A DNA stretch of 64,000 nt. Source: Achromobacter sp. AONIH1 (lineage in GTDB: Bacteria > Pseudomonadota > Gammaproteobacteria > Burkholderiales > Burkholderiaceae_B). The notes under the pieces were generated by a model. The model was not told the origin of the DNA. It saw nothing but the letters and a program-made list of their open reading frames with translations, and made no database searches. Shown here piece by piece: positions 1-64,000 of this stretch (position 1 is its first letter; each line of letters starts with the position of its first letter). The translations under genes were made by a program, and so were the position numbers. The stretch spans positions 3,534,001 through 3,598,000 of the forward strand of contig NZ_CP026124.1 in the NCBI RefSeq assembly GCF_002902905.1, given 5' to 3'.

Positions 1-516
1 GGCCACGGTTATGTGCAGGCCGATTCGCACCACGAGATCCCGGTCGACCCGCGCCCGCTGGCCGACATCCTGCGCGACGACGCCGCGCCCTATGCCTGGC
101 TGGGCGACGCCGTGCTGCCCTCGGTCATGCCGGCGCACGTCATCTATCCCAAGGTCGACAAGCATCCCGCCGGCTTCTCCCGGCGCTGGGTGCAGGACAT
201 CCTGCGCAAGCGCCTGGGCTACGACGGGGTGGTGTTCTCCGACGACCTGACCATGGAAGGCGCCTCGGTGGCCGGCGACATCCTGGACCGCGCCAACGCG
301 GCGCTGGGCGCGGGCTGCGACATGGTGCTGGTGTGCAACCGGCCGGACCTGGCCGACGAGCTGCTGTCGCGGCTGTCGTTCAAGCACCCGCCCGAGTCGG
401 TCGAGCGCATCCGCCGCCTGATGCCGCGCTTCGACGCGCCGGACTGGGACACCCTGCAGGCCGAAAGCCGTTACCAGAATGCCCGACGACTTCAATCTCA
501 AATCGTTCCTGGCTGA
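1..516 (+). CDS. nagZ: beta-N-acetylhexosaminidase, C-terminal part (truncated by window edge)
   Basis: The reading frame is open from base 1, so the N-terminus lies outside the window; the GTG at 13 is internal. The visible 171 residues begin with GHG, the end of the KHFPGHG motif of glycoside hydrolase family 3, and contain the conserved [12 protein letters not shown] segment around the catalytic Asp. NagZ removes N-acetylglucosamine from muropeptides during cytoplasmic cell-wall recycling. The stop codon lies 38 bases inside uvrC, so the two genes are probably co-transcribed. The family assignment is firm. Confidence 0.9.
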
Positions 517-2305
517 CCTGCCGCATCTGCCGGGCGTGTACCGGCACCTGGATGCGGCCGGCGAGGTCATGTATGTCGGCAAGGCGCGCGACCTGAAGAA
601 GCGCGTCTCGTCGTATTTCCAGAAGACCCTGTCCAGCCCGCGCATCGCCCAGATGGTGGCGAAGGTGGCGCGGCTGGAGGTCACGGTCACGCGCTCGGAG
701 GCCGAGGCGCTGATCCTGGAAAACAACCTCATCAAGACCCTGAAGCCGCGCTACAACATCCTGTTCCGCGACGACAAGTCCTATCCGTACCTGCTCATCA
801 CGGGCCATGAGTGGCCGCGCATCGCCTACTATCGCGGCGCCACCAACAAGCGCGGCCAGTTCTTCGGCCCGTTTCCCAACGCCTGGGCGGTGCGCGAAAC
901 CATCCAGATCCTGCAGAAGGTCTTTCGCCTGCGCACCTGCGAGGACTCGGTCTTCGCCAACCGTTCGCGGCCCTGTCTGCTGCATCAGATCGGGCGCTGC
1001 TCGGCGCCCTGCGTGGGCGTGATCGGCGCCGAGGATTACGCGCGCGACGTGCAGCGAGCCGTGCGTTTCCTGAACGGCGAGGCCAAGGACGTCATGGGCG
1101 AGATCGAGTCGCGCATGCAGCAGGCGGCCAGCGAGCTGCGCTTCGAGGAGGCGGCGGCGCTGCGCGACCAGATGGGTTCGCTGGCGCGCGTGCTGCACCA
1201 GCAGACCATGGAAAGCACCAGCGGCGAGGACACGGACATCATCGCCGTGGCCATCGCCGGCGGCAAGGTCTGCGTCAACCTGGCCATGGTGCGCGGCGGC
1301 CGCCATCTGGGCGACAAACCGTTTTTCCCATCGCACGCCGAAGGCGAGGCCGCGCCGCAGGTGCTGGAGGCCTTCGTCGCCCAGCACTACGCCGACAACG
1401 CGCTGCCGCCGGTGCTGGTGTGCTCGCATGCCTTGCCCGATCCCGAGCTGGTGGACCTGCTGGCCGAGCAGGCCGGCGGCCGTCCCGCGCGCGTGCTGAC
1501 TCGGCCGCAGGGCGCGCGCCGCGCCTGGCTGGAGCAGGCCGGCAAGAACGCTGACATGGCGCTGGCGCGGGCGCTGACCGAATCCGGCGCGCGCGCCGCC
1601 CGCACCCTGGCCCTGGCCGAAGCGCTGGACCTGGACACCGACGAGGCCGCGCTGGACGCGCTGCGCATCGAGTGCTTCGACATCAGCCACACGGCCGGCG
1701 AAGCCACCCAGGCGTCCTGCGTGGTGTTCGAGCATCACGACGTGCAGCCCTCGCTCTACCGCCGCTATAACATCGCCGGCATCACGCCGGGCGACGACTA
1801 CGCCGCCATGCGCCAGGTGCTGTCGCGCCGCTTCGCCAAGGTGGCCGACGGCGAGGCGCAGATGCCGGGCCTGGTGCTGATCGACGGCGGCAAGGGTCAG
1901 GTGGAAGTCGCGCGGCAGGTGTTCGCCGAGCTGGGCCTGGACATCCAGACCCTGGTCGGCGTGGCCAAGGGGGAAGGGCGCAAGGTCGGCCTGGAAACCC
2001 TGGTCTTCGCCGATGGCCGCCCGCCGGTGGCGCTGGGCGGCGAATCGGCCGCGCTGATGCTGATCGCCCAGGTGCGCGACGAGGCGCACCGCTTCGCCAT
2101 CACCGGCATGCGCGCCCGCCGCGCCAAGGCCCGCAACGTGTCGCGCCTGGAAGAAATCGAAGGCATCGGCGCCCGCCGCCGCCAGCGCCTGCTGGCCCGC
2201 TTCGGCGGTTTTTCAGGCGTGGCCTCGGCCAGCATCGAAGACCTGGCCTCGGTCGACGGCATCTCCCAAGACCTCGCCATCCGCATTTATGAAGCCTTGC
2301 GGTAG
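479..2305 (+). CDS. uvrC: UvrABC system protein C
   Basis: This 608-residue protein has the full domain order of excinuclease subunit C. There is a GIY-YIG nuclease domain near residues 15-90 ([21 protein letters not shown]), a cysteine cluster near 160-175, a UVR helical segment near 205-235, an RNase-H-like endonuclease domain near 395-540 ([17 protein letters not shown]), and tandem helix-hairpin-helix motifs at the end ([16 protein letters not shown]). It makes both incisions around a lesion in nucleotide excision repair. The ATG at 479 lies inside the nagZ end, which implies translational coupling. Length is normal for the family. Confidence 0.97.
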
Positions 2306-2494
2306 CACTTCCGTGCTACATATCCCCACCTTGTTCAAACCCGTCGCACAGGGAAAGCCGACCGCGCAGCGTGTAAAGCAGGCTTTCAGGCCAGCCAATA
2401 CAGCCTGTCTGCAACGCTGCCGCGCCACGCAACAGCCGAGCAGGGCCGCGCAAGCCGAGCGACGCAAGCCGCTGGTGCCCCACAATCCGGGCCA

Positions 2495-2577
2495 CGCGGA
2501 GCCGGCTTTGCCGGTCCGCAGTGGCGCCCCCTTGAGGGGGAAGCGCCGCAGGCGCGTCGGGGGTGGACCCTTGATGT
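2495..2577 (+). repeat. GC-rich dispersed repeat, copy A
   Basis: This lies in the 286-base gap between uvrC and pgsA. A 27-base block at 2495-2521 is identical to 40424-40450. It is followed by a hairpin core (CCCCCTTGAGGGGG) and a GCGCGTCGGGGG tail. The same architecture, inverted, occurs at 11029-11105. The rest of the gap (2306-2494) shows no gene or RNA I can recognise. Confidence 0.7.
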
Positions 2578-2591
2578 AGCATACGGATACT

Positions 2592-3164
2592 ATGCCAATT
2601 AACGTACCCATAATCCTGACATGGCTGCGCATCGCCATGATTCCGCTGGTCGTCGGGCTGTTCTACCTGCCCGACAGCTGGATGGCGGTCACCACGCGCG
2701 ACACGCTGGCCGCCTGGGCCTTCATCATCGCCGCGTTGACCGATTGGTTCGATGGCTGGCTGGCCCGCCGCTGGAACCAGACCTCGGCGTTCGGCGCCTT
2801 CCTCGATCCGGTGGCCGACAAGCTGATGGTCTGCGCCGCGCTCATCGTGCTGCTGGACCTGAGCCGCGTCGACGCCTTCATTTCCCTGATCATCATCGGC
2901 CGCGAGATCACGATTTCCGCGCTGCGCGAATGGATGGCCCAGATCGGCGCCAGCGCCAGCGTGGCGGTGCACCGGCTGGGCAAGTTCAAGACCGCGGCGC
3001 AAATGGTGGCGATTCCCTGCCTGCTGTACAACCAGCCGGTCATGGGCGTCAGCACCAAGCTGCTGGGCGACCTGCTGATCATCGTCGCGGCGGTGCTGAC
3101 GGTCTGGTCCATGCTGTACTACCTGCAGCGCGCCTGGCCGGCGATCCGCGAAAAGGCCAAGTAA
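2592..3164 (+). CDS. pgsA: CDP-diacylglycerol--glycerol-3-phosphate 3-phosphatidyltransferase
   Basis: The 190-residue integral membrane enzyme makes phosphatidylglycerol phosphate from CDP-diacylglycerol and glycerol 3-phosphate, the first step to acidic phospholipids. It carries the CDP-alcohol phosphotransferase signature DG-x2-AR-x8-G-x3-D-x3-D: DGWLAR, then the GAFLDPVADK block, near residues 54-76. Several hydrophobic segments follow. It sits directly after uvrC in the same direction, separated by repeat copy A. Length and order are typical. Confidence 0.96.
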   Translation: MPINVPIILTWLRIAMIPLVVGLFYLPDSWMAVTTRDTLAAWAFIIAALTDWFDGWLARRWNQTSAFGAFLDPVADKLMVCAALIVLLDLSRVDAFISLIIIGREITISALREWMAQIGASASVAVHRLGKFKTAAQMVAIPCLLYNQPVMGVSTKLLGDLLIIVAAVLTVWSMLYYLQRAWPAIREKAK

Positions 3165-3181
3165 ACTAACGTGTTAACGTA

Positions 3182-3213
3182 ATGGCGGCCCGGCTCGCGC
3201 CCGGGGCCGCCAT
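3182..3213 (+). terminator. hairpin after pgsA
   Basis: A 10-base stem (ATGGCGGCCC paired with GGGCCGCCAT) with a 12-base loop starts 17 bases after the pgsA stop codon. No T-tract follows, so it is a weak intrinsic terminator or an mRNA-end stabiliser. Nothing else was seen before the next gene at 3364. Confidence 0.5.
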
Positions 3214-3363
3214 CGTATTCCAAGAGCGATGCCGGCAGACCGGCACGGCCGCCGCGCCGCATTCGCCGAGAGACCGGCGCCGTGATATGCGGCGCCGCCG
3301 GAGACAACCCGCGAGCCGCCCGCAGCCGGCGGCCGCCATCGCCGCCTCGCGCGGCCCATCGCA

Positions 3364-4647
3364 ATGAACAGCGCAGCAAATTCCCTGGCCTCGGACGCCG
3401 CCGTCCGGCGCCGCGACTGGCAGATCATCCTCCTGATCGGCGTGATCCACGCCAGTTCGCACTTCTTCCAGCTCGTCCTGCCGTCGCTCTACGTCTCGCT
3501 GGGCAATGCCTTCGGGCTGGATTTCGCCCGGCTGGGCCTGCTGGTGTCCACCTTCTATGTGGTGTCCGGCATCGGCCAGGCGTCTTCCGGATTCGTGGTG
3601 GACCGCATCGGCGCGCGGCCGGTGCTGTGGTTCGGCCTGAGCTGCTTCGTGGTGTCGGGGCTGCTGATCGGCTCGGCCAATGGCTACGCCATGCTGATGG
3701 CCGCCGCAGTGGTGGGCGGCATCGGCAATTCGGTGTTCCATCCGGCCGACTATTCCATCATCAATCATCGCGTCACGGCTCCGCGCCTGGGCCATGCGTT
3801 CTCGGCGCACGGCCTGACCGGCAATCTGGGCTGGGCGCTGACGCCGGTGTTCATGACCAGCATCACGCTGCTGGCCGACTGGCGCGTGGCGGCCTACTGC
3901 GCCGCCGGGCTGGTGGCGCTGGTGCTGCTGCTGGCCGTGTTGGGGCGAGATCTGATCGGCGGCCTGGCGGCGGCCGAGGCCGACGCTGCCAAGACCGGCG
4001 CGCGGCCGCCGGCGGCGCAGCAGGGCGTGCTCGCGACCCTGGCGACCTTGCTGTCCAAGCCGGCGCTGTGGGGCGCCTTCCTGTTCTTCGCTTTCACCTC
4101 GATCGCGCTGTCCTCGGTGCAGAACTACACCATTCCCTTGCTGGGCCAGCTCTATGACCTGTCCAAGGTCGCCGCCAGTTCGGCGCTGTCCGGCTACATG
4201 ATCGCGTCCGCCGTGGGCATGGCGGCGGGAGGCTTCCTGGTGTCGGCCAATCCGCGCACCGAGCGCACCGTGATGGTGGCGCTGATCCTGGCCGGTCTGA
4301 CGCTGGTGGTGCTGGCGCTGGGCCTGGTGCCCGCCGCGCTGGCCGCGCCGGTGGTGGGGCTGGCGGGCTTTTGCTCCGGCGTGGCGGCGCCGTCGCGCGA
4401 CATGCTGATCCGCCGCGTGACGCCCAAGGGCGCCACCGGCTCGGTCTATGGCCTGGTGTATTCGGGCATGGATGTGGGCTCGGCCCTGGGGCCGCTGGCC
4501 TTCGGCCTGCTGCTGGACGCGGGCCTGCGCCAGGGGCCGTGGGTGGGCGCGGGCGTGGCTTTCGCCGTCGCGGCGCTGCTGGCCCAGTGGATCGCGGTGC
4601 AGGCGCGCCGCGCCGATCCGGTGGCGGCCGCGCCCGCGCGGTCCTGA
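3364..4647 (+). CDS. MFS transporter, Fsr-like
   Basis: The 427-residue protein has about 12 hydrophobic segments in two halves. The N-terminal half contains HASSHFFQLVLPSLY and FHPADYSI, resembling fosmidomycin-resistance (Fsr)-type and related sugar/drug MFS carriers, and an MFS loop motif (DRIGARPVLW) between the second and third segments. It would sit in the inner membrane. The substrate cannot be told from sequence. It stands alone between pgsA and the cytochrome c peroxidase gene, with no strong ribosome-binding site before the ATG. Confidence 0.8.
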   Translation: MNSAANSLASDAAVRRRDWQIILLIGVIHASSHFFQLVLPSLYVSLGNAFGLDFARLGLLVSTFYVVSGIGQASSGFVVDRIGARPVLWFGLSCFVVSGLLIGSANGYAMLMAAAVVGGIGNSVFHPADYSIINHRVTAPRLGHAFSAHGLTGNLGWALTPVFMTSITLLADWRVAAYCAAGLVALVLLLAVLGRDLIGGLAAAEADAAKTGARPPAAQQGVLATLATLLSKPALWGAFLFFAFTSIALSSVQNYTIPLLGQLYDLSKVAASSALSGYMIASAVGMAAGGFLVSANPRTERTVMVALILAGLTLVVLALGLVPAALAAPVVGLAGFCSGVAAPSRDMLIRRVTPKGATGSVYGLVYSGMDVGSALGPLAFGLLLDAGLRQGPWVGAGVAFAVAALLAQWIAVQARRADPVAAAPARS

Positions 4648-4658
4648 GGCGCGTCGTT

Positions 4659-4687
4659 CACGGCGATCTGTCTGGCGGATCGCCGTG
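4659..4687 (+). terminator. perfect hairpin after MFS gene
   Basis: CACGGCGATC pairs perfectly with GATCGCCGTG across a 9-base loop, starting 11 bases after the MFS stop. There is no T-tract. The whole gap 4648-4951 (304 bases) holds this hairpin and, near its end, an AT-richer stretch (4908-4930) likely to be the promoter region of the peroxidase gene. No convincing gene was found in it. Confidence 0.55.
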
Positions 4688-4951
4688 GGCCTGAGCGCCG
4701 GCACAATGGCCGCGACGCTCCTGCCGGCCGTCCGACCGGCCTTTCTCTTCGCCTTCCTCTTCGTTCTGCGCCGCATCTGGCGCGCGCATCTGCTCATTCC
4801 CCCTTTCGCCTTCGCGTGCTTGCGTCTGGTCAACGCCGCGCGTGGCTGGCGCGCGACCGGCTTGCAGGCTTGACCGGCCGCAAGCAGCGCCGGGGCCTTC
4901 ATCGCTGTAATACCTCATAAGCAGAGAGGTCATTCAACGGGAGTAAGCAAC

Positions 4952-5959
4952 ATGAGTAAGCAAAGCGTATGGCTCGCCGCAGGACTGCTCGCGGGGCTGT
5001 GGGCCAGTCCGGCCACGGCGACGACCGCCGCGCAGGAGCCGATACAGCCGATCGAGGCCGCGGTGATCAAGGATCCCGCCAAGGTGGAGCTGGGCAAGAA
5101 GCTGTTCTTCGATCCGCGCCTGTCCAAGTCCGGCGCCATCTCCTGTAATTCCTGCCACAACCTGGGCATGGGCGGCTCGGACAACATCAAGGGCTCCATC
5201 GGCCACAATTGGCAGCAAGGCGGCATCAACTCGCCGACAGTGCTCAATTCCAGCCTGAGCATCGCGCAGTTCTGGGACGGCCGCGCCAAGGATCTGAGCG
5301 AGCAGGCCGGCGGCCCCATCGCCAACCCCATGGAAATGGCGTCCTCGCACGAGCTGGCGGTGCAGGTGCTCAATTCCATCCCTGGCTACAGGGCCGAGTT
5401 CAAGCAGGTGTTCGGCAAGGACGCCATCACCATCGAGGAAGTGACCGGCGCGCTGGCCGCGTTCGAGGAAACGCTGGTGACGCCGAACGCGCGCTTCGAC
5501 AAGTGGCTGCGCGGCGACAAGAAGGCGCTGACCGTGCAGGAACTGGCCGGCTACCAGCTATTCAAGAACAGCGGCTGCGTGGCCTGCCACAACGGCGCGG
5601 CGGTGGGCGGCAACTCGTTCCAGAAGATGGGCGTGGTCGAGCCCTACAAGACCGACAACAAGGCCGAGGGGCGCTCGGCGGTGACCGGCAAGGACGCCGA
5701 CCGCTTCAATTTCAAGGTGCCCACGCTGCGCAACGTCGAGCTGACCTATCCCTACTTCCATGATGGCGAAGCCGCCACGCTGACGCAGGCGGTGGACGTG
5801 ATGGGCCGGCTGCAACTGGGCCGCACCTTCACGAAGGAGGAGAACGCCCAGATCGTGGCCTTCCTGAAGACGCTGACGGGCGACCAGCCGGTGTTCCAGT
5901 ATCCGATCCTGCCGCCCTCGGCGGACGATACGCCGAGGCCGCAGCCCTTCACGAAGTAG
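4952..5959 (+). CDS. di-haem cytochrome c peroxidase
   Basis: The 335-residue protein begins with a signal peptide (residues 1-24, ending ATA-TT). It has two CxxCH haem c sites, CNSCH at 65-69 and CVACH at 209-213, matching the bacterial CcpA/MauG superfamily. These periplasmic enzymes reduce hydrogen peroxide with electrons from small cytochromes. Family landmarks such as FFDPRLS, QFWDGRA and YFHDGEA are present. A GGGAG ribosome-binding site precedes the ATG. It is a single-gene unit, convergent with queF. Confidence 0.93.
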   Translation: MSKQSVWLAAGLLAGLWASPATATTAAQEPIQPIEAAVIKDPAKVELGKKLFFDPRLSKSGAISCNSCHNLGMGGSDNIKGSIGHNWQQGGINSPTVLNSSLSIAQFWDGRAKDLSEQAGGPIANPMEMASSHELAVQVLNSIPGYRAEFKQVFGKDAITIEEVTGALAAFEETLVTPNARFDKWLRGDKKALTVQELAGYQLFKNSGCVACHNGAAVGGNSFQKMGVVEPYKTDNKAEGRSAVTGKDADRFNFKVPTLRNVELTYPYFHDGEAATLTQAVDVMGRLQLGRTFTKEENAQIVAFLKTLTGDQPVFQYPILPPSADDTPRPQPFTK

Positions 5960-6036
5960 GCCATGGCCAGGCGCGCGCAGTCCTCGATGGGGCTGCGCCG
6001 CCGCATTCCGCCGGCCGGGCGCGCCGGCGGTTTGCC

Positions 6037-6861
6037 TTATTGGCGCACCGTGCGCACGTCGGGCGGCGGGGCCGCCTCGAAGTTGCTGCGCCACGGGTTG
6101 ATGTCCAGCCCGCCACGGCGCGTATAGCGCGCATAGACCGTCAGCAGCTCGGGCCGGCAGGCCGCCATGATGTCGGTGTAGATGCGCTCCACGCAGTGCT
6201 CGTGGAATTCCGCGTGCTGGCGGAACGAGATCACGTAGCGCAGCAGCGCTTCGCGGTCTATCGGCGCGCCGCGATAGCGGATCTGCACGCTGGCCCAGTC
6301 GGGCTGGCCGGTGACCGGGCAGTTCGATTTCAGCAGCCGCGAGCACAGCGTCTCCTCGACGGCATCGCCGGGCCGCGTGCGCAGCAGCTCGGGCGCGGGC
6401 TCGTAGGTGTCGATCTCGATGTCCAGCTTGTCTATATAGATGCCGTCCAGTTCGCCCATGCGCAGTTCGCCGAAACGCTGCGGCAGGATGAAGTCCAGGC
6501 CCACCGGCGCGCCGGCGGCCGCGCTCAGGTCGCGCTCCAGCCGGCCGCGCAGCGCGGCGGAATTGACCAGCCGGGTCTGGTTGAACGAGTTCAGGTAGAG
6601 CTTGAACGACTTGGACTCGATGATATTGGGGCTGTCCGCCGGCACCGAGAAGGTGGCCATGGCCACGCGCGGCTTGCCCTTGGCGTCCAGCCACGACAGT
6701 TCATAGGCGTTCCACAGGTCGACGCCGGCGAAGGGCAGGGCGCCGGCATGCAGGTCCAGCGCGGCGCGGTTGTGCGAGCGGGCGATGGGGAACAGCAGCG
6801 AGGGATCGTATTGCGAGGCGTAGGCCACGCTCTGGCCCAGCGGGCCGTGAGACAGCGTCAT
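6037..6861 (-). CDS. queF: NADPH-dependent 7-cyano-7-deazaguanine reductase
   Basis: The 274-residue protein is the long (unimodular) form of QueF. It reduces preQ0 to preQ1, the last free-base step of queuosine synthesis for tRNA. The nucleophilic Cys is C181 in [11 protein letters not shown], and the substrate-binding ESKS motif is at residues 82-85, followed by LYLNSFNQT. The frame could extend upstream to 7017. I chose the ATG at 6861 because the extension has no family similarity and covers the presumed regulatory region of aceA. Confidence 0.95.
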
Positions 6862-7200
6862 GGATGGATTGGGATCTACAGGGGAATGGACGCATTTTAG
6901 GCGCTTTGAAATGCGCATTTTTTTGCATTGTGAAATGCCGTCTTCGTCATGTGAAAGTTCGTGTTGCGCAGCAGCGGGAAGGCATTTCACAGATGGCGAT
7001 AGCGTTCCGTAATGCAAAATTGAACTTTCAAGTTGTTGATATTAAAGAAATAACTTTTTCGTCTTATATAAGATATCTGGCCACATTGCTCCGCAGCACA
7101 GGAATAGACTTTCTCCAACGATTCACGCAATGCCCGGGCCGCGAAATTCCTCCGGACCCATCCTTGAAAGTCTTTCCCACTACTGACCAGGAGCATCACC
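6862..7200 (+). promoter_or_regulatory. AT-rich divergent control region of queF and aceA
   Basis: This 339-base gap is much richer in A and T than its surroundings. TGTGAAATGC (6929-6938) recurs inverted as GCATTTCACA (6982-6991). A related copy, TTTGAAATGC, lies at 6905-6914, 24 bases upstream of the first. The spacing suggests binding sites of a regulator acting on isocitrate lyase, but no regulator gene lies beside it. No gene was seen in the gap. Confidence 0.45.
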
Positions 7201-8529
<1,329 letters not shown>

Positions 8530-8608
8530 CGAGGCCCGGGCCGTGAGGCCCGCGCTTCCCGAGTTTGCTGTAACCGTAGTTTGTAGTAGCTGTTGTAGGG
8601 TGGATTAA

Positions 8609-8636
8609 GGGTGCCTGCGGGCACCCTCTTTTTTTT
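8609..8636 (+). terminator. rho-independent terminator of aceA
   Basis: GGGTGCC pairs with GGCACCC around a TGCG loop, followed by TC and eight T residues. It lies 80 bases after the aceA stop and is the clearest intrinsic terminator in the window. Confidence 0.92.
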
Positions 8637-8678
8637 GGCAGTGTTCCAACCCCCAATCTGCTTGAGAGCAAACCGGGG

Positions 8679-8885
8679 TCAGCGGGGGCGGCGAGGGAGC
8701 ATGCTGGTCGGACAGCGGTTTTCTACGCTTTGCTGGACGCGGGTGCGCAGCATGGCGAAATAGTCGGCGTTGGCAGGGGTAGCTGGCTCTGAAGCCTGCC
8801 CGGCAAGCAATATTTCCCGCAAGCGCAGCTTGTCTGCGTCTCTATGGGCTGATTCGCCAGTGGATGCGTAACGTCGCTTGTTCAC
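8679..8885 (-). pseudogene. ParD-like antitoxin remnant (small ORF)
   Basis: A 68-codon frame starts at a GTG that overlaps the GntR stop codon (GTGA). Residues 4-50 (RRYASTGES, then LREILLAGQASEPATP) resemble the C-terminal half of ParD-type antitoxins. The N-terminal ribbon-helix-helix DNA-binding part is missing, and no ParE toxin is next to it. It may be a decayed fragment or a small coupled gene. The similarity is judged by eye only. Confidence 0.35.
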
Positions 8886-9652
8886 GGCAACAACTCCCGC
8901 GCCAGGATGTACTCGCTGGCGCTCAGCAGGTCCGCATGCAGCGCCTGGCGCGCGGCGGCGGGATCGCGGTTCTCGATGGCGGCGACCATGGCGCGGTGGT
9001 GCAGATGGGCCTCGCCCTGGCTCAGGCGCGCGGCGCTGCTGGCCAGGTCGTAGTTCAGCACCGGCCCGATCTGCAGCCACAGGCTCTCGATGATCTGCAG
9101 CAGCGCCGGCATGCGCGCGCTGCGGTAGATGGCGAAATGCAGGTTCTTGTTGGCGCGTACCGCCGCGCGTGAGTCGGGCTGGGCGCGGGCCTGCAGGAAT
9201 TCCTGTTCGTGGCGCTGGATCTCGGCCAGTTCGTTGTCGTCGCGCTTGTCGGCGGCGGCCTCGATAGCCAGGCATTCCAGCTGCAGGCGGATGGTGCGCA
9301 GTTCCAGGAAGCGCTCGCGCGTCATCAGCGGCACGCGGATCGCGCGGTTGGGCAGCACTTCCAGAGCCTGCTCGGCCGCCAGCCGGGTGACGGCTTCGCG
9401 CACCGGCATGGCGCTGGTGCCGATGGCCGCGGCCAGTCCGCGCAGCGTGAAGCGCTGGCCGGGCTCCATTTCCCCGGCCTGCAGAAGCTCCTTCAGGTCG
9501 CCGTAGACCTGGTCCGACAGCGTCTGGCGGACGATCTTTTCCATCTTCCCGTCCAGGTCGGCCTCGGCGCCGAAACGTGACGTGCGCGAGGGAGAACCCT
9601 GAGATTCCAACGGTTGCGTGGCCGGATTTGCAGTCGTACTATTATTTTTCAT
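8882..9652 (-). CDS. GntR-family (FCD-type) transcriptional regulator
   Basis: The 256-residue protein has a winged helix-turn-helix near residues 45-105 (GQRFTLRGLAAAIG, PVREAVTRL) and an all-helical FCD ligand-binding domain containing ELRTIRLQLE and histidines (NLHFAIYR, LHHRAMV). Such regulators usually repress sugar-acid catabolic operons and release DNA on binding the substrate. It is divergent from the ABC importer/BKACE operon, its likely target. No ribosome-binding site precedes the ATG at 9652. An internal ATG at 9544, giving a start at MEKIVRQT, is possible. Confidence 0.85.
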   Translation of the reverse strand: MKNNSTTANPATQPLESQGSPSRTSRFGAEADLDGKMEKIVRQTLSDQVYGDLKELLQAGEMEPGQRFTLRGLAAAIGTSAMPVREAVTRLAAEQALEVLPNRAIRVPLMTRERFLELRTIRLQLECLAIEAAADKRDDNELAEIQRHEQEFLQARAQPDSRAAVRANKNLHFAIYRSARMPALLQIIESLWLQIGPVLNYDLASSAARLSQGEAHLHHRAMVAAIENRDPAAARQALHADLLSASEYILARELLP

Positions 9653-9653
9653 G

Positions 9654-9669
9654 ATCTGTGATCACAGAT
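9654..9669. promoter_or_regulatory. 16-base palindromic operator
   Basis: ATCTGTGATCACAGAT is a perfect 16-base palindrome directly abutting the GntR start codon and lying in the divergent promoter region of the sugar ABC operon. The position fits an autoregulatory GntR operator. It also resembles a compressed CRP half-site pair (TGTGA/TCACA) but lacks the usual 6-base spacer. Confidence 0.55.
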
Positions 9670-9886
9670 AAGATTGGTCCTACAACAAGCTTAACCCGAC
9701 CGGAGCCGCAAGAGTTCCGGCATGCGTGAAAACCTGCTGCCCGACGTGCCCGATCCCGCCCAGGCCGGACCGGGGCCGGCCGGGATCAGGCGCCCCGATC
9801 CAGGAACAGCCTGGACCCGCCGCGCAACCAGACGTTGTCCATCGCAATACCGCGATAACCAACCGTTCCGGCCAGGAGACAAGCAA

Positions 9887-11014
9887 ATGCATCGGTGGAT
9901 CAAGAATGGGGCGGCCTGCGCCCTGGTGGCAGCCGGCCTGTTGCCCGCGCTGGCGGGCGCGCAGGCGCAGCCCGCCAGGGCCAAGGTGTTCCTCAGCATG
10001 AGCTACGTCGGCAACGACTGGCAGGCGGAGGCCTCGAACATGGTCAAGGCGATGGCGGCGCATCCCTCGCTGGCCAACAAGATCGACCTGCAGGTGCAGG
10101 TGGCCGGTCCCAATGCGCAGAAGCAGATCCAGCAGATCAACGCCATGGTGCAGGCTGGCGCCAAGGCCATCGTCATCTTTCCCATCTCGCCCACCGCGCT
10201 GAATCAGGTGGTGCGCAGCGCTTGCGCCAAGAAGGTGCTGGTGTTCGCCTACGACGGCGAGATCACCGAGCCCTGCGCGCACAACGTTACCATCGACCAG
10301 GAAGAGGCCGGGCGCGTCACGGCGCAATGGCTGGCCGACAAGCTGGGCGGCAAGGGCCGGGTGGTGATGGTGACCGGCGTGCCGGGCACCTCGGTCGACA
10401 CGCAGCGCACCGACGCCGCGAAGAAGGTGTTCGCCAAGTATCCGGACATCAAGGTGGTGGGCGAGGCCGTGGGCATGTGGAGCCAGGCCGTGGCGCGCAC
10501 CGAGCTGTCCAAGCTGCTGGCCACGCGCAGCTGGAACGATATCGACGGGCTGTGGATGCAGGTGGGCTGCTACACCGCCAACGCCATGCAGCTGGAAGCG
10601 GGCCGCAAGCCCGGCCAGTTGCTGCCCTGCGCGGGCGAGGGCTCTAACGGCGGTCGCGTGCAGATGCTGCCGGCCGGCACGGCGGCGGACGGCGCGGCGG
10701 GCAGCTACGCGCCCATGGGCGCGCCGCGCATTTCCTACGCCTCGCCACCGTACTCGGGCGCGCTGGCGCTGAAGCTGGCGGTGCAGGCGCTGGAAGGCAA
10801 GGACGTGCCCAAGCGCGTCACGCTGCCGTTGCCGCTGGTCACCAACGACACCATCAAGCTTTGCCAGGAGGGCAGCTGGGCGGAGATGAAGGCGGGCTGC
10901 AACGCGTTCAAGCCGTCCGTGGTGCAGAACCCGGGCTGGTTCGCGTCGATCTTTTCGGCCGACACGCCGGAGGTCGGGCTGAACGCCGCGCTGTCCGCTC
11001 AACCTGAAAAATGA
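9887..11014 (+). CDS. sugar ABC transporter periplasmic binding protein
   Basis: The 375-residue protein has a signal peptide (residues 1-27, AGAQAQ cleavage region) followed by a periplasmic-binding-protein-4 (RbsB/XylF-like) domain. Landmarks are AGPNAQKQIQQINAMVQAG, IVIFPISPTA and TGVPGTSVDTQRTDA. It would capture a sugar or polyol in the periplasm for the importer encoded next. The start was set at 9887, preceded by AGGAGAC, rather than at upstream in-frame ATGs. Its stop overlaps the ATPase start. Confidence 0.9.
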   Translation: MHRWIKNGAACALVAAGLLPALAGAQAQPARAKVFLSMSYVGNDWQAEASNMVKAMAAHPSLANKIDLQVQVAGPNAQKQIQQINAMVQAGAKAIVIFPISPTALNQVVRSACAKKVLVFAYDGEITEPCAHNVTIDQEEAGRVTAQWLADKLGGKGRVVMVTGVPGTSVDTQRTDAAKKVFAKYPDIKVVGEAVGMWSQAVARTELSKLLATRSWNDIDGLWMQVGCYTANAMQLEAGRKPGQLLPCAGEGSNGGRVQMLPAGTAADGAAGSYAPMGAPRISYASPPYSGALALKLAVQALEGKDVPKRVTLPLPLVTNDTIKLCQEGSWAEMKAGCNAFKPSVVQNPGWFASIFSADTPEVGLNAALSAQPEK

Positions 11015-12672
11015 GTAAGCCAGTGAACGGGCCCACCCCCGAAGCGCTGCGCGCTTCCCCCTCGAGGGGGCATGCCTGCGGACCGGCGGAGCTGGATCCG
11101 CGGCATCCCGATGGCGTGGCGGCTGCTGGTTGCGCGGACGGTGGCGCCGCGCAGGCGCCGGCGGTGCGCGCGCAGGGCCTGCGCAAGGCCTATGGCGCCA
11201 CTGTGGCGGTGGACGACGTGTCGTTCGACATCCTGCCCGGCTCCGTGCATGCGCTGCTGGGCGAGAACGGCGCGGGCAAGTCCACCATCGTCAAGCTGCT
11301 GTCGGGGTTGGTCGAGCCCAGCGCGGGCCGGCTGTGGGTGCATGGCAGCCCGGCCGCGCTGCGCTCGCCGCGCGCGGCGCACGCGCTGGGCATCCAGACC
11401 GCGTTCCAGGAAATGACGCTGGTGCCGGACCTGAGCGTGCTGGACAACATGCTGCTGCCCTATGCGCCGCAAGGACCGCTGGGCATGATCGCGCGCCGCC
11501 GCGCGGCGGAGCGCGTGGACGCGCATCTGCGCGGCCTGGCGTTCGAGGTGGACCTGCGGGCCGAGGCCGGCGCGCTGGAGCTGGCGCAGCGCCAGAAGGT
11601 CGAGATCGCGCGGGCGCTGTGGCGCCAGCCGCGCATCCTGCTGCTGGACGAGCCCACGTCCACGCTGGCCGGGCGCGACGTGGACTGGCTGGGCGGCATC
11701 ATCGAGCGTCTCAAGCGCCAGGGCGTGACCGTGGTGTTCATCTCGCATCGCATGCGCGAGGTGCGCGAGTTCTGCGACCGCCTGACCATCCTGCGCAACG
11801 GCAAGCACATATCCACCGGCCCGGCCGACGCCTTGAGCGACGACGAGGTGATCGAGCGCATCATCGGCCGCAGCCTGTCGCAGGCGTTTCCGCCGCGCCC
11901 GGAACCGCCGACCGAGACGCGGCCGCCGGTGCTGGAGGCGCGCGGGCTGGACGCCGGCCGCGCGCGCGGCGTGGACTTCGTGCTGCGGCGGGGCGAGATC
12001 CTGGGCGTGGCCGGCCTGCAGGGCATGGGCCAGCAGGACCTGTTCAACGCCTGCTTCGGCATGACGCCGCCACGGGCGGGCCAGATCCTGGTGGACGGGC
12101 GCGAGGTCGCGCTGGGGTCGCCCGCCGACGCGATCCGGCCGAACATCGGCATCGGCATGGTGCCCGAGGATCGCAAGACCGAGGGCCTGTTCCTGAAGCT
12201 GGACGGTCGCGCCAACGCCACGCTGCCGGTGGCCGCGCGCTTCGCGCGTTGCGGCGTGCTGAGCGCCCGGGCCGAAGGCGCCGCCGTGGCGCGCGCCTTC
12301 GCGCAGGTGCAGGTGGACCGGCGCGCGGCCTGGACGCCGGCCGGCGCGTTCTCGGGCGGCAATCAGCAGAAGATCGCCATCGCCAAATGGCTGGTGGCGC
12401 AAAGCCGCATCCTGCTGCTGTTCGATCCCACGCGCGGCATCGACGTGGGGACCAAGCACGAGCTGTACCTGTTGATGCGCCGCTATGTCGAGGCGGGCGG
12501 CGCGATCCTGTTCCATTCCACCGAGATCCCCGAAATCGTGCACCTGTGCGACCGCGCGCTGGTGCTGTACGGCGGCCGCGTGCAGACCGAGCTGGCGGGC
12601 GAGGCGTTGACCGAGGCGGGCATCATGCGCGCCGCGCTGGGCGGATCCGAGTCCGGCAGGAGCGCCGCATGA
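11011..12672 (+). CDS. sugar ABC transporter ATP-binding protein (RbsA-type, double NBD)
   Basis: The 553-residue protein contains two ABC ATPase domains. The first has Walker A GENGAGKST and Walker B ILLLDEPTS. The second has a degenerate Walker A region (GLQGMGQQDL), SGGNQQK and a Walker B ending LLFDPTRG, as in RbsA/XylG/MglA. It powers the importer. The first ~50 residues have no family similarity and are encoded by repeat copy B. The ATG overlaps the preceding stop (ATGA). If the extension is not translated, GTG 11164 is the next plausible start. Confidence 0.88.
   Translation: MSKPVNGPTPEALRASPSRGHACGPAELDPRHPDGVAAAGCADGGAAQAPAVRAQGLRKAYGATVAVDDVSFDILPGSVHALLGENGAGKSTIVKLLSGLVEPSAGRLWVHGSPAALRSPRAAHALGIQTAFQEMTLVPDLSVLDNMLLPYAPQGPLGMIARRRAAERVDAHLRGLAFEVDLRAEAGALELAQRQKVEIARALWRQPRILLLDEPTSTLAGRDVDWLGGIIERLKRQGVTVVFISHRMREVREFCDRLTILRNGKHISTGPADALSDDEVIERIIGRSLSQAFPPRPEPPTETRPPVLEARGLDAGRARGVDFVLRRGEILGVAGLQGMGQQDLFNACFGMTPPRAGQILVDGREVALGSPADAIRPNIGIGMVPEDRKTEGLFLKLDGRANATLPVAARFARCGVLSARAEGAAVARAFAQVQVDRRAAWTPAGAFSGGNQQKIAIAKWLVAQSRILLLFDPTRGIDVGTKHELYLLMRRYVEAGGAILFHSTEIPEIVHLCDRALVLYGGRVQTELAGEALTEAGIMRAALGGSESGRSAA
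11029..11105 (-). repeat. GC-rich dispersed repeat, copy B (within coding frame)
   Basis: Read on the minus strand this segment matches copies A and D: a GCCGGTCCGCAGGCATGCCC block, the hairpin core CCCCCTCGAGGGGG, then GCGCTTCGGGGGTGGG. It lies just inside the 5' end of the ABC ATPase gene and is translated in frame as an N-terminal extension (PTPEALRASPSRGHACGP) absent from RbsA-type proteins. Confidence 0.7.
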
Positions 12673-14747
12673 ATACAGACCTGACCGGGAGCGCGCCCAT
12701 GCTGCGTCGCGTATCGCAAGACCGCCGCGCCGGCGCGGGCTGGAGCCGGCATCGCGGCCTCGTCACCGCCATCGCCGTGTTCGCGCTGCTGCTGGCCACG
12801 GTGGCGGCGCTGGGCAATGGCGGCCTGAGCTATTTCGACCTGTCCTTCCTGGCCAGCGGCGGCGCCACGCTGGCGATCGCCGCCATGGGCGCGACGCTGG
12901 TGATCCTGACCGGCGGCTTCGACCTGTCGGCCGGCGCGGTGATCTCGCTGGTCAATGTGGCGCTGGCGCTGGGGCTGGCGGGCGGCGCATCGGCCTCGCC
13001 GCTGGCGCTGACGGCGGCAGGCATCGCCATCGGCATGGCGGCGGGCGCGTTCAACGGTTTCTTCGTCGCCGTGCTGCGGCTGCAGCCCATCGTGGTGACG
13101 CTGTCCACCATGTTCATCCTGCAGGGCGCGATGCTGCTGATCATGGACAAGCCCGGCGGCGCGGTCGCGCCGGCGCTGGCCGAGTTCTACATGGGCGACG
13201 CCGTGCCGGGCCTCGTACCCATGCCGCTGGCGCTGCTGGCGACGCTGGGACTGGCCTGGGCCTGGTTCAAGCGCACCCGCGCCGGGGTGGCCTTGTACGC
13301 CGTCGGCAGCGACGCCGAATCGGCGCGGGCCGCAGGACTGCGGGTCGACGCGACGCGCTTCCTGGCCTATGTCATGGCCGGCGGGCTGTACGGGCTGGCC
13401 GGCGTGTTCCTCAGCGCGCAGACCGGCTCGGGCGATCCGCTGGTGGGCAATCCGCTGCTGCTGTCGCTGTTCGCGGCCGTGGTGGTGGGCGGCACGCGGC
13501 TGGGGGGCGGCCGGGGAGGGCCCATGGGCTCGGTGTTCGGCGCCTACATCCTGATGATCGTCGTCAACATCCTGCTGGTGTTGAACGTGTCTGCCTATTT
13601 CTCGACGGTGGCCGAAGGCCTGATCCTGATCGCGGCGGCGTTGGCCGCCGCCGCCAGCCGCGACTCGACGCTGGCGCTCCAGCTGCGCGCGGCGGCGGCG
13701 CGCTGGCGCGCATGGCGCGCCGGCATGCTGCCGCGCCAGCTGGGCGGGCCGGACCGGCGGCTGGCGCTGCCGGAGGCCGGAGTCGACCTCTCACCCCGGC
13801 CGGGCTTCGCCGTCCGTCACGCCCAGACCCTGCGCTACGCCTTGCCGGCCGTGGTCTGCCTGCTGCTGGTGCTGGTCGTCACCCAATGGACCCTGGGCCG
13901 TTCGCTCACGCATTGGGGCTACTGGAACGCGCTGATCGTGCTGTCCAGCTTCCTGGCCATCCTGGCGCTGGGGCAGGGCGCGGTGATCCTGACCGGCGGG
14001 CTGGACCTGTCGCTGCCCTGGACCATCGGCCTGTCGGGCATCCTGTTCGCGGGCATGACGCAGGGCATGGACGCGGCCATGCCGGGCGCGCTGGCGGCGG
14101 TGTTGCTGGTCGGCGGTCTGATCGGGCTGGTCAACGGCCTGGCCGTGGCGGCGCTGGGGCTGTCGCCCATCGTCGCCACGCTGGCCGTCAACGGCATCCT
14201 GCAAGGCTTGGCGCTGCTGTATTCGGGCGGCACGCCGGCGGGCTTCGCGCCGCCGCTGCTGCGCGGCTTCATGACGGGGCAGGTGCTGGGCGTGACGCCG
14301 GTGGTGCCGGCGATGGCGCTGTTCGCCGTGCTGGCGGTGCTGCTGCTGTCGCACACGGCCTTCGGCCGGCGCGTGTACGCGGTCGGCAACAGCGTGCGCG
14401 CGGCGCGGCTGGCGGGCGTGCCGGTGGGGCGCACGCTGGTCTGCGCCTATGTGCTGTCGGGCCTGTGCGCCGCGCTGGCCGGCATCCTGCTGACGGGTTT
14501 TTCCGGCCAGGCCAGCCTGGGCATGGGCGATGACTACCTGCTGCCGTCGATCGCGGCGGTGGTGGTGGGCGGCGGCCTGATCACGGGCGGACGCGGACAT
14601 TATCTGGGCATGCTGGCGGGCGTGCTGCTGCTGACGGCGTTGCAGACGCTGCTGGCCGGCAGCAACCTGCCTTACGCGACCCGCGCCATCCTGTACGGGC
14701 TGGTGGTGCTGGGCGCGGTGATCGCGCTGCGCGAGCGGCGCGCATAG
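12669..14747 (+). CDS. fused double sugar ABC permease (RbsC-RbsC)
   Basis: This 692-residue membrane protein is two complete RbsC-type (BPD_transp_2) permeases joined head to tail. The EAA-like signature region appears twice, GGFDLSAGA near residue 82 and GGLDLSLPW near 443. Other landmarks also repeat (LYAVGSDAESARAAGL near 209 and VYAVGNSVRAARLAGV in the second half). A charged, arginine-rich linker of ~60 residues (330-390) joins the halves. Family members are normally ~330 residues and work as a dimer, so this protein supplies both halves of the channel. Its start overlaps the ATPase stop (ATGA). Confidence 0.9.
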   Translation: MNTDLTGSAPMLRRVSQDRRAGAGWSRHRGLVTAIAVFALLLATVAALGNGGLSYFDLSFLASGGATLAIAAMGATLVILTGGFDLSAGAVISLVNVALALGLAGGASASPLALTAAGIAIGMAAGAFNGFFVAVLRLQPIVVTLSTMFILQGAMLLIMDKPGGAVAPALAEFYMGDAVPGLVPMPLALLATLGLAWAWFKRTRAGVALYAVGSDAESARAAGLRVDATRFLAYVMAGGLYGLAGVFLSAQTGSGDPLVGNPLLLSLFAAVVVGGTRLGGGRGGPMGSVFGAYILMIVVNILLVLNVSAYFSTVAEGLILIAAALAAAASRDSTLALQLRAAAARWRAWRAGMLPRQLGGPDRRLALPEAGVDLSPRPGFAVRHAQTLRYALPAVVCLLLVLVVTQWTLGRSLTHWGYWNALIVLSSFLAILALGQGAVILTGGLDLSLPWTIGLSGILFAGMTQGMDAAMPGALAAVLLVGGLIGLVNGLAVAALGLSPIVATLAVNGILQGLALLYSGGTPAGFAPPLLRGFMTGQVLGVTPVVPAMALFAVLAVLLLSHTAFGRRVYAVGNSVRAARLAGVPVGRTLVCAYVLSGLCAALAGILLTGFSGQASLGMGDDYLLPSIAAVVVGGGLITGGRGHYLGMLAGVLLLTALQTLLAGSNLPYATRAILYGLVVLGAVIALRERRA

Positions 14748-14757
14748 CGGATTCGTA

Positions 14758-14780
14758 GCGGGCCGCCGTGAGCGGCCCGC
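14758..14780 (+). terminator. hairpin between permease and dehydrogenase genes
   Basis: GCGGGCCGC and GCGGCCCGC form a perfect 9-base stem around CGTGA, 11 bases after the permease stop. No T-tract follows. It may attenuate or process the operon mRNA between transport and enzyme genes. Confidence 0.5.
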
Positions 14781-14815
14781 CATCAGGCGGCGCGAGCCGC
14801 GGGAGAGAGAGCGGC

Positions 14816-15766
14816 ATGGCGAATGTGGCAATCATCGGCGCGGGCCTGATCGGCCGGGCATGGGCCCTGGTGTACGCGCGCGGCGGGCACCGTGTCCGGC
14901 TTTGGGACAGCCAGCCCGGGCAGGTCGAGCAGGCGCTGGCCTTCGCGCGCGAGGTGGCGCCGGGGCTGGCGCAGGCGGGCCTGCTGCGCGGGCGCACGGA
15001 GGACCAGCTGCTGGCGGCGCTGGAGCCCGCCGAGCGCATGGAGGACGCGCTGCGGGACGCCGACTACGTGCAGGAAAGCACGCCCGAACGCCTGGACAGC
15101 AAGCGTCGCGTCTATGCCGAACTGGATCGCCTGGCGCCGGCTGGCGCGATCCTGGCCAGCTCGACCTCGGCCCTGCTGCCCTCGCATTTCACGGCGGACC
15201 TGCCTGGCCGCGCGCGTTGCCTGGTGGCGCATCCGATCAATCCGCCGTACCTGGTGCCGGCCGTGGAAATCGTGCCGGCGCCCTGGACCGACGCCGCCTG
15301 CGTCGAGCGAGCGCGCAGCCTGTTGGCCGAGGCCGGCCAGCAGCCCATCGTGATGCGGCGCGAGATCGACGGCTTCGTCGTCAACCGGCTGCAGGGCGCG
15401 CTGCTGCACGAGGCGTTCCGGCTGGTGGCCGACGGTTATGCCGGCGTCGAGGACGTGGACACCTGCATCCGCGACGGTTTGGCGCTGCGCTGGGCCTTCA
15501 TGGGCCCGTTCGAGACCATCGACCTGAACGCCCCGGCCGGCGTGCGCGACTACGCCGAACGCTACGAAGGCATGTACGCCGAGATGTTCGAGTCCATGAC
15601 CCGGCGCGTGCCCTGGAGCGGCGCCACGCTGGACCGCGTCGAGGCGCAGCGCCGCGAGCATCTGCCCGCCGACGGGCTGGCCCAGCGCCAGATCTGGCGC
15701 GACCTGCGCCTGATGGAACTGGCCGCGCACAAGGAGCGGCTGCGCCAGGGGCGGGAGCTGCCTTGA
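14816..15766 (+). CDS. 3-hydroxyacyl-CoA-dehydrogenase-family enzyme (L-gulonate 3-dehydrogenase-like)
   Basis: The 316-residue NAD-dependent oxidoreductase has an N-terminal Rossmann fold (VAIIGAGLIGRAWA, residues 4-17) and the catalytic Ser/His/Asn set of the family (ASSTSALLPS, VAHPINPPYL, GFVVNRLQGALLHEA). Lambda-crystallin/L-gulonate 3-dehydrogenase relatives of this length oxidise the C3 hydroxyl of sugar acids rather than acyl-CoA. That is my preferred role, because it is followed by a beta-keto acid cleavage enzyme. The ATG at 14816 is preceded by GGGAGAGAGAG. Confidence 0.8.
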   Translation: MANVAIIGAGLIGRAWALVYARGGHRVRLWDSQPGQVEQALAFAREVAPGLAQAGLLRGRTEDQLLAALEPAERMEDALRDADYVQESTPERLDSKRRVYAELDRLAPAGAILASSTSALLPSHFTADLPGRARCLVAHPINPPYLVPAVEIVPAPWTDAACVERARSLLAEAGQQPIVMRREIDGFVVNRLQGALLHEAFRLVADGYAGVEDVDTCIRDGLALRWAFMGPFETIDLNAPAGVRDYAERYEGMYAEMFESMTRRVPWSGATLDRVEAQRREHLPADGLAQRQIWRDLRLMELAAHKERLRQGRELP

Positions 15767-15846
15767 ACCCCATTCCCCTTTCCGATTGTTGATTCCCCAT
15801 CGCGCCGGCCGCCGGCCCGCGCATCTTCCAAGCTTGGAGCAGAAGC

Positions 15847-16776
15847 ATGTCCCAGGAAAAAGTCATCATCACCTGCGCCATCACCGGCGCGATCCACACG
15901 CCGTCGATGTCGCCGCACCTGCCGATTCAGCCGGAGCACATCGCGCGCGAGGCCATCGCCGCCGCCGAGGCGGGCGCCGCCATCCTGCACCTGCACGCGC
16001 GCAACCCCGAGAACGGCAAGCCGGACCAGACGCCGGAAGCCTTCGCGCGCTTCCTGCCGCAGGTCAAGCAGGGCACCAACGCGGTCATCAACATCACCTC
16101 CGGCGGCAGCCCCTACATGCGGGTCGAGGAACGCGTCCGGCCCGCCGCGCAGTTCAAGCCCGAGGTCGCCTCGCTGAACATGGGCTCGATCAACTTCGGC
16201 CTGTACCACCTGCTGAACAAGTACACCGAGTTCCAGTTCGAGTGGGAACGCGAGCACCTGGAGGCCACGCGCGACCTGATCTTCCGCAACAGCTTCAAGG
16301 ACATCGAGTACATCCTGTCCACCTGCTACGACAACGGCACGCGCTTTGAATTCGAGTGCTACGACATCGCCCACCTGTACAACCTGGCCCACTTCGCCGA
16401 CCGGGGCCTGGTCAAGGCGCCGTTCTTCGTGCAGTCGGTGTTCGGCCTGCTGGGCGGCATCGGCACGCACCCCGAGGACGTGATCCACATGCGCCGCACC
16501 GCCGACCGCCTGTTCGGCAAGGACTACCGCTGGTCGGTGCTGGGCGCCGGCGCCAGCCAGTTCCGCGTCGCCGCGCAGTCCGCCGCCATGGGCGGCAATG
16601 TGCGGGTGGGGCTGGAGGACAGCCTGTGGGCCGGCAAGGGCAGGCTGGCGCAGTCGAACGCCGAACAGGTGCGCTCGGTGCGGCAGATCATCGAGGGCCT
16701 GGGCCTGCAGATCGCCACGCCCGAGGATGCCCGCCGCATCCTGCAGCTCAAGGGCGGCGACCAGGTGGCGTTCTGA
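15847..16776 (+). CDS. beta-keto acid cleavage enzyme (BKACE, DUF849)
   Basis: The 309-residue protein has all BKACE landmarks: CAITGAIHTPSMSPHLP at the start, the zinc-binding HLHAR with His 48 and His 50, ITSGGSPYM, and SVFGLLGGIGTHPEDV. These TIM-barrel enzymes condense a beta-keto acid with acetyl-CoA to give a CoA ester plus acetoacetate. The substrate class depends on neighbours. Here a 3-dehydrogenase and a lactonase suggest a 3-keto sugar acid. It lies 80 bases after the dehydrogenase and 16 bases before the lactonase. Confidence 0.88.
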   Translation: MSQEKVIITCAITGAIHTPSMSPHLPIQPEHIAREAIAAAEAGAAILHLHARNPENGKPDQTPEAFARFLPQVKQGTNAVINITSGGSPYMRVEERVRPAAQFKPEVASLNMGSINFGLYHLLNKYTEFQFEWEREHLEATRDLIFRNSFKDIEYILSTCYDNGTRFEFECYDIAHLYNLAHFADRGLVKAPFFVQSVFGLLGGIGTHPEDVIHMRRTADRLFGKDYRWSVLGAGASQFRVAAQSAAMGGNVRVGLEDSLWAGKGRLAQSNAEQVRSVRQIIEGLGLQIATPEDARRILQLKGGDQVAF

Positions 16777-16792
16777 ATCAAAGGAGACAGGC

Positions 16793-17668
16793 ATGCGCAT
16801 CGAGATTCTGGCCGACGTCAAGACCACGCTGGGCGAGGGCCCCTTGTGGGACGTGGACGAGCAGCGGCTGTACTGGATCGACAGTTTCGACGGCCGGGTA
16901 TTCCGCTGCACCGCCGACGGCCGCGAGCTGCGCGCCTGGGACGTGCCGCAGAAGATCGGCTCAATGGCGCTGCGCAAGCAGGGCGGGGCGGTGGTGTCGC
17001 TGGCGCGCGGCTTTCACTTCCTGGATTTTCGCAGCGGCGAGGTCGAGCTGATCGTCGATCCCGAGCCCGACAAGCCCGCCAACCGGCTGAACGACGGCAA
17101 GGTCGACCGGCAGGGGCGTTTCTACGCCGGCAGCATGGACACGCAGGAAGCCGGGCCCAATGGCGCGCTCTACCGGCTGGATCCGGACCTGTCGCTGCAT
17201 CGGCTGGACACCGGCATCGTGGTGTCGAACGGCCCTTGCTGGAGCCCGGACGGCAGGACCTTCTATTTCGCCGATACCTGGTCGGGCGAGATCTGGGCCT
17301 ATGACTGCGATCCAGCCAGCGGCGCGATCTCGAACCGCCGCACCTTCACGCGCGTGGACATGAGCGGCGGCGGCGCGGCCGACGGCTCCACGGTGGACGC
17401 CGAGGGCTATCTGTGGAACGCCCAGGTCTACGACGGCAAGCTGGTGCGCTATGCGCCCGACGGCAGCGTGGACCGCGTCATCGAGATGCCGGTCAAGAAA
17501 GTCACCAGCGTGATGTTCGGCGGCCCGGAGCTGGACGTGCTGTACGTCACGTCCATGGCCAAGCCGCCGCTGCCGCGCTTTCCGCAGGACGGCGTGGCGC
17601 GCGGCAGCCTGTTCGCGTTGCACGGGCTGGGCGTGCGCGGCTTGCCCGAGCCGCGCTTCGGCGGTTGA
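16793..17668 (+). CDS. SMP-30/gluconolactonase-family lactonase
   Basis: The 291-residue six-bladed propeller has the expected divalent-metal ligands: Glu15 (LGEGPLWD), Asn146 (VVSNGPCWS) and Asp197 (DGSTVD), plus NRLNDGKVD near residue 97. Such enzymes open aldonolactones. An AAGGAG site precedes the ATG. Longer upstream frames here are shadows of the BKACE gene. As last gene of the operon it would supply the aldonate for the dehydrogenase, although no sugar 1-dehydrogenase is encoded nearby. Confidence 0.87.
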   Translation: MRIEILADVKTTLGEGPLWDVDEQRLYWIDSFDGRVFRCTADGRELRAWDVPQKIGSMALRKQGGAVVSLARGFHFLDFRSGEVELIVDPEPDKPANRLNDGKVDRQGRFYAGSMDTQEAGPNGALYRLDPDLSLHRLDTGIVVSNGPCWSPDGRTFYFADTWSGEIWAYDCDPASGAISNRRTFTRVDMSGGGAADGSTVDAEGYLWNAQVYDGKLVRYAPDGSVDRVIEMPVKKVTSVMFGGPELDVLYVTSMAKPPLPRFPQDGVARGSLFALHGLGVRGLPEPRFGG

Positions 17669-17717
17669 AGCGGCCGGGCGGTTTGGGCCCCCGGCCCGCC
17701 TTGGCGCGGCGGCGGGT

Positions 17718-19160
17718 TCAGCCGCCGGAACCACCCTCGGGGCTGCCTTCCAGCGCCGCCAGGCAGTCGGCCAGCGGCGCGATGCCGCGCGCCAGCTCGG
17801 CCACGGCAGCCGCGTCCACCCGCGCCAGCGGCGGGATCTCGGCCAGCACGCGGACTTCGCCAAAACGTTCGATGGCTTCCCTGTTGCCGGGCGACAGCGG
17901 GCCGCTCATGACCACGCCCAGCACCGGGATGCCTCGGCGGCGCAGCGCCTCCAGGCTGAGCAGCGTGTGGTTGATGGTGCCCAGGCCGCTGCGCGCGGCC
18001 AGCACCACGGGCATGCCCAGCCGCGCGATCAGGTCGATCATCATGTGCCGGTCATCGATCGGCACGTACAGGCCGCCGGCGCCTTCCACGATCAGCGGCG
18101 CGTCGGTGTCCGGCGGCACGATGGTGGTGGCGTCCAGCTCGGCGTCTTCCAGCGGCGCGGCCGCCCAGGGCGACAGCGGCGCCTGCAATACGTAGGCCGG
18201 CAGGTGCAGGCGCTCGGGCGGCAGCTGCGCCAGCCCGGCCACCGTGTCGGTGTCGCCGGGTTCTTCGGCCACGCCGGTCTGCACCGGCTTCCAGTAATCG
18301 GCATTCCAGGCGCGCGCCAGGATGGCCGAGACCAGGGTCTTGCCGATGCCGGTGTCAGTGCCGGTCACGAAGACGCCGGCGCGGCGGGAGTCGGTTTTCT
18401 TCCACATGCCATAGGCCAGGTGATAGGTCACGCTGGCTCCTTGTTCGTTGAATGTCGCCAGCACGCGGCGCAGCGCCGCCGCGCCCAGCGGCTGGTGGCC
18501 GGGCGCGGCGGCGGTGGCGCCGATGCCTTTCAGGTCTTGCAGGAAATGCAGGCCGTCACGATGCTGTTGTACCAGCCGTTCGGCGCGCACGGCACCGGCC
18601 AGATTGCCCATGGCCGGACGGATGGCGCCGGGCGCGGGATAGGCCGGGGTGCCGGCGTCCAGGCCGGCGCGGGCGTGGGCGGCACGCCATTCGGCGAAGG
18701 TGTCCTCGGCCAGCGTGGCGATGGCCAGATGGCCGCCCGGCGCCAGCAGCGCGGCCAGCCGGCCCAGCCCCGCGTTCAGGTCGCCGAACCACTGCACCGC
18801 CAGGCTGGAGCAGATGAGGTCGTAGCCGCCGGGCAGGGCGTCGGGATGTTCCCCGTCCAGCGCCGCGTAGCGCACGCTGCCTTGCGGCGCGGGACCGAGC
18901 CGCGCGGTCTCCAGCATGGCCGGGGATATGTCGGTGAGCGTCCAGTCGGCCGGTCCCAGGCGGCGCGCCAGCTCGCGCGTCAGCAGTCCGGTGCCGCAGC
19001 CGATCTCCAGGATGCGCGGGCGCGGCGGCAGGTCCAGCCGGGCGATGTCCTCGGCCAGGCGCCGCGCGGCGGCGCGCTGGGCCGGGGCATGCGCTTCGTA
19101 GCGGGCGGCGGCGCGGCCGAAGCGCGCGCCGATGGCGGCGTTGCGTGCGCGGCCGTTCAT
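17718..19160 (-). CDS. bioCD: bifunctional malonyl-ACP methyltransferase / dethiobiotin synthetase (BioC-BioD fusion)
   Basis: The 480-residue protein joins two biotin enzymes. Residues 1-250 are a BioC-type SAM-dependent methyltransferase (FGRAAARYEAHAPAQ, SAM motif ILEIGCGTGLL at 50-60), which disguises malonyl-ACP for the fatty-acid machinery. Residues 262-480 are BioD: P-loop FVTGTDTGIGKT (264-275), KPVQTG, VEGAGGLYVP. BioD carboxylates diaminopelargonate to dethiobiotin. No stop or frame break separates the halves. The start at 19160 follows the bioH-like gene by one base. Confidence 0.9.
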   Translation of the reverse strand: MNGRARNAAIGARFGRAAARYEAHAPAQRAAARRLAEDIARLDLPPRPRILEIGCGTGLLTRELARRLGPADWTLTDISPAMLETARLGPAPQGSVRYAALDGEHPDALPGGYDLICSSLAVQWFGDLNAGLGRLAALLAPGGHLAIATLAEDTFAEWRAAHARAGLDAGTPAYPAPGAIRPAMGNLAGAVRAERLVQQHRDGLHFLQDLKGIGATAAAPGHQPLGAAALRRVLATFNEQGASVTYHLAYGMWKKTDSRRAGVFVTGTDTGIGKTLVSAILARAWNADYWKPVQTGVAEEPGDTDTVAGLAQLPPERLHLPAYVLQAPLSPWAAAPLEDAELDATTIVPPDTDAPLIVEGAGGLYVPIDDRHMMIDLIARLGMPVVLAARSGLGTINHTLLSLEALRRRGIPVLGVVMSGPLSPGNREAIERFGEVRVLAEIPPLARVDAAAVAELARGIAPLADCLAALEGSPEGGSGG

Positions 19161-19161
19161 G

Positions 19162-19812
19162 TCAGGCTCCGATGCCGGCCAGGCCGAGCGCGAAGTCGCG
19201 GATGTGTCCGGCGCACCACTGCGGGTCCGATCGCGGCAGCAAATGGCCGCCGCGCGCATGCCAGCGCAGCGCGACGCCGGGCAGCGCCGCGCCGGTCATG
19301 GCCGGCGGCACGACCGGATCCTCGGCGCCGGCCAGCGCCAGCGCCGGCATGGGCAGCGCCGCCAGTCCGGCGCGCCGGTCCTCGTCGCGCAGCGCCAGCA
19401 GGCCGCGTTCCAGCGCGGCCATGTCGGGCGCGCCGGATGGCGTGTCGTCGCCGCAGCGCGCGCGGAAATCGCGCAGCACCGCCTGGGGCTGGGCGACGAG
19501 CTGCCGCAGCATGCGGTCGAGCAGGCGCGGCGCCACGCCTTCGGGAAAGTCCGGGCCGGCGCCGAAGCGCGCGAAGCCGTTGATGCAGACCAGGCCGGCG
19601 CAGCCGGGCGGCGGCTGGCGCAACAGGCGAAGTACGCCCAGTGAATGGCCGATGGCGATCACCGGGCCGGAGACTTCCGGCAGGCGGGGGGCGCCGAAAT
19701 AGCCGGCGTCGTCGGCCGCCTGGGGCCAGTCGGACAGGGCCGCGCGCAGCGGCGCCCAGAACGACGCGTCATAGGCCCAGCCGTGCGCGAACCAGAGCGT
19801 GGCTTGCGACAT
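19162..19812 (-). CDS. bioH: pimeloyl-ACP methyl ester esterase-like alpha/beta hydrolase
   Basis: The 216-residue hydrolase has the nucleophile elbow GHSLG (residues ~54-58), an Asp in AGAEDPVVPP and a His in ARGGHLLPR, giving a full catalytic triad. Its place between bioF and bioC strongly suggests it removes the methyl group from pimeloyl-ACP methyl ester, ending the BioC-BioH route. It is shorter than E. coli BioH (256), with a small lid, so it may be a distinct isofunctional type. The gene symbol is by role and context. Confidence 0.78.
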   Translation of the reverse strand: MSQATLWFAHGWAYDASFWAPLRAALSDWPQAADDAGYFGAPRLPEVSGPVIAIGHSLGVLRLLRQPPPGCAGLVCINGFARFGAGPDFPEGVAPRLLDRMLRQLVAQPQAVLRDFRARCGDDTPSGAPDMAALERGLLALRDEDRRAGLAALPMPALALAGAEDPVVPPAMTGAALPGVALRWHARGGHLLPRSDPQWCAGHIRDFALGLAGIGA

Positions 19813-19814
19813 GG

Positions 19815-21005
19815 TCAGGCCAGCTCGGCCGTCAGGCCGTCGATCAGGCGGGCGAGATCGTCCTCGCCATGGGCGGCGCTGAGCGCGATCCGCAGCCGGC
19901 TGGTGCCGGCGGGCACCGTGGGCGGGCGGATGGCCACGGCCAGCAGGCCGCGCCGCTCCAGCCCGGCGGCCAGGGCCAGCGCGCGGGCTTCGTCGCCGAC
20001 GATGGCGGGCACGATCTGGGTCGAGGATCCGCCCGTGTCCACGCCCAGCCCCGCCAGCGCGGCGCGCAGCGTTTGCGCGCTGTCGGCCAGCCGCGAGCGT
20101 TCAGCGTCCAGTCGCGGCAGCAGGTCCAGCGCCGCGTCCATCGCGCCCAGCACGGCCGGCGGCAGCGCGGTGGTGTAGATGAAGCCCGAGCAGGCGTTGA
20201 CCAGGTAGTCGCACATGACGCGCGAGCCGGCCACATAGGCGCCGAAGCCACCCAGCGCCTTGCTGAAGGTGCCCATGATCAGGTCCACCCGGCCCGGCGC
20301 CAGGCTGGACAGGCCGGCGCCCTGGGCGCCCAGCACGCCGGTGGCGTGCGCCTCGTCCAGGTAGAGGAAGGCGTGGTGGCGTTCGGCGATCTCGCCCAGC
20401 CGGGCCACGTCGGTCCGGTCGCCGTCCATGCTGAACACGCTTTCGGTGACGATGAAGCGCACCGCCGGCTTGCCGCCGGGGCCGGGCTCGGCGCGGGCCG
20501 CCAGCAGGCTTTCCAGGTGGTCCAGGTCGTTGTGGCGGTAGCGGATCTGCTTCACGCCGGCGGCCTGGCAGCCGTGGTGCAGGCTGGCGTGGTTGAGCTT
20601 GTCGGCATAGAGCTGGACCTCGCCCTGGCCGGCGGCGGCGCGCAGCAGCGCGGGCAGCACGGCGGCGTTGGCCTGCCAGCCCGAGGCCAGCAGCAGGGCG
20701 GCCTCGGCGCCCTTGAGCCGGGCCAGCTTGGCCTCGACCTGTTCGTGCAGGTCCAGGTTGCCGCAGACCAGTCGCGAGGCCTGGGCGCCGGCGCCGCGCA
20801 GCGCGGCCCATTCGCGCGCCCGCTCGACCAGCAGCGGGTGGCGCGCCAGTCCCAGGTAGTCGTTGCTGGAGAAGTTCAGCATGGGCGCGCCGTTCAGGAC
20901 GATGCGGCCGGCGGGGGCGGCGGCGGCGGTGCGCAGGCGGCGGCGCACGCGGCGCGTCTCGGCGAGCGCGAGCTCGGAGGAGAAAAGGGAATCCAGCTTC
21001 GACAT
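19815..21005 (-). CDS. bioF: 8-amino-7-oxononanoate synthase
   Basis: The 396-residue PLP enzyme condenses pimeloyl-ACP with L-alanine. Landmarks are NFSSNDYLGLA, ESVFSMDGD, LYLDEAHATGV, and the PLP lysine in TFSKALGGFGAYV. I chose the ATG at 21005 rather than a TTG two codons upstream. It is first in a minus-strand trio (bioF, bioH-like, bioCD) and divergent from bioA across 153 bases that should hold both promoters. No BirA-type operator could be seen. Confidence 0.95.
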   Translation of the reverse strand: MSKLDSLFSSELALAETRRVRRRLRTAAAAPAGRIVLNGAPMLNFSSNDYLGLARHPLLVERAREWAALRGAGAQASRLVCGNLDLHEQVEAKLARLKGAEAALLLASGWQANAAVLPALLRAAAGQGEVQLYADKLNHASLHHGCQAAGVKQIRYRHNDLDHLESLLAARAEPGPGGKPAVRFIVTESVFSMDGDRTDVARLGEIAERHHAFLYLDEAHATGVLGAQGAGLSSLAPGRVDLIMGTFSKALGGFGAYVAGSRVMCDYLVNACSGFIYTTALPPAVLGAMDAALDLLPRLDAERSRLADSAQTLRAALAGLGVDTGGSSTQIVPAIVGDEARALALAAGLERRGLLAVAIRPPTVPAGTSRLRIALSAAHGEDDLARLIDGLTAELA

Positions 21006-21158
21006 CGGCAAATCCGTGGGCGGCCGGGCGCGGCGGGGCGGCCAGGCCGTAGAATGCGGGCCATTGTAGTGGAGGCGCCGCCGTCCGCCCGGCGCCCCGG
21101 CAGACGGCCCACCGGGAGTTCCCTGGCCCGGGCCTCCGGTTTTGCAGGAGTTCTATAT

Positions 21159-22427
21159 ATGCACACGCCCGACTGGGTGGCCCAGGGCCAGCCCCACATC
21201 TGGCTGCCCTATGCCCAGATGAAGACCGCCACGCCGCCGCTGCCCGTGGTGCGCAGCCACGGCAGCCGGCTGGAGCTGGCCGACGGCCGCAGCCTGATAG
21301 ACGGGGTGGCGTCCTGGTGGACCGCCTGCCACGGTTACAACCATCCCCACATCGCCCAGGCCGTGCGCGCCCAGCTCGACGCCATGCCGCACGTGATGTT
21401 CGGCGGCCTGACCCACGAGCCGGCGCTGACGCTGGCGCGGCGGCTGGCGGCGCTGCTGGGGCCGGGTCTGGACCGGGTCTTCTACACGGATTCCGGCTCG
21501 GTGGCGGTGGAAGTGGCCATGAAGATGGCGCTGCAATACTGGCTCAACCAGGGCGAGCGCGGGCGCGGCCGCTTCCTGGCGTTCAAGGGCGGCTACCACG
21601 GCGACACCTTCGGCACCATGGCGGTCTGCGATCCGGAAGAGGGCATGCACAGCCTGTTCCGGGGCATGCTGACCGAGCACGACATCGTCGCCCTGCCGCG
21701 CGACGAGGCCGGCGAGGTCGAGCTGGACGCCTTCCTGGAGCGCCGGGGCCCGCAGCTGGCCGGGATCCTGGTCGAGCCGCTGGTGCAGGGCGCCGGCGGC
21801 ATGCTGATGCACGATCCCGAGGTGCTGCGCCGCCTGCGCCGGCTGGCCGACCGCCACGGCCTGCTGCTGATCTACGACGAGATCTTCACCGGCTTCGGCC
21901 GCACTGGCACGATGTTCGCCTATGAACAGGCCGGCGCGCGTCCCGACATCATCACCCTGTCCAAGGCGTTGACCGGCGGCACGCTGCCGCTGGCCGCCAC
22001 GGTCGCCAGCAACCGGGTATTCGACGCCTTCTGGTCCGATGACCCGTCGCACGCGCTGATGCATGGTCCCACCTTCATGGGCAACGCGCTGGCCTGCGCC
22101 GCCGCGAATGCCTCGCTGGACCTGTTCGAGCGCGAGCCGAGGCTGGATCAGGCGCGGGCGATCTGCGCCGCGCTGGAGCAAGGGCTGGCGCCGTGCCGCG
22201 AGCTGCCCTGGGTGCGCGACGTGCGCGTGCTGGGCGCGATCGGCGCGGTGGAGCTGGACGGCATCGCCGACCGCGAAGCGCTCAAGCGGCGGCTGGTCGA
22301 AGCCGGCGTCTGGGTGCGGCCGTTCGGCAACGTGGTCTACCTGACCCCGGCGCTGACCATCGCGGCGGACGAGCTGGCCGTCCTGACAGGCGCCGTGTCG
22401 GACGTGCTGCGCCGTCAGCGGCCCTGA
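21159..22427 (+). CDS. bioA: adenosylmethionine--8-amino-7-oxononanoate transaminase
   Basis: The 422-residue class III aminotransferase converts 8-amino-7-oxononanoate to 7,8-diaminopelargonate. Landmarks are WLPYAQMKTA, SWWTACHGYNHP, FYTDSGSVAVEVAMKMALQ, LIYDEIFTGFGRTG and the PLP lysine in TLSKALTGG. Its start has a GCAGGAG site seven bases upstream. Longer frames upstream are antisense shadows of bioF. bioB is not in this window. Confidence 0.95.
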   Translation: MHTPDWVAQGQPHIWLPYAQMKTATPPLPVVRSHGSRLELADGRSLIDGVASWWTACHGYNHPHIAQAVRAQLDAMPHVMFGGLTHEPALTLARRLAALLGPGLDRVFYTDSGSVAVEVAMKMALQYWLNQGERGRGRFLAFKGGYHGDTFGTMAVCDPEEGMHSLFRGMLTEHDIVALPRDEAGEVELDAFLERRGPQLAGILVEPLVQGAGGMLMHDPEVLRRLRRLADRHGLLLIYDEIFTGFGRTGTMFAYEQAGARPDIITLSKALTGGTLPLAATVASNRVFDAFWSDDPSHALMHGPTFMGNALACAAANASLDLFEREPRLDQARAICAALEQGLAPCRELPWVRDVRVLGAIGAVELDGIADREALKRRLVEAGVWVRPFGNVVYLTPALTIAADELAVLTGAVSDVLRRQRP

Positions 22428-22501
22428 ACCGACGACGCCCGGACCGCCGGCTCGCCAGCCGCCGGTCCCGGACCGGCCGGCGGCAAATCCGGTCCGGCCG
22501 C

Positions 22502-22515
22502 TTGATCCATGTCAA
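22502..22515. promoter_or_regulatory. FNR/ANR-type box upstream of the CcoI-like gene
   Basis: TTGATCCATGTCAA matches the FNR/ANR consensus TTGAT-N4-ATCAA with one mismatch. Its centre (22508.5) is 41.5 bases upstream of the ATG at 22550. A likely -10 box, TAAGAT, lies at 22538-22543. This is the classic class II activator layout, predicting transcription start at or next to the start codon. Confidence 0.75.
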
Positions 22516-22549
22516 GACGCCGGACCGGGCGGCTGGCTAAGATCGGCGC

Positions 22550-23518
22550 ATGCGAGCCAAATCGATCTTCGCCGTCCCCGCCGGCCTGTCCGACGTCGAC
22601 CGCCAGCAGCGCCGGCACGCGCTGGTGCGCCTGTCGCTGGCCTGGCTGGCCATGATGCAGGTGATGATGTTTGCCTGGCCCGGCTACCTGCGCCACGACG
22701 GCATCCCCACGGATGCCCTGGAGACGCTGGACTGGGCCATCGTGCTGATGAACTGGGCCAGTTTCGCGCTGACCGTGCCCGTGGTGCTGTACTCGGCATG
22801 GCCGATCTGGCGCCACGCCGGCGACAACCTGCGCCATGGCCGCGCCGGCATGGACGTGCCGGTGGCGCTGGGCATCGTGGCCGCCTTCATTCCCTCGGTG
22901 CACGCGACCTATACCGGACACGGCGAGGTGTATTTCGATTCCGTGACCATGTTCGTGGCCTTCCTGCTGACCGCCCGCTACCTGGAACTGTGCGCGCGCC
23001 AATCCTACGGCGGCTCGGCCGGCGGCCTGCGCCATTCCCGCGTCGAAGCGCGCCGCCTGAGCCTGGGCGCCAGCGCCGACCGGCTGGCCTCGCGCTTCGT
23101 GATGATCCAGGTGCTCCTGGCGCTGGCCGCCGCCGCGGCCTGGGCCTATATCGATCCGGCCCACAGCATTCCGGTGATGGTGGCGCTGCTGGTCATGAGC
23201 TGTCCCTGCGCGATGTCGATGGCCGTGCCCACGGCCATGGCCTCGGCGCACGCCGCGCTGGCGGCGCATCCGTCCATGCCCGACGCGGCCTTGCAGGCGC
23301 TGCTGGACGAGGCGGGCCGCAAGGCGCGCCAGAACTTGCATGGCTCGCTTGTATGGCATCTGCTGATGACGCCGCTGGCGCTGGTCGGCTGGGTCACGCC
23401 CTGGCTGGCGGCCATCACCATGCTGCTGTCCTCGCTGGCGGTGGCCTGGAACTCCTGGCGGCTGTCGCGCCGCGACTGGTCCGGCGCATTGGCCGCCGGC
23501 GCGCCGGAATCCGCATGA
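22550..23518 (+). CDS. membrane-only remnant of a CcoI/FixI-type copper P-type ATPase
   Basis: The 322-residue protein aligns by eye with the membrane part of CcoI/FixI. It has an N-terminal pair of helices, GRAGMDVPVALGIV (98-111), VYFDSVTMFVAFLLTARYLE (127-146), the copper-site motif SCPCAMSMAVPTAMASA (217-233) and the final pair GWVTPWLAAITMLLSSLAVAWN (280-301). The metal-binding head, actuator loop (TGE), phosphorylation motif (DKTGT) and nucleotide domain are all missing. Only ~25 and ~20 residues replace the two catalytic loops. The frame is intact and overlaps ccoS (ATGA). It cannot be an ATPase; it may be a membrane chaperone or regulator. Confidence 0.85.
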   Translation: MRAKSIFAVPAGLSDVDRQQRRHALVRLSLAWLAMMQVMMFAWPGYLRHDGIPTDALETLDWAIVLMNWASFALTVPVVLYSAWPIWRHAGDNLRHGRAGMDVPVALGIVAAFIPSVHATYTGHGEVYFDSVTMFVAFLLTARYLELCARQSYGGSAGGLRHSRVEARRLSLGASADRLASRFVMIQVLLALAAAAAWAYIDPAHSIPVMVALLVMSCPCAMSMAVPTAMASAHAALAAHPSMPDAALQALLDEAGRKARQNLHGSLVWHLLMTPLALVGWVTPWLAAITMLLSSLAVAWNSWRLSRRDWSGALAAGAPESA

Positions 23519-23676
23519 CCATCCTCTACCTGCTGCTGCCCCTGTCGCTGCTGTTCGTGCTGGCGATCGGCGTGTCGCTGTGGTGGGCCGTGTTCAACGG
23601 CCAGTACGACGACACCGACAGCGCCGGCACGGCCATCCTGCGCGACGACGACAGCGGGCCGGGCAGCCGGGGCTAG
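23515..23676 (+). CDS. ccoS: cbb3-type cytochrome oxidase assembly protein CcoS
   Basis: This is a 53-residue single-helix membrane protein (ILYLLLPLSLLFVLAIGVSLWW) followed by FNGQYDD, the typical CcoS signature (WAVxxGQFDD-like). It is needed for cofactor insertion into cbb3 oxidase. Its ATG overlaps the stop of the CcoI-like gene, so the pair is translationally coupled, as ccoI-ccoS normally is. Confidence 0.88.
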   Translation: MTILYLLLPLSLLFVLAIGVSLWWAVFNGQYDDTDSAGTAILRDDDSGPGSRG

Positions 23677-23817
23677 GCCGCCGCCGCTCGGTGTCCGCGC
23701 CGCGATGTCCGCGCCGGGGCCTGAGATTCGCCGCCGCCGATATGTCTGATCCGGTCGGAAGCCGCTGCTTCTGACCCGTTGCCCGCGCGCCGCGTTCCCC
23801 ATTTCTCGAATAGGGAC

Positions 23818-23831
23818 TTGATCCACATCAA
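23818..23831. promoter_or_regulatory. FNR/ANR box upstream of ccoN
   Basis: TTGATCCACATCAA is a perfect TTGAT-N4-ATCAA site centred 75 bases before the ccoN start. It indicates low-oxygen induction of ccoNOQP by an FNR/ANR-family regulator. It lies in the 222-base gap after ccoS, which contains no gene that I can see. Confidence 0.88.
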
Positions 23832-23898
23832 CGCGGGTTTACCCCGGCCCCCCAATCATTGAAGCCTGGAACTGTTTGTTTCTTTTAGGGGAAGGGTG

Positions 23899-25383
23899 AT
23901 GAACGATTGCGCCGCAATCGCAAGCAAGGCCGACACCTTCAACTACAAGATCGTGAGGCAATTCGCGCTCATGACGGTAGTGTGGGCAATCGTCGGCATG
24001 GCTGTGGGCGTACTGCTCGCCGCGCAGCTGATTTGGCCTCAGTTGAACTTCGACACCGCCTGGCTGACCTATGGCCGGCTGCGTCCGCTGCACACCAACG
24101 CGGTGATCTTCGCGTTCGGCGGCAGCGCGCTGTTCACCACGTCGTACTACGTGGTCCAGCGCACCTGTCAGACCCGCCTGTTCTGCAGCCCGCTGGCCGC
24201 GTTCACCTTCTGGGGATGGCAGATCGTCATCGTCGCCGCCGCGATCACCCTGCCGCTGGGCTACACCAGCAGCAAGGAATACGCGGAACTCGAATGGCCC
24301 ATCGACATCCTGATCACGCTGGTCTGGGTGGCCTACGCCATCGTGTTCTTCGGCACCATCATCAAGCGCCGCTCCAAGCACATCTACGTGGCCAACTGGT
24401 TCTTCGGCTCGTACATCCTGACCATCGCCATCCTGCACATCTTCAACAACCTTGAAGTGCCGGTGTCGATGTGGAAGTCGTACTCCGCCTACGCCGGGGT
24501 GCAGGACGCCATGGTGCAGTGGTGGTACGGCCATAACGCCGTGGGCTTCTTCCTGACCACCAGCTTCCTGGGCATGATGTACTACTTCGTGCCCAAGCAG
24601 GCCGGCCGTCCGATCTACTCGTACCGCCTGTCCATCGTCCACTTCTGGGCGCTGGCCTTCACGTACATGTGGGCGGGCCCGCACCATCTGCTGTACACCT
24701 CGCTGCCGGACTGGACCCAGTCGCTGGGCATGACCTTCTCGCTGATCCTGCTGGCGCCTTCGTGGGGCGGCATGATCAACGGCATCATGACGCTGCAGGG
24801 CGCCTGGTACAAGCTGCGCACCGATCCGATCCTGAAGTTCATGGTCACGGCGCTGTCGTTCTACGGCATGTCGACCTTCGAAGGCTCGATGATGTCGATC
24901 CGCACGGTCAACGCGTTGTCGCACTACACGGACTGGACCATCGGCCACGTGCACTCCGGCGCGCTGGGCTGGGTCGCCATGATCTCGTTCGGCTCGCTGT
25001 ACTACCTGATCCCGCGCCTCTATGGCCGCGAGAAGATGCACAGCGTCAAGGCCATCGAACTGCACTTCTGGATCGCGACCATCGGCGTGGTGCTGTACAT
25101 CGCCGCCATGTGGATCGCCGGCGTGCAGCAGGGCCTGATGTGGCGCGACACCGCCGCCGACGGCACCCTGGTCTACAGCTTCGTCGAGGAACTGAAGACG
25201 CGCGTTCCGTACTACCTGATTCGTCTGTTGGGCGGCACCCTGTTCCTGTCGGGCGTGTTCGTGATGGCGTGGAACGTCTGGATGACGGTGCGCGGCGCGA
25301 CCGCGGTCAACCCCGCCATTCCCCAGGACGATCCGCAAGCCGCGCGCACGCCGGTCACCGCCGCCGCTCCGGCTACCGTTTGA
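23899..25383 (+). CDS. ccoN: cbb3-type cytochrome c oxidase subunit I
   Basis: The 494-residue catalytic subunit has about 12 membrane helices and the haem/copper histidines of the C-family oxidases ([52 protein letters not shown]). It reduces oxygen to water at high affinity. I chose ATG 23899, preceded by GGGGAAGGGTG; a GTG one codon upstream is in frame. It is the first gene of ccoNOQP. Confidence 0.97.
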
Positions 25384-25393
25384 CGAGGACATC

Positions 25394-26116
25394 ATGGCCA
25401 ACAAGCAACACGGCTTCTTTTCCCACCAGACGCTCGAGAAGAACATCGGCTGGATGATCATCGCCAGCATCCTGGTGGTGTCCTTCGCCGGCCTGGTGCA
25501 GATCATCCCGCTGTTCTTCCAGCACAGCACCACGCAGGCGGCCGAGGGCGTCGAGCCCTACAGCCCCCTGCGCCTGATGGGCCGCGACATCTACATCCGC
25601 GAGGGCTGCGTCGGCTGCCATTCCCAGCAGGTGCGCCTGCTGGCGGCCGAAGTGCAGCGCTACGGTTCGTACTCGCTGGCCTCGGAATCGGTGTTCGACC
25701 ATCCGTTCCTGTGGGGTTCCAAGCGCACGGGTCCCGACCTGGCGCGCCTGGGCGAGCGCTATTCCGACGAGTGGCACCGCATCCACCTGCGCAACCCGCG
25801 CATGGTGGTGCCGGAGTCCAACATGCCGGCCTATCCGTGGCTGGAGAAGACCTCGATCACCGGCCAGAACGTGCAGGACCGCATGCGCGCCCTGCGCCTG
25901 GTGGGCGTGCCGTACAGCGACGAGGAAATCGCCGCCGCGCCCAAGGCCATCGAGGGCAAGACGGAAGAGGACGCGCTGGTGGCCTACCTGCAAGGGCTGG
26001 GCGTGGGCGTGCGCAAGGCGCAGCAGGCCAAGAAGGCCGCCGCCGCCGAGGAAGCCGCCAAGAAGGCCGTCGACGCCGCCAGGCAGCCGGCCGCCCAGCC
26101 GGCCTCGGGAGGCTGA
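25394..26116 (+). CDS. ccoO: cbb3-type cytochrome c oxidase subunit II (mono-haem)
   Basis: The 240-residue protein has one N-terminal membrane anchor (residues ~19-42) and a single haem c site [10 protein letters not shown], with the partner segments [16 protein letters not shown] and NMPAYPWL of CcoO. It passes electrons toward CcoN. The last ~35 residues are an unusual Ala/Lys-rich tail ([15 protein letters not shown]), longer than in many homologues and likely disordered or coiled coil. It starts 10 bases after ccoN. Confidence 0.96.
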
Positions 26117-26118
26117 TC

Positions 26119-26292
26119 ATGGCCTACATCAGCGCAATCGTCACCGCCATCTCGATGGCAACCTTTTTCGGCATCGTCTGGTGGGCCTGCTCGCGCGGCC
26201 GCCAGAGCGCCAACAGCGAATCGGCGATGCTGCCGTTCGCGCTGCCCGATGAATTCGGGCCGGCACAACAAGATGGAGCGAATCGGTCATGA
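26119..26292 (+). CDS. ccoQ: cbb3-type oxidase subunit CcoQ
   Basis: This is a 57-residue protein with one N-terminal helix (ISAIVTAISMATFFGIVWWA) and the tail LPFALPDE typical of CcoQ (FixQ). It stabilises the CcoNOP complex. It lies two bases after ccoO, and its stop overlaps the ccoP start (ATGA). Confidence 0.9.
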   Translation: MAYISAIVTAISMATFFGIVWWACSRGRQSANSESAMLPFALPDEFGPAQQDGANRS

Positions 26293-27239
26293 GCGATTTC
26301 GTCAATGGCTTCTGGGGGTATTTCATCTCCGTCGTCGCCGTGGGCGGCGTGGTCTGGTGCGTGTGGCTGCTGTACACGCAGCGTCGCTGGCTCAGCACCA
26401 AGCCGGCCAACGGCCAGGTCGAGGACACCGGCCATGTCTGGGACGGCGACCTGACCGAGCTGAACAACCCGGTCCCCAGCTGGTGGACCTGGATGTACCT
26501 GCTGGCTTGCGTGTTCGCGCTGGGCTACCTGTTCTTCATGCCGGGCCTGGGCGAATACAAGGGCTCGCTGGGCTACAGCAGCGCCGAGGAAGTGGCGCGC
26601 AACCAGGCCAAGCTGGCCGAGGCGGTGCGCCCCATCTATGCGCGTTTCGAGACCATGACCGTGCCGCAGATCGCCGCCGACCCCGGCGCGCGTGAGATCG
26701 GCCAGCGCCTGTTCCTGAACACCTGCGCACAGTGCCACGGCTCGGACGCCAAGGGCGGCCCCAGCTTCCCCAACCTGGCCGATGGCGACTGGCTGCACGG
26801 CGGCTCTCCCGAAGCCATCATGCAGACCATCACCAAGGGCCGCATCGGCGTGATGCCCCCGTGGAAGGGCGTGATCGATCCCAAGACGGCCGGCGATATC
26901 GCGCAATACGTGCGCTCGCTGTCGGGCCTGACCGCCGATCCGGTGCGCGTGTTCCGCGGCAAGCGCGAGTTCGCCAACTACTGCGTGGCCTGTCACGGTG
27001 TCGACGGCAAGGGCAATCAGTCGCTGGGCGCGCCGAACCTGACGGACGAAGTCTGGCTCTATGGCAGCTCGGAAGCGACCATCGTGCAGACCATCCTGGA
27101 AGGACGCCAGAACCGCATGCCCGCGCATGAGGACGTGCTGACGCCCGACCAGATCAAGATCCTGACGGCCTGGGTGTGGGGCCTGTCCAACAAGCCGGAC
27201 GCCAAGCCGCAGGCGGCCGAGAAGACGGCGGCCCGCTGA
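26289..27239 (+). CDS. ccoP: cbb3-type cytochrome c oxidase subunit III (di-haem)
   Basis: The 316-residue protein has two N-terminal helices, the conserved WDGDLTELNNPVPSWW segment, and two haem c sites, CAQCH and CVACH, each followed by a methionine-containing loop (GVMPPWKG, RMPAHEDV). It accepts electrons from soluble or bc1-linked cytochrome c. It overlaps ccoQ by four bases and is followed by a hairpin. Confidence 0.97.
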   Translation: MSDFVNGFWGYFISVVAVGGVVWCVWLLYTQRRWLSTKPANGQVEDTGHVWDGDLTELNNPVPSWWTWMYLLACVFALGYLFFMPGLGEYKGSLGYSSAEEVARNQAKLAEAVRPIYARFETMTVPQIAADPGAREIGQRLFLNTCAQCHGSDAKGGPSFPNLADGDWLHGGSPEAIMQTITKGRIGVMPPWKGVIDPKTAGDIAQYVRSLSGLTADPVRVFRGKREFANYCVACHGVDGKGNQSLGAPNLTDEVWLYGSSEATIVQTILEGRQNRMPAHEDVLTPDQIKILTAWVWGLSNKPDAKPQAAEKTAAR

Positions 27240-27263
27240 TCGCGGACCTGTATGTGGCATAGA

Positions 27264-27292
27264 GCCTGAGAGAAACGGCGTTTCTCTCAGGC
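27264..27292 (+). terminator. long perfect hairpin after ccoP
   Basis: GCCTGAGAGAAAC and GTTTCTCTCAGGC form a perfect 13-base stem with a 3-base loop, 25 bases after the ccoP stop. No T-tract follows. It probably ends or stabilises the ccoNOQP transcript ahead of ccoG. Confidence 0.6.
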
Positions 27293-27322
27293 GACGTGGA
27301 CTTGATGAGTACGGAGCAGCAA

Positions 27323-27412
27323 ATGAAGATGACCCCCCACGCCGCGCGCGCGTTGTGCGCTTGCTGCCCCCCCGAGGGGGGCGCGTTTCATCTTGGGGCG
27401 GCCCTGCGATGA
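27323..27412 (+). CDS. putative 29-residue leader peptide overlapping ccoG start
   Basis: A short frame (starting MKMTPHAARAL) has its own ribosome-binding site, GGAG six bases before the ATG. It ends in a TGA that overlaps the ATG of ccoG (ATGA). The peptide is encoded almost entirely by repeat copy C, so it is unlikely to have a conserved function as protein. It may deliver ribosomes to ccoG, which has no ribosome-binding site of its own. Inference from layout only. Confidence 0.3.
   Translation: MKMTPHAARALCACCPPEGGAFHLGAALR
27331..27408 (-). repeat. GC-rich dispersed repeat, copy C
   Basis: This has the same architecture as copies A, B and D (C-run, GCGC-rich spacer, core CCCCCCCGAGGGGGGCGCG) in the orientation of copy B. 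The flank is different (TTTCATCTTGGGGCGG). It fills the space between the ccoP hairpin and the ccoG start codon. Confidence 0.55.
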
Positions 27413-28902
27413 AAAACGATGGGTCAACCGCAACCGTCAGCACGCCGCCCGGCGGCGATCCGCCGCCCTGGCGGCCGCATGTGCGGCCGCCGCGTCCCGG
27501 CCAGGAAACGCTGGAACAGGCCCTGGCCGGCGTGCGCAGCAAGATCTACCCGCGATCCGTCAGCGGCCTGTTCGCGCGCTGGCGCATCGCCTTCGTCTTT
27601 CTGACCCAGCTCATCTTCTACGGCCTGCCCTGGCTGCAATGGAATGGCCGCCAGGCCGTGCTGTTCGACCTGGGCGCGCGCAAGTTCTACCTGTTCGGCC
27701 TGGTGCTGTGGCCGCAGGACGTGGTCTACCTGGCGGTGCTGCTGGTGATCTCGGCGCTGGCGCTGTTCCTGTTCACCGCCGTGGCCGGCCGGCTGTTCTG
27801 CGGCTACGCCTGTCCGCAGACCGTCTACACCGAGATCTTCATGTGGATCGAGCGCAAGGTCGAAGGCGACCGCGTGGCCCGCATCCGCCTGGACGAGTCG
27901 CCCTGGTCCTGGCACAAGGCGCGGTTGAAGATCACCAAGCATTTCCTGTGGATCGCGCTGGCCTGGTGGACCGGCTCGACCTTCATCGGCTACTTCGCGC
28001 CCATCCGCGAACTGGGACATGAACTGTTCACCTTGCAGCTTGGTCCCTGGCAGTGGTTCTGGATGGTGTTCTACGGATTCGCCACCTGGGGCAACGCCGG
28101 CTTCATGCGCGAGTCGGTCTGCAAGTACATGTGTCCCTACGCCCGTTTCCAGAGCGTGATGGTCGATCCGGACACCTTCGTGGTCACCTATGACAAGCGT
28201 CGCGGCGATCCGAGAGGCGGTCGCTCGCGCAAGGTCGACCACAAGGCCGCCGGCCTGGGCGACTGCGTCGATTGCAGCCTGTGCGTGCAGGTCTGTCCGA
28301 CCGGCATCGACATCCGCGAAGGGCTGCAATACATGTGCATCGGCTGCGGCGCCTGTATCGACGCCTGCGAGCAGGTGATGGACAAGATGCAGTACGAGCC
28401 GGGCCTGATCCGCTATACGTCCGAGCGCGCCATGCTGGACGGCCTGTCGACCAAGAGCGCCCGCTCGCACCTGCTGCGTCCGCGCGTGCTGGTCTACGGC
28501 ACGCTGATCCTGATCCTGGTCATCGCCTTCATCGCCTCGCTGGCCATGCGCAATCCCCTGCGCGTGGACGTGATCCGCGATCGTGGCGTGCTGGGCCGCG
28601 AAGTGGCCGGCGGACTGATCGAGAACGTGTACCGCCTGCAGATCATCAATACGTCGGACTCGCCGCTGCGCCTGCGTCTGTCGGCCGAGGGCCTGCCCGG
28701 ACTGGCGGTGCTGGCCGGCCAGGAAGCGTCGGACGTGGTGGAGGTCGAGGCCGCCGCCAACAAGCTGGTGCCGATGGTGATCCGCGTACCCGCGGGCGGC
28801 AAGCCCGGCGCGCATCCGATCACCTTGCACGCCCGCGCCCAGGACGGCGAGAATCGCGGCATCGAGACCGACGAACCCGCCAGCTTCTACATTCCCAACT
28901 GA
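27409..28902 (+). CDS. ccoG: cbb3 oxidase accessory protein CcoG (FixG/RdxA)
   Basis: The 497-residue membrane ferredoxin-like protein has an N-terminal membrane part with CGYACPQTVYTE and CKYMCPYARFQSVM, two [4Fe-4S] motifs (CVDCSLCVQVCPTGID, CIGCGACIDACEQVM), and a C-terminal immunoglobulin-like domain. CcoG is a copper reductase that supports cbb3 assembly. The frame is open further upstream through the repeat. I chose ATG 27409 (MKNDGS), which lacks a ribosome-binding site and overlaps the leader ORF stop. Confidence 0.93.
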   Translation: MKNDGSTATVSTPPGGDPPPWRPHVRPPRPGQETLEQALAGVRSKIYPRSVSGLFARWRIAFVFLTQLIFYGLPWLQWNGRQAVLFDLGARKFYLFGLVLWPQDVVYLAVLLVISALALFLFTAVAGRLFCGYACPQTVYTEIFMWIERKVEGDRVARIRLDESPWSWHKARLKITKHFLWIALAWWTGSTFIGYFAPIRELGHELFTLQLGPWQWFWMVFYGFATWGNAGFMRESVCKYMCPYARFQSVMVDPDTFVVTYDKRRGDPRGGRSRKVDHKAAGLGDCVDCSLCVQVCPTGIDIREGLQYMCIGCGACIDACEQVMDKMQYEPGLIRYTSERAMLDGLSTKSARSHLLRPRVLVYGTLILILVIAFIASLAMRNPLRVDVIRDRGVLGREVAGGLIENVYRLQIINTSDSPLRLRLSAEGLPGLAVLAGQEASDVVEVEAAANKLVPMVIRVPAGGKPGAHPITLHARAQDGENRGIETDEPASFYIPN

Positions 28903-28940
28903 GCGCGGCATGGACCCGCGCAAGGATCAAAGGACACGCT

Positions 28941-29144
28941 ATGACTACCGCCACGATCGCCAAGCCCTGGTACCGTGAATTCTGGCCCTGGTTCCTGATG
29001 GCCGGCCCGTTCCTGGCGATGCTGGGCTGCTTCATCACCATGTATTTCGCCTTCACCCAGTTCAGCAACCAGCCCATCCAGGAAGAAGGGCTGGTCAAGC
29101 GCGGGCTGGTCATCGAGCACCAGGGAGCGGGGGCGGCGCGTTAG
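28941..29144 (+). CDS. ccoH: short FixH/CcoH-family membrane protein
   Basis: The 67-residue protein has the N-terminal PWYREFWPWFLMAGPFLAM segment and one membrane helix, as in CcoH/FixH. Usual CcoH proteins are ~150 residues with a periplasmic domain. Here only the helix and a short tail (EEGLVKRGL) remain, a form seen in some betaproteobacteria. It sits after ccoG with an AAAGGAC ribosome-binding site. Confidence 0.75.
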   Translation: MTTATIAKPWYREFWPWFLMAGPFLAMLGCFITMYFAFTQFSNQPIQEEGLVKRGLVIEHQGAGAAR

Positions 29145-29186
29145 GCGGCCGTCCGGTCCAACCCGTAAGACAAAGGAGGGGCACGC

Positions 29187-29423
29187 ATGGGCCTGAGATC
29201 GTTGATGTGGATCCTGTGGCCGTCGTTCCTGGCGGCGGCAGCCTGTAGCGCGCTGATCTTCGCGCTGATCGACCCGCTGGACGTGGCCATATTCGGGCAC
29301 GTGCCCACCGGGCGCACCGGCTTCTACACCGTGTCCTTCTTCGTGCTGTGGGTGATGGCCGGGCTGTCCAGCGCGCTCACGGCCTATCTGATGCCCAAGC
29401 CCAGGGAAGACGACGAGCTGTAA
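29187..29423 (+). CDS. small two-helix membrane protein after ccoH
   Basis: This is a 78-residue protein with two hydrophobic segments (residues ~8-28 and 45-68) separated by PLDVAIFGHVPTGRTG. An AGGAGGGGC ribosome-binding site precedes it. I do not recognise a named family. Its place at the end of the cbb3 accessory genes suggests a role in the membrane under low oxygen, but the sequence shows no motif that proves one. Confidence 0.7.
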   Translation: MGLRSLMWILWPSFLAAAACSALIFALIDPLDVAIFGHVPTGRTGFYTVSFFVLWVMAGLSSALTAYLMPKPREDDEL

Positions 29424-29482
29424 TGGCGGCGGGGCGGGCGGCCCAGGCTCCATTTCCGGTCTGAACACGCTCCAGGGCCGGC

Positions 29483-30418
29483 CTAGGCCGCCGCGCCCGC
29501 CTCGTGCAGCAGCTCGACGAAATGACGCGCCGGCGCGCTCAGCGGCCGGTCGCGCGGTACGATGCTGCCGAACGCCGTCAGCGCGTGCCGGATCTGGTAC
29601 GGCAGGATGGCCAGCAGGCCGTGGGCCGCGTAGCGGCTGGCCACGGACTCCGGAATCACGCCCAGCATGGTCGACTTCATCGCCAGGTTGGTGGTCGTCA
29701 GGATGGAGGCCGACTCGATCAGGCCCGGCGGCGTGGCCGCGTCATGGGAGCGGAATTCCTGCTCGATCACGTCACGCATCGGGCTGCCCTGCGGCTGCAG
29801 GATCCACGGATACTCCCGCAAGGCCTCGAAACTGACGCGCGCGCGTCCGGCCAGGGGGTGGTCGACGGCCGCGATCACCGACAGCGCCTCGTCGCCGATG
29901 GGGCGGAACACATAGTCGCGCGGCGGCAGCGTCAGCATGCGGCCGATCACCACATCCAGCCGGCCCTCGTTCAGCCGTCCGATCAGCAGGTCGCTGGTGC
30001 CCGTCGAAATCTCCACCGCCAGCAGCGGATAGGTCTGCTTGAGCCGCAGCAGTGCGTCGGTCAGCGGCCCGGGCGAGGCGGCCATGATGCTGCCGATGAA
30101 CAGCTTGCCCGCGCTGCCGAGCCGCAGCTCTTCCAGCTCGCGCGCCAGCGAGGACACCGTGCCGCGCATGCCGCGGAAATAACCCATCACGCAATCGCCC
30201 GCCGCCGTCAGCGCCAGGCCGCGGCCTACCCGCTCGAACAGCGGCTGGCCGATGGCCTGCTCCAGCTCGTGCAGCATCTTGCTGGCGGCCGACTGGGTCA
30301 TGTTCAGCGCCGCCGCCGCCGCGCGCAGCGTGCCGCGTTCCTCGATGGCCAGCAGCAGCACGATCTGCCGCATGCGCAGGCGCGCCAGCAGGGCGGGGGC
30401 ATTCAGGGCTCGTTCCAT
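29483..30418 (-). CDS. LysR-family transcriptional regulator
   Basis: The 311-residue protein has an N-terminal helix-turn-helix (LLAIEERGTLRAAAAALNMTQSAASKMLHELE, residues ~22-53) and a type 2 periplasmic-binding effector domain. I chose ATG 30418. It is divergent from the TctC-type binding protein and rhamnonate-like catabolic genes and probably controls them. Confidence 0.88.
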   Translation of the reverse strand: MERALNAPALLARLRMRQIVLLLAIEERGTLRAAAAALNMTQSAASKMLHELEQAIGQPLFERVGRGLALTAAGDCVMGYFRGMRGTVSSLARELEELRLGSAGKLFIGSIMAASPGPLTDALLRLKQTYPLLAVEISTGTSDLLIGRLNEGRLDVVIGRMLTLPPRDYVFRPIGDEALSVIAAVDHPLAGRARVSFEALREYPWILQPQGSPMRDVIEQEFRSHDAATPPGLIESASILTTTNLAMKSTMLGVIPESVASRYAAHGLLAILPYQIRHALTAFGSIVPRDRPLSAPARHFVELLHEAGAAA

Positions 30419-30452
30419 GATTGATCGCCTGGAGTGAACGGTTGGTGCCAAA

Positions 30453-30470
30453 GTTTCATTTTACGGAAAC
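30453..30470. promoter_or_regulatory. inverted repeat in LysR-tctC intergenic region
   Basis: GTTTC (30453-30457) and GAAAC (30466-30470) flank ATTTTACG. The element contains T-N11-A half-site geometry typical of LysR-type binding, 35 bases upstream of the LysR start. Likely operator; inference only. Confidence 0.4.
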
Positions 30471-30553
30471 GAATCGGCTCCCTAAGATGGCTGCATCAAA
30501 ACAAGCCGCCGGGCACGAACCCGGAATGGCGCAAAGCCCCCAAGGAGACAAGC

Positions 30554-31528
30554 ATGAAGACCCGTTTGCTGGCCGCGATCGCGGCGGGCGCCCTGTGCCT
30601 GGCGGCATCGGGCCCATCCCTGGCGCAGGACGCCAACTGGCCCGTCAAGCCGCTGCGGCTGCTGGTGGGATCGGCCCCCGGCGGCGGCACCGACGCCATG
30701 GCGCGCGCGGTGGCCGACAAGCTGGGTCCGAGGCTGGGCCAGACCGTGGTGGTGGAGAACAAGCCGGGCGCCTCGAACACGCTGGCCGCCGACCTCGCGG
30801 CCAAATCCGGAGACGCGCACACCATGGTGATGGGCGTGTCCACCGCCCATGCCATCGCCCCGCACCTGCTCAAGCTGGGCTATGACAACGACCGCGACCT
30901 GACGCCGGTGGTGTTCGTGGGCGCGGTGCCCAACATCCTGGTCGTCAACAACCAGGTGCCGGCGCGCACGGTGCAGGAACTGATCGCGCTGCTCAAGGGC
31001 AAGCCGGGCGAGTACAACTTCGCCAGCAGCGGCGCCGGCAGCACCCAGCACATCGCGGCCGAGCTGTTCAAGGACGCCACCGGCGTGCAGATCACGCACA
31101 TTCCCTATCGCGGCAGCGGCCCGGCCATGGTCGACCTGATGGGCGGCCAGGTGCAGATCGCCTTCGAGACCGCGTCCTCGGTGATTCCGCACATCAAGAG
31201 CGGCAAGGTGCGGGCGCTGGCGGTCTTGAGCGCCGCCCGCAATCCGCAGCTGCCCGACGTGCCCACCATGGCCGAGGCCGGCGTGCCCGGCGTGGAGATG
31301 AGCGCCTGGTATGGCATCTACATGCCCAGCGGCACGCCCGCCGCGATCCAGCGCCGCGTGCACGACGAGGTCAACGCCATCCTGGCGCTGTCCGACACCC
31401 GCGCGCGCCTGCAGGCCATCGGCGCCGACGTCAGCCCGATGAGCCAGGAACAGTTCGCCCGCTTCCATCAGGCCGAGAACCAGCGCTACGCCGCGATCAT
31501 CAAGAAGAACCACATTTCCGTCGAGTGA
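30554..31528 (+). CDS. tripartite tricarboxylate transporter (TctC/Bug) binding protein
   Basis: The 324-residue protein has a signal peptide (1-24, SLAQD) followed by the Bug fold: WPVKPLRLLVGSAPGGGTDAMARAVADKL, VENKPGASN and THIPYRGSGPA. Such orphan periplasmic receptors bind carboxylates or similar anions and are hugely expanded in Bordetella relatives. No TctA/TctB membrane genes are adjacent, so the partner must be elsewhere. The AAGGAGAC site supports ATG 30554. Confidence 0.9.
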   Translation: MKTRLLAAIAAGALCLAASGPSLAQDANWPVKPLRLLVGSAPGGGTDAMARAVADKLGPRLGQTVVVENKPGASNTLAADLAAKSGDAHTMVMGVSTAHAIAPHLLKLGYDNDRDLTPVVFVGAVPNILVVNNQVPARTVQELIALLKGKPGEYNFASSGAGSTQHIAAELFKDATGVQITHIPYRGSGPAMVDLMGGQVQIAFETASSVIPHIKSGKVRALAVLSAARNPQLPDVPTMAEAGVPGVEMSAWYGIYMPSGTPAAIQRRVHDEVNAILALSDTRARLQAIGADVSPMSQEQFARFHQAENQRYAAIIKKNHISVE

Positions 31529-31536
31529 AGACCATC

Positions 31537-32598
31537 ATGCATCCGCAGCATCGAACCGCCGGCCAGCCGGCGCAGGACCTGCCCGTCGTCGCCCTGACGC
31601 TGGGCGACCCGGCTGGCATCGGCCCGGAACTGATCGCCCGCCTGCTGGCGCGGCCGCAGGCCGCGCAGCTGGCCAACATCGTGTTGGCCGGCGACCCCTG
31701 GCTGTGGGAAGCGGGACAGCGGATCGCCGGCGTGCGCGTGGCGCTCGATCCGGTGGACAGCTTCGCCGCCGTGCGCGGCCGGCCCGCCACCGGCCGCGCC
31801 GCCTGGCTGGCGATGGACACGGTGCGGCCCGGCGACGTCAGCCCGGGCCAGGCCGGCGCGGCCGGCGGCGCATCGGTGCTGCGCGCGCTGGACGCCTGCA
31901 TGGACGCGGCGCTGGCCGGCCACGTCGACGCCATCTGCTTCGCGCCGCTGAACAAGCACGCCATGAAGCTGGGCGGCCTGCGCCACGACGATGAACTGCA
32001 TCATTTCGCCCAATACCTGGGCGTGACCGGTTACTTCTGCGAGTTCAACACGCTCGGCGATCTGTGGACCTCGCGCGTGTCCTCGCACATCCCGCTGAAG
32101 GACGCGGCCGCCGCGCTGAGCGTGGCCGGCATCAAGGACGCCGCCCGGCTGATCCACCGCGCCTTGCAGGCCAGCGGCGTGCCCGAGCCGCGCGTGGCCG
32201 TGGCCGCCTTCAACCCGCATGGCGGCGACGGCGGCACCTGCGGCCGCGAGGAAGTCGACATCATCGCGCCGGCGGTGCGCGAACTGAACCAGGAAGGCTT
32301 GCCGGTGCAGGGGCCGTTTCCGGCCGACACCATCTTCCTGAAGGCCCAGGCCGGCGAGTTCCAGGCCATCGTCACCATGTATCACGACCAGGGCCAGATC
32401 GCGATCAAGCTGCTGGGCTTCTCGCGCGGCGTGACGGTGCAGGGCGGGCTGCCCATTCCCATCACCACGCCCGCGCATGGCACCGCCTACGACATCGCCG
32501 GCCAGGGCAGGGCGAGCGACGCGGCCACATGGCAGGCCTTCAACGTGGCCTGCCGCATGGGTCGTTCGCACCGCGCGGCGCGCGCCGCCCGGGCCTGA
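31537..32598 (+). CDS. PdxA-family NAD-dependent dehydrogenase
   Basis: The ~353-residue protein matches 4-hydroxythreonine-4-phosphate dehydrogenase relatives: [12 protein letters not shown], metal-binding histidines in [24 protein letters not shown] and [15 protein letters not shown]. Because it lies in a catabolic cluster it is probably a PdxA2-type enzyme oxidising a hydroxy acid followed by decarboxylation, rather than vitamin B6 synthesis. A GTG at 31525 overlapping the previous stop is an alternative start. Confidence 0.82.
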
Positions 32599-32660
32599 AC
32601 CGGTATCCAGACATTCCGGCGCGGTCCGCGCGCCGTTCCCCACGCCTCAGGAATCCCCTC

Positions 32661-33833
32661 ATGAAAATCAAATCCGTGCGCGCCCGCGTCTACGAATGGA
32701 CCGGCAAGACCGTGCCGCCGCAAGGCAATTTCTGCTCCAACGCCATGGACCTGCTGTATTCGCCGCAGGAAACCATGAGCACCTTCCGCTTCCACGGCTG
32801 GACCGTGGTCGAGATCGAGACCGACGACGGCATCGTGGGCCTCGGCAACGTGGCGCTGGCGCCGCGCATCGCCAAGGCTATCGTCGACCAGTACCTGGCG
32901 CCGCTGGTCATCGGCCACGATCCCTGGGACTACGAATACCTGTGGCAGCGCATGTACCGCGCCACCCACGCCTGGGGCCGCAAGGGCGTGGCCATGGCGG
33001 CGATCTCGGCGGTGGATCTGGCCATCTGGGACATCCTGGGCAAGTCCGTGGGCAAGCCGGTGTTCAAGCTGCTGGGCGGGCGCACCAAGGAGAAGATTCC
33101 CTGCTACTACTCCAAGCTCTATCGCGGCGATCTCGACGCCATGCAGCGCGAGGCGCAGACCTATCTGGACCAGGGCTTTCGCGCCTTCAAGATGCGCTTC
33201 GGCTACGGTCCGGCGCATCTGCAGCACGGCGTGGCCGAGAACCTGAAATCGGTCGAGGCCGTGCGCGAGGTGATCGGCTACGACACCGACCTGATGCTGG
33301 AGTGCTACATGGGCTGGAACCTGGAATACGCCAAGCGCATGCTGCCCAAGCTGGAGAAGTTCGAGCCGCGCTGGCTGGAGGAGCCGGTGATCGCGGACGA
33401 TATCGACGGCTATGCCGAGCTGAACCGCATGGGCTCGATTCCCATCTCGGGCGGCGAGCACGAATTCTCGCTCTATGGTTTCAAACAGCTGCTGGACCGC
33501 AAGGCCATCTCGGTGGCGCAGTACGACACCAACCGCGTCGGCGGCATCACCGCCGCGCACAAGATCAATGCGTTGTGCGAGGCCCATAGCGTGCCGGTGA
33601 TTCCGCACGCCGGCCAGATGCACAACTATCACCTGACCATGAGCACGCTGGCCTCGCCCATGAGCGAGTATTTCCCCATGTTCGACGTGGAGGTCGGCAA
33701 CGAGCTGTTCTATTACATCTTTGACGGCGAGCCCACGGCCAGCAACGGCTTCATCGACCTGGACGACGCCAGGCCCGGCCTGGGGCTGACGCTCAAGACC
33801 GAGTTCCTGGACCAGTTCCGCATCACCGAGTGA
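32661..33833 (+). CDS. L-rhamnonate dehydratase-like enolase-superfamily enzyme
   Basis: The 390-residue protein matches the RhmD group closely: [70 protein letters not shown] and [12 protein letters not shown], which includes the general-base His. RhmD removes water from L-rhamnonate to give 2-keto-3-deoxy-L-rhamnonate. A close stereoisomer such as L-mannonate or L-lyxonate is possible. It follows the PdxA-like gene and precedes the DapA-family gene by 7 bases. Confidence 0.82.
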
Positions 33834-33840
33834 GGCCGCC

Positions 33841-34770
33841 ATGCCCGGACTTTCCAACCCGCGCTATCGCGGCATCTTCCCCGTCGTTCCCACCACCTTC
33901 GGCGAGGACGGCGCGCTGGACCTCGCCAGCCAGCGGCGTTGCGTCGATTTCATGATCGATTCCGGCGTGGACGGGCTGTGCATCCTGGCCAATTTCTCGG
34001 AGCAGTTCCTGGTCTCGGACGAGGAGCGGGAGATCCTGACCCGCGCGGTGCTGGAACACGTGGCCGGCCGCGTGCCGGTGATCGTCACCACCACGCACGC
34101 CAGCACCCGCGTCTGCGCCGAGCGCAGCCGCCGCGCCCAGGACATGGGCGCGGCCATGGTCATGGTCATGCCGCCGTACCACGGCGCCACCTTCCGCTTC
34201 GGCGAGGCGCAGGTGCGCGCCTTCTACCAGGGCGTGTCCGACCGCATCGGCATTCCCATCATGATCCAGGACGCGCCGGCCGCCGGCACGCCGCTGTCGC
34301 CCGCCTTCCTGGCCGGCATGGCGCGCGAGATCGAGCAGGTCTCGTACTTCAAGATGGAAACGGCCGGCGCCGCCGGCAAGCTGCGCGAGCTGATCGCGCT
34401 GGGCGGCGAGGCGGTCGAGGGCCCCTGGGACGGCGAGGAGGCCATCACGCTGCTGGCCGACCTGGAGGCCGGCGCGACCGGATCCATGACCGGCGGCGGC
34501 TATGCCGACGGCATCCGGCCCATCATCGAAGCCCATCGCCGTGGCGATGTCGAGGCCGCCTACGCGCAGTACCAGCGCTGGCTGCCGCTGATCAACCACG
34601 AGAACCGCCAGGCCGGCTTCCTGGCCGCCAAGGCGTTGATGAAGGAGGGCGGCGTGATCGCCTGCGACGCCCCGCGCGCGCCCTGGCCGCCGCTGCATCC
34701 CGAGACGCGCCGGCAGTTGCTGGCGATCGCGCGCAGGCTGGACCCGCTGGTGCTGCGCTGGGGGCGTTGA
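33841..34770 (+). CDS. DapA-family (dihydrodipicolinate synthase-like) lyase/aldolase
   Basis: The 309-residue TIM-barrel protein keeps the Schiff-base lysine (K171 in SYFKMETAG) and GLCILANFSEQF. The usual YNxP motif carrying a catalytic Tyr is replaced by QDAP (residues 143-146). By context it should split the 2-keto-3-deoxy sugar acid made by the preceding dehydratase into pyruvate and an aldehyde. The Tyr loss leaves the exact reaction open. Confidence 0.78.
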   Translation: MPGLSNPRYRGIFPVVPTTFGEDGALDLASQRRCVDFMIDSGVDGLCILANFSEQFLVSDEEREILTRAVLEHVAGRVPVIVTTTHASTRVCAERSRRAQDMGAAMVMVMPPYHGATFRFGEAQVRAFYQGVSDRIGIPIMIQDAPAAGTPLSPAFLAGMAREIEQVSYFKMETAGAAGKLRELIALGGEAVEGPWDGEEAITLLADLEAGATGSMTGGGYADGIRPIIEAHRRGDVEAAYAQYQRWLPLINHENRQAGFLAAKALMKEGGVIACDAPRAPWPPLHPETRRQLLAIARRLDPLVLRWGR

Positions 34771-34938
34771 ACGCAAGCGCCGGGCTGGCGGCGCCGGCCC
34801 GATCCGCGGCCGCCCGGCAGGTCCTTGCCGCCCGCCATTGGCCAGCGGCCGCGAACATAGCGTTCCGCTCCCGCTGACAAGGTCGTATCCCACGGCAGGT
34901 AAAATCCCCGCTGTTCCAAACCATCCAGCGGGGCGTCC

Positions 34939-35858
<920 letters not shown>

Positions 35859-35862
<4 letters not shown>

Positions 35863-36620
35863 ACTTCCACGCCATCCTCGCCATCTACAAGTTCGAAATG
35901 GCGCGCGCCTGGCGCACGCTGATGCAGAGCGTGGCCTCGCCGGTCATCTCCACCGCGCTGTACTTCGTCGTGTTCGGCTCGGCCATCGGCTCGCATATGG
36001 TCGAGATCGACGGCGTCAGCTACGGCGCCTTCATCGTGCCCGGCATGATCATGCTGGCGCTGCTGACGCAGAGCATCGCCAACGCCTCGTTTGGCATCTA
36101 CATGCCGCGCTTCACCGGCACCATCTATGAAATCCACTCGGCGCCGATCTCCTACGTGGAGATCGTGGCCGGCTACGTGGGGGCGGCCGCCAGCAAGTCC
36201 ATCCTGCTGGGCCTGATCATGCTGGCCACGGCGCGGCTGTTCGTGTCCTTCGGCGTGGCGCATCCGTTCTGGATGCTGGGCTTCCTGGTGCTGACGGCGG
36301 TCACGTTCAGCCTGTTCGGCTTCATCATCGGCATCTGGGCCGACGGCTTCGAGAAGCTGCAGATCATCCCGCTGATGATCATCACGCCGCTGACCTTCCT
36401 GGGCGGCACCTTCTATTCCATCAAGATGCTGCCGCCGTTCTGGCAGAGCGTCACGCTGCTGAACCCCGTGGTCTACCTGGTCAGCGGATTCCGCTGGGCG
36501 TTCTACGGAGTGGCCGATGTCAGCGTGGGCGTCAGCGCCGGCATGACGCTGGCCTTCCTGGCGCTGTGCCTGGTCTGCGTGCGCTGGATCTTCAAGACCG
36601 GGTACCGGCTCAAGACCTGA
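35859..36620 (+). CDS. ABC-2 type permease (YadH-like)
   Basis: The 253-residue protein has about six membrane helices and the ABC-2 features [35 protein letters not shown] and [12 protein letters not shown]. It forms the membrane part of the exporter with the ATPase encoded upstream; the genes overlap by four bases. Confidence 0.9.
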
Positions 36621-36651
36621 GCCGGGCGGTGCGGGATCGGGCGGCTTGTGT

Positions 36652-37356
36652 TCAAGCCTGAGTGGGGGCCGCCTGCGCGGCGCGGGCCAGGCCGCCGTGC
36701 GCGTCCAGCAGCCGTTCGCGCCAGGCATGGACGGCGTCGTCCGGCGCCAGCAGTTCCTGCGCGCTGGCGCAGCGCGCCCACATGAACATCCCGAACACCG
36801 CGTAGTCAGCATAGGCCGGCGCGTCGCCGGCCAGGTAGGGCTGGCGCGCCAGCGTCAGGCGCAGCGGCTGCAGGGCGGCGCGCAGCGCCTCGATCTGCGC
36901 CGCATAGCCGGCCGGCAGCTCCTCCAGCGGGCCGAAGCGCTTTTCGCGCGTGACGCGGAAGTAGTCGCGGTCCTTCTCGTGGATCAGCGCGTGGATGGAC
37001 GGCAGCAGCAGCCGGGCCAGGATGGGCACCAGCGTGGCGTCGCTCCAGCTGTTGACGAACAGGCTCAGCTTGCGGCCGGCCTCGCCGCCGAACAGCGAGG
37101 GGCGGTCGGGAAAGGCGTCTTCCAGGTGGCAGGCGATCCGCCAGGAATCGCTGACCGCCTGGCCGTCGTGCAGCAGCACCGGCACCAGCTTCTGGCCGGA
37201 GAACGCGATCTCTTCCTTGTCCGTGAAACGCCACGGCACCGTGGCGGCCGACAGCCCCTTGTGGGCCAGGGCCATGTGGATCTTCCAGCAATGCGGGCTG
37301 AACCGCAGCGACGCGTCGGCGCCGGCCAGGTCGTACAGGGTGAGATCGGGATTCAA
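36652..37356 (-). CDS. glutathione S-transferase family protein
   Basis: The 234-residue protein has a thioredoxin-like N-terminal domain (LYDLAGADASLRFSPHCWKI, then VPVLLHDG and the glutathione-binding SDSWRIA) and a helical C-terminal domain. The form resembles beta-etherase/LigE-like GSTs. I chose TTG 37356 because AAGGAG lies nine bases upstream and no ATG fits. Substrate unknown. Confidence 0.82.
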   Translation of the reverse strand: MNPDLTLYDLAGADASLRFSPHCWKIHMALAHKGLSAATVPWRFTDKEEIAFSGQKLVPVLLHDGQAVSDSWRIACHLEDAFPDRPSLFGGEAGRKLSLFVNSWSDATLVPILARLLLPSIHALIHEKDRDYFRVTREKRFGPLEELPAGYAAQIEALRAALQPLRLTLARQPYLAGDAPAYADYAVFGMFMWARCASAQELLAPDDAVHAWRERLLDAHGGLARAAQAAPTQA

Positions 37357-37414
37357 GGCGATGCGCTCCTTGCGATGGCGGGACGGAAATCCTGACCCCA
37401 AGGATAGCGCGTTA

Positions 37415-37443
37415 CGCCGATCCGCCGGCATGGCGGATCGGCG
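37415..37443 (-). terminator. perfect hairpin downstream of DUF4168 gene
   Basis: CGCCGATCCGCC and GGCGGATCGGCG form a perfect 12-base stem around a 5-base loop, starting 10 bases after the stop of the minus-strand gene at 37454. No T-tract. Likely transcript end. Confidence 0.6.
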
Positions 37444-37453
37444 GGACAGCAGG

Positions 37454-37852
37454 CTAGCGCGTCTTGCCGGACGGATTGAGCTTGGACACGCGCTGCTGCA
37501 ATTGCGGATCCTGCTGCACGGCGCGGCTGATGCCGTTGAATTCGTCGACGGTCAGGCCGTCGGCGCGCACCAGCTGCACCATTTTCTCGTCGGCTTCCTT
37601 GACCAGCTTCTGCTTGGCCTCGTCGGTCTTGGCCGATTCGACCTTGGGCCGATATTCGTCCACGACGCCCGAGACCTTCTGCGACGCCGAGGCAAAGCGT
37701 TGCAGCTGCTGGTCGGACGGCTGCGGCACGGCCGGCGCCTGCATCGGCGATGGCGTCTGGCTGGCTGGAGGTTGTTGCTGCGCCAGGACCGGCGCGGCCA
37801 GGGCGGCGGACAGCAGGGCTGCGTACAGGAACGTGCTGGGGGATCGCTGCAT
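37454..37852 (-). CDS. secreted DUF4168-domain protein
   Basis: The 132-residue protein has a signal peptide (1-24, PVLAQQ), a Pro/Gln-rich linker, then a DUF4168-like helical region (LQRFASASQKVSGVVDEYRP, DGLTVDEFNGISRAVQQDPQ, LQQRV). Function unknown. An AAGGAGG site precedes the ATG. It stands alone. Confidence 0.8.
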   Translation of the reverse strand: MQRSPSTFLYAALLSAALAAPVLAQQQPPASQTPSPMQAPAVPQPSDQQLQRFASASQKVSGVVDEYRPKVESAKTDEAKQKLVKEADEKMVQLVRADGLTVDEFNGISRAVQQDPQLQQRVSKLNPSGKTR

Positions 37853-38011
37853 GGGGACCTCCTTGTGATGCGTAAAGCGTGGCAGGCCAAAGGGGAGCCC
37901 CGTCGGGGCATCCCGATGGATACGGGTCCATGATGGCAAAGCACGCCGGCCGGCCTCAAGTTTCCCGATGTGTTTTCCTGTGTCGGCGAGCCACCGCAAG
38001 GTCGCGGCGAC

Positions 38012-38031
38012 TCCCAGGGCGCGCCCTGGGA
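38012..38031. promoter_or_regulatory. 20-base perfect palindrome
   Basis: TCCCAGGGCGCGCCCTGGGA lies in the 285-base gap between the divergent DUF4168 and GNAT genes. It could be an operator for a dimeric regulator or a hairpin in the GNAT leader. No other feature was seen in the gap. Confidence 0.35.
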
Positions 38032-38137
38032 CGGCGCCGGAAACGTTTTGCGCGATTTGGTAGGCGCTGCTGGCCGCCATGTTTCCTTGCGTGTGCGGCC
38101 GCGCCATAATCTGGGGCCGTCCCTTCCAACCGAGGCC

Positions 38138-38590
38138 ATGCCGTCCATGAGCGCGCTGCGCATTTCCACCGACAAGTCCGAACTCGACGTTGACATGATC
38201 CACGCCTTCCTGCGCGACCAGACGCCCTGGGCGCGCGGCATGCCCCGGGACACGCTGGAGCGCGCGCTGGCCGGCTCGCGCTGTTACGGCGCCTACCTGG
38301 ACGGACGCCAGGTGGCCTTCGCGCGGCTGGTGACGGACGAGGCCACCTTCGCCTATCTGTGCGATGTGTTCGTGCTGCCGGACTGCCGGGGCCGGGGCTA
38401 TTCGCGCGAGCTGATGCGCCACGTGTTCGACGATCCGGTTGTGGCGGCGTTGCGGCGCATCGTGCTGGTGACGACCAGCGCGCATGGCGTCTACGCGCCG
38501 CTGGGCTTCACCGCGCCCGAGCATCCCGAACGCTACATGGAACTGCACCGCCCGGATGTCTATGCGGCGTCGCCGGCCGTTGCCGGCTAG
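38138..38590 (+). CDS. GNAT-family N-acetyltransferase
   Basis: The 150-residue protein has the acetyl-CoA-binding motif CRGRGYSRELMRHV after VFVLPD, and a C-terminal YAPLGFTAPEHPERYMEL segment. It resembles the small stand-alone GNAT proteins of unknown acceptor. A second ATG at 38147 is possible. Confidence 0.88.
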   Translation: MPSMSALRISTDKSELDVDMIHAFLRDQTPWARGMPRDTLERALAGSRCYGAYLDGRQVAFARLVTDEATFAYLCDVFVLPDCRGRGYSRELMRHVFDDPVVAALRRIVLVTTSAHGVYAPLGFTAPEHPERYMELHRPDVYAASPAVAG

Positions 38591-38646
38591 CGAGCCATGC
38601 AGGTTTTCGGTCGCCGGAAAGGCAAGGGCGTGGCAGACCGGCGTTC

Positions 38647-39462
38647 CTAGGCCAGCAGCATGCCCAGCAGCACCAGCGCCAGCAGCACCAGATAGGCGCG
38701 GGCGTGCAGGCGGTCGGGGATGCGCGGGATCAGCGGCGCGCCCAGCCGGATGCCCACCAGCGATCCCAGTGACAGTAGGGCGAAGGCAGGCAGGTCCACA
38801 TAGCCGGCCATCCACGGCGCCAGACCGGCGGGCAGGTCGCGGGCGGCGACGACATAGGCCAGCGTGCCGGCCACGGCCACGGGCAGCGTCAGCGGATTGG
38901 CCATGGCCGCGGCCTGCGCCATCGGCAGTCCGCGCCGGCGCAGCAGCGGCACCGTCATCACGCTGCCGCCCACGCCCAGGAAGGCCGCCACCGCGCCGAT
39001 CGCCAGGCCGCCGCCCGCCGTCGCCGCGCCGCCCAGCGGGCGTGGCTGGCCGCCGCCGTCATGCGCCAGGAAGCCCTGGCGCAGCAAGCAGTCGGCCAGC
39101 GTGACGGCCAGGTAGGCGATGAAGGCCAGGCGCACCAGTCCGCCGTCGATCCGCATCGCCGCCAGCGCGCCCAGCGCCGCGCCCACGGCGATGTAGCCGG
39201 CCAGCGGCCAGACATAGGCGCGCAGGATGTTGCCGGCCTTCTGATGGCGCCGGGTGGCGGCCGCGGCGTTCACGATCATGACGCAGGTGGACGTGGCCAC
39301 CGCGATGTGCATGGCGGCCAGCGCGGCCGGATCGTCGGCCGCGTGGCCGGCCCGCAGGGCGGCATACAGCACCGGTACGGCGACGAAGCCGCCGCCGAAG
39401 CCGAACAACACGGTGGTGACGCCGCTGAGGACGCCGAACAGGGCCAGGACCAGATACAACAT
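38647..39462 (-). CDS. sulfite exporter TauE/SafE (TSUP) family permease
   Basis: The 271-residue protein has about eight membrane helices in two repeats. Both repeats contain the family motif of a glycine-rich turn (FGFGGGFVAVPVL near residue 21, FLGVGGSVMTVPLL near 166). TSUP proteins export sulfite, sulfoacetate or related organosulfur anions. The divergent AraC gene at 39614 is its probable regulator. Confidence 0.88.
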   Translation of the reverse strand: MLYLVLALFGVLSGVTTVLFGFGGGFVAVPVLYAALRAGHAADDPAALAAMHIAVATSTCVMIVNAAAATRRHQKAGNILRAYVWPLAGYIAVGAALGALAAMRIDGGLVRLAFIAYLAVTLADCLLRQGFLAHDGGGQPRPLGGAATAGGGLAIGAVAAFLGVGGSVMTVPLLRRRGLPMAQAAAMANPLTLPVAVAGTLAYVVAARDLPAGLAPWMAGYVDLPAFALLSLGSLVGIRLGAPLIPRIPDRLHARAYLVLLALVLLGMLLA

Positions 39463-39613
39463 GCCGCGATTCCTGCGAAGAATGATGATGGGATCACGAT
39501 AGCGGCGTCCGCCCTGGCCGGCTTTCGAAATGAAGACAGTAATATTCGAGTTTCAGCCAACTCCCGAACAGCCTCCGTGGCTGCCCGCTGCGGGCAGACG
39601 GGAGGACGCCCGC

Positions 39614-40393
39614 ATGCGCAATACCCATATCGACCTGCATGACGCCCTGGACCGCGCGCTCGTCGCCATCGGCAACGACTATCCGGCCGGACACCTGCTG
39701 GACGCGCACGCGCACCGGCGCGCGCAGCTGCTGTACGGCGCCACCGGCGTCATGCTGGTGCTGAGCGAGGATGGCGGCTGGGTGGTGCCGCCGCAGCGCG
39801 CCGTCTGGATCCCGGCCGGCGTCACGCACCAGGTGCGGATGCTGGGGGTCAGCACGCGCAGCGCCTACATCGAGCCGGGCGCGGCGCGCGCGGACGCACG
39901 GGCCTGCGAAGTGGTGGAGGTGTCGCCGCTGTTGCGCCAGCTGCTGCTGGCGGCCGTGGACATGCCGGCGCAGTACGACAGGGAAGGGCGCGACGGCGCG
40001 CTGGCCCGACTGCTGCTGCACGAGGTGGACCGCGCGCCGGCGCTGCCGCTGCACATCCCGCTGCCGCGCGACGCGCGGCTGGGGGCGTTGTGCCAGGCCT
40101 TCATGGCGGCGCCGGACATCCGCTCGCGGCCGCAGGACTGGGCCGGGCGGCTGCACATGAGCCCGCGCAGCTTCAGCCGCCATTTCCGCGAGCACACCGG
40201 CATGTCCTACGCCCAATGGCGTCAGCGCGCCTGCGTGGTGCTGGCGCTGGCGCGGCTGGCGGCGGGCGATCCCGTCACCGTCATCGCGCTGGATTTCGGC
40301 TACCAGGGCCCGGCCGCGTTCTCAACGATGTTCAGGCGCGTGCTGGGCGCGGCGCCCTCCGCCTACCTGCGCACCGACTCGGACCCTCCATAG
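39614..40393 (+). CDS. AraC-family transcriptional regulator
   Basis: The 259-residue protein has an N-terminal cupin-like sensing part (HLLDAHAHRRAQLLYGATGV, VPPQRAVWIPAGVTHQV) and a C-terminal AraC double helix-turn-helix (DWAGRLHMSPRSFSRHFREH, VTVIALDFGYQGPAAFSTMFRR). GGGAGG seven bases before ATG 39614 decides the start over an upstream in-frame ATG at 39530. It is divergent from the TSUP gene. Confidence 0.9.
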   Translation: MRNTHIDLHDALDRALVAIGNDYPAGHLLDAHAHRRAQLLYGATGVMLVLSEDGGWVVPPQRAVWIPAGVTHQVRMLGVSTRSAYIEPGAARADARACEVVEVSPLLRQLLLAAVDMPAQYDREGRDGALARLLLHEVDRAPALPLHIPLPRDARLGALCQAFMAAPDIRSRPQDWAGRLHMSPRSFSRHFREHTGMSYAQWRQRACVVLALARLAAGDPVTVIALDFGYQGPAAFSTMFRRVLGAAPSAYLRTDSDPP

Positions 40394-40423
40394 CACGCAG
40401 GAGGTGCTGCTTCAGCGGGATGC

Positions 40424-40490
40424 CGCGGAGCCGGCTTTGCCGGTCCGCAGGCATGCCCCTGGGGGGGCGCGTCAGCGCTTCGGGGGGGAT
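40424..40490 (+). repeat. GC-rich dispersed repeat, copy D
   Basis: The first 27 bases are identical to 2495-2521 (copy A). They are followed by a G/C-run core and GTCAGCGCTTCGGGGGG. It lies between the AraC gene and the convergent hemolysin III gene, ending two bases before the latter's stop codon. Confidence 0.7.
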
Positions 40491-40491
40491 G

Positions 40492-41139
40492 TCAACCCTT
40501 GGCGTACCAGAGGACGGCGAAGAAGTGGCAGGCGGTGCCGGCCAGCACGAACAGATGCCAGACGAAATGCGCGTAGCGCCAGCGCGAATCGAACACGAAG
40601 AACACCACGCCGCCGGTGTAGGCCAGGCCGCCGGCCACCAGCCACCACAGCCCGCCCTCGGGCACGCGCTCGATCAGCGGGTTGACGGCGATCAGCACCA
40701 GCCAGCCCATGGCCAGGTACAGCCCGGTGGAAATGGCGGGGCGGTTCAGCCGCTTGCTGGCCTTCAGTCCCACGCCCAGCAGGGCCAGGCCCCAGACCAG
40801 GCCGAACAGCGTCCAGCCCCAGGGCCCGCGCAGCGCGCCCAGCGCGAAGGGGGTGTAGGTGCCGGCGATCAGCAGGTAGATGGCCGAGTGGTCCAGCACG
40901 TTGAACAGGCGCTTGGCGCGGTTCAGCGGCAGGGCGTGGTAGATGGTGGACGCCAGGTACAGCAGCACCATGGTCGCGGCGAAGATGGCGGCGCCGGCGA
41001 TGAAGGCCGCGTCGCCCTGGCGCGTGGCGGCGACGATCAGGATGGGGGCGGCGGCCACCGCGCAGGCGGCGCCCAGGCCGTGGCTGACGGCGTTGGCGAT
41101 TTCTTCGCCCAGGGTCTGGGGGCGGTCGTTGGGGAACAT
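40492..41139 (-). CDS. hemolysin III family membrane protein
   Basis: The 215-residue protein has seven hydrophobic segments and the HlyIII/PAQR motifs: GEEIANAVSHGLG at the start, STIYHALP, LDHSAIYLLIAGTYTP, and HFVWHLFVLAGTACHFFAV at the end. These carry the conserved zinc-binding histidines and aspartate. Despite the name, most such proteins are not proven toxins. ATG 41139 was chosen; the upstream extension is not conserved in type. Confidence 0.9.
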   Translation of the reverse strand: MFPNDRPQTLGEEIANAVSHGLGAACAVAAAPILIVAATRQGDAAFIAGAAIFAATMVLLYLASTIYHALPLNRAKRLFNVLDHSAIYLLIAGTYTPFALGALRGPWGWTLFGLVWGLALLGVGLKASKRLNRPAISTGLYLAMGWLVLIAVNPLIERVPEGGLWWLVAGGLAYTGGVVFFVFDSRWRYAHFVWHLFVLAGTACHFFAVLWYAKG

Positions 41140-41447
41140 GCGGTGGAGCGTCCGTGGCGGAGTGTGGGGAATCGGGGCTCCCACCTTAGGCGTTTTGCGG
41201 CGGCGGCTCAAGCGCCGCCTCCTGTAACGGCGAGGCGTGTTCCATCGGCTTGATTTTCGGCAAGCGGGGCCGTCGGTTACGTTTCGGATATGGGTTCCAT
41301 GCGGTTACTGTGTGATACATTTGATCCGCACAAATAATCGGCCCGGACAGGCGACTGGCGCCGCTGCTGGCCGATTTTTCCGTTTCCGGCGGCGGCGCGC
41401 TCGGCGCCCGCTCAATCAAACGCTATCGCATGTTCCGGGGGGCACCT
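41140..41447. other. 308-base divergent intergenic region
   Basis: It holds a 7-base stem hairpin at 41199-41219 (GGCGGCG/CGCCGCC) and a less GC-rich stretch around 41290-41340 likely to contain promoters of the flanking divergent genes. No gene was found. Confidence 0.5.
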
Positions 41448-41636
41448 ATGATTCCTGTCATCGGCATTATGGTTGGGGCTTACATCGTCACGCGCATGAC
41501 CGCGATGCTGACCCGGCCGGACACCAACAAGATCGTCAAGGCGCTCTCCATCGTCACCATCGCGATCGCCTTGCTGTCCTGTCTGGAGCTGTTCACCAGC
41601 GGCGCCGCGATGTCGGCCCGGGCGGGCCGTTACTGA
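41448..41636 (+). CDS. small membrane protein
   Basis: This 62-residue protein has two hydrophobic stretches (MIPVIGIMVGAYIVTRM and IVTIAIALLSCLELFTSGA) around a charged turn (TRPDTNKIVK). I do not recognise a family. A GGGGGG site precedes the ATG at 41448. Its start is set there rather than at 41430. Confidence 0.6.
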   Translation: MIPVIGIMVGAYIVTRMTAMLTRPDTNKIVKALSIVTIAIALLSCLELFTSGAAMSARAGRY

Positions 41637-41763
41637 GCACACGCAGCAAATCCGGCATCCGTCGCCCGGCGGATGAGGCAGTCGGCGGGCCGTGCAGCTG
41701 CGGCCAGGTGGTATCGGGACGTCGTCTTGGGGCAAGCAAGGTTCAACTGGCCGAGGCCTGACA

Positions 41764-42843
41764 ATGGCGCGCAGTTTTTCCACTCTGTTTTTCAAGGCCG
41801 CGAAAAAGCTCGGCAGGATCCAGCGCGCGGCCTTGAACCTGGCCGTGCCCGGCGCCTCCGGCAAGCGCGCCGCCGCGTCGCGCCGGGCGGCGGCCAGGCG
41901 CAGCGCCAATGCCTCGCGCGACGGCGCCTCGCCCTCGCTGGGCCTGGGCCGCTGGGAGGCCTCGCGCCAGTTCACCGACGGCCTGGGCCGGCGTCTCGCC
42001 TTCGCCCGCTACATTCCGCCCGGCGTGCCGCGCCAGGGCATGCCGCTGGTGGTCATGCTGCACGGCTGCCGCCAGACCGCGCTGTCGTTCGCGCAGGGTT
42101 CGCGCATGAACCAGTGGGCCGACGCGGCCGGTTTCATGGTGCTGTACCCGCAGCAGTCCATGGCCCGGCAGGTGCAGCGCTGCTGGCGCTGGTTCCAGCC
42201 CGACGCGCTGCACGGCGGCGGCGAGGCCGACCTGATCGCCGCGCTGGTCCGCTCGGAAGTGGGGCGTCATGGCCTGGATCCGACGCGCGTGTACATCGCC
42301 GGCCTGTCGGCGGGCGCCGGCATGGCGGCTCTTGTGGCGCTGCGGCATCCGCAACTGGTGGCGGCGCTGGCCATGCATTCCGGCCCGGTGACGGGCGACG
42401 CGCACAGCGCCGCCGCGGGCCTGCAAACCATGCGCCGGGGCGCGCTCAAGCCCCTGCGTCCGCTGCTGGAAAGCGTGGCCAATCCGGCCGCGCTGCGCCT
42501 GGGCATGCCGGCCATCATCCTGCAGGGCCAGCTCGATCCCGCCGTGGCGCCGCGCAACGCGCGCCAGCTGTTCGACCAGTTCCGCCTGCTCAATGGCCTG
42601 CACCCCCAGGATGTTCCGGTCGAGCGCGTACTGGGGCTGGGCACGGACAAATCCTATCGCCGGGTCGACATGCTGAAGGACCGCCGCGCCGTGGTGCGGC
42701 TGTGCGAGATCACGCATGTCGAGCATGCCTGGAGCGGCGGCGATCCGGCCGTGAGATACCACAGCAGGGGCGGGCCGGACGCATCGGCGCTGATCTGGCG
42801 CTTCTTCCAGGCACAGCGGCGCGGCACGCCGCCGGCCCTGTAG
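41764..42843 (+). CDS. PHB depolymerase/LpqC-family esterase
   Basis: The 359-residue protein has a basic N-terminal region, then an alpha/beta hydrolase domain with LVVMLHGCRQTA, the nucleophile elbow GLSAGAG (Ser ~182), and a C-terminal HVEHAWSGG with the catalytic His. It resembles polyhydroxybutyrate depolymerase-family and feruloyl-type esterases. A clear signal peptide is not visible, so it may act on intracellular PHB. Substrate inferred only. Confidence 0.82.
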   Translation: MARSFSTLFFKAAKKLGRIQRAALNLAVPGASGKRAAASRRAAARRSANASRDGASPSLGLGRWEASRQFTDGLGRRLAFARYIPPGVPRQGMPLVVMLHGCRQTALSFAQGSRMNQWADAAGFMVLYPQQSMARQVQRCWRWFQPDALHGGGEADLIAALVRSEVGRHGLDPTRVYIAGLSAGAGMAALVALRHPQLVAALAMHSGPVTGDAHSAAAGLQTMRRGALKPLRPLLESVANPAALRLGMPAIILQGQLDPAVAPRNARQLFDQFRLLNGLHPQDVPVERVLGLGTDKSYRRVDMLKDRRAVVRLCEITHVEHAWSGGDPAVRYHSRGGPDASALIWRFFQAQRRGTPPAL

Positions 42844-43004
42844 CCGCGACCGGCGCAAGCGGCTATTGTTCGCGGATCGGGAATGGTGATGTCCAGGCCG
42901 GGCGCGGGCCAGGTTGGCGTGGGCGACGGTAAGATCGCGGCATTCCCGAGGCCCCGCCGCCGTCGCGGCGGGCGGTCGCAAGCACACCGTTGGAACGTCC
43001 CATC

Positions 43005-43529
43005 ATGTCCCTTTCTCTCTACCAGGCTTCGGTGCCTGTATTCGTCCGCGGCCTGAATGTGCTGGCCGCGCTGCTGGAAAAAGCCGAGTCGCATGCCCGC
43101 GAAGCCGGCATCGATCCCGCCGAACTCGTCAACGCCCGGCTGGCGCCGGACATGTATCCTTTGTCTGGCCAGATCCAGCGCGCCAGCGACGCGTCCAAGT
43201 TCGCCGCGCAGCGTCTGTCGCGGATCGAGGCGCCGAAGTTTCCCGACGATGAAACCACGCTGGCGCAGCTGCGCCAGCGCGTGGCCGACACCATCGCCTA
43301 TCTGCAGGGCCTGGCGCCGCAGGCCTTCGACGGCGCCGAAAGCCGCAAGGTCACGCTGTCGTTCGGCGACTTCAAGCCCGAGTTCCAGGGCGACGCCTAT
43401 CTGCTGAGCTTCGCGCTGCCGAACTTCTACTTCCACGTCGCCACCGCCTACGGCATCCTGCGCAACCAGGGCGTGAAGATCGGCAAGCTGGATTTTCTCG
43501 GACCGTATCCGGGCTTGAACCCGGCCTGA
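43005..43529 (+). CDS. DUF1993 domain protein
   Basis: The 174-residue cytoplasmic protein has DUF1993 features: VPVFVRGLNVLAALLEKAE, LAPDMYPLSGQIQRASDASK and FALPNFYFHVATAYGILRNQG. The fold is DinB-like helical, but the metal-binding histidines of DinB are not all visible. Function unknown. It is convergent with the VOC gene nine bases away. Confidence 0.85.
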   Translation: MSLSLYQASVPVFVRGLNVLAALLEKAESHAREAGIDPAELVNARLAPDMYPLSGQIQRASDASKFAAQRLSRIEAPKFPDDETTLAQLRQRVADTIAYLQGLAPQAFDGAESRKVTLSFGDFKPEFQGDAYLLSFALPNFYFHVATAYGILRNQGVKIGKLDFLGPYPGLNPA

Positions 43530-43538
43530 GCGCGGCCG

Positions 43539-44021
43539 CTACTTCGGGCCGCCGCAGCCGCCCATCTTTTCCATGTTCTGGCGGATTTCCTCCGGCGTCA
43601 GGTCGAGCTTGTGCGTGGCCATGGACCAGCGGTGGCCGAACGGATCCACCAGCTGGCCGTAACGGTCGCCCCAGAACATGTCGGCCACCGGCATGGTGAC
43701 CTGGGCGCCGGCGTCCACGGCCTGCTTCATGGCCGCGTCCACATCCTTGACATACAGGTGCAGGTAGACCGGCGAGCCCTTGAGCGCCTTGGGCCCCAGA
43801 CTGCCCCATTGCGGGAAGTCGTCGCACAGCATGATGGTGGAGTCGCCGATGCGCAGCATGGCGTGCATCAGCTTGCCGTCGGCGCCGGGCAGGCGCGCCA
43901 GCTCCTCGGCGTTGAAGGCCTTCTTGTAGAAGGCGATGGCGTCGGATGCGCCTTCGCAGACCAGGTGCGGGGTCAGCGTGTGCATGCCGGGGGGAATTGC
44001 GTGGGTGGCGGGGGTGGGCAT
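43539..44021 (-). CDS. VOC/glyoxalase-superfamily protein (PhnB-like)
   Basis: The 160-residue protein has the tandem beta-alpha-beta-beta-beta modules of PhnB-like VOC proteins: LTPHLVCEGASDAIAFYKKAF, IMLCDDFP, YLHLYVKDVDAAMKQAV and WGDRYGQLVDPFGHRWS. These bind a metal or small ligand. Exact role unknown. It neighbours DUF1428 and a GlxA-type regulator, a common grouping. Confidence 0.85.
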   Translation of the reverse strand: MPTPATHAIPPGMHTLTPHLVCEGASDAIAFYKKAFNAEELARLPGADGKLMHAMLRIGDSTIMLCDDFPQWGSLGPKALKGSPVYLHLYVKDVDAAMKQAVDAGAQVTMPVADMFWGDRYGQLVDPFGHRWSMATHKLDLTPEEIRQNMEKMGGCGGPK

Positions 44022-44126
44022 GGGTTTGCTCCAGGGACAAGGGCGCCGGCCGGGATCTCCGGACGGGCAGGGTGTTTGGCCGGAAAGGCCGGTGACGCAG
44101 GCCCCGTTCGGGCCGGCGGGTGTCGG

Positions 44127-44483
44127 TCAGCTTCCGATCATGGACGTGAAGCCGCCCCAGCACATGCGCTTGGGATCGAAGATGCCTCCGCATTCCATGT
44201 TGGCCAGACGCGGATCGCTCATGGCCAGCGCGTTGATGCGGTCGCGCTCGGCCTTGCTGGCGAACAGGATCCAGGCGAACACCACGGTTTCGTCGGGACC
44301 CGCGCCGGCGGCCTTGGTGAAGGAGGCGAAGGCTTCGTTGTCCAGTTCGTCGCCGCGGCATTCGCGGTAGTCCAGCGCGCCGTGTTCCAGCCATACGGTG
44401 CGCGCCAGTCCGGCCATTTTCTTGTACGCCTGCAGCTCGGCCGTTGCCACGCTCAGCAGGTAACCGTCTATGTACTTTTCCAT
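44127..44483 (-). CDS. DUF1428 family protein
   Basis: The 118-residue protein matches DUF1428: YIDGYLLSVATAELQAYKKMA, VVFAWILFASKAERDRINA and DPKRMCWGGF. It folds as a ferredoxin-like (dimeric alpha-beta barrel) protein of unknown function. GGAG seven bases upstream supports ATG 44483 over 44495. Divergent from the GlxA-like regulator across ~258 bases in which I see no other gene. Confidence 0.87.
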   Translation of the reverse strand: MEKYIDGYLLSVATAELQAYKKMAGLARTVWLEHGALDYRECRGDELDNEAFASFTKAAGAGPDETVVFAWILFASKAERDRINALAMSDPRLANMECGGIFDPKRMCWGGFTSMIGS

Positions 44484-44741
44484 CGATGACTCCATTGCAG
44501 GGTGTTGTTCTACGCGGCGCGCCGCCCGCGCGCCGCTGATTCCGCCGTCCGGACATCGAGCCGGTGAGAAACACTTTATCGGGATCCGCGCGCGCTTCCG
44601 ATAGGCGATTGCGACAATCTTGCGGGTGGATTGCGACAGGCTTCCGGCGTATTCTTTGCCGGGTAAAAACGGGTGTGCCGGATACCGCGCGGCGCGCAGC
44701 GGACGCCGCGCGCCGCCGCCAGAAAACAGGACGATTCCGCC

Positions 44742-45704
44742 ATGAAAAATGTCGCTTTCCTGCTGCCCACGGGCGCGAACATCGCTTCCCTGGAGACCGC
44801 CAGGCAGGGCTTCCTGGTGGCCAACGAATACCTGGCGGCGCAAGGACGTCCGCCCGGATTCAGCGTGCGCACGCTGGCCGTCACGCGCGAGGTCCGGCTC
44901 GATGACGGCCGCATCACGGTCCAGGCCGATGCCGTGCTGGACGAGGCCGGCGCTGTTGACATCTGCATTGCGCCGCCCCTGCTGGGTTCGGTGTCGGACG
45001 TGGTGCTGAACAACCGCGCGCTGATCGAATGGCTGGCGCGCCACCACCGGGGCGGCGGCGAGGTCGCCAGCCTGTGCATGGGCGCGGCGCTGCTGGCGGC
45101 GGGCGGCCTGCTCGACGGGCAGGAGGCAGTGGTGCACTGGGCCGCGCAAGGCATGTACGCGCAGCTGTTTCCCGAGGTGCAGTGGGTCAGCGACCGCGTG
45201 GTCATGGCCGGCGAGGGCATCTACACCAGCGGCGGGGCTTTTTCGGCCGCGCACCTGGTGCTGCACCTGATCGAGCGCTACGCCGACCGCGACACCGCCA
45301 TCTGGTGCGCCAAGTATTTCCAGCTGGACTGGAGCCGGCAGAGCCAGCTGCCCTTCGCCGTGTTCATGGGGCAGAAGGCGCATGCCGACCAGGCGGTGCG
45401 CGCGGTGCAGGAATACATCGAGGGCCGCTATACCGAGAAGATCACGGTCGAGGCGCTGGCCGACCGCCACGCGATGGGGCGGCGCACGCTGGAGCGGCGC
45501 TTCCGCCAGGCCACCGGCAACAGCATCGTCGAGTACGTGCAGCGGGTGCGCGTCGAGGCGGCCAAGAAGCGGCTGGAAAACTCGCGCAAGAGCGTGTCCG
45601 AGGTCATGTACGAGGTCGGCTACAACGACACCAAGGCGTTCCGCGACATCTTCAGCAAGTACTGCGGCATGTCGCCGGTGGGCTACCGGGAACGCTACCA
45701 GTAG
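44742..45704 (+). CDS. GlxA/FtrA-type AraC-family regulator with DJ-1/PfpI domain
   Basis: The 320-residue protein has an N-terminal DJ-1/PfpI-like (class I glutamine amidotransferase-fold) domain, with the Cys elbow VASLCMGAALLAAGGLL and YTSGGAFSAAHLVLHLI. The C-terminal part is an AraC DNA-binding domain (ITVEALADRHAMGRRTLERRF, VSEVMYEVGYNDTKAFRDIF). Members control catabolism or stress genes. Its likely targets are the divergent DUF1428 and VOC genes. Confidence 0.9.
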   Translation: MKNVAFLLPTGANIASLETARQGFLVANEYLAAQGRPPGFSVRTLAVTREVRLDDGRITVQADAVLDEAGAVDICIAPPLLGSVSDVVLNNRALIEWLARHHRGGGEVASLCMGAALLAAGGLLDGQEAVVHWAAQGMYAQLFPEVQWVSDRVVMAGEGIYTSGGAFSAAHLVLHLIERYADRDTAIWCAKYFQLDWSRQSQLPFAVFMGQKAHADQAVRAVQEYIEGRYTEKITVEALADRHAMGRRTLERRFRQATGNSIVEYVQRVRVEAAKKRLENSRKSVSEVMYEVGYNDTKAFRDIFSKYCGMSPVGYRERYQ

Positions 45705-45866
45705 CGTCGCCGCGCAGGCGGCGGCCGGCCTACACAAGGCATACATAATCCGCACAGTTTTTCACATTGCGGCGGGTCGGGCTTTCTACAATTTCCGCGC
45801 TACCCGCGGGTTGCGCGCGTCCGCCTGCAGGCGGATCGCGTCCGCGTCGAACTCTCGGAGAACCGC

Positions 45867-46781
45867 TTGGATCCCTTCCTTGTATCGGCCCACGGCCGGC
45901 CGGCGCCGGTGGCGCGCGCCGGCATGCGCGTGCGCGCGCGCCTGGCCGGCGCGTCGTTGTGCGCGGTCCTGGCATGCGCCGGCGGCGGCGCGGCGGCCGC
46001 GGCCGGCAAGGTGCTTGAATCGCAGCAGCGCTACGCGCCCACGGCCGCGCAGCTGGCGCTGGTGGAGCAATATCGCGGCGCGCCGCTGGAGGACTTTTCC
46101 GAAGCGGTGTTCGATGCGGGCAAGACCGACATGCCGTACCGGCTGCTGGCGCCGGCCCGGCCGGTGGCTGGCGAGCGCTACCCGCTGGTGGTGTTCTTTC
46201 ACAGCTCCGGCGGCATCGGCGACGACAACCTCAAGCCCATGACGGCCTTCACGCGCCTGTGGGCCGCGCCCGATGTGCGACGCAGCTTTCCGGCCTATGT
46301 GGTGGTGCCGCAGACGCGCGACCGCAGCGCCAACTACATCAATGACACGCATGGCCTGCGCGTTTCCCAGCCGGGGGCGCCGCTGGCCGACGTGCTGGCG
46401 CTGGTGGATGAGCTGATGCGCCGCCATCCGATCGACCCGGCCCGCGTCTATGCGCTGGGCTTTTCGATGGGCGCGTCCGCCGCGATGGACGCCGCCGTGG
46501 CCCGGCCCGGCCTGTTCGCCGCGATGGTCGCGCTGTCGGGCGTGCCGCCCGAGCGCAGCCTGGCGCGTTCCGTGGCGCATGTGCCGACCTTGCTGATCCA
46601 CGGCGACTACGATCAGGAGAATGCCTATGTCGGCGCCCAGGTCTGGGCCGAGGAACTGGCCGCCGCCGGCGGTCGGCCCCGGTTCATCACCTATGTCGGC
46701 ATGGACCATCGCGTGCCGCCGCAGCTGTTCACCGACGGCGCCTGGCGCCAATGGCTGTTCGAGCAGCGCAAGCCGCGCTAG
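45867..46781 (+). CDS. secreted alpha/beta hydrolase
   Basis: The ~304-residue protein has an N-terminal secretion signal (MRVRARLAGASLCAVLACAG within the frame) and a hydrolase domain with LVVFFHSSGGIGDD, nucleophile elbow GFSMGAS, HGDYDQEN and the His of GMDHRVPP. It resembles PHB-depolymerase/peptidase-like esterases. The start is uncertain: TTG 45867 has a CGGAG site, but ATG 45924 gives a better signal peptide. Substrate unknown. Confidence 0.75.
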   Translation: MDPFLVSAHGRPAPVARAGMRVRARLAGASLCAVLACAGGGAAAAAGKVLESQQRYAPTAAQLALVEQYRGAPLEDFSEAVFDAGKTDMPYRLLAPARPVAGERYPLVVFFHSSGGIGDDNLKPMTAFTRLWAAPDVRRSFPAYVVVPQTRDRSANYINDTHGLRVSQPGAPLADVLALVDELMRRHPIDPARVYALGFSMGASAAMDAAVARPGLFAAMVALSGVPPERSLARSVAHVPTLLIHGDYDQENAYVGAQVWAEELAAAGGRPRFITYVGMDHRVPPQLFTDGAWRQWLFEQRKPR

Positions 46782-46981
46782 CGCGCCGTTGTGGACCCGC
46801 CCGGCCATGGGACAATACGGCATTCTCTTCGGCCCCGGTGATCCACGATTCCCATGTCCAAGCCACTCATGTCGTTGCTGGTCGGTTTTTCTTCTCCCAT
46901 GCATGGCGAGGGCAATGGTCCGGCCGTGCCTCGGCCGGACGTCGCGTCCGCCGGCGGCGCGCCCGGCCGGGCGGCGCAGGC

Positions 46982-47569
46982 ATGAGCGGCTACGCACCCA
47001 TCCGCGACCAATTCCTTCGTTTCGGCGACCTGCGCCCGCAAGGCGCGGGCGAGTGGCGCGGCCCGTTTCCGCTGCCGCCGGCGCTGGCCGAGTTCTACGC
47101 CGAAGTCGGGCCGCTGGGCCCCGTGGTCTATGAGCATGTCGGCCCGGTGGGCGTGACCATTCCCGGCACGGCCCTGGGTTTCGTGCCGCTGGCCAAGCTG
47201 TGGGTCCGGCAGGCCGGTTATCGCTGGGACGGCAACAGCGGCGAGCGTCTTACGGACTGGCCCGAGGACTGGCTGGTCATCGCCGACCAGCACGCCGATC
47301 CGCTGATCCTGGAAATGTCCACCGGCCGCGTCCTGTACGCGCTGCATGGCGCGGGCCGCTGGGATGCGCAATGGCTGGCGCCCGACCTGCGCACGCTGGC
47401 CGCCGTGCTGGCGGCCGTGGGCGGTGTCCATGAAGACGCCGGCGACGATCTGTGCGACGACGAGGGCGAGCTGCGCCCCAGGCACCGCGAGGCCGCCGTC
47501 CGCGCCGCCGCCGCCGTGCTGGGCGGCGACGAGGCCGCCCGCGCTTTCTTCGATCTGCTGGAATGGTGA
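46982..47569 (+). CDS. SUKH (SMI1/KNR4)-like domain protein
   Basis: The 195-residue protein has the SUKH pattern: FPLPPALAEFYAEVGPLGPV near the start, then DWPEDWLVIADQHADPLILE and RVLYALHGAG. A C-terminal acidic segment (HEDAGDDLCDDEGELRPRH) follows. Such proteins are often immunity proteins of polymorphic toxins, but many are housekeeping or orphan. No toxin gene is adjacent. The call rests on motif shape only. Confidence 0.6.
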   Translation: MSGYAPIRDQFLRFGDLRPQGAGEWRGPFPLPPALAEFYAEVGPLGPVVYEHVGPVGVTIPGTALGFVPLAKLWVRQAGYRWDGNSGERLTDWPEDWLVIADQHADPLILEMSTGRVLYALHGAGRWDAQWLAPDLRTLAAVLAAVGGVHEDAGDDLCDDEGELRPRHREAAVRAAAAVLGGDEAARAFFDLLEW

Positions 47570-47710
47570 GCCCGGCCGCCATCAGCTTGAGGCTATGGCG
47601 GCATCAGCAGTCCGAATGGCGCGGCCGCGCCGTCTCTCTAGAATAGCGATCCAGGCGCGCAGGACACGGCGGACGCAAGCCGGCGCGGCGCGCCACGGGG
47701 AGAAGGACTC

Positions 47711-48454
47711 ATGGATGGCTGGTGGCTGGTCGCGCTGGGCGCGGCCGTGGCGGGATTCGTGCAGGGTTTGTCGGGCTTCGCGTTCGGCATGGTGTCGATG
47801 TCGTTCTGGGCCTGGGCGCTGGATCCGCGCCTGGCGGCCGCGCTGGCCGTGTTCGGCTCGCTGACCGGCCAGCTGCTGGCGGTGTTCTCGGTGCGGCGCG
47901 GTTTCGACTGGAAAATGCTGTGGCCCTTCGTGGCCGGCGGGCTGGCCGGCGTGCCGCTGGGCGTGCAGCTGCTGCCCATGCTGGACATGACCTGGTTCAA
48001 GGCGGTGCTGGGCGCCATCCTGGCGATCTGGTGTCCGACCATGCTGTTCGCCGCGCGCCTGCCGCGCATCAAGGGCAGCCGGGTCGGCGACTGCGCGGCC
48101 GGACTGGTGGGCGGCGTGATGGGCGGCATCGGCGGCTTCACCGGCGTGGTGCCCACGCTCTGGTGCACGCTGTGCGGCTTCGACAAGCACGCGCAGCGCG
48201 CCGTCATCCAGAACTTCAATCTGTCGATGCTGGCGGTGACCATGCTGACCTATCTGGGCACGGGCATGATCACGCGCGACATGCTGCCGATGTTCGCGGT
48301 GGTCGCGCCCGCCATGCTGGTGCCCACGCTGCTGGGCACGCGCCTGTACATGGGGATCTCGGAGCTGGCGTTCCGCCGCATCGTGCTGGGCCTGCTGACC
48401 TGTTCGGGCGTGACCCTGCTGATTTCGGCCGTGCCGCAGTTGCTGGCGCGCTAG
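47711..48454 (+). CDS. TSUP-family permease
   Basis: The 247-residue protein has about eight membrane helices and the TSUP motifs FVQGLSGFAFGMVSMSFWAW and GGIGGFTGVVPTLW, the latter lining the transport path. It is unrelated in detail to the TSUP gene at 38647. Anion (organosulfur) export is likely. It is convergent with the MmgE/PrpD gene across a shared terminator. Confidence 0.87.
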   Translation: MDGWWLVALGAAVAGFVQGLSGFAFGMVSMSFWAWALDPRLAAALAVFGSLTGQLLAVFSVRRGFDWKMLWPFVAGGLAGVPLGVQLLPMLDMTWFKAVLGAILAIWCPTMLFAARLPRIKGSRVGDCAAGLVGGVMGGIGGFTGVVPTLWCTLCGFDKHAQRAVIQNFNLSMLAVTMLTYLGTGMITRDMLPMFAVVAPAMLVPTLLGTRLYMGISELAFRRIVLGLLTCSGVTLLISAVPQLLAR

Positions 48455-48478
48455 CGCGGGGCCATTGCGGCCCCGCGC
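48454..48478. terminator. bidirectional hairpin between convergent genes
   Basis: GCGCGGGGCC and GGCCCCGCGC form a perfect 10-base stem around ATTGC in the 31-base gap between the convergent TSUP and MmgE/PrpD genes. It can serve both transcripts. Confidence 0.65.
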
Positions 48479-48485
48479 GGCATCG

Positions 48486-49907
48486 CTAGTCGGCGGTCGA
48501 CAGCAGCGCGACGATCTCGCGCAGCTCGGCCGCATCCTCCAGGCGGCGCAGGCGGCGGATCAGCGCCTCGGCCCGGTCCGGCGGCACGGGAGGTTGGGCC
48601 GAGGCGCAGCAGGCGCGGAACTTGGCGTCCTGCGCGGCTTCGTCCAGCGGCAGCGCCGGGCTGCCCGGAAACTCGGGCATGTCCAGCGCTAGGCAGCGGC
48701 CGTCCCGCAGATGCAGTTCCACGCGCTGCGGGCACATGGCGTTGGGATCGGGATTGCCGTCGTCCAGCACCTCGATGCGGGCGGCCAGCTCCAGCCGGCG
48801 CGGATCGGCCAGTGCGTCCGGATCGAAATCCGGGATGCCCACCTGGCCATGCAGGATGGCCGTGGCGACGGTGTAGCCCATGCACAGTCGGGCGGTGGCC
48901 GAGTCCATGCCGGGCCGGGCGGGCCGGCCGACCAGGCGCACGATCAGCGACGACGCGTACACCTTCATGCCGGCGATGTCCCCGGGCCGCAGCGCGTGTT
49001 CGCGCATCAGCCGCAGCGCGGCGCCGATGCCGCTGTGCGTGGCGCGTCCGGTGGGGTAGGGCTTGTGGCTCATGCGCGCGATCTGGAAGACGCGGCCGAC
49101 GTCGCCGGCGACTTCGTCCCAGCGCGCCTGGCCGGCGTCGTAGAGCGCGAAATAGCCGAACGGCCCCTCCAGGATGTCGCGCGGGCCGGGAAAACCGGCG
49201 CGCGCCAGCTCGAAGGCCGTGACCGCGGCGCGCGCGTTCAGACCGACCTGCAGGCCGACGGCGGGCGAGCCTTCGATGTGCGCCTGCATGGTGCCGGACA
49301 GATGGCTGTAGGCCAGGCCGAGGGCGTCGCGCGTGGCGGCCTCGTCCAGGCCGGCGAGCTTGCACAGGGTGGCGGTGGCGCCCAGCCCGCCGCACATGGC
49401 TGGCCGGAAGAAGCGCATCGGCGCGCGCTGTGCCAGCGCCACGTGGATGGCGAAGTCCAGCCCTGCGGCCACGGCGGTGATCAGGCGCCTGCCGTCCACG
49501 CCGCCCTCGCGCTCGGCATAGCCCAGCGCGGCGGGCGCGATGCAGGCGAAGGCGTGCACCACGGCGCGGTCATGGATCGCGTCGAATTCCTGGTTGAAGA
49601 CCTGGTAGGCGTTGAGCATGACCGCGCTGGCCAGCGGCAGCCGTTCGCCGCTGGCCCAGACCGTGGCCTCGGCGCCCTGGCCCAGCGCGGCGGCGGCGTG
49701 CTTGAGCGCCGCCATGCGCGGGTGGCGCGAGCCCGACAGCCCGACGCCGATGGCGTCCAGCAGGAAGGTCCGGGCGGCGGCGACAGCCTCGGCCGGCAGG
49801 TCCTCGTAGCGCAGGCGCTGCAGGTGCGCGACCAGCGCGTCGATGGCGCTGGCGGCTGGCTGGGACGGCTCCGCGTCGCGCGCGGCGGTGGTCTGCGCGC
49901 CGCTCAT
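48486..49907 (-). CDS. MmgE/PrpD family protein
   Basis: The 473-residue protein has the 2-methylcitrate dehydratase/cis-aconitate decarboxylase fold: FLLDAIGVGLSGSRHPRM, FNQEFDAIHDRAVVHA, MSHKPYPTGRATHSGI (with the conserved KPYP) and a C-terminal lid domain. No prpB/prpC is adjacent, so a role in the local amidase/CoA-transferase pathway (dehydration, decarboxylation or isomerisation of a carboxylate) is more likely. Its ATG overlaps the deacetylase stop. Confidence 0.85.
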   Translation of the reverse strand: MSGAQTTAARDAEPSQPAASAIDALVAHLQRLRYEDLPAEAVAAARTFLLDAIGVGLSGSRHPRMAALKHAAAALGQGAEATVWASGERLPLASAVMLNAYQVFNQEFDAIHDRAVVHAFACIAPAALGYAEREGGVDGRRLITAVAAGLDFAIHVALAQRAPMRFFRPAMCGGLGATATLCKLAGLDEAATRDALGLAYSHLSGTMQAHIEGSPAVGLQVGLNARAAVTAFELARAGFPGPRDILEGPFGYFALYDAGQARWDEVAGDVGRVFQIARMSHKPYPTGRATHSGIGAALRLMREHALRPGDIAGMKVYASSLIVRLVGRPARPGMDSATARLCMGYTVATAILHGQVGIPDFDPDALADPRRLELAARIEVLDDGNPDPNAMCPQRVELHLRDGRCLALDMPEFPGSPALPLDEAAQDAKFRACCASAQPPVPPDRAEALIRRLRRLEDAAELREIVALLSTAD

Positions 49908-50815
49908 GCCTGGTCTCCCGGCGCGCCGCGCAGCGGCGGCGAGTACTGGCCGGCATACCACGCGTACAGTTCGGCGCCGGTGACGAAGCGGGTCATGGAA
50001 TGGCGCTGGAGCCGGTCCAGCATGGCCTCGAAATCGGGGTAGCGATGCGGCACGCCCATCAGGTGCGGATGCAGTCCCAGCGTCAGCACGCGCGGCATGC
50101 CGGACGCGGCGGCCTCGCGCGCGTAGACGTTGAGCGTGTGATCCAGCCGGCGGCCGAACTCGCCGGTGGCGTGCTTTTCCACGGCATGGATCACCGAATC
50201 GTTCAGCTCCAGCGCATAGGGCAGGGCCAGCAGCGGGCGCGGGGCGGCGCGCATCCAGTTGGGCAGGTCGTCCAGGCACCAGTCGAACACATAGTCCACG
50301 CCAGCCTGCGCCAGCAGGTCGGGCGTTTCGCTGGTTTCACGCAGGCCGGGCGAGAGCCAGCCGCGCGGGCGCGCGCCGCTGAAGCGCTCGATCCGGTCCA
50401 GCGCGGCGGCGATGGCCTCGGCCTGCCCGACGCCGCCGTCCTGCGACAGCGCGCGCTGGTGGATGCCGTGGCCGATGAATTCCCAGCCGGCCTGCAGCAG
50501 CGCGTCGGCGGCCGCCGGATAGGCGTCGATGACCGAGGCGTTCAGGCTGGCCGAGGCCGGCAGGCCTCGGCCAGCGATGGCGTCGATCATGCGGGGCAGG
50601 CCGCAGCGCAGGCCGTATTCGGCCCAGCTGAAATTGGGCACGTCGGGCACGTTGCCGATGCCGTGCGGCGGGGTGAGGATGGTGCGCGGCATGGGCTGGT
50701 CGAACGGCCAGTGTTCCACGTTGACGACCAGGTGGACCAGGATGGGGCGTCCGTCCAGGCCGGCCAGCGGCGGGCGCTGGCGCGGCATCAGGAAGGGAAT
50801 GCGGGGATTGTTCAT
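49904..50815 (-). CDS. polysaccharide-deacetylase (NodB)-fold amidohydrolase, PuuE-like
   Basis: The 303-residue protein has a NodB homology fold with LVVNVEHWPFDQP near the start, IGHGIHQRALS and LHPHLMGVPHRY. This form is shared by allantoinase PuuE and cyclic-imide/ureide hydrolases rather than by secreted chitin deacetylases, and no signal peptide is present. It fits an amide- or ureide-opening role in this operon. ATG 50815 was chosen. Confidence 0.8.
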   Translation of the reverse strand: MNNPRIPFLMPRQRPPLAGLDGRPILVHLVVNVEHWPFDQPMPRTILTPPHGIGNVPDVPNFSWAEYGLRCGLPRMIDAIAGRGLPASASLNASVIDAYPAAADALLQAGWEFIGHGIHQRALSQDGGVGQAEAIAAALDRIERFSGARPRGWLSPGLRETSETPDLLAQAGVDYVFDWCLDDLPNWMRAAPRPLLALPYALELNDSVIHAVEKHATGEFGRRLDHTLNVYAREAAASGMPRVLTLGLHPHLMGVPHRYPDFEAMLDRLQRHSMTRFVTGAELYAWYAGQYSPPLRGAPGDQA

Positions 50816-50842
50816 GATGTCTGTCGGCAAGTCCGGACGGCG

Positions 50843-51661
50843 TCAGCGGCCGGTGAAAACGGGGTCGCGCCTTTCGGCGAAGGCGCGGCGGCCCTCGGCG
50901 TAGTCGGCGCTGTCGAAGCATTGGCGCACCAGCGCGGCGATGGTCTCCAGTTCGGCGGCGGAGGGTTCGCGCATGGATGCCAGTATCGCCGCTTTCGCCG
51001 CCCGCAAGGACAGGGGCGCGTTGGCGGCGATGCGTTGCAGGCGGGCCTGGGAGAGCCGCTCGAAATCGTCCAGCGCGAAACGCTCGTGCAGCAGTCCGCC
51101 GGCCTGCGCCTGTTCGGCGTCCAGGGTGCGGGCGGTGTAGAACAGCTCGAAGGCCGCGGCCATGCCGGTCACCGCCACCACGCGGCGCATGTCGGCATAG
51201 CCATAGCCCAGGCCCAGGCGCGCGGCGGGCATGCGAAAGCGCGCGCTGGCGCTGGCATAGCGCAGGTCGCAGGCCAGCGCCAGGCCGATGCCGCCGCCCA
51301 TGCAGGCGCCCTGGATCAGCGCCACCGTGGGCGCCGGAAAGCGCGCCAGCGCGTCCTGTGCCTCGGCCACGGCCTGGTTGTAGACGGCGGCCGCCTCGGC
51401 GCTGTCGCGGGCCTGGTCGAATTCGCTGATGTCGGCGCCCGACACAAAGGCCTGCGAGCCCGCGCCGGTCAGGGCCAGCACCCGCAGGTCCGGCGCTTCG
51501 CGCAACCGCGCCAGGCTGGCCGCCAGCTGCCGCCACATGGCCAGCGTCATGGCGTTGCGGCGAGCCGGGTTGCTGATCGTCAGCGTGGCGATGCCGTCAC
51601 GCAGCGCTTCCTGGATGTGGCCGGCGGGCTGGCCGCCGGCCGGCGAGGACGCGCCGTTCAT
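50843..51661 (-). CDS. enoyl-CoA hydratase/isomerase family protein
   Basis: The 272-residue crotonase-fold protein has the oxyanion-hole segments VSGADISEF and GACMGGGIGLALACDLRYAS. The first catalytic Glu position of classical hydratases (PEILLG) reads PAARLGLGYG here, so the reaction may not be simple hydration. It overlaps the CoA transferase gene by four bases. Confidence 0.85.
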   Translation of the reverse strand: MNGASSPAGGQPAGHIQEALRDGIATLTISNPARRNAMTLAMWRQLAASLARLREAPDLRVLALTGAGSQAFVSGADISEFDQARDSAEAAAVYNQAVAEAQDALARFPAPTVALIQGACMGGGIGLALACDLRYASASARFRMPAARLGLGYGYADMRRVVAVTGMAAAFELFYTARTLDAEQAQAGGLLHERFALDDFERLSQARLQRIAANAPLSLRAAKAAILASMREPSAAELETIAALVRQCFDSADYAEGRRAFAERRDPVFTGR

Positions 51662-52866
51662 ACCACGCCCTCCGCGCGCAGGCGCGCGATGCCGGCGGCG
51701 TCGTAGCCCGCTTCGGCCAGCATCTCGTCGGTGTGCTCGCCCCAGCCCGGCGCGGGCCGGGCGATGGCGGCGGGCGTGCGCGTCAGCGTGACGGGCTGCG
51801 AGATCAGGCGGTAGGCCTGGCCATCGTCGCCGGTCACCGACTGTGCCACGCCCAGGTGCCGCACCTGCTCGTCCTCGAATACCTGGGGAATGGTGTAGAC
51901 CGGGCCGGCCGGCACGCCGGCGCGGTTCAGCAGCTCGACCCAGTGGGCCACGCTGGCTTCCCGGAAGCGCCGCGCCAGCGCCTCGTTGAGCGGGGCGCGG
52001 TTGGCCACGCGCAGCTTCTCGGTGGCGTAGCGCGGGTCTTGCAGCCACTGCGGCGCGTTCAGGCAGTCGCACAGGCGCTTCCAGTTGCCCTCGCCGGAGG
52101 CGCCCAGGTTGAAGGCGCCGTCGCTGGCCTCGAACAGGCCCATGGGGCTGCTGGTGGGATGGTCGTTGCCGGCCTGTGCGGGCGTATCGCCTTCGTTCAG
52201 GTAGCGCGCCGCCTGGAAGTCCATCAGCGCGATCTGGGTATGCAGCAGCGAGCTGTGCACCCACTGGCCCTCGCCCGAGCGCTCGCGCTCCAGCAAGGCC
52301 AGCAGGATACCGACCGCCGCGTAGATGCCGGTGCCGCAGTCGGCCACGGCCAGGCCCGCGCGCAGCGGCCCGCCGCCGGCATGGCCGGTGACCGACATCA
52401 GCCCGCCCATGCCCTGGATGATCTGGTCAAAGCCGGGCCGGCCCGCATAAGGGCCGGCCTGGCCGAAGCCGGAGATGCTGGCCAGGATGATGCGCGGGTT
52501 GATGGCGCGCAGGTCCTCATAAGCCAGGCCCAGTCGCGCCTTGACGTCCGGGCGCCAGTTCTCGACCACCACGTCGGCGGTGGCGACCAGGCTGCGCAGC
52601 ACGGCCAGGCCTTCAGGCTTCTTCAGGTTCAGCGTCAGCGAACGCTTGTTGCGGTTCAGGTTCTGGAAGTCGCCGCCGTGGCGGTCGGCGGCGAACATGG
52701 CTTCGTTGGGATCGACGCCGGCGGGCGGTTCGATGCGGATGACGTCGGCGCCGAAGTCCGCCAGGATGCGCACGCAGGTCGGGCCGGCGCGCACGCGCGA
52801 CAGGTCGAGGACGCGAAAGCGCGACAGGGCGGGGGAGGCGGTGATCTTGGACATGGTGGTTCCCAT
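51658..52866 (-). CDS. CaiB/BaiF-family (class III) CoA transferase
   Basis: The 402-residue protein matches formyl-CoA transferase relatives: RVLDLSRVRAGPTCVRILADFGADVIRIEPP, NRNKRSLTLNLK, VVENWRPDV, ISGFGQAGPY and FDQIIQGMGGLMSVTG. It would activate a carboxylate by CoA exchange. An alternative ATG at 52854 removes four residues. It lies three bases after the amidase. Confidence 0.88.
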   Translation of the reverse strand: MGTTMSKITASPALSRFRVLDLSRVRAGPTCVRILADFGADVIRIEPPAGVDPNEAMFAADRHGGDFQNLNRNKRSLTLNLKKPEGLAVLRSLVATADVVVENWRPDVKARLGLAYEDLRAINPRIILASISGFGQAGPYAGRPGFDQIIQGMGGLMSVTGHAGGGPLRAGLAVADCGTGIYAAVGILLALLERERSGEGQWVHSSLLHTQIALMDFQAARYLNEGDTPAQAGNDHPTSSPMGLFEASDGAFNLGASGEGNWKRLCDCLNAPQWLQDPRYATEKLRVANRAPLNEALARRFREASVAHWVELLNRAGVPAGPVYTIPQVFEDEQVRHLGVAQSVTGDDGQAYRLISQPVTLTRTPAAIARPAPGWGEHTDEMLAEAGYDAAGIARLRAEGVV

Positions 52867-52869
52867 GGG

Positions 52870-54225
52870 TCAGCGTTGCAGAAACGTGGAGTGAGGCAGG
52901 GCGAACTGGCGGGCGAAGGCCAGCATTCGCGCCTCGCTGCCCGGCGCGCCGATCAGCTGCGCGCTGACGGGGCGACCGCGGCCGTCCAGGCCCACTGGCA
53001 GCACCAGCGCCGGCAGGCCCAGGAAATTGACGTAGGCGTGATGGCGATGCAGCGCGGCCAGCGCGCGCGGGTCGAAGGCGGGGCTGGAGGTCGTGACCGC
53101 GTCGCGGTCCGGCACGCCTTGCGGGAAGCAGGGCGCCAGCAGCAGGTCGGCGTCGCCCAGGCTGCCGGCCAGGAAGGCCGCGCGCAGCGGCGCCGCCTGC
53201 GCCAGCGCGTGGCGATACCAGACGGCCGGCATGGCCCAGCCCGGCAGCGCGATGGCGCGGGTCGACGGGGCCAGCGTGTCCAGGTCGCCGCGCACGGCCG
53301 CCGCCAGCGCCAGCGCGGCCTCGGCGTGCAGCACGATCTGCGCCAGCCGGTTCAGGCGGTCCAGGTCGGGCAGCGCGGCCGGCTTCAGCCTGGCGGCGCC
53401 GCGCAGGCGCTGCTCGAAGCCGGTCAGCGCGGCGGCGACCGTGGGATCTTCCCCCTGCGCATGCAGCGCATTGGCGATGCGCCAATCTCGCGGGCGCGCC
53501 AGCTCGCGCTCCAGCGCGTCCAGCCGCAGGGGCAACCCGGGATCTTCGTCGCCGGCGGGCAGGGCGGCCGCGAAGACGCTGGCGGCGTCCAGTGCGTCGC
53601 GGGCGATCACGCCCACCGTGTCCAGCGTCGGCGCGAGCGGGGCCACGCCTTGCGCGGACAAGCGTCCCGGCGTGGGCTTCAGGCCGATCAGGCCGCAGGT
53701 CGCGGCCGGCATGCGGACCGAGCCGGCGGTGTCCGTGCCCAGCGAGGCCGGGCACAGGCCGGCCGCCACCGCGACCGCCGAGCCGCTGGAAGAGCCGCCG
53801 ACCGCCGCCGCGCTGTCCAGCGGGTTCATCAGGGCTGGCGCGTGCGGGTTCTCCGCCGTGGCGCCGCAGGCATGTTCGGCCATGGCCAGCGCGCCCAGGT
53901 TCAGCGCGCCATGCCCGGCCAGTCGCCGCAGCACCGCCGCGGCGGGACGGGGCGTGCCCGTCGCTCGCGGGCCGCCCAGGCGGGGCGCGTGCCGGCCGGT
54001 GTCGAAGGCGTCCTTGTGCGCCAGCGGCACGCCGGCCAGCAGCCCGTCCGCGTCGGCGGGGGCCGATGCGGGGGCGAACAGCTGGACCACGCAGCCCAGC
54101 GGCGCGGCGCGGCGCGTGAAGCCGGCGGCCAGGGCGGCGACGTGGGCGTCGCGCAGCGGCGGCGCGGCGCGTCGATAGGCCGCGCGCGCGCCGGCCACGG
54201 AGAGGAAGGCAGAGGCGTCAATCAT
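52870..54225 (-). CDS. amidase-signature amidase (AtzE/GatA-like)
   Basis: The 451-residue enzyme carries the Ser-cisSer-Lys triad: Lys in LAHKDAFD (~residue 70), GGSSSGSAVAVAAG and the nucleophile in GTDTAGSVRMPA. It resembles AtzE-type amidases, which work with a small partner. The gene for such a partner overlaps its start (see 54218-54382). It hydrolyses an amide or carboxybiuret-like bond in the cytoplasm. Confidence 0.9.
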   Translation of the reverse strand: MIDASAFLSVAGARAAYRRAAPPLRDAHVAALAAGFTRRAAPLGCVVQLFAPASAPADADGLLAGVPLAHKDAFDTGRHAPRLGGPRATGTPRPAAAVLRRLAGHGALNLGALAMAEHACGATAENPHAPALMNPLDSAAAVGGSSSGSAVAVAAGLCPASLGTDTAGSVRMPAATCGLIGLKPTPGRLSAQGVAPLAPTLDTVGVIARDALDAASVFAAALPAGDEDPGLPLRLDALERELARPRDWRIANALHAQGEDPTVAAALTGFEQRLRGAARLKPAALPDLDRLNRLAQIVLHAEAALALAAAVRGDLDTLAPSTRAIALPGWAMPAVWYRHALAQAAPLRAAFLAGSLGDADLLLAPCFPQGVPDRDAVTTSSPAFDPRALAALHRHHAYVNFLGLPALVLPVGLDGRGRPVSAQLIGAPGSEARMLAFARQFALPHSTFLQR

Positions 54226-54382
54226 GGCCGTCCTCGCGCGGCGCGATCTCGGCGGCCACGGCCGACAGGCGCATCAGCGTGCGGGCGACGGCCCGTTGCG
54301 CGTCCGGCGGCACGGCCAGTCCGTGGCTCAGGAAGGCCAGCTCGACCCAGGACTGCCAGTCTTCCTTGCGTTTCTCGTCCAT
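54218..54382 (-). CDS. AtzG-like small amidase subunit (DUF4089-type)
   Basis: This 54-residue frame is too short for most gene finders. It reads MDEKRKEDWQSWVELAFLSH, then GLAVPPDAQRAVARTLMRLS and AVAAEIAP. The PP-x-R/Q-x2-V-x4-R-L pattern is that of AtzG/DUF4089 proteins, which form a heterodimer with AtzE amidases. It has a GGAGAC site upstream of the ATG and overlaps the amidase start by eight bases, as atzG-atzE does. Moderate confidence, as it rests on motif and context. Confidence 0.65.
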   Translation of the reverse strand: MDEKRKEDWQSWVELAFLSHGLAVPPDAQRAVARTLMRLSAVAAEIAPREDGHD

Positions 54383-54431
54383 GACGGGTGTCTCCTGCTA
54401 CGCTTAGGTCTTAAAATAAGATTCCAGTGTC

Positions 54432-54445
54432 ATAAATATATTTAT
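54432..54445. promoter_or_regulatory. AT palindrome in divergent GntR/amidase promoter
   Basis: ATAAATATATTTAT is a perfect 14-base palindrome in an otherwise GC-rich genome. Thirteen bases (AAATATATTTATA, 54434-54446) recur exactly at 55267-55279 upstream of the MFS gene. It is a probable operator of the GntR regulator encoded at 54511. Confidence 0.5.
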
Positions 54446-54510
54446 AGAAGTCAAGAAAATAATATGACGAACCGTGCACGCCTGAACCTTTCGATTCCGG
54501 GAGCGCCGCG

Positions 54511-55170
54511 ATGAAGGCCGCCGAACGCATACGCCTGTCCATCGAGGAATCCATCCGCGACGGCAGCCTGCTGCCGGGCGACGCCGTGGACGAGCAGCAG
54601 CTGATGCAGACCTACGAGGTGTCGCGCACGCCGGTGCGCGAGGCCTTGCTGCAATTGCAGGCGCAAGGGCTGCTCAACAGCCTGCCGCGCGGCGGCATGG
54701 TGGTGGCCAAGATGGACGTGGCGCAGCTGCTGGCGATGTGGGAACTGCTGGCCGAGCTGGAGGGCATCGGCGCGCGGCTGGCCTGCGAACGCATGACGCC
54801 GGCCGAGCGCGAGGAACTGGCCGCCATCCACGAACGCGCCGGCGCGGTGGCGCGGCGCGAGGACGCGGAAGCCTGGCAGGACCACAACCGGCGCTTCCAC
54901 GACGCGCTCTACCAGGGCGCGCGCAATCCCTATCTGCGCCAGGAGATCCTGCGCATGCGCTCGCGCACCGGCGCCTACCGCCGCCACGCCTATTCGGCCT
55001 TCGGCCACCTGGCTTCCTCGTGGGCGCAGCACGGCGAACTGGTCGCCGCGATCCAGGCCCAGGACGCGGGCCGCGCCGCCACGCTGATGACGCGGCACAT
55101 GAGTCCCGGCCAGGGTTCGATCAGCTTCGCGTCCTTCATCGCGGCGCTGCCCAAGGATCTGCTGGCCTGA
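54511..55170 (+). CDS. GntR-family (FCD-type) transcriptional regulator
   Basis: The 219-residue protein has an N-terminal winged helix-turn-helix (LMQTYEVSRTPVREALLQLQ) and an FCD domain with metal/ligand residues (HNRRFHDALYQGARN, MTRHMSPGQ). GGGAG lies upstream of ATG 54511. It sits between the minus-strand amidase operon and the plus-strand MFS gene, and probably controls both through the shared AT-rich site. Confidence 0.88.
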   Translation: MKAAERIRLSIEESIRDGSLLPGDAVDEQQLMQTYEVSRTPVREALLQLQAQGLLNSLPRGGMVVAKMDVAQLLAMWELLAELEGIGARLACERMTPAEREELAAIHERAGAVARREDAEAWQDHNRRFHDALYQGARNPYLRQEILRMRSRTGAYRRHAYSAFGHLASSWAQHGELVAAIQAQDAGRAATLMTRHMSPGQGSISFASFIAALPKDLLA

Positions 55171-55266
55171 AGCCGGAGGGTCGAGGGAACGGACCGGCGG
55201 CGGATTCGGCCCGCCGCGGGTCCGACTGCGGGTAAGTCCTGATTACTGCATTTTTGCGATGCTTCA

Positions 55267-55279
55267 AAATATATTTATA
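55267..55279. promoter_or_regulatory. second copy of AT-rich operator upstream of MFS gene
   Basis: AAATATATTTATA is identical to 54434-54446 and lies about 86-98 bases upstream of the MFS start. An inverted repeat (GGGTTGGG/CCCAACCC) at 55323-55339 follows. The shared site suggests joint control of transporter and catabolic operon. Confidence 0.5.
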
Positions 55280-55364
55280 AGAAATTTAAAAATCTTGATG
55301 CGTCGCCCTGCCTGGTTGTAACGGGTTGGGCCCCAACCCAGTCCGGTACACCAAGGAACTAGTC

Positions 55365-56711
55365 ATGGATGCCGTATCCCCGCAGCCCGCCGCACAGCCC
55401 GCCGCACAGCCGGCCCCGCAGCATTCCCGAGGCGATGCCCCGGCCGTCGATTCCGCCCGCATGCACAGCAAGGTCGCGTGGCGGCTGATTCCTTTCCTGA
55501 TCTTCCTGTTCCTGCTCGCCTGGATCGACCGCGTCAACGTCGGCTTCGCCAAGCTGCAGATGCTGCAGGACCTGCGTTTCAGCGAGGCCGTGTACGGCCT
55601 GGGCGCGGGCATCTTCTTCATCGGCTATTTCCTGTTCGAGGTGCCGAGCAATCTGCTGCTGCAGCGCATCGGCGCGCGCAAGACCCTGGCGCGCATCACC
55701 ATCCTGTGGGGGCTAACGTCGATGGCCATGGCCTTCGTCACGACGCCGTTCTCGTTCTATCTGCTGCGCTTCCTGCTGGGCGTGTTCGAGGCGGGCTTCT
55801 TTCCCGGCGTCATGCTGTACCTGACGTACTGGATCCCCGCCGGCCGGCGCGGCCGCATCAACGGCTGGTTCATGACGTCCTTCGGCATCGCCGGCGTGGT
55901 CGGCGGTCCGATCGCGGGCCTCATCATGAGCGGCATGGACGGCGTGGCGCCGTTGCGCAACTGGCAATGGCTGTTCGTGCTGGAGGGCATACCCTCGGTG
56001 ATCGCCGGCATCGTGGTGCTGGGCTACCTGCCGGACCGGCCGCGCCAGGCGCGCTGGCTGTCGGCCGCCGAGCAGACGGCGCTGGAAGCCGAGCTGGAGG
56101 CCGAGCAGCGCCACGGCGGCAAGCACGCCAGCTTCGCCCAGGCCCTGCGCCAGCCGGCGCTGTGGCTGTGCACGGCCACCTACTTCTGCATCGTCGGCGG
56201 CAACGCCACGCTGGCGTTCTGGATGCCTTCGCTGGTGCGCGAGCTGGGCGTGCGCGGCGCGCTGGACATCGGCCTGCTGTCGGCGATCCCCTTCACGTTG
56301 GGCACCGTGGCGATGGTGCTCAACGGCGCGCACTCCGACAAGACCGGCGAGCGGCGCCTGCATTGCGCCGGCGCCACGCTGGTCGGCGCGGCGGGGCTCG
56401 CGCTGACCGCCGCCTACATCGGCAATCCCGTGCTGGCGATGGCCGCGCTGAGCGTGTCCGCCATCGGCGTGCTGGGCGCGTTTCCCGTGTTCTGGGCGAT
56501 TCCGGCGGGCTTCTTGACCGGCACGGCAGCCGCCGGCGGCATCGCCTTCATCAATTCGGTCGGCAACCTGGCGGGCTTCGCCACGCCCTTCATGATGGGC
56601 TGGATGAAGGAATGGACCGGCGGCGTGGCCGCCGGCCTGTACGTGGTGGCCGCCATGCAGCTGACCTCGACCGCGATCGTCGCGCTGGCGATGCGCCGGC
56701 TGGCGCGCTAG
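55365..56711 (+). CDS. MFS transporter, anion:cation symporter (ACS) family
   Basis: The 448-residue protein has a Pro/Ala/Gln-rich N-terminus and twelve helices with ACS-type motifs: LAWIDRVNVGFAKLQM, FFIGYFLFEVPSNLLLQRIGAR, EAGFFPGVMLYLTYWIPAGRRGR. Such carriers import organic anions. Linked by operator and position to the amidase/CoA-transferase operon, it probably brings in that pathway's substrate. Confidence 0.88.
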   Translation: MDAVSPQPAAQPAAQPAPQHSRGDAPAVDSARMHSKVAWRLIPFLIFLFLLAWIDRVNVGFAKLQMLQDLRFSEAVYGLGAGIFFIGYFLFEVPSNLLLQRIGARKTLARITILWGLTSMAMAFVTTPFSFYLLRFLLGVFEAGFFPGVMLYLTYWIPAGRRGRINGWFMTSFGIAGVVGGPIAGLIMSGMDGVAPLRNWQWLFVLEGIPSVIAGIVVLGYLPDRPRQARWLSAAEQTALEAELEAEQRHGGKHASFAQALRQPALWLCTATYFCIVGGNATLAFWMPSLVRELGVRGALDIGLLSAIPFTLGTVAMVLNGAHSDKTGERRLHCAGATLVGAAGLALTAAYIGNPVLAMAALSVSAIGVLGAFPVFWAIPAGFLTGTAAAGGIAFINSVGNLAGFATPFMMGWMKEWTGGVAAGLYVVAAMQLTSTAIVALAMRRLAR

Positions 56712-56782
56712 CGCAAGGCGACGGGCGGCCACCCGCTGGCGGCGAACGGCGGTCCGCCGGTTGCGGCCGCGTCCGCGTCGTC

Positions 56783-58009
56783 TCAGTGCGGCCGCAACCG
56801 TTCGCCGACGCTAGCCGCCAGCAATTGCGCGGTGGCCGCCGACAAGGTCCAGCCCAGGTGGCCGTGGCCGGTGTTGTAGAACACGCCCGGCCGCTTGCCC
56901 GGACCCACGCGCGGCATCATGTCCGGCGTCATCGGGCGCAGCCCGCACCAGGGCACCACGCGCGCCGTCCTGACGCCGGGGAAGTGGCGGCGGGTCCAGT
57001 CCACCAGCGGCTGCACGCGTTCGGCGCGGATGTCCAGGTTGTAGCCGTTGAACTCGGCGGTGCCGGCCACGCGGAAGCGGTCGCCCAGCCGGCTGGTGAC
57101 GATCTTGGCGGCCTCGTCGAGCAGGCTGACGCGCGGCGCGGCCTCGCGGCTGGCGGCGTCGTCCAGGTGCACGCTGATCGAATAGCCCTTGACCGGATAG
57201 ATGTTGACCGTGTCGCCCAGCTGCCGCGCGAAGCGTCGGCTGGCCGCGCCGGCGCAGACCACCACGGCGTCGGCCTGGTACCGGTCGTCGCCGCCGTCCG
57301 TGCCGGCCAGGTCCAGCGCGTAGCCCGTGCCGTCGGCCGCGATCGCGGCGACGTCGGCGTCCTGCACGAAGCGCACGCCCAGTCGCTCGCAGGCCTGGGC
57401 CAGCCCGCGCGTGAACTTGTGGATGTCGCCGGTGGCGTCGGACGGCGTGTAGAAGCCGGCGTGGCAGGCCGTTTGCAGCGCCGGCTCGATGTCGCGAGCC
57501 TCCTCGGGCGTGACCGCGTAGCGTTCCAGGCCGCCTTCGCGCAGCAGCTCGTTGCCGCGTCGCGCGGCCTCGAAGCTGGCGGCGTCGTGGTAGATGTGCA
57601 GGATGCCGCGCCGCTCCAGGTCGAAGTCGATGCCTTCGGCCTCGGCCATGTCGTACAGGTGCTGGCGCGCCTCGATCGCCAGCCGGGTGGTGGCGATGGT
57701 GTTGCGGCGGTGGTTGGGGATCTGGCGCATGAATTGCAGCAGCCAGGAATACTTGTGCCAGCTGAAGCGCGGATTGAGCAGCAGCGGCGCGTTGCTGCGG
57801 CCCAGCCAGCGCAGACCCTTGAGCACGGTGGCGGCGCTGTTCCAGACCTCGGCGTTGCTGGCCGACAGCTGGCCGCCGTTGGCGTAGGAGGTTTCCATCG
57901 CGGGATAGCGCTGGCGGTCGTAGACGGAAACGTCGTAACCCTGCTTGCGCAGGACGTAGGCGGACGTGACGCCGGTGATACCGGCGCCAATGATGGCGAT
58001 GCGGGGCAT
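56783..58009 (-). CDS. DadA-family FAD-dependent amino acid dehydrogenase/oxidase
   Basis: The 408-residue protein has an N-terminal FAD dinucleotide fold (IAIIGAGITGVTSAYVLRKQG), TSYANGGQLSASNAEVWN and C-terminal GLRPMTPDMMPRVG with NTGHGHLGWTLS. These are hallmarks of D-amino acid dehydrogenase small subunit DadA and of glycine oxidase relatives. ATG 58009 has GGAG upstream. A glycine riboswitch lies in its leader, so glycine or a glycine-derived amine is a likely substrate. It is thus not necessarily a D-alanine enzyme. Confidence 0.85.
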   Translation of the reverse strand: MPRIAIIGAGITGVTSAYVLRKQGYDVSVYDRQRYPAMETSYANGGQLSASNAEVWNSAATVLKGLRWLGRSNAPLLLNPRFSWHKYSWLLQFMRQIPNHRRNTIATTRLAIEARQHLYDMAEAEGIDFDLERRGILHIYHDAASFEAARRGNELLREGGLERYAVTPEEARDIEPALQTACHAGFYTPSDATGDIHKFTRGLAQACERLGVRFVQDADVAAIAADGTGYALDLAGTDGGDDRYQADAVVVCAGAASRRFARQLGDTVNIYPVKGYSISVHLDDAASREAAPRVSLLDEAAKIVTSRLGDRFRVAGTAEFNGYNLDIRAERVQPLVDWTRRHFPGVRTARVVPWCGLRPMTPDMMPRVGPGKRPGVFYNTGHGHLGWTLSAATAQLLAASVGERLRPH

Positions 58010-58057
58010 GATTGCTCCAGATGGCGTGGCGACGGCCGGCCGGCCGCTGCACCCCAT

Positions 58058-58233
58058 CTGTCCCGGTACCTGAGAGCTTTGCCCGGCGCGTGCCGGGGTT
58101 CCCCTTCGGTGGGCGCGCAATGCGCCTCTCTCCAGATCGTCTACACCGCGCAGTCCTGTCTGCCTGAGAGTTTCCGGGGCGGTTGCTCCGTCGGCGCCCG
58201 CCGCGCGGCCGGGCCGGGGCGAGTCTCTTCTGC
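58058..58233 (-). ncRNA. tandem glycine riboswitch
   Basis: On the minus strand two glycine aptamers follow each other. The first has GAAGAGACTC, GGCGCCGACGGAGCAACCGC and AAACTCTCAGGCA (58233 down to about 58158). The second has GGAGAGAGGCGC, CCACCGAAGGGGAA and AAGCTCTCAGGTACCGGGAC (about 58134 down to 58058). These match the conserved cores of the gcvT-type motif. The RNA ends 48 bases before the DadA-like start codon. Glycine binding should switch this gene; an ON switch is usual for catabolic targets. Confidence 0.9.
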
Positions 58234-58414
58234 GGGGTGTTTGCTACGACCGTGGCAGGATAGCCAAATATTTCGCGTCCTGGAATTCAGGGTTAGTACC
58301 AGTATGGGCGCGGCGGCGCTACCATCCTGGGTTCGCGCGGGGCGCGCGCCGGCATGCCGGTCGCCGCCGCCTGGCCCCGCCCGCCTTGCTTGCGCTGTTT
58401 TCCGGGAGTTCTCC

Positions 58415-59581
58415 ATGCGCCTGTCCGCCTTGTTCCGCCGCTGCCTGCTGGCCGTTGCCCTTGCCGCATCGCTGCCCGCGTCGGCGCTGTCCCCCATCTA
58501 CGACGCCGACGCCCGCGTGCGCGCGGCCGTGCTGACGGTGATGAAGCAGCATGAAATCGCCGGCATGGCGGTGGCCGTGACCCGGCAGGGCGAGCAGCAT
58601 TTCTACAGTTTCGGCCTGGCATCCTGGGAGACGCGCGTCCCGGTCACCAACGACACGCTGTTCGAAGTGGGCTCGATCAGCAAGACCTATTCGGCCACCT
58701 TGGCCGCCTATGCGCAGGCGCTGGGTCGGCTGTCGCTGGCGGATCCGGTCGAGCGCCACGTGCCCGAGCTGGCGGGCAGCGCTTTTGGCAAGGTCTCGCT
58801 GCTGGGCCTGGCCACGCACACGGCGGGCGGCTTTCCGCTGCAGGTGCCTGACACGGTGCGCGACCGCGCCCAGCTCATGGCCTATCTGCAGGCCTGGCAG
58901 CCCAGCTACGCGGAAGGCACGCGCCGCACGTATGCCAATCCCAGCATCGGCATGCTGGGCGTGGTGACCGCCAATGCCATGGGCCAGGCCTATGTGCCGC
59001 TGATGCAGGGCACGCTATTGCCCAAGCTGGGCCTGCCCAGCACCTATCTGCAGGTGCCGGCCGACCAGATGGCGCGCTACGCGCAGGGCTACGACAAGCG
59101 CAACCAGCCGGTGCGCGTGAGTCCCGGCGTGCTGGCCGACGAGGCCTACGGCGTCAAGACCAGCGCCCGCGACCTGCTGCGCTTCGTGGAACTGAACCTG
59201 GGCGGCACCAGCGGCGACGCCAAGCTGGATCAGGCCATCGCCGACACGCACCGGGGCTACTTCGAACTGGGCGGCATGACGCAGGACCTGGTGTGGGAGC
59301 AGTACCGCTATCCGGCGCCGCTGGACACCGTGCTGGAAGGCAATTCCAACACGGTCGCCTTCGAGACGCACGACGTGCGCGCGCTGCGTCCGCCGCTGGC
59401 GCCGCGCGCCGACGCCTGGATCAACAAGACCGGCGCCACCAATGGCTTCGGCGCCTACGTCGCCTTCGTGCCGGGACGCCGGATCGGCATCGTGATCCTG
59501 GCCAACCGCAACTATCCCAACGCCGATCGCGTGCGCCTGGCCTATGAGGTGCTGGACGCGCTGGAGACGGGAGGCCGTTGA
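58415..59581 (+). CDS. class C (AmpC-type) beta-lactamase family protein
   Basis: The 388-residue protein has a signal peptide (1-24) and the class C active-site set: Ser87/Lys90 in SISK, Tyr173 in YANPS and KTG at 338-340. It is periplasmic. The sequence looks like a complete AmpC serine beta-lactamase rather than an esterase, because of the YAN and KTG motifs. No ampR-type regulator lies beside it. A very long upstream open frame crossing the MFS gene and riboswitch is a GC artefact. GGGAG precedes the ATG. Confidence 0.9.
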   Translation: MRLSALFRRCLLAVALAASLPASALSPIYDADARVRAAVLTVMKQHEIAGMAVAVTRQGEQHFYSFGLASWETRVPVTNDTLFEVGSISKTYSATLAAYAQALGRLSLADPVERHVPELAGSAFGKVSLLGLATHTAGGFPLQVPDTVRDRAQLMAYLQAWQPSYAEGTRRTYANPSIGMLGVVTANAMGQAYVPLMQGTLLPKLGLPSTYLQVPADQMARYAQGYDKRNQPVRVSPGVLADEAYGVKTSARDLLRFVELNLGGTSGDAKLDQAIADTHRGYFELGGMTQDLVWEQYRYPAPLDTVLEGNSNTVAFETHDVRALRPPLAPRADAWINKTGATNGFGAYVAFVPGRRIGIVILANRNYPNADRVRLAYEVLDALETGGR

Positions 59582-59645
59582 GCAGGCGCGCGGGGCAGTC
59601 GCGGCGGCGGGCGCTGCCCAGGCCGGTCCGCCGGACGGTCTCCGG

Positions 59646-60671
59646 TCAGGCGGCCGGCGCCGCGCCGGCCCCGGCCCCGGCCCCGGCCCAGTCCCGCGCC
59701 GAGCCGCAGCGCGGCAGCAGGCCCAGCAGCGCCAGCCGGTCGCGCAGCTGCTCCAGCCGCTGCATCCGATACGCGTCCACGTCCACGCCGGCGTAGTCGT
59801 AGAAGCCCTGGCCGTCGCGCAAGCCCTTGCGGCCCTGTTCCATGTTGCGCGCGATCACGTCCGGCGCCGCGAAGCGCGGGTCCAGCGCGCCGGCCAGGTA
59901 GCGCGAGGCGTAGTAGAGGATGTCGCCGCCGCCCCAGTCGATGAATTCCAGCAGGCCCAGCACCGAGAAGCGCAAACCGAAGCCCAGGCGCACGGCGGTG
60001 TCGATGTCCTCGGCGCTGGCCACGCCTTCCTCGACCATGCGGGCCGCCTCGTTCATGGCCAGCGCCTGGATGCGCGGCACGATGTAGCCGGCGGACGGCG
60101 CGCACATCACCGGCGTCTTGCCCGCTATGCGCAGCAGCTCCAGCAGCTGGTCGGCGGCGGCGTCGCGGGTGGCGGGGCCCCGGCTGACTTCCACCAGCGG
60201 GATCAGGCTGGCCGGGTTGAGCCAGTGCGCGTTCAGGAAGCGTTCCGGATGCGCCGTCAGCGCCGCCAGTTCGGTGACCAGGAAGGTGGACGTGGTCGAT
60301 GCCACCACGGCGTCGGCCGGGCAGGCCTCGTCCAGCCAGCGCAGCGCGTCACGCTTGGCGTCCAGGCGTTCGGGCACGGCCTCGAACACCGCGCGCGCCG
60401 CGCGCAGGTCGGCGGCCGCATCGTCCCTCGCGCGCAGCCGCAGCCGGGCCAGCGCGGCGTCGGCCTGGTCCTCGCTCAGCACGCCCAGCCGCGCGAGCAT
60501 GCCCAGCTCGGCGCGCACGGCCGCGCGGGCCGCGTCGTGGACGCGCGCCTGTTCATCGGCGGCGCGGGGCTTGAGGTCGATCAGTGACACCTCCAGGCCG
60601 GCGATCAGGTAGGACGCGGCGATGCCCTGTCCCATGCGGCCGGCGCCGATCACGCACAAGGGGGCGGCCAT
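59646..60671 (-). CDS. 3-hydroxyacyl-CoA dehydrogenase family protein
   Basis: The 341-residue NAD-binding protein begins LCVIGAGRMGQGIAASYLIAG, has ASTTSTFLVTEL and NAHWLNPASLIPLVEV, and ends with a helical 3HCDH domain (GYIVPRIQALAMNEAARMVEEG). The final GAGAGAGAAPAA is low complexity. Its tight link (one base) to the opine-dehydrogenase-like gene suggests action on a hydroxy acid or carnitine-like compound rather than fatty acids. Confidence 0.82.
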   Translation of the reverse strand: MAAPLCVIGAGRMGQGIAASYLIAGLEVSLIDLKPRAADEQARVHDAARAAVRAELGMLARLGVLSEDQADAALARLRLRARDDAAADLRAARAVFEAVPERLDAKRDALRWLDEACPADAVVASTTSTFLVTELAALTAHPERFLNAHWLNPASLIPLVEVSRGPATRDAAADQLLELLRIAGKTPVMCAPSAGYIVPRIQALAMNEAARMVEEGVASAEDIDTAVRLGFGLRFSVLGLLEFIDWGGGDILYYASRYLAGALDPRFAAPDVIARNMEQGRKGLRDGQGFYDYAGVDVDAYRMQRLEQLRDRLALLGLLPRCGSARDWAGAGAGAGAAPAA

Positions 60672-60672
60672 C

Positions 60673-61770
60673 TCAATAGCCCTCTTGCAGCAGCGCGCGC
60701 ATGTCGGCGCGCGACAGCGCGGACAGGCCCAGGTTCTCCAGCGTGCGGCCCTCGGCGTACAGGTCGCGCCCGGTCAGCGCCGAGGCCAGGGCCAGCAGGC
60801 CCTGCGCCACCGGCATGGGCACGCCGGCCCAGCGGCCCGTCGACACCAGGAAGGACAGCCCCAGCCGCGTGTCCTCCAGCATGTAGCGGTGGCGGTGCAG
60901 GTCGATGGTCTCGCGCCAGTCGCCGCTGTCGGTCAGGCGGCCATGGGCGCCGCGCCCGTACATCCATTCATCGCCTTCCTTGGCGTAGTGGTCGGCCAGC
61001 GGGAAATGCGGCGCGCCATAGCCCAGCGCCTCGCGCAGCGCCACGCGCTCGGCGTCCAGCGCATCGGTCACGGCGCGGATGGCTGGCTGGGTGCCTTCGT
61101 TGTGGATGTCCCAGCGCTCGAAATGCTGCAAGGGACCGGCGTTCATCAGGATGAGCGGCGGGTGGATGATGGGGCCGGCATTCATGAGCGCGCCGGACAG
61201 GCCGTCGCCCGCCGGCTCCACGCTGGGATAGGCCTGGGCCAGCCGCCGCAGCGCGGCATCGGCCAGCCGAAGGGGGAAGACGCCGGTGGGCAGGCGCGTG
61301 GCGTAGCCGCTGATGACCACGCGCTGGCCGTGCTTGCGCGCCAGGTAGGGCAGGGTGCCGGTCTCGGCATAGGCGACCTGCGCGCGGTTGCCGGCCTGGC
61401 GCTGGGCGCGCGCGAACAGCTGGCAGCCGAAGGTGCCGGGCGGCAGGAACACCACCTGCCCGTCCTCCAGCAGCGGCGCGAGCCGGGGCGCCAGCTCGTC
61501 GTGCGTGGTGGCGGGCAGCGGAATGACGATCAGCTCGGCGCCCTGGACCGCGTCGCGCAGTTCGCGCGCCAGCCGCAGCTGGCCGGGGCCGTCGCCGATG
61601 GCGATGCGGCGGGTGCCGCGATAGTCGGTGACCTCCAGCCCGCCGGCCTTGGCCAGCGCGGCGCTGGCCTCGGCGTCGCGCCGCCACCAGCGCACCTCGT
61701 GGCCTTTTTCGTGCAAGTCCGCGGCGGCCGCGTAGCAGCCGTGTCCGCCTCCGATGACAGTGACGCGCAT
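60673..61770 (-). CDS. octopine/nopaline dehydrogenase-family protein
   Basis: The 365-residue protein has an N-terminal Rossmann fold (VTVIGGGHGCYAAAADL) and the opine dehydrogenase helical domain (LSGALMNAGPIIHPPLILMN, HFERWDIHNEG, GAPHFPLADHYAKEG). Such enzymes interconvert opines, or amino acid plus keto acid, with NAD(P)H. In soil and animal-associated bacteria they may make metallophores or degrade opines. No nicotianamine-synthase-like gene is adjacent. First gene of a two-gene unit. Confidence 0.83.
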   Translation of the reverse strand: MRVTVIGGGHGCYAAAADLHEKGHEVRWWRRDAEASAALAKAGGLEVTDYRGTRRIAIGDGPGQLRLARELRDAVQGAELIVIPLPATTHDELAPRLAPLLEDGQVVFLPPGTFGCQLFARAQRQAGNRAQVAYAETGTLPYLARKHGQRVVISGYATRLPTGVFPLRLADAALRRLAQAYPSVEPAGDGLSGALMNAGPIIHPPLILMNAGPLQHFERWDIHNEGTQPAIRAVTDALDAERVALREALGYGAPHFPLADHYAKEGDEWMYGRGAHGRLTDSGDWRETIDLHRHRYMLEDTRLGLSFLVSTGRWAGVPMPVAQGLLALASALTGRDLYAEGRTLENLGLSALSRADMRALLQEGY

Positions 61771-61951
61771 GATCGTGCTCCTTGATGACGATGCGACGAT
61801 CCTAGCGGCGCGGATGGAGGCCGGTCTGCGCCGAACGCGCAAGCGCCGTTCCATTCCGGCAAGGGATTCGGGCGGCCTGGCGGTGTGCTACAAACCACGG
61901 CGGGCGCATGCTCCAATTTTCGACATCGCTTTCCAACAGGTCGTCAGCATC

Positions 61952-62416
61952 ATGAAAATCCTTGCCGCAGCGCTATTGAGCCTTTCGTTCCTGGCGGCTT
62001 CCGCCGTTGCCGGAGCCGATGCCAGCGCCGATCTCAGTCCCGACACCAATCTGGACGAGGCCGAGCTCGTGGCGACGCTGGAGGGCGGGCATTGGCGCTC
62101 CGGCGATGCGAAGGGCACTTACCGGGTGATCCTGGAGAACGTGGGTTTCGAGCACGTCAGCTGCCGCGTCTGGATCGAGTGGCTGGCCGATGCCAGGTCC
62201 GGCGGCGCCAAGTCAGGCCAGCCGCCGCGCGTCGTGGCCCGGGTGCCTTACGCCGAGATCTCCAACGGCTTCTGGTCCTGCGGACCGAAGCGCAACGGCC
62301 TGTCGGGCGTCACGCTGACCATACCCGCCAAGCATGCCTATTCGGGCGAGGCCCGCAAGTTCCAGGCGGTGCTGGGCGCGCCGGGCGAATACCGCCATCG
62401 CGGCGCCGGCGGCTGA
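61952..62416 (+). CDS. hypothetical secreted protein
   Basis: The 154-residue protein has a signal peptide (KILAAALLSLSFLAASAVAG), an acidic start (DLSPDTNLDEAELVATLEGG) and a beta-rich remainder with two cysteines (SCRVWIEWL, WSCGPKRNG) that could form a disulfide. I do not recognise a family. Upstream bases 61771-61951 show no clear regulatory motif. Confidence 0.7.
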   Translation: MKILAAALLSLSFLAASAVAGADASADLSPDTNLDEAELVATLEGGHWRSGDAKGTYRVILENVGFEHVSCRVWIEWLADARSGGAKSGQPPRVVARVPYAEISNGFWSCGPKRNGLSGVTLTIPAKHAYSGEARKFQAVLGAPGEYRHRGAGG

Positions 62417-62447
62417 GCCCAGGCGCGGGCGGCGGCCCGTGCCGGCG

Positions 62448-63425
62448 CTAGCGGCCGCGCAGCGTGTCCGACGGTCGACAGCCGTAGCGCTTGCGGTAGT
62501 GGCTGGCGAAGTGGCCGAAGCTGGTCACGCCGTGGCGCAGCAGGATGTCGGTGACGTTGTCGCCCGGCCCGGCCTGTTCCAGCGCCGCGTGCACGCGCGC
62601 CAGCCGCAGGCCGCGGATGTAGTCGATGGGGCTCTGGCCCAGGAAGCGCGCGAAGCCGTTCTGCAGGGTGCGCGTGGACACGCCGGAGAGCGCGGCCAGC
62701 TCCGCCAGGGTGACGGCTTCGTCCAGATGGCTTTCGATGTAGTCGCGCGCGCGCCTGACGTGCAGCGGCAGCGGCTGCCGGCGGTCGGCGCGCAGCGCGT
62801 CGCTGTAGTTATGCGGCAGCTGCATCAGCAGCAATGACATCAGGTAGTCCGGGAAGCCCGCCGCCAGCGCCGGCGCCAGCCGGTCGATGTCGGGGTCCTG
62901 GTGCAGCCGGCACAGATAGTCCAGCGTCTGGCGCACCGCCGCCATGCCCGACGAACCTTCGGCCACGTCCACGTCGAACACCAGCGGCGCCCTGAGCGGA
63001 CGCTCCAGCAGCTGTTGCAGGCGGCGTTCCAGCGCCGGCCGCTCCACCCGCAGGATCAGGCTGCGGCAGTCGCTGCCGACGCGGATGAGGCTGCGCTCGG
63101 AGGGCGAGGAGACGGTCAGGCTGCCGGCGCGGATGGCGGCGCTGCGGCGACCCAGCTCGACCATGCCGCTGCCGGCCAGCGTGGCGCGCACCAGGTAATA
63201 GCTGGCGATATCGCCGGCGTCGATCTCGACCTCGGCGCCATAGCGCAGGTCGAACAGCGCGGCGCTGCCGAAATACACGCCGTACAGGCGCGACTGCAAG
63301 GGATTTCCCTGAGGCACGCGCATCTGGTGCGACCACAGGTGATGGCTGACCTGATCCCGGATCTCGGCCATGTTGGCCGAGTCGAGCAGGCAATGGCGTT
63401 GCAGCGGAATCGAGTCTTGGAACAT
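62448..63425 (-). CDS. AraC-family transcriptional regulator (AraC-binding-like N-terminal domain)
   Basis: The 325-residue protein has an N-terminal AraC-binding-like domain (LWSHQMRVPQGNPLQSRLYG, AEVEIDAGDIASYYLVRATL, SPSERSLIRVG) and a C-terminal double helix-turn-helix (VTLAELAALSGVSTRTLQNGF, RHGVTSFGHFASHYRKRYG). This type often controls aromatic or amine catabolism. AGGAAA precedes ATG 63425. It is divergent from the MFS gene at 63642, its likely target. Confidence 0.88.
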   Translation of the reverse strand: MFQDSIPLQRHCLLDSANMAEIRDQVSHHLWSHQMRVPQGNPLQSRLYGVYFGSAALFDLRYGAEVEIDAGDIASYYLVRATLAGSGMVELGRRSAAIRAGSLTVSSPSERSLIRVGSDCRSLILRVERPALERRLQQLLERPLRAPLVFDVDVAEGSSGMAAVRQTLDYLCRLHQDPDIDRLAPALAAGFPDYLMSLLLMQLPHNYSDALRADRRQPLPLHVRRARDYIESHLDEAVTLAELAALSGVSTRTLQNGFARFLGQSPIDYIRGLRLARVHAALEQAGPGDNVTDILLRHGVTSFGHFASHYRKRYGCRPSDTLRGR

Positions 63426-63641
63426 GCTTTCCTGCGCCCCGGGAACAGTGCTTGCGCGCCCCGTATAGAGCCGCGCCCGGCAAAGGCCTACAACTGACGG
63501 ACCAGGCCGCGCCCGCCGGGCCGGCCTGGGAACTCCAGGACGGGCGCCGCGCGGCGGCCGGACCTGGCGCACACAAGCAGGCGATGCGCGGTCGGCCGGA
63601 ACAAGGCTGGCGCGACAGCGCCGCCACGCAAGGGAAAAGAC

Positions 63642-64000
63642 ATGACTGGCGATATCCCCGACAGCGCGCCCGCGCGCCGCTACGCCTACGAATGGTACGT
63701 GGTCCTGGTCTGCATGCTAGCGTACATATTTTCCTTCGTCGACAGGCAGATCCTGGCGCTGATGATCGAGCCGATCAAGCGCGACCTGGACCTGAGCGAC
63801 ACGCAGTTCAGCCTGTTGCACGGGCTGGCGTTCTCGCTGTTCTACGCCTTCATGGGCATCCCCATCGCGCTGTTGGCCGACCGCTATTCGCGGCCGCGCA
63901 TCATCGCCATCGGCGTGGCCTTCTGGAGCCTGGCGACCGCCGTCTGCGGCCTGTCGCGCAACTTCGCCCAGATGTTCCTGGCGCGCATTGGCGTGGGCGT
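63642..64000 (+). CDS. MFS transporter, N-terminal part (truncated by window edge)
   Basis: The frame is open to the end of the window (119 residues). It begins MTGDIPDSAPARRYAYEWYV, followed by IFSFVDRQILALMIEPIKRD, LHGLAFSLFYAFMGIPIALL and ADRYSRPRIIAIGVAFWS, matching spinster-like/ACS-type MFS carriers. AGGGAAAAG precedes the ATG. Substrate unknown; the divergent AraC gene may control it. Confidence 0.85.
   Translation, partial: MTGDIPDSAPARRYAYEWYVVLVCMLAYIFSFVDRQILALMIEPIKRDLDLSDTQFSLLHGLAFSLFYAFMGIPIALLADRYSRPRIIAIGVAFWSLATAVCGLSRNFAQMFLARIGVG

What the first reader, a model, noticed from the sequence alone, without database searches (positions are those of the whole stretch)
22550..23518. 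CcoI/FixI copper ATPase reduced to its membrane core
The protein keeps the transmembrane helices and the SCPC copper motif. It lacks the metal-binding head, the TGE actuator loop, the DKTGT phosphorylation site and the whole nucleotide domain. The gaps lie exactly at the two cytosolic loops, the frame is intact, and the ATGA link to ccoS is retained. This looks like a maintained non-ATPase derivative, possibly a copper-site chaperone or partner of another ATPase, rather than random decay.
Basis: partly seen in the sequence, partly recalled or inferred. Interest (0 to 1): 0.75.

Follow-up and report, generated by a model that had tools for sequence, protein, structure and literature searches.

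The report
ATPase-free copper pump core kept
A copper pump needed to build a low-oxygen respiratory enzyme has, in one family of bacteria, lost its whole engine but kept its copper-holding membrane core, which probably now works as a copper hand-over protein rather than a pump.

Summary
The 322-aa ORF at 22550-23518 is the eight-helix membrane domain of a CcoI/FixI copper ATPase. The N-terminal metal-binding domains, the A-domain and the P/N-domains are missing. Close relatives have the same short gene: 84 of 121 genomes drawn from this bacterial family carry it intact (frames 312-386 aa). It goes with the cbb3 oxidase: 82 of the 89 genomes with ccoN have it, six others have full-length ccoI, one breaks off at a contig end. 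It forms one group on the tree (SH-aLRT 100), is under purifying selection (median dN/dS 0.04-0.14), has an FNR-type box (68 of 79 loci) and overlaps ccoS. CPC and the M6 Met-Ser stay invariant, while the Asn of the canonical Asn-Met-Ser copper site is His in 83 of 83 short proteins read, against Asn in 27 of 27 full-length ones read. This genome's only other copper-type ATPase is one CopA. I read it as a maintained, non-catalytic copper-site protein for cbb3 assembly. That ATP-free role is inferred, not shown. Nine paper searches gave no paper that I could see describing it. New variant of a known kind.

The parts
22502..22515 (+). FNR/ANR-type box TTGATCCATGTCAA upstream of the short ccoI
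   Evidence: 3 matches in the window, i.e. 2 sites; 0.04 expected; box present upstream in 68 of 79 short-ccoI loci. That this motif is an FNR/ANR box is recalled.
22550..23518 (+). short ccoI: membrane core (eight TM helices, MA, MB, M1-M6) of a CcoI/FixI Cu(I) P-type ATPase, 322 aa, no ATPase domains
   Evidence: helix names recalled
23003..23044 (+). about residues 152-165: short linker where the A-domain (TGE) stands in full-length CcoI
   Evidence: alignment; model helices 129-153 and 159-201
23201..23209 (+). C218-P219-C220, copper motif of M4, invariant
23261..23305 (+). about residues 238-252: short linker where the P- and N-domains (DKTGT) stand in full-length CcoI
   Evidence: alignment; model helices 220-239 and 245-279
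23357..23359 (+). H270 in M5: His in place of the Asn of the canonical Asn-Met-Ser copper site
   Evidence: 79 of 79 short rows His, 26 of 26 full-length rows Asn; 4 further short loci also His, 1 further full-length Asn (L112)
23420..23434 (+). M291..S294-S295 in M6: Met-Ser part of the copper site, retained
   Evidence: M291 and S294 79 of 79; position 295 Ser 77, Thr 2
23515..23676 (+). ccoS, overlapping the short ccoI by ATGA
23818..23831 (.). second FNR-type box TTGATCCACATCAA, upstream of ccoN
23896..25383 (+). ccoN, catalytic subunit of the cbb3 oxidase
   Evidence: COX1; TIGR00780 2.7e-229
25394..26116 (+). ccoO
   Evidence: FixO
26289..27239 (+). ccoP
   Evidence: FixP_N, Cytochrome_CBB3
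27409..28902 (+). ccoG
   Evidence: Fer4_18, FixG_C
28941..29144 (+). ccoH (FixH), 67 aa
   Evidence: PF05751, 23.2 bits against a cut-off of 23

Best explanation
The gene encodes a maintained, non-catalytic descendant of CcoI. SHOWN: it is a membrane core with no phosphorylation, actuator, nucleotide or soluble metal-binding domain, found as one group across one family of betaproteobacteria together with the cbb3 oxidase and ccoS. It is under purifying selection, and its intramembrane copper motif has been altered in one fixed way (Asn to His). INFERRED: it sits with CcoS at the CcoN assembly site and holds Cu(I) between C218, C220, H270 and M291. It exchanges that copper, without using ATP, with the periplasmic side (SenC/Sco and PCuAC chaperones) or with CcoN itself, and so serves as a membrane-embedded copper relay for the CuB site. 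The ATP-driven export step would be done by the general pump CopA.
Against: No copper binding, transfer or partner has been measured. Rhodobacter CcoI does transport Cu with ATP, and extra CopA does not replace it there (PMC8475189), so handing the pump step to CopA is not trivially expected. A passive conduit, a CopA partner or a copper-free assembly factor would leave much of the same sequence record. The loss of entry acids is partial and phylogenetically non-independent. The short gene evolves faster than ccoN. Eleven of 79 loci lack the box. AlphaFold gave one chain only, without copper or partners, and no site geometry was measured.
Confidence: 0.5

Rival explanations
1. Passive Cu(I) conduit: the core lets Cu(I) cross the membrane down its gradient through the old pump path, without ATP.
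For: All eight helices, the entry Met (M101), CPC, Met-Ser and an exit acid are retained.
Against: Asn to His and extra Met around the site would be expected to bind Cu(I) more tightly, which suits holding more than conduction (inference). Two entry-acid positions lose charge in part of the family. An ungated copper pore would be costly (inference).
Confidence: 0.17
2. Partner or targeting subunit of CopA: the core pairs with the full-length pump and directs exported Cu(I) to CcoN.
For: Each of the 84 genomes has a Cu-ATPase match at E 4.3e-100 or better; this genome has one Cu-type ATPase (type judged by eye and by TIGR01511).
Against: CopA is present in nearly all genomes anyway (113 of 121 have a match over the cut-off), so co-occurrence says little. 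P-type Cu-ATPases are usually thought to work as single chains (recalled). The copper-site changes are not explained by a mere docking role.
Confidence: 0.15
3. Copper-free assembly scaffold for CcoN/CcoS.
For: ccoS overlap and co-occurrence with ccoN.
Against: CPC, M291 and S294 are invariant in 79 of 79 rows and His is fixed at the third site; a pure scaffold would not need these.
Confidence: 0.08
4. Decaying remnant or assembly error.
For: The ATPase domains are gone. In one Bordetella-type genome (G125) the gene is interrupted by an IS481-type transposase, with ccoN also broken (name of the element and of the genome type recalled).
Against: Intact in 84 of 121 genomes, median dN/dS 0.04 (YN00) or 0.14 (NG86), frequent FNR-type boxes, and kept in a 1.7-Mb genome (G062) next to Taylorella on the tree. 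G125 shows joint loss with the oxidase, not decay of this gene alone.
Confidence: 0.02

Closest known systems
CcoI/FixI (CopA2-type P1B Cu-ATPase), e.g. Rhodobacter capsulatus CcoI (PMC8475189)
   Same: Membrane domain, CPC motif, Met-Ser of M6, place next to ccoS and ccoNOQP.
   Different: No N-terminal metal-binding domains, A-, P- or N-domain; Asn to His at the copper site; no residue for the phospho-Asp intermediate.
CtpA of Rubrivivax gelatinosus (seen only as mentions in passages of PMC8267372 and PMC6769254)
   Same: Betaproteobacterial CcoI homologue serving cbb3 assembly.
CopA (CopA1) of the same genome, G000:C1:4638317-4640107
   Same: Same membrane-domain family, CPC.
   Different: Full catalytic domains; far from the cco cluster on the contig.
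SenC/Sco1 and PCuAC periplasmic copper chaperones
   Same: Proposed to work like them: bind and hand over Cu(I) without ATP.
   Different: Soluble or single-anchor periplasmic proteins of unrelated fold (recalled); here the site lies inside a membrane bundle.

Membership tests
CcoI/FixI Cu(I) P1B-type ATPase | Eight-helix membrane domain | tested here: met
CcoI/FixI Cu(I) P1B-type ATPase | CPC motif in M4 (TM-MBS1) | tested here: met
   79 of 79 rows
CcoI/FixI Cu(I) P1B-type ATPase | Asn-Met-Ser site (TM-MBS2) | tested here: not met
   His-Met-Ser: His in 79 of 79 and 4 more
CcoI/FixI Cu(I) P1B-type ATPase | N-terminal metal-binding domains (PF12156, HMA) | tested here: not met
   No match in 4 of 4 short proteins scanned, present in 2 of 2 full-length controls
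CcoI/FixI Cu(I) P1B-type ATPase | Actuator domain with TGE | tested here: not met
   Only PF00122 positions 104-180 match in P0001; aligned gap
CcoI/FixI Cu(I) P1B-type ATPase | DKTGT phosphorylation site and nucleotide domain | tested here: not met
   No DKTGT, no PF00702 match
CcoI/FixI Cu(I) P1B-type ATPase | Location beside ccoS and ccoNOQP | tested here: met
CcoI/FixI Cu(I) P1B-type ATPase | ATP-dependent Cu(I) transport | not testable with these tools
   No catalytic domain; needs biochemistry
P-type ATPase superfamily (NCBIfam TIGR01511 / TIGR01494) | Score over the curated cut-off | tested here: not met
   84.4 bits against 397; 26.7 against 62.3. Pfam PF00122 itself is over its cut-off, 40.1 against 28.1, by its last part only
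Membrane copper chaperone / relay for cbb3 | Binds Cu(I) and passes it to CcoN | not testable with these tools
   Inferred from conserved ligands only

The most novel reading that the evidence does not exclude
A pump has turned into an ATP-free intramembrane copper insertase: an ancestor of this family stripped CcoI of every catalytic domain, rebuilt its copper site as Cys-Cys-His-Met, and now uses the bare membrane core to load CuB of cbb3 oxidase with copper exported by CopA.
Probability: 0.35. Interest if true: 0.85.

Novelty: new variant of a known kind. Interest (0 to 1): 0.66.

Why it matters
CcoI is taken to serve cbb3 oxidase by pumping copper with ATP. Most sampled members of a bacterial family that includes Achromobacter, Bordetella and Taylorella keep only its copper-holding core. 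This natural separation of pump and hand-over would let one test whether CcoI's specific role is transport or delivery. It also warns that the 'P-type ATPase' and 'cation transport ATPase' labels on these genes are misleading, and it offers a small membrane domain for studying copper insertion into CuB.

Tried and rejected
Replacement by another full-length CcoI in this genome: rejected. Five PF00122 places, one being this gene. Seven DKTGT-pattern places: four are in the known P-type ATPases, two in beta-lactamase-like frames, one in a 51-aa run. A split pump with separate soluble domains: no DKTGT outside those four ATPases (same calls).

Independent truncations elsewhere: in a 370-genome sample of the class, this genome alone shows a full-span short match among the rows listed; no other family member appears in the listed part of that draw. 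Seven listed rows with frames under 600 aa were fetched: five gave a frame under my filter, all running off the contig end, four of them with DKTGT; L147 and L151 gave none. Weaker rows were not listed, so rare cases are not excluded.

Reduced CcoH as a linked loss: not supported. CcoH could be read in 2 of 7 newly fetched full-length-CcoI regions, in frames of 102 and 115 aa, and in L112 in a frame of 48 aa: longer or shorter than the 67 aa here, but none near the 150 positions of the Pfam profile.

Natural CcoI-CcoS fusions (P0003, P0004, P0035): looked like frame shifts and were not used.

Rows dropped: of 91 short loci 79 were unique. Four short loci without the exact motif used to find the start were left out of the 79-row counts and of the tree, and read separately. 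The 26 full-length rows hold three same-family ones (L107-L109); L110-L112 were not among them and were looked at (Asn read in L112; the pattern was silent in L110 and L111, so their residue is not known). L110 and L111 are also absent from the CcoN tree. The letters TGE occur in four other short loci (L019, L042, L071, L077), not in an A-domain by length.

Papers: nine searches gave no paper that I could see describing this short CcoI; listings were capped, subscription journals and preprints are not held, and PMC5829832 and PMC6362234, which hold the words CcoI and truncated, were seen as listings only. PMC6769254 and PMC7794356 (term counts and passages) hold no occurrence of CcoI.

Full report

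NOT A LOCAL DELETION. A protein search returned 921 relatives at E up to 1e-3 in a length window (0.55-1.75 times the query) that excludes full-length CcoI. Of the 120 listed, 109 are 295-340 aa, and those with a source name are Achromobacter, Bordetella, Pusillimonas, Parapusillimonas, Paenalcaligenes and similar. In 121 genomes drawn from the same taxonomic family, 84 have a match from model position 8 or before to 305 or after in an open frame of 312-386 aa, 6 have a full-length ccoI instead, 2 have fragments (G125, G097), and 29 have neither. ccoN over the curated cut-off is in 89. Of these 82 have the short gene, 6 the long one, and the last (G138) breaks off at a contig end beside ccoS. 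The two short genes without an intact ccoN hit are a contig end (G130) and a ccoN with a stop (G134). In the class-wide sample of 370 genomes only this genome has a full-span short match among the rows listed. Named assemblies from genome contigs show the same (80 of 175 confirmed loci kept): the short loci bear titles of Alcaligenaceae, of Burkholderiaceae MAGs or of uncultured betaproteobacteria, while the Massilia, Rugamonas, Thiomonas, Deefgea and Halomonas loci have 811-1073-aa frames with DKTGT, many with a ccoS-like ORF behind.

HISTORY. On a tree of the shared core (93 rows, 303 columns, quick method) the short proteins are one side of a branch with SH-aLRT 100. A CcoN tree (86 rows) also puts the CcoN of short-ccoI genomes together (97), with two same-family full-length genomes (G065, G108) next to them (86-90) and two others (G051, G052) among outgroups; G069 and G100 are not in it. 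The simplest reading is one loss of the cytosolic parts in an early ancestor, then joint inheritance with the oxidase. Whether the few full-length cases are later imports or older survivors is open. Long branches (L107, L109) make their places unsure.

SELECTION AND EXPRESSION. Among 13 loci of this genus (the named ones Achromobacter), dN/dS of the short ccoI has median 0.039 by YN00 (51 of 78 pairs usable) and 0.137 by NG86 (78 of 78). ccoN gives 0.015 and 0.060 (55 pairs each). The short gene evolves faster than ccoN but is clearly constrained. An FNR-type box begins 48 bases before the start codon (22502-22515) and another lies before ccoN; the pattern is expected 0.04 times in the window. 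A slightly relaxed box occurs within 250 nt upstream of 68 of 79 unique short-ccoI genes, 66 of them beginning 40-52 nt before the start. Eleven lack it, among them Taylorella, Oligella and Pelistega. The broken gene in G125 carries an IS481-type transposase and its ccoN is broken too (IS name recalled), which fits loss of the whole oxidase.

THE COPPER SITE. In 79 unique short proteins against 26 full-length ones, C218, P219, C220, M101, M291 and S294 are invariant in both. The Asn of the Asn-Met-Ser site, described as conserved and needed for outward transport (PMC8475189, passage), is His in 79 of 79 short and Asn in 26 of 26 long proteins. Four more short loci left out of that alignment also have His, as do all 73 rows of another alignment that partly overlaps, and one more full-length has Asn. 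The preceding Tyr is Trp or Phe in 79 of 79. Met is gained at 222 (56 of 79), 224 (65 of 79) and 273 (60 of 79), against 0, 0 and 1 of 26. Per core, Met rises from 11.1 to 17.0 and His from 3.4 to 6.9. The exit acid (D130) is acidic in 79 of 79. The entry-side E146 and D177 lose the charge in 7 and 24 of 79, against 0 and 3 of 26. These residue roles are matched to Legionella CopA from memory. The pattern looks like a site that still holds copper and faces the periplasm, not like a relic.

WHO PUMPS. This genome has four other P-type ATPases: CopA (770 aa), a ZntA-like (801 aa), a KdpB-like and a further one; no second CcoI (names by eye). It has three Sco/SenC and two PCuAC proteins, one pair 200 bases apart. 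All 84 genomes with the short gene have Sco/SenC and a Cu-ATPase match at E 4.3e-100 or better. 113 of the 121 have one over the cut-off; six of the other eight have no match, one by its E-value is G052, and the eighth is not identified in the listing.

MECHANISM. Rhodobacter CcoI moves Cu(I) with ATP. Its CPC motif is essential for cbb3, whereas the two N-terminal sites each only lower it, and extra CopA does not replace CcoI there (PMC8475189: abstract, the metal-site section and part 1 of the discussion). Campylobacter ccoI and ccoS deletions both abolish the oxidase activity and are partly rescued by copper (PMC8267372, passages). A core that lost the engine but kept CPC, Met-Ser and a place beside ccoS therefore most likely performs the hand-over half of the job: holding Cu(I) and passing it between periplasmic chaperones, CcoS and CcoN, with CopA supplying exported copper. 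Taylorella is reported to have cbb3 as its one terminal oxidase (PMC3250509, passage) and carries the short gene (L068), so a cbb3 system relying on it is presumably functional. Shown: architecture, conservation, co-occurrence, selection, residue swap. Inferred: copper binding, direction, partners.

VERDICT. By sequence it descends from CcoI but fails the defining tests of a P-type ATPase. Nine paper searches gave no paper that I could see describing it.

Noticed in passing
window 28941-29144: ccoH (FixH) is only 67 aa, matching positions 1-36 of 150 of PF05751; similarly short CcoH (57-85 aa from its first motif) follows ccoG in the short-ccoI loci that reach it. Two full-length-CcoI relatives have frames of 102 and 115 aa.
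   Followed up: partly
window 29187-29423: A 78-aa membrane ORF after ccoH has no Pfam family above the cut-off; unknown small protein of the cco cluster.
   Followed up: no
L113 2556-3503 (G125): In a Bordetella-type genome an IS481-type transposase sits inside the short ccoI near the lost A-domain junction, and ccoN is broken as well: the oxidase cluster is decaying together.
   Followed up: partly
G000:C1:2832998 and 2835064 (outside the window): Two ORFs with the same sequence around a DKTGT-like KTG motif, class A beta-lactamase-like by eye, lie in opposite orientation about 2 kb apart.
   Followed up: no
L107 (G065) and L118, L119 (G119, G140), one genus: One genus holds both a full-length ccoI (G065) and short ccoI (G119, G140) in the cco cluster, so a replacement or exchange of the cluster may have happened there.
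   Followed up: partly
G052 (L112): A genome with full-length CcoI whose best Cu-ATPase match is weak (E 1.8e-55): it may lack CopA, the mirror image of the short-ccoI genomes.
   Followed up: no
P0003, P0004, P0035: Database proteins in which the short CcoI runs on into CcoS; these look like frame shifts, natural fusion not excluded.
   Followed up: partly
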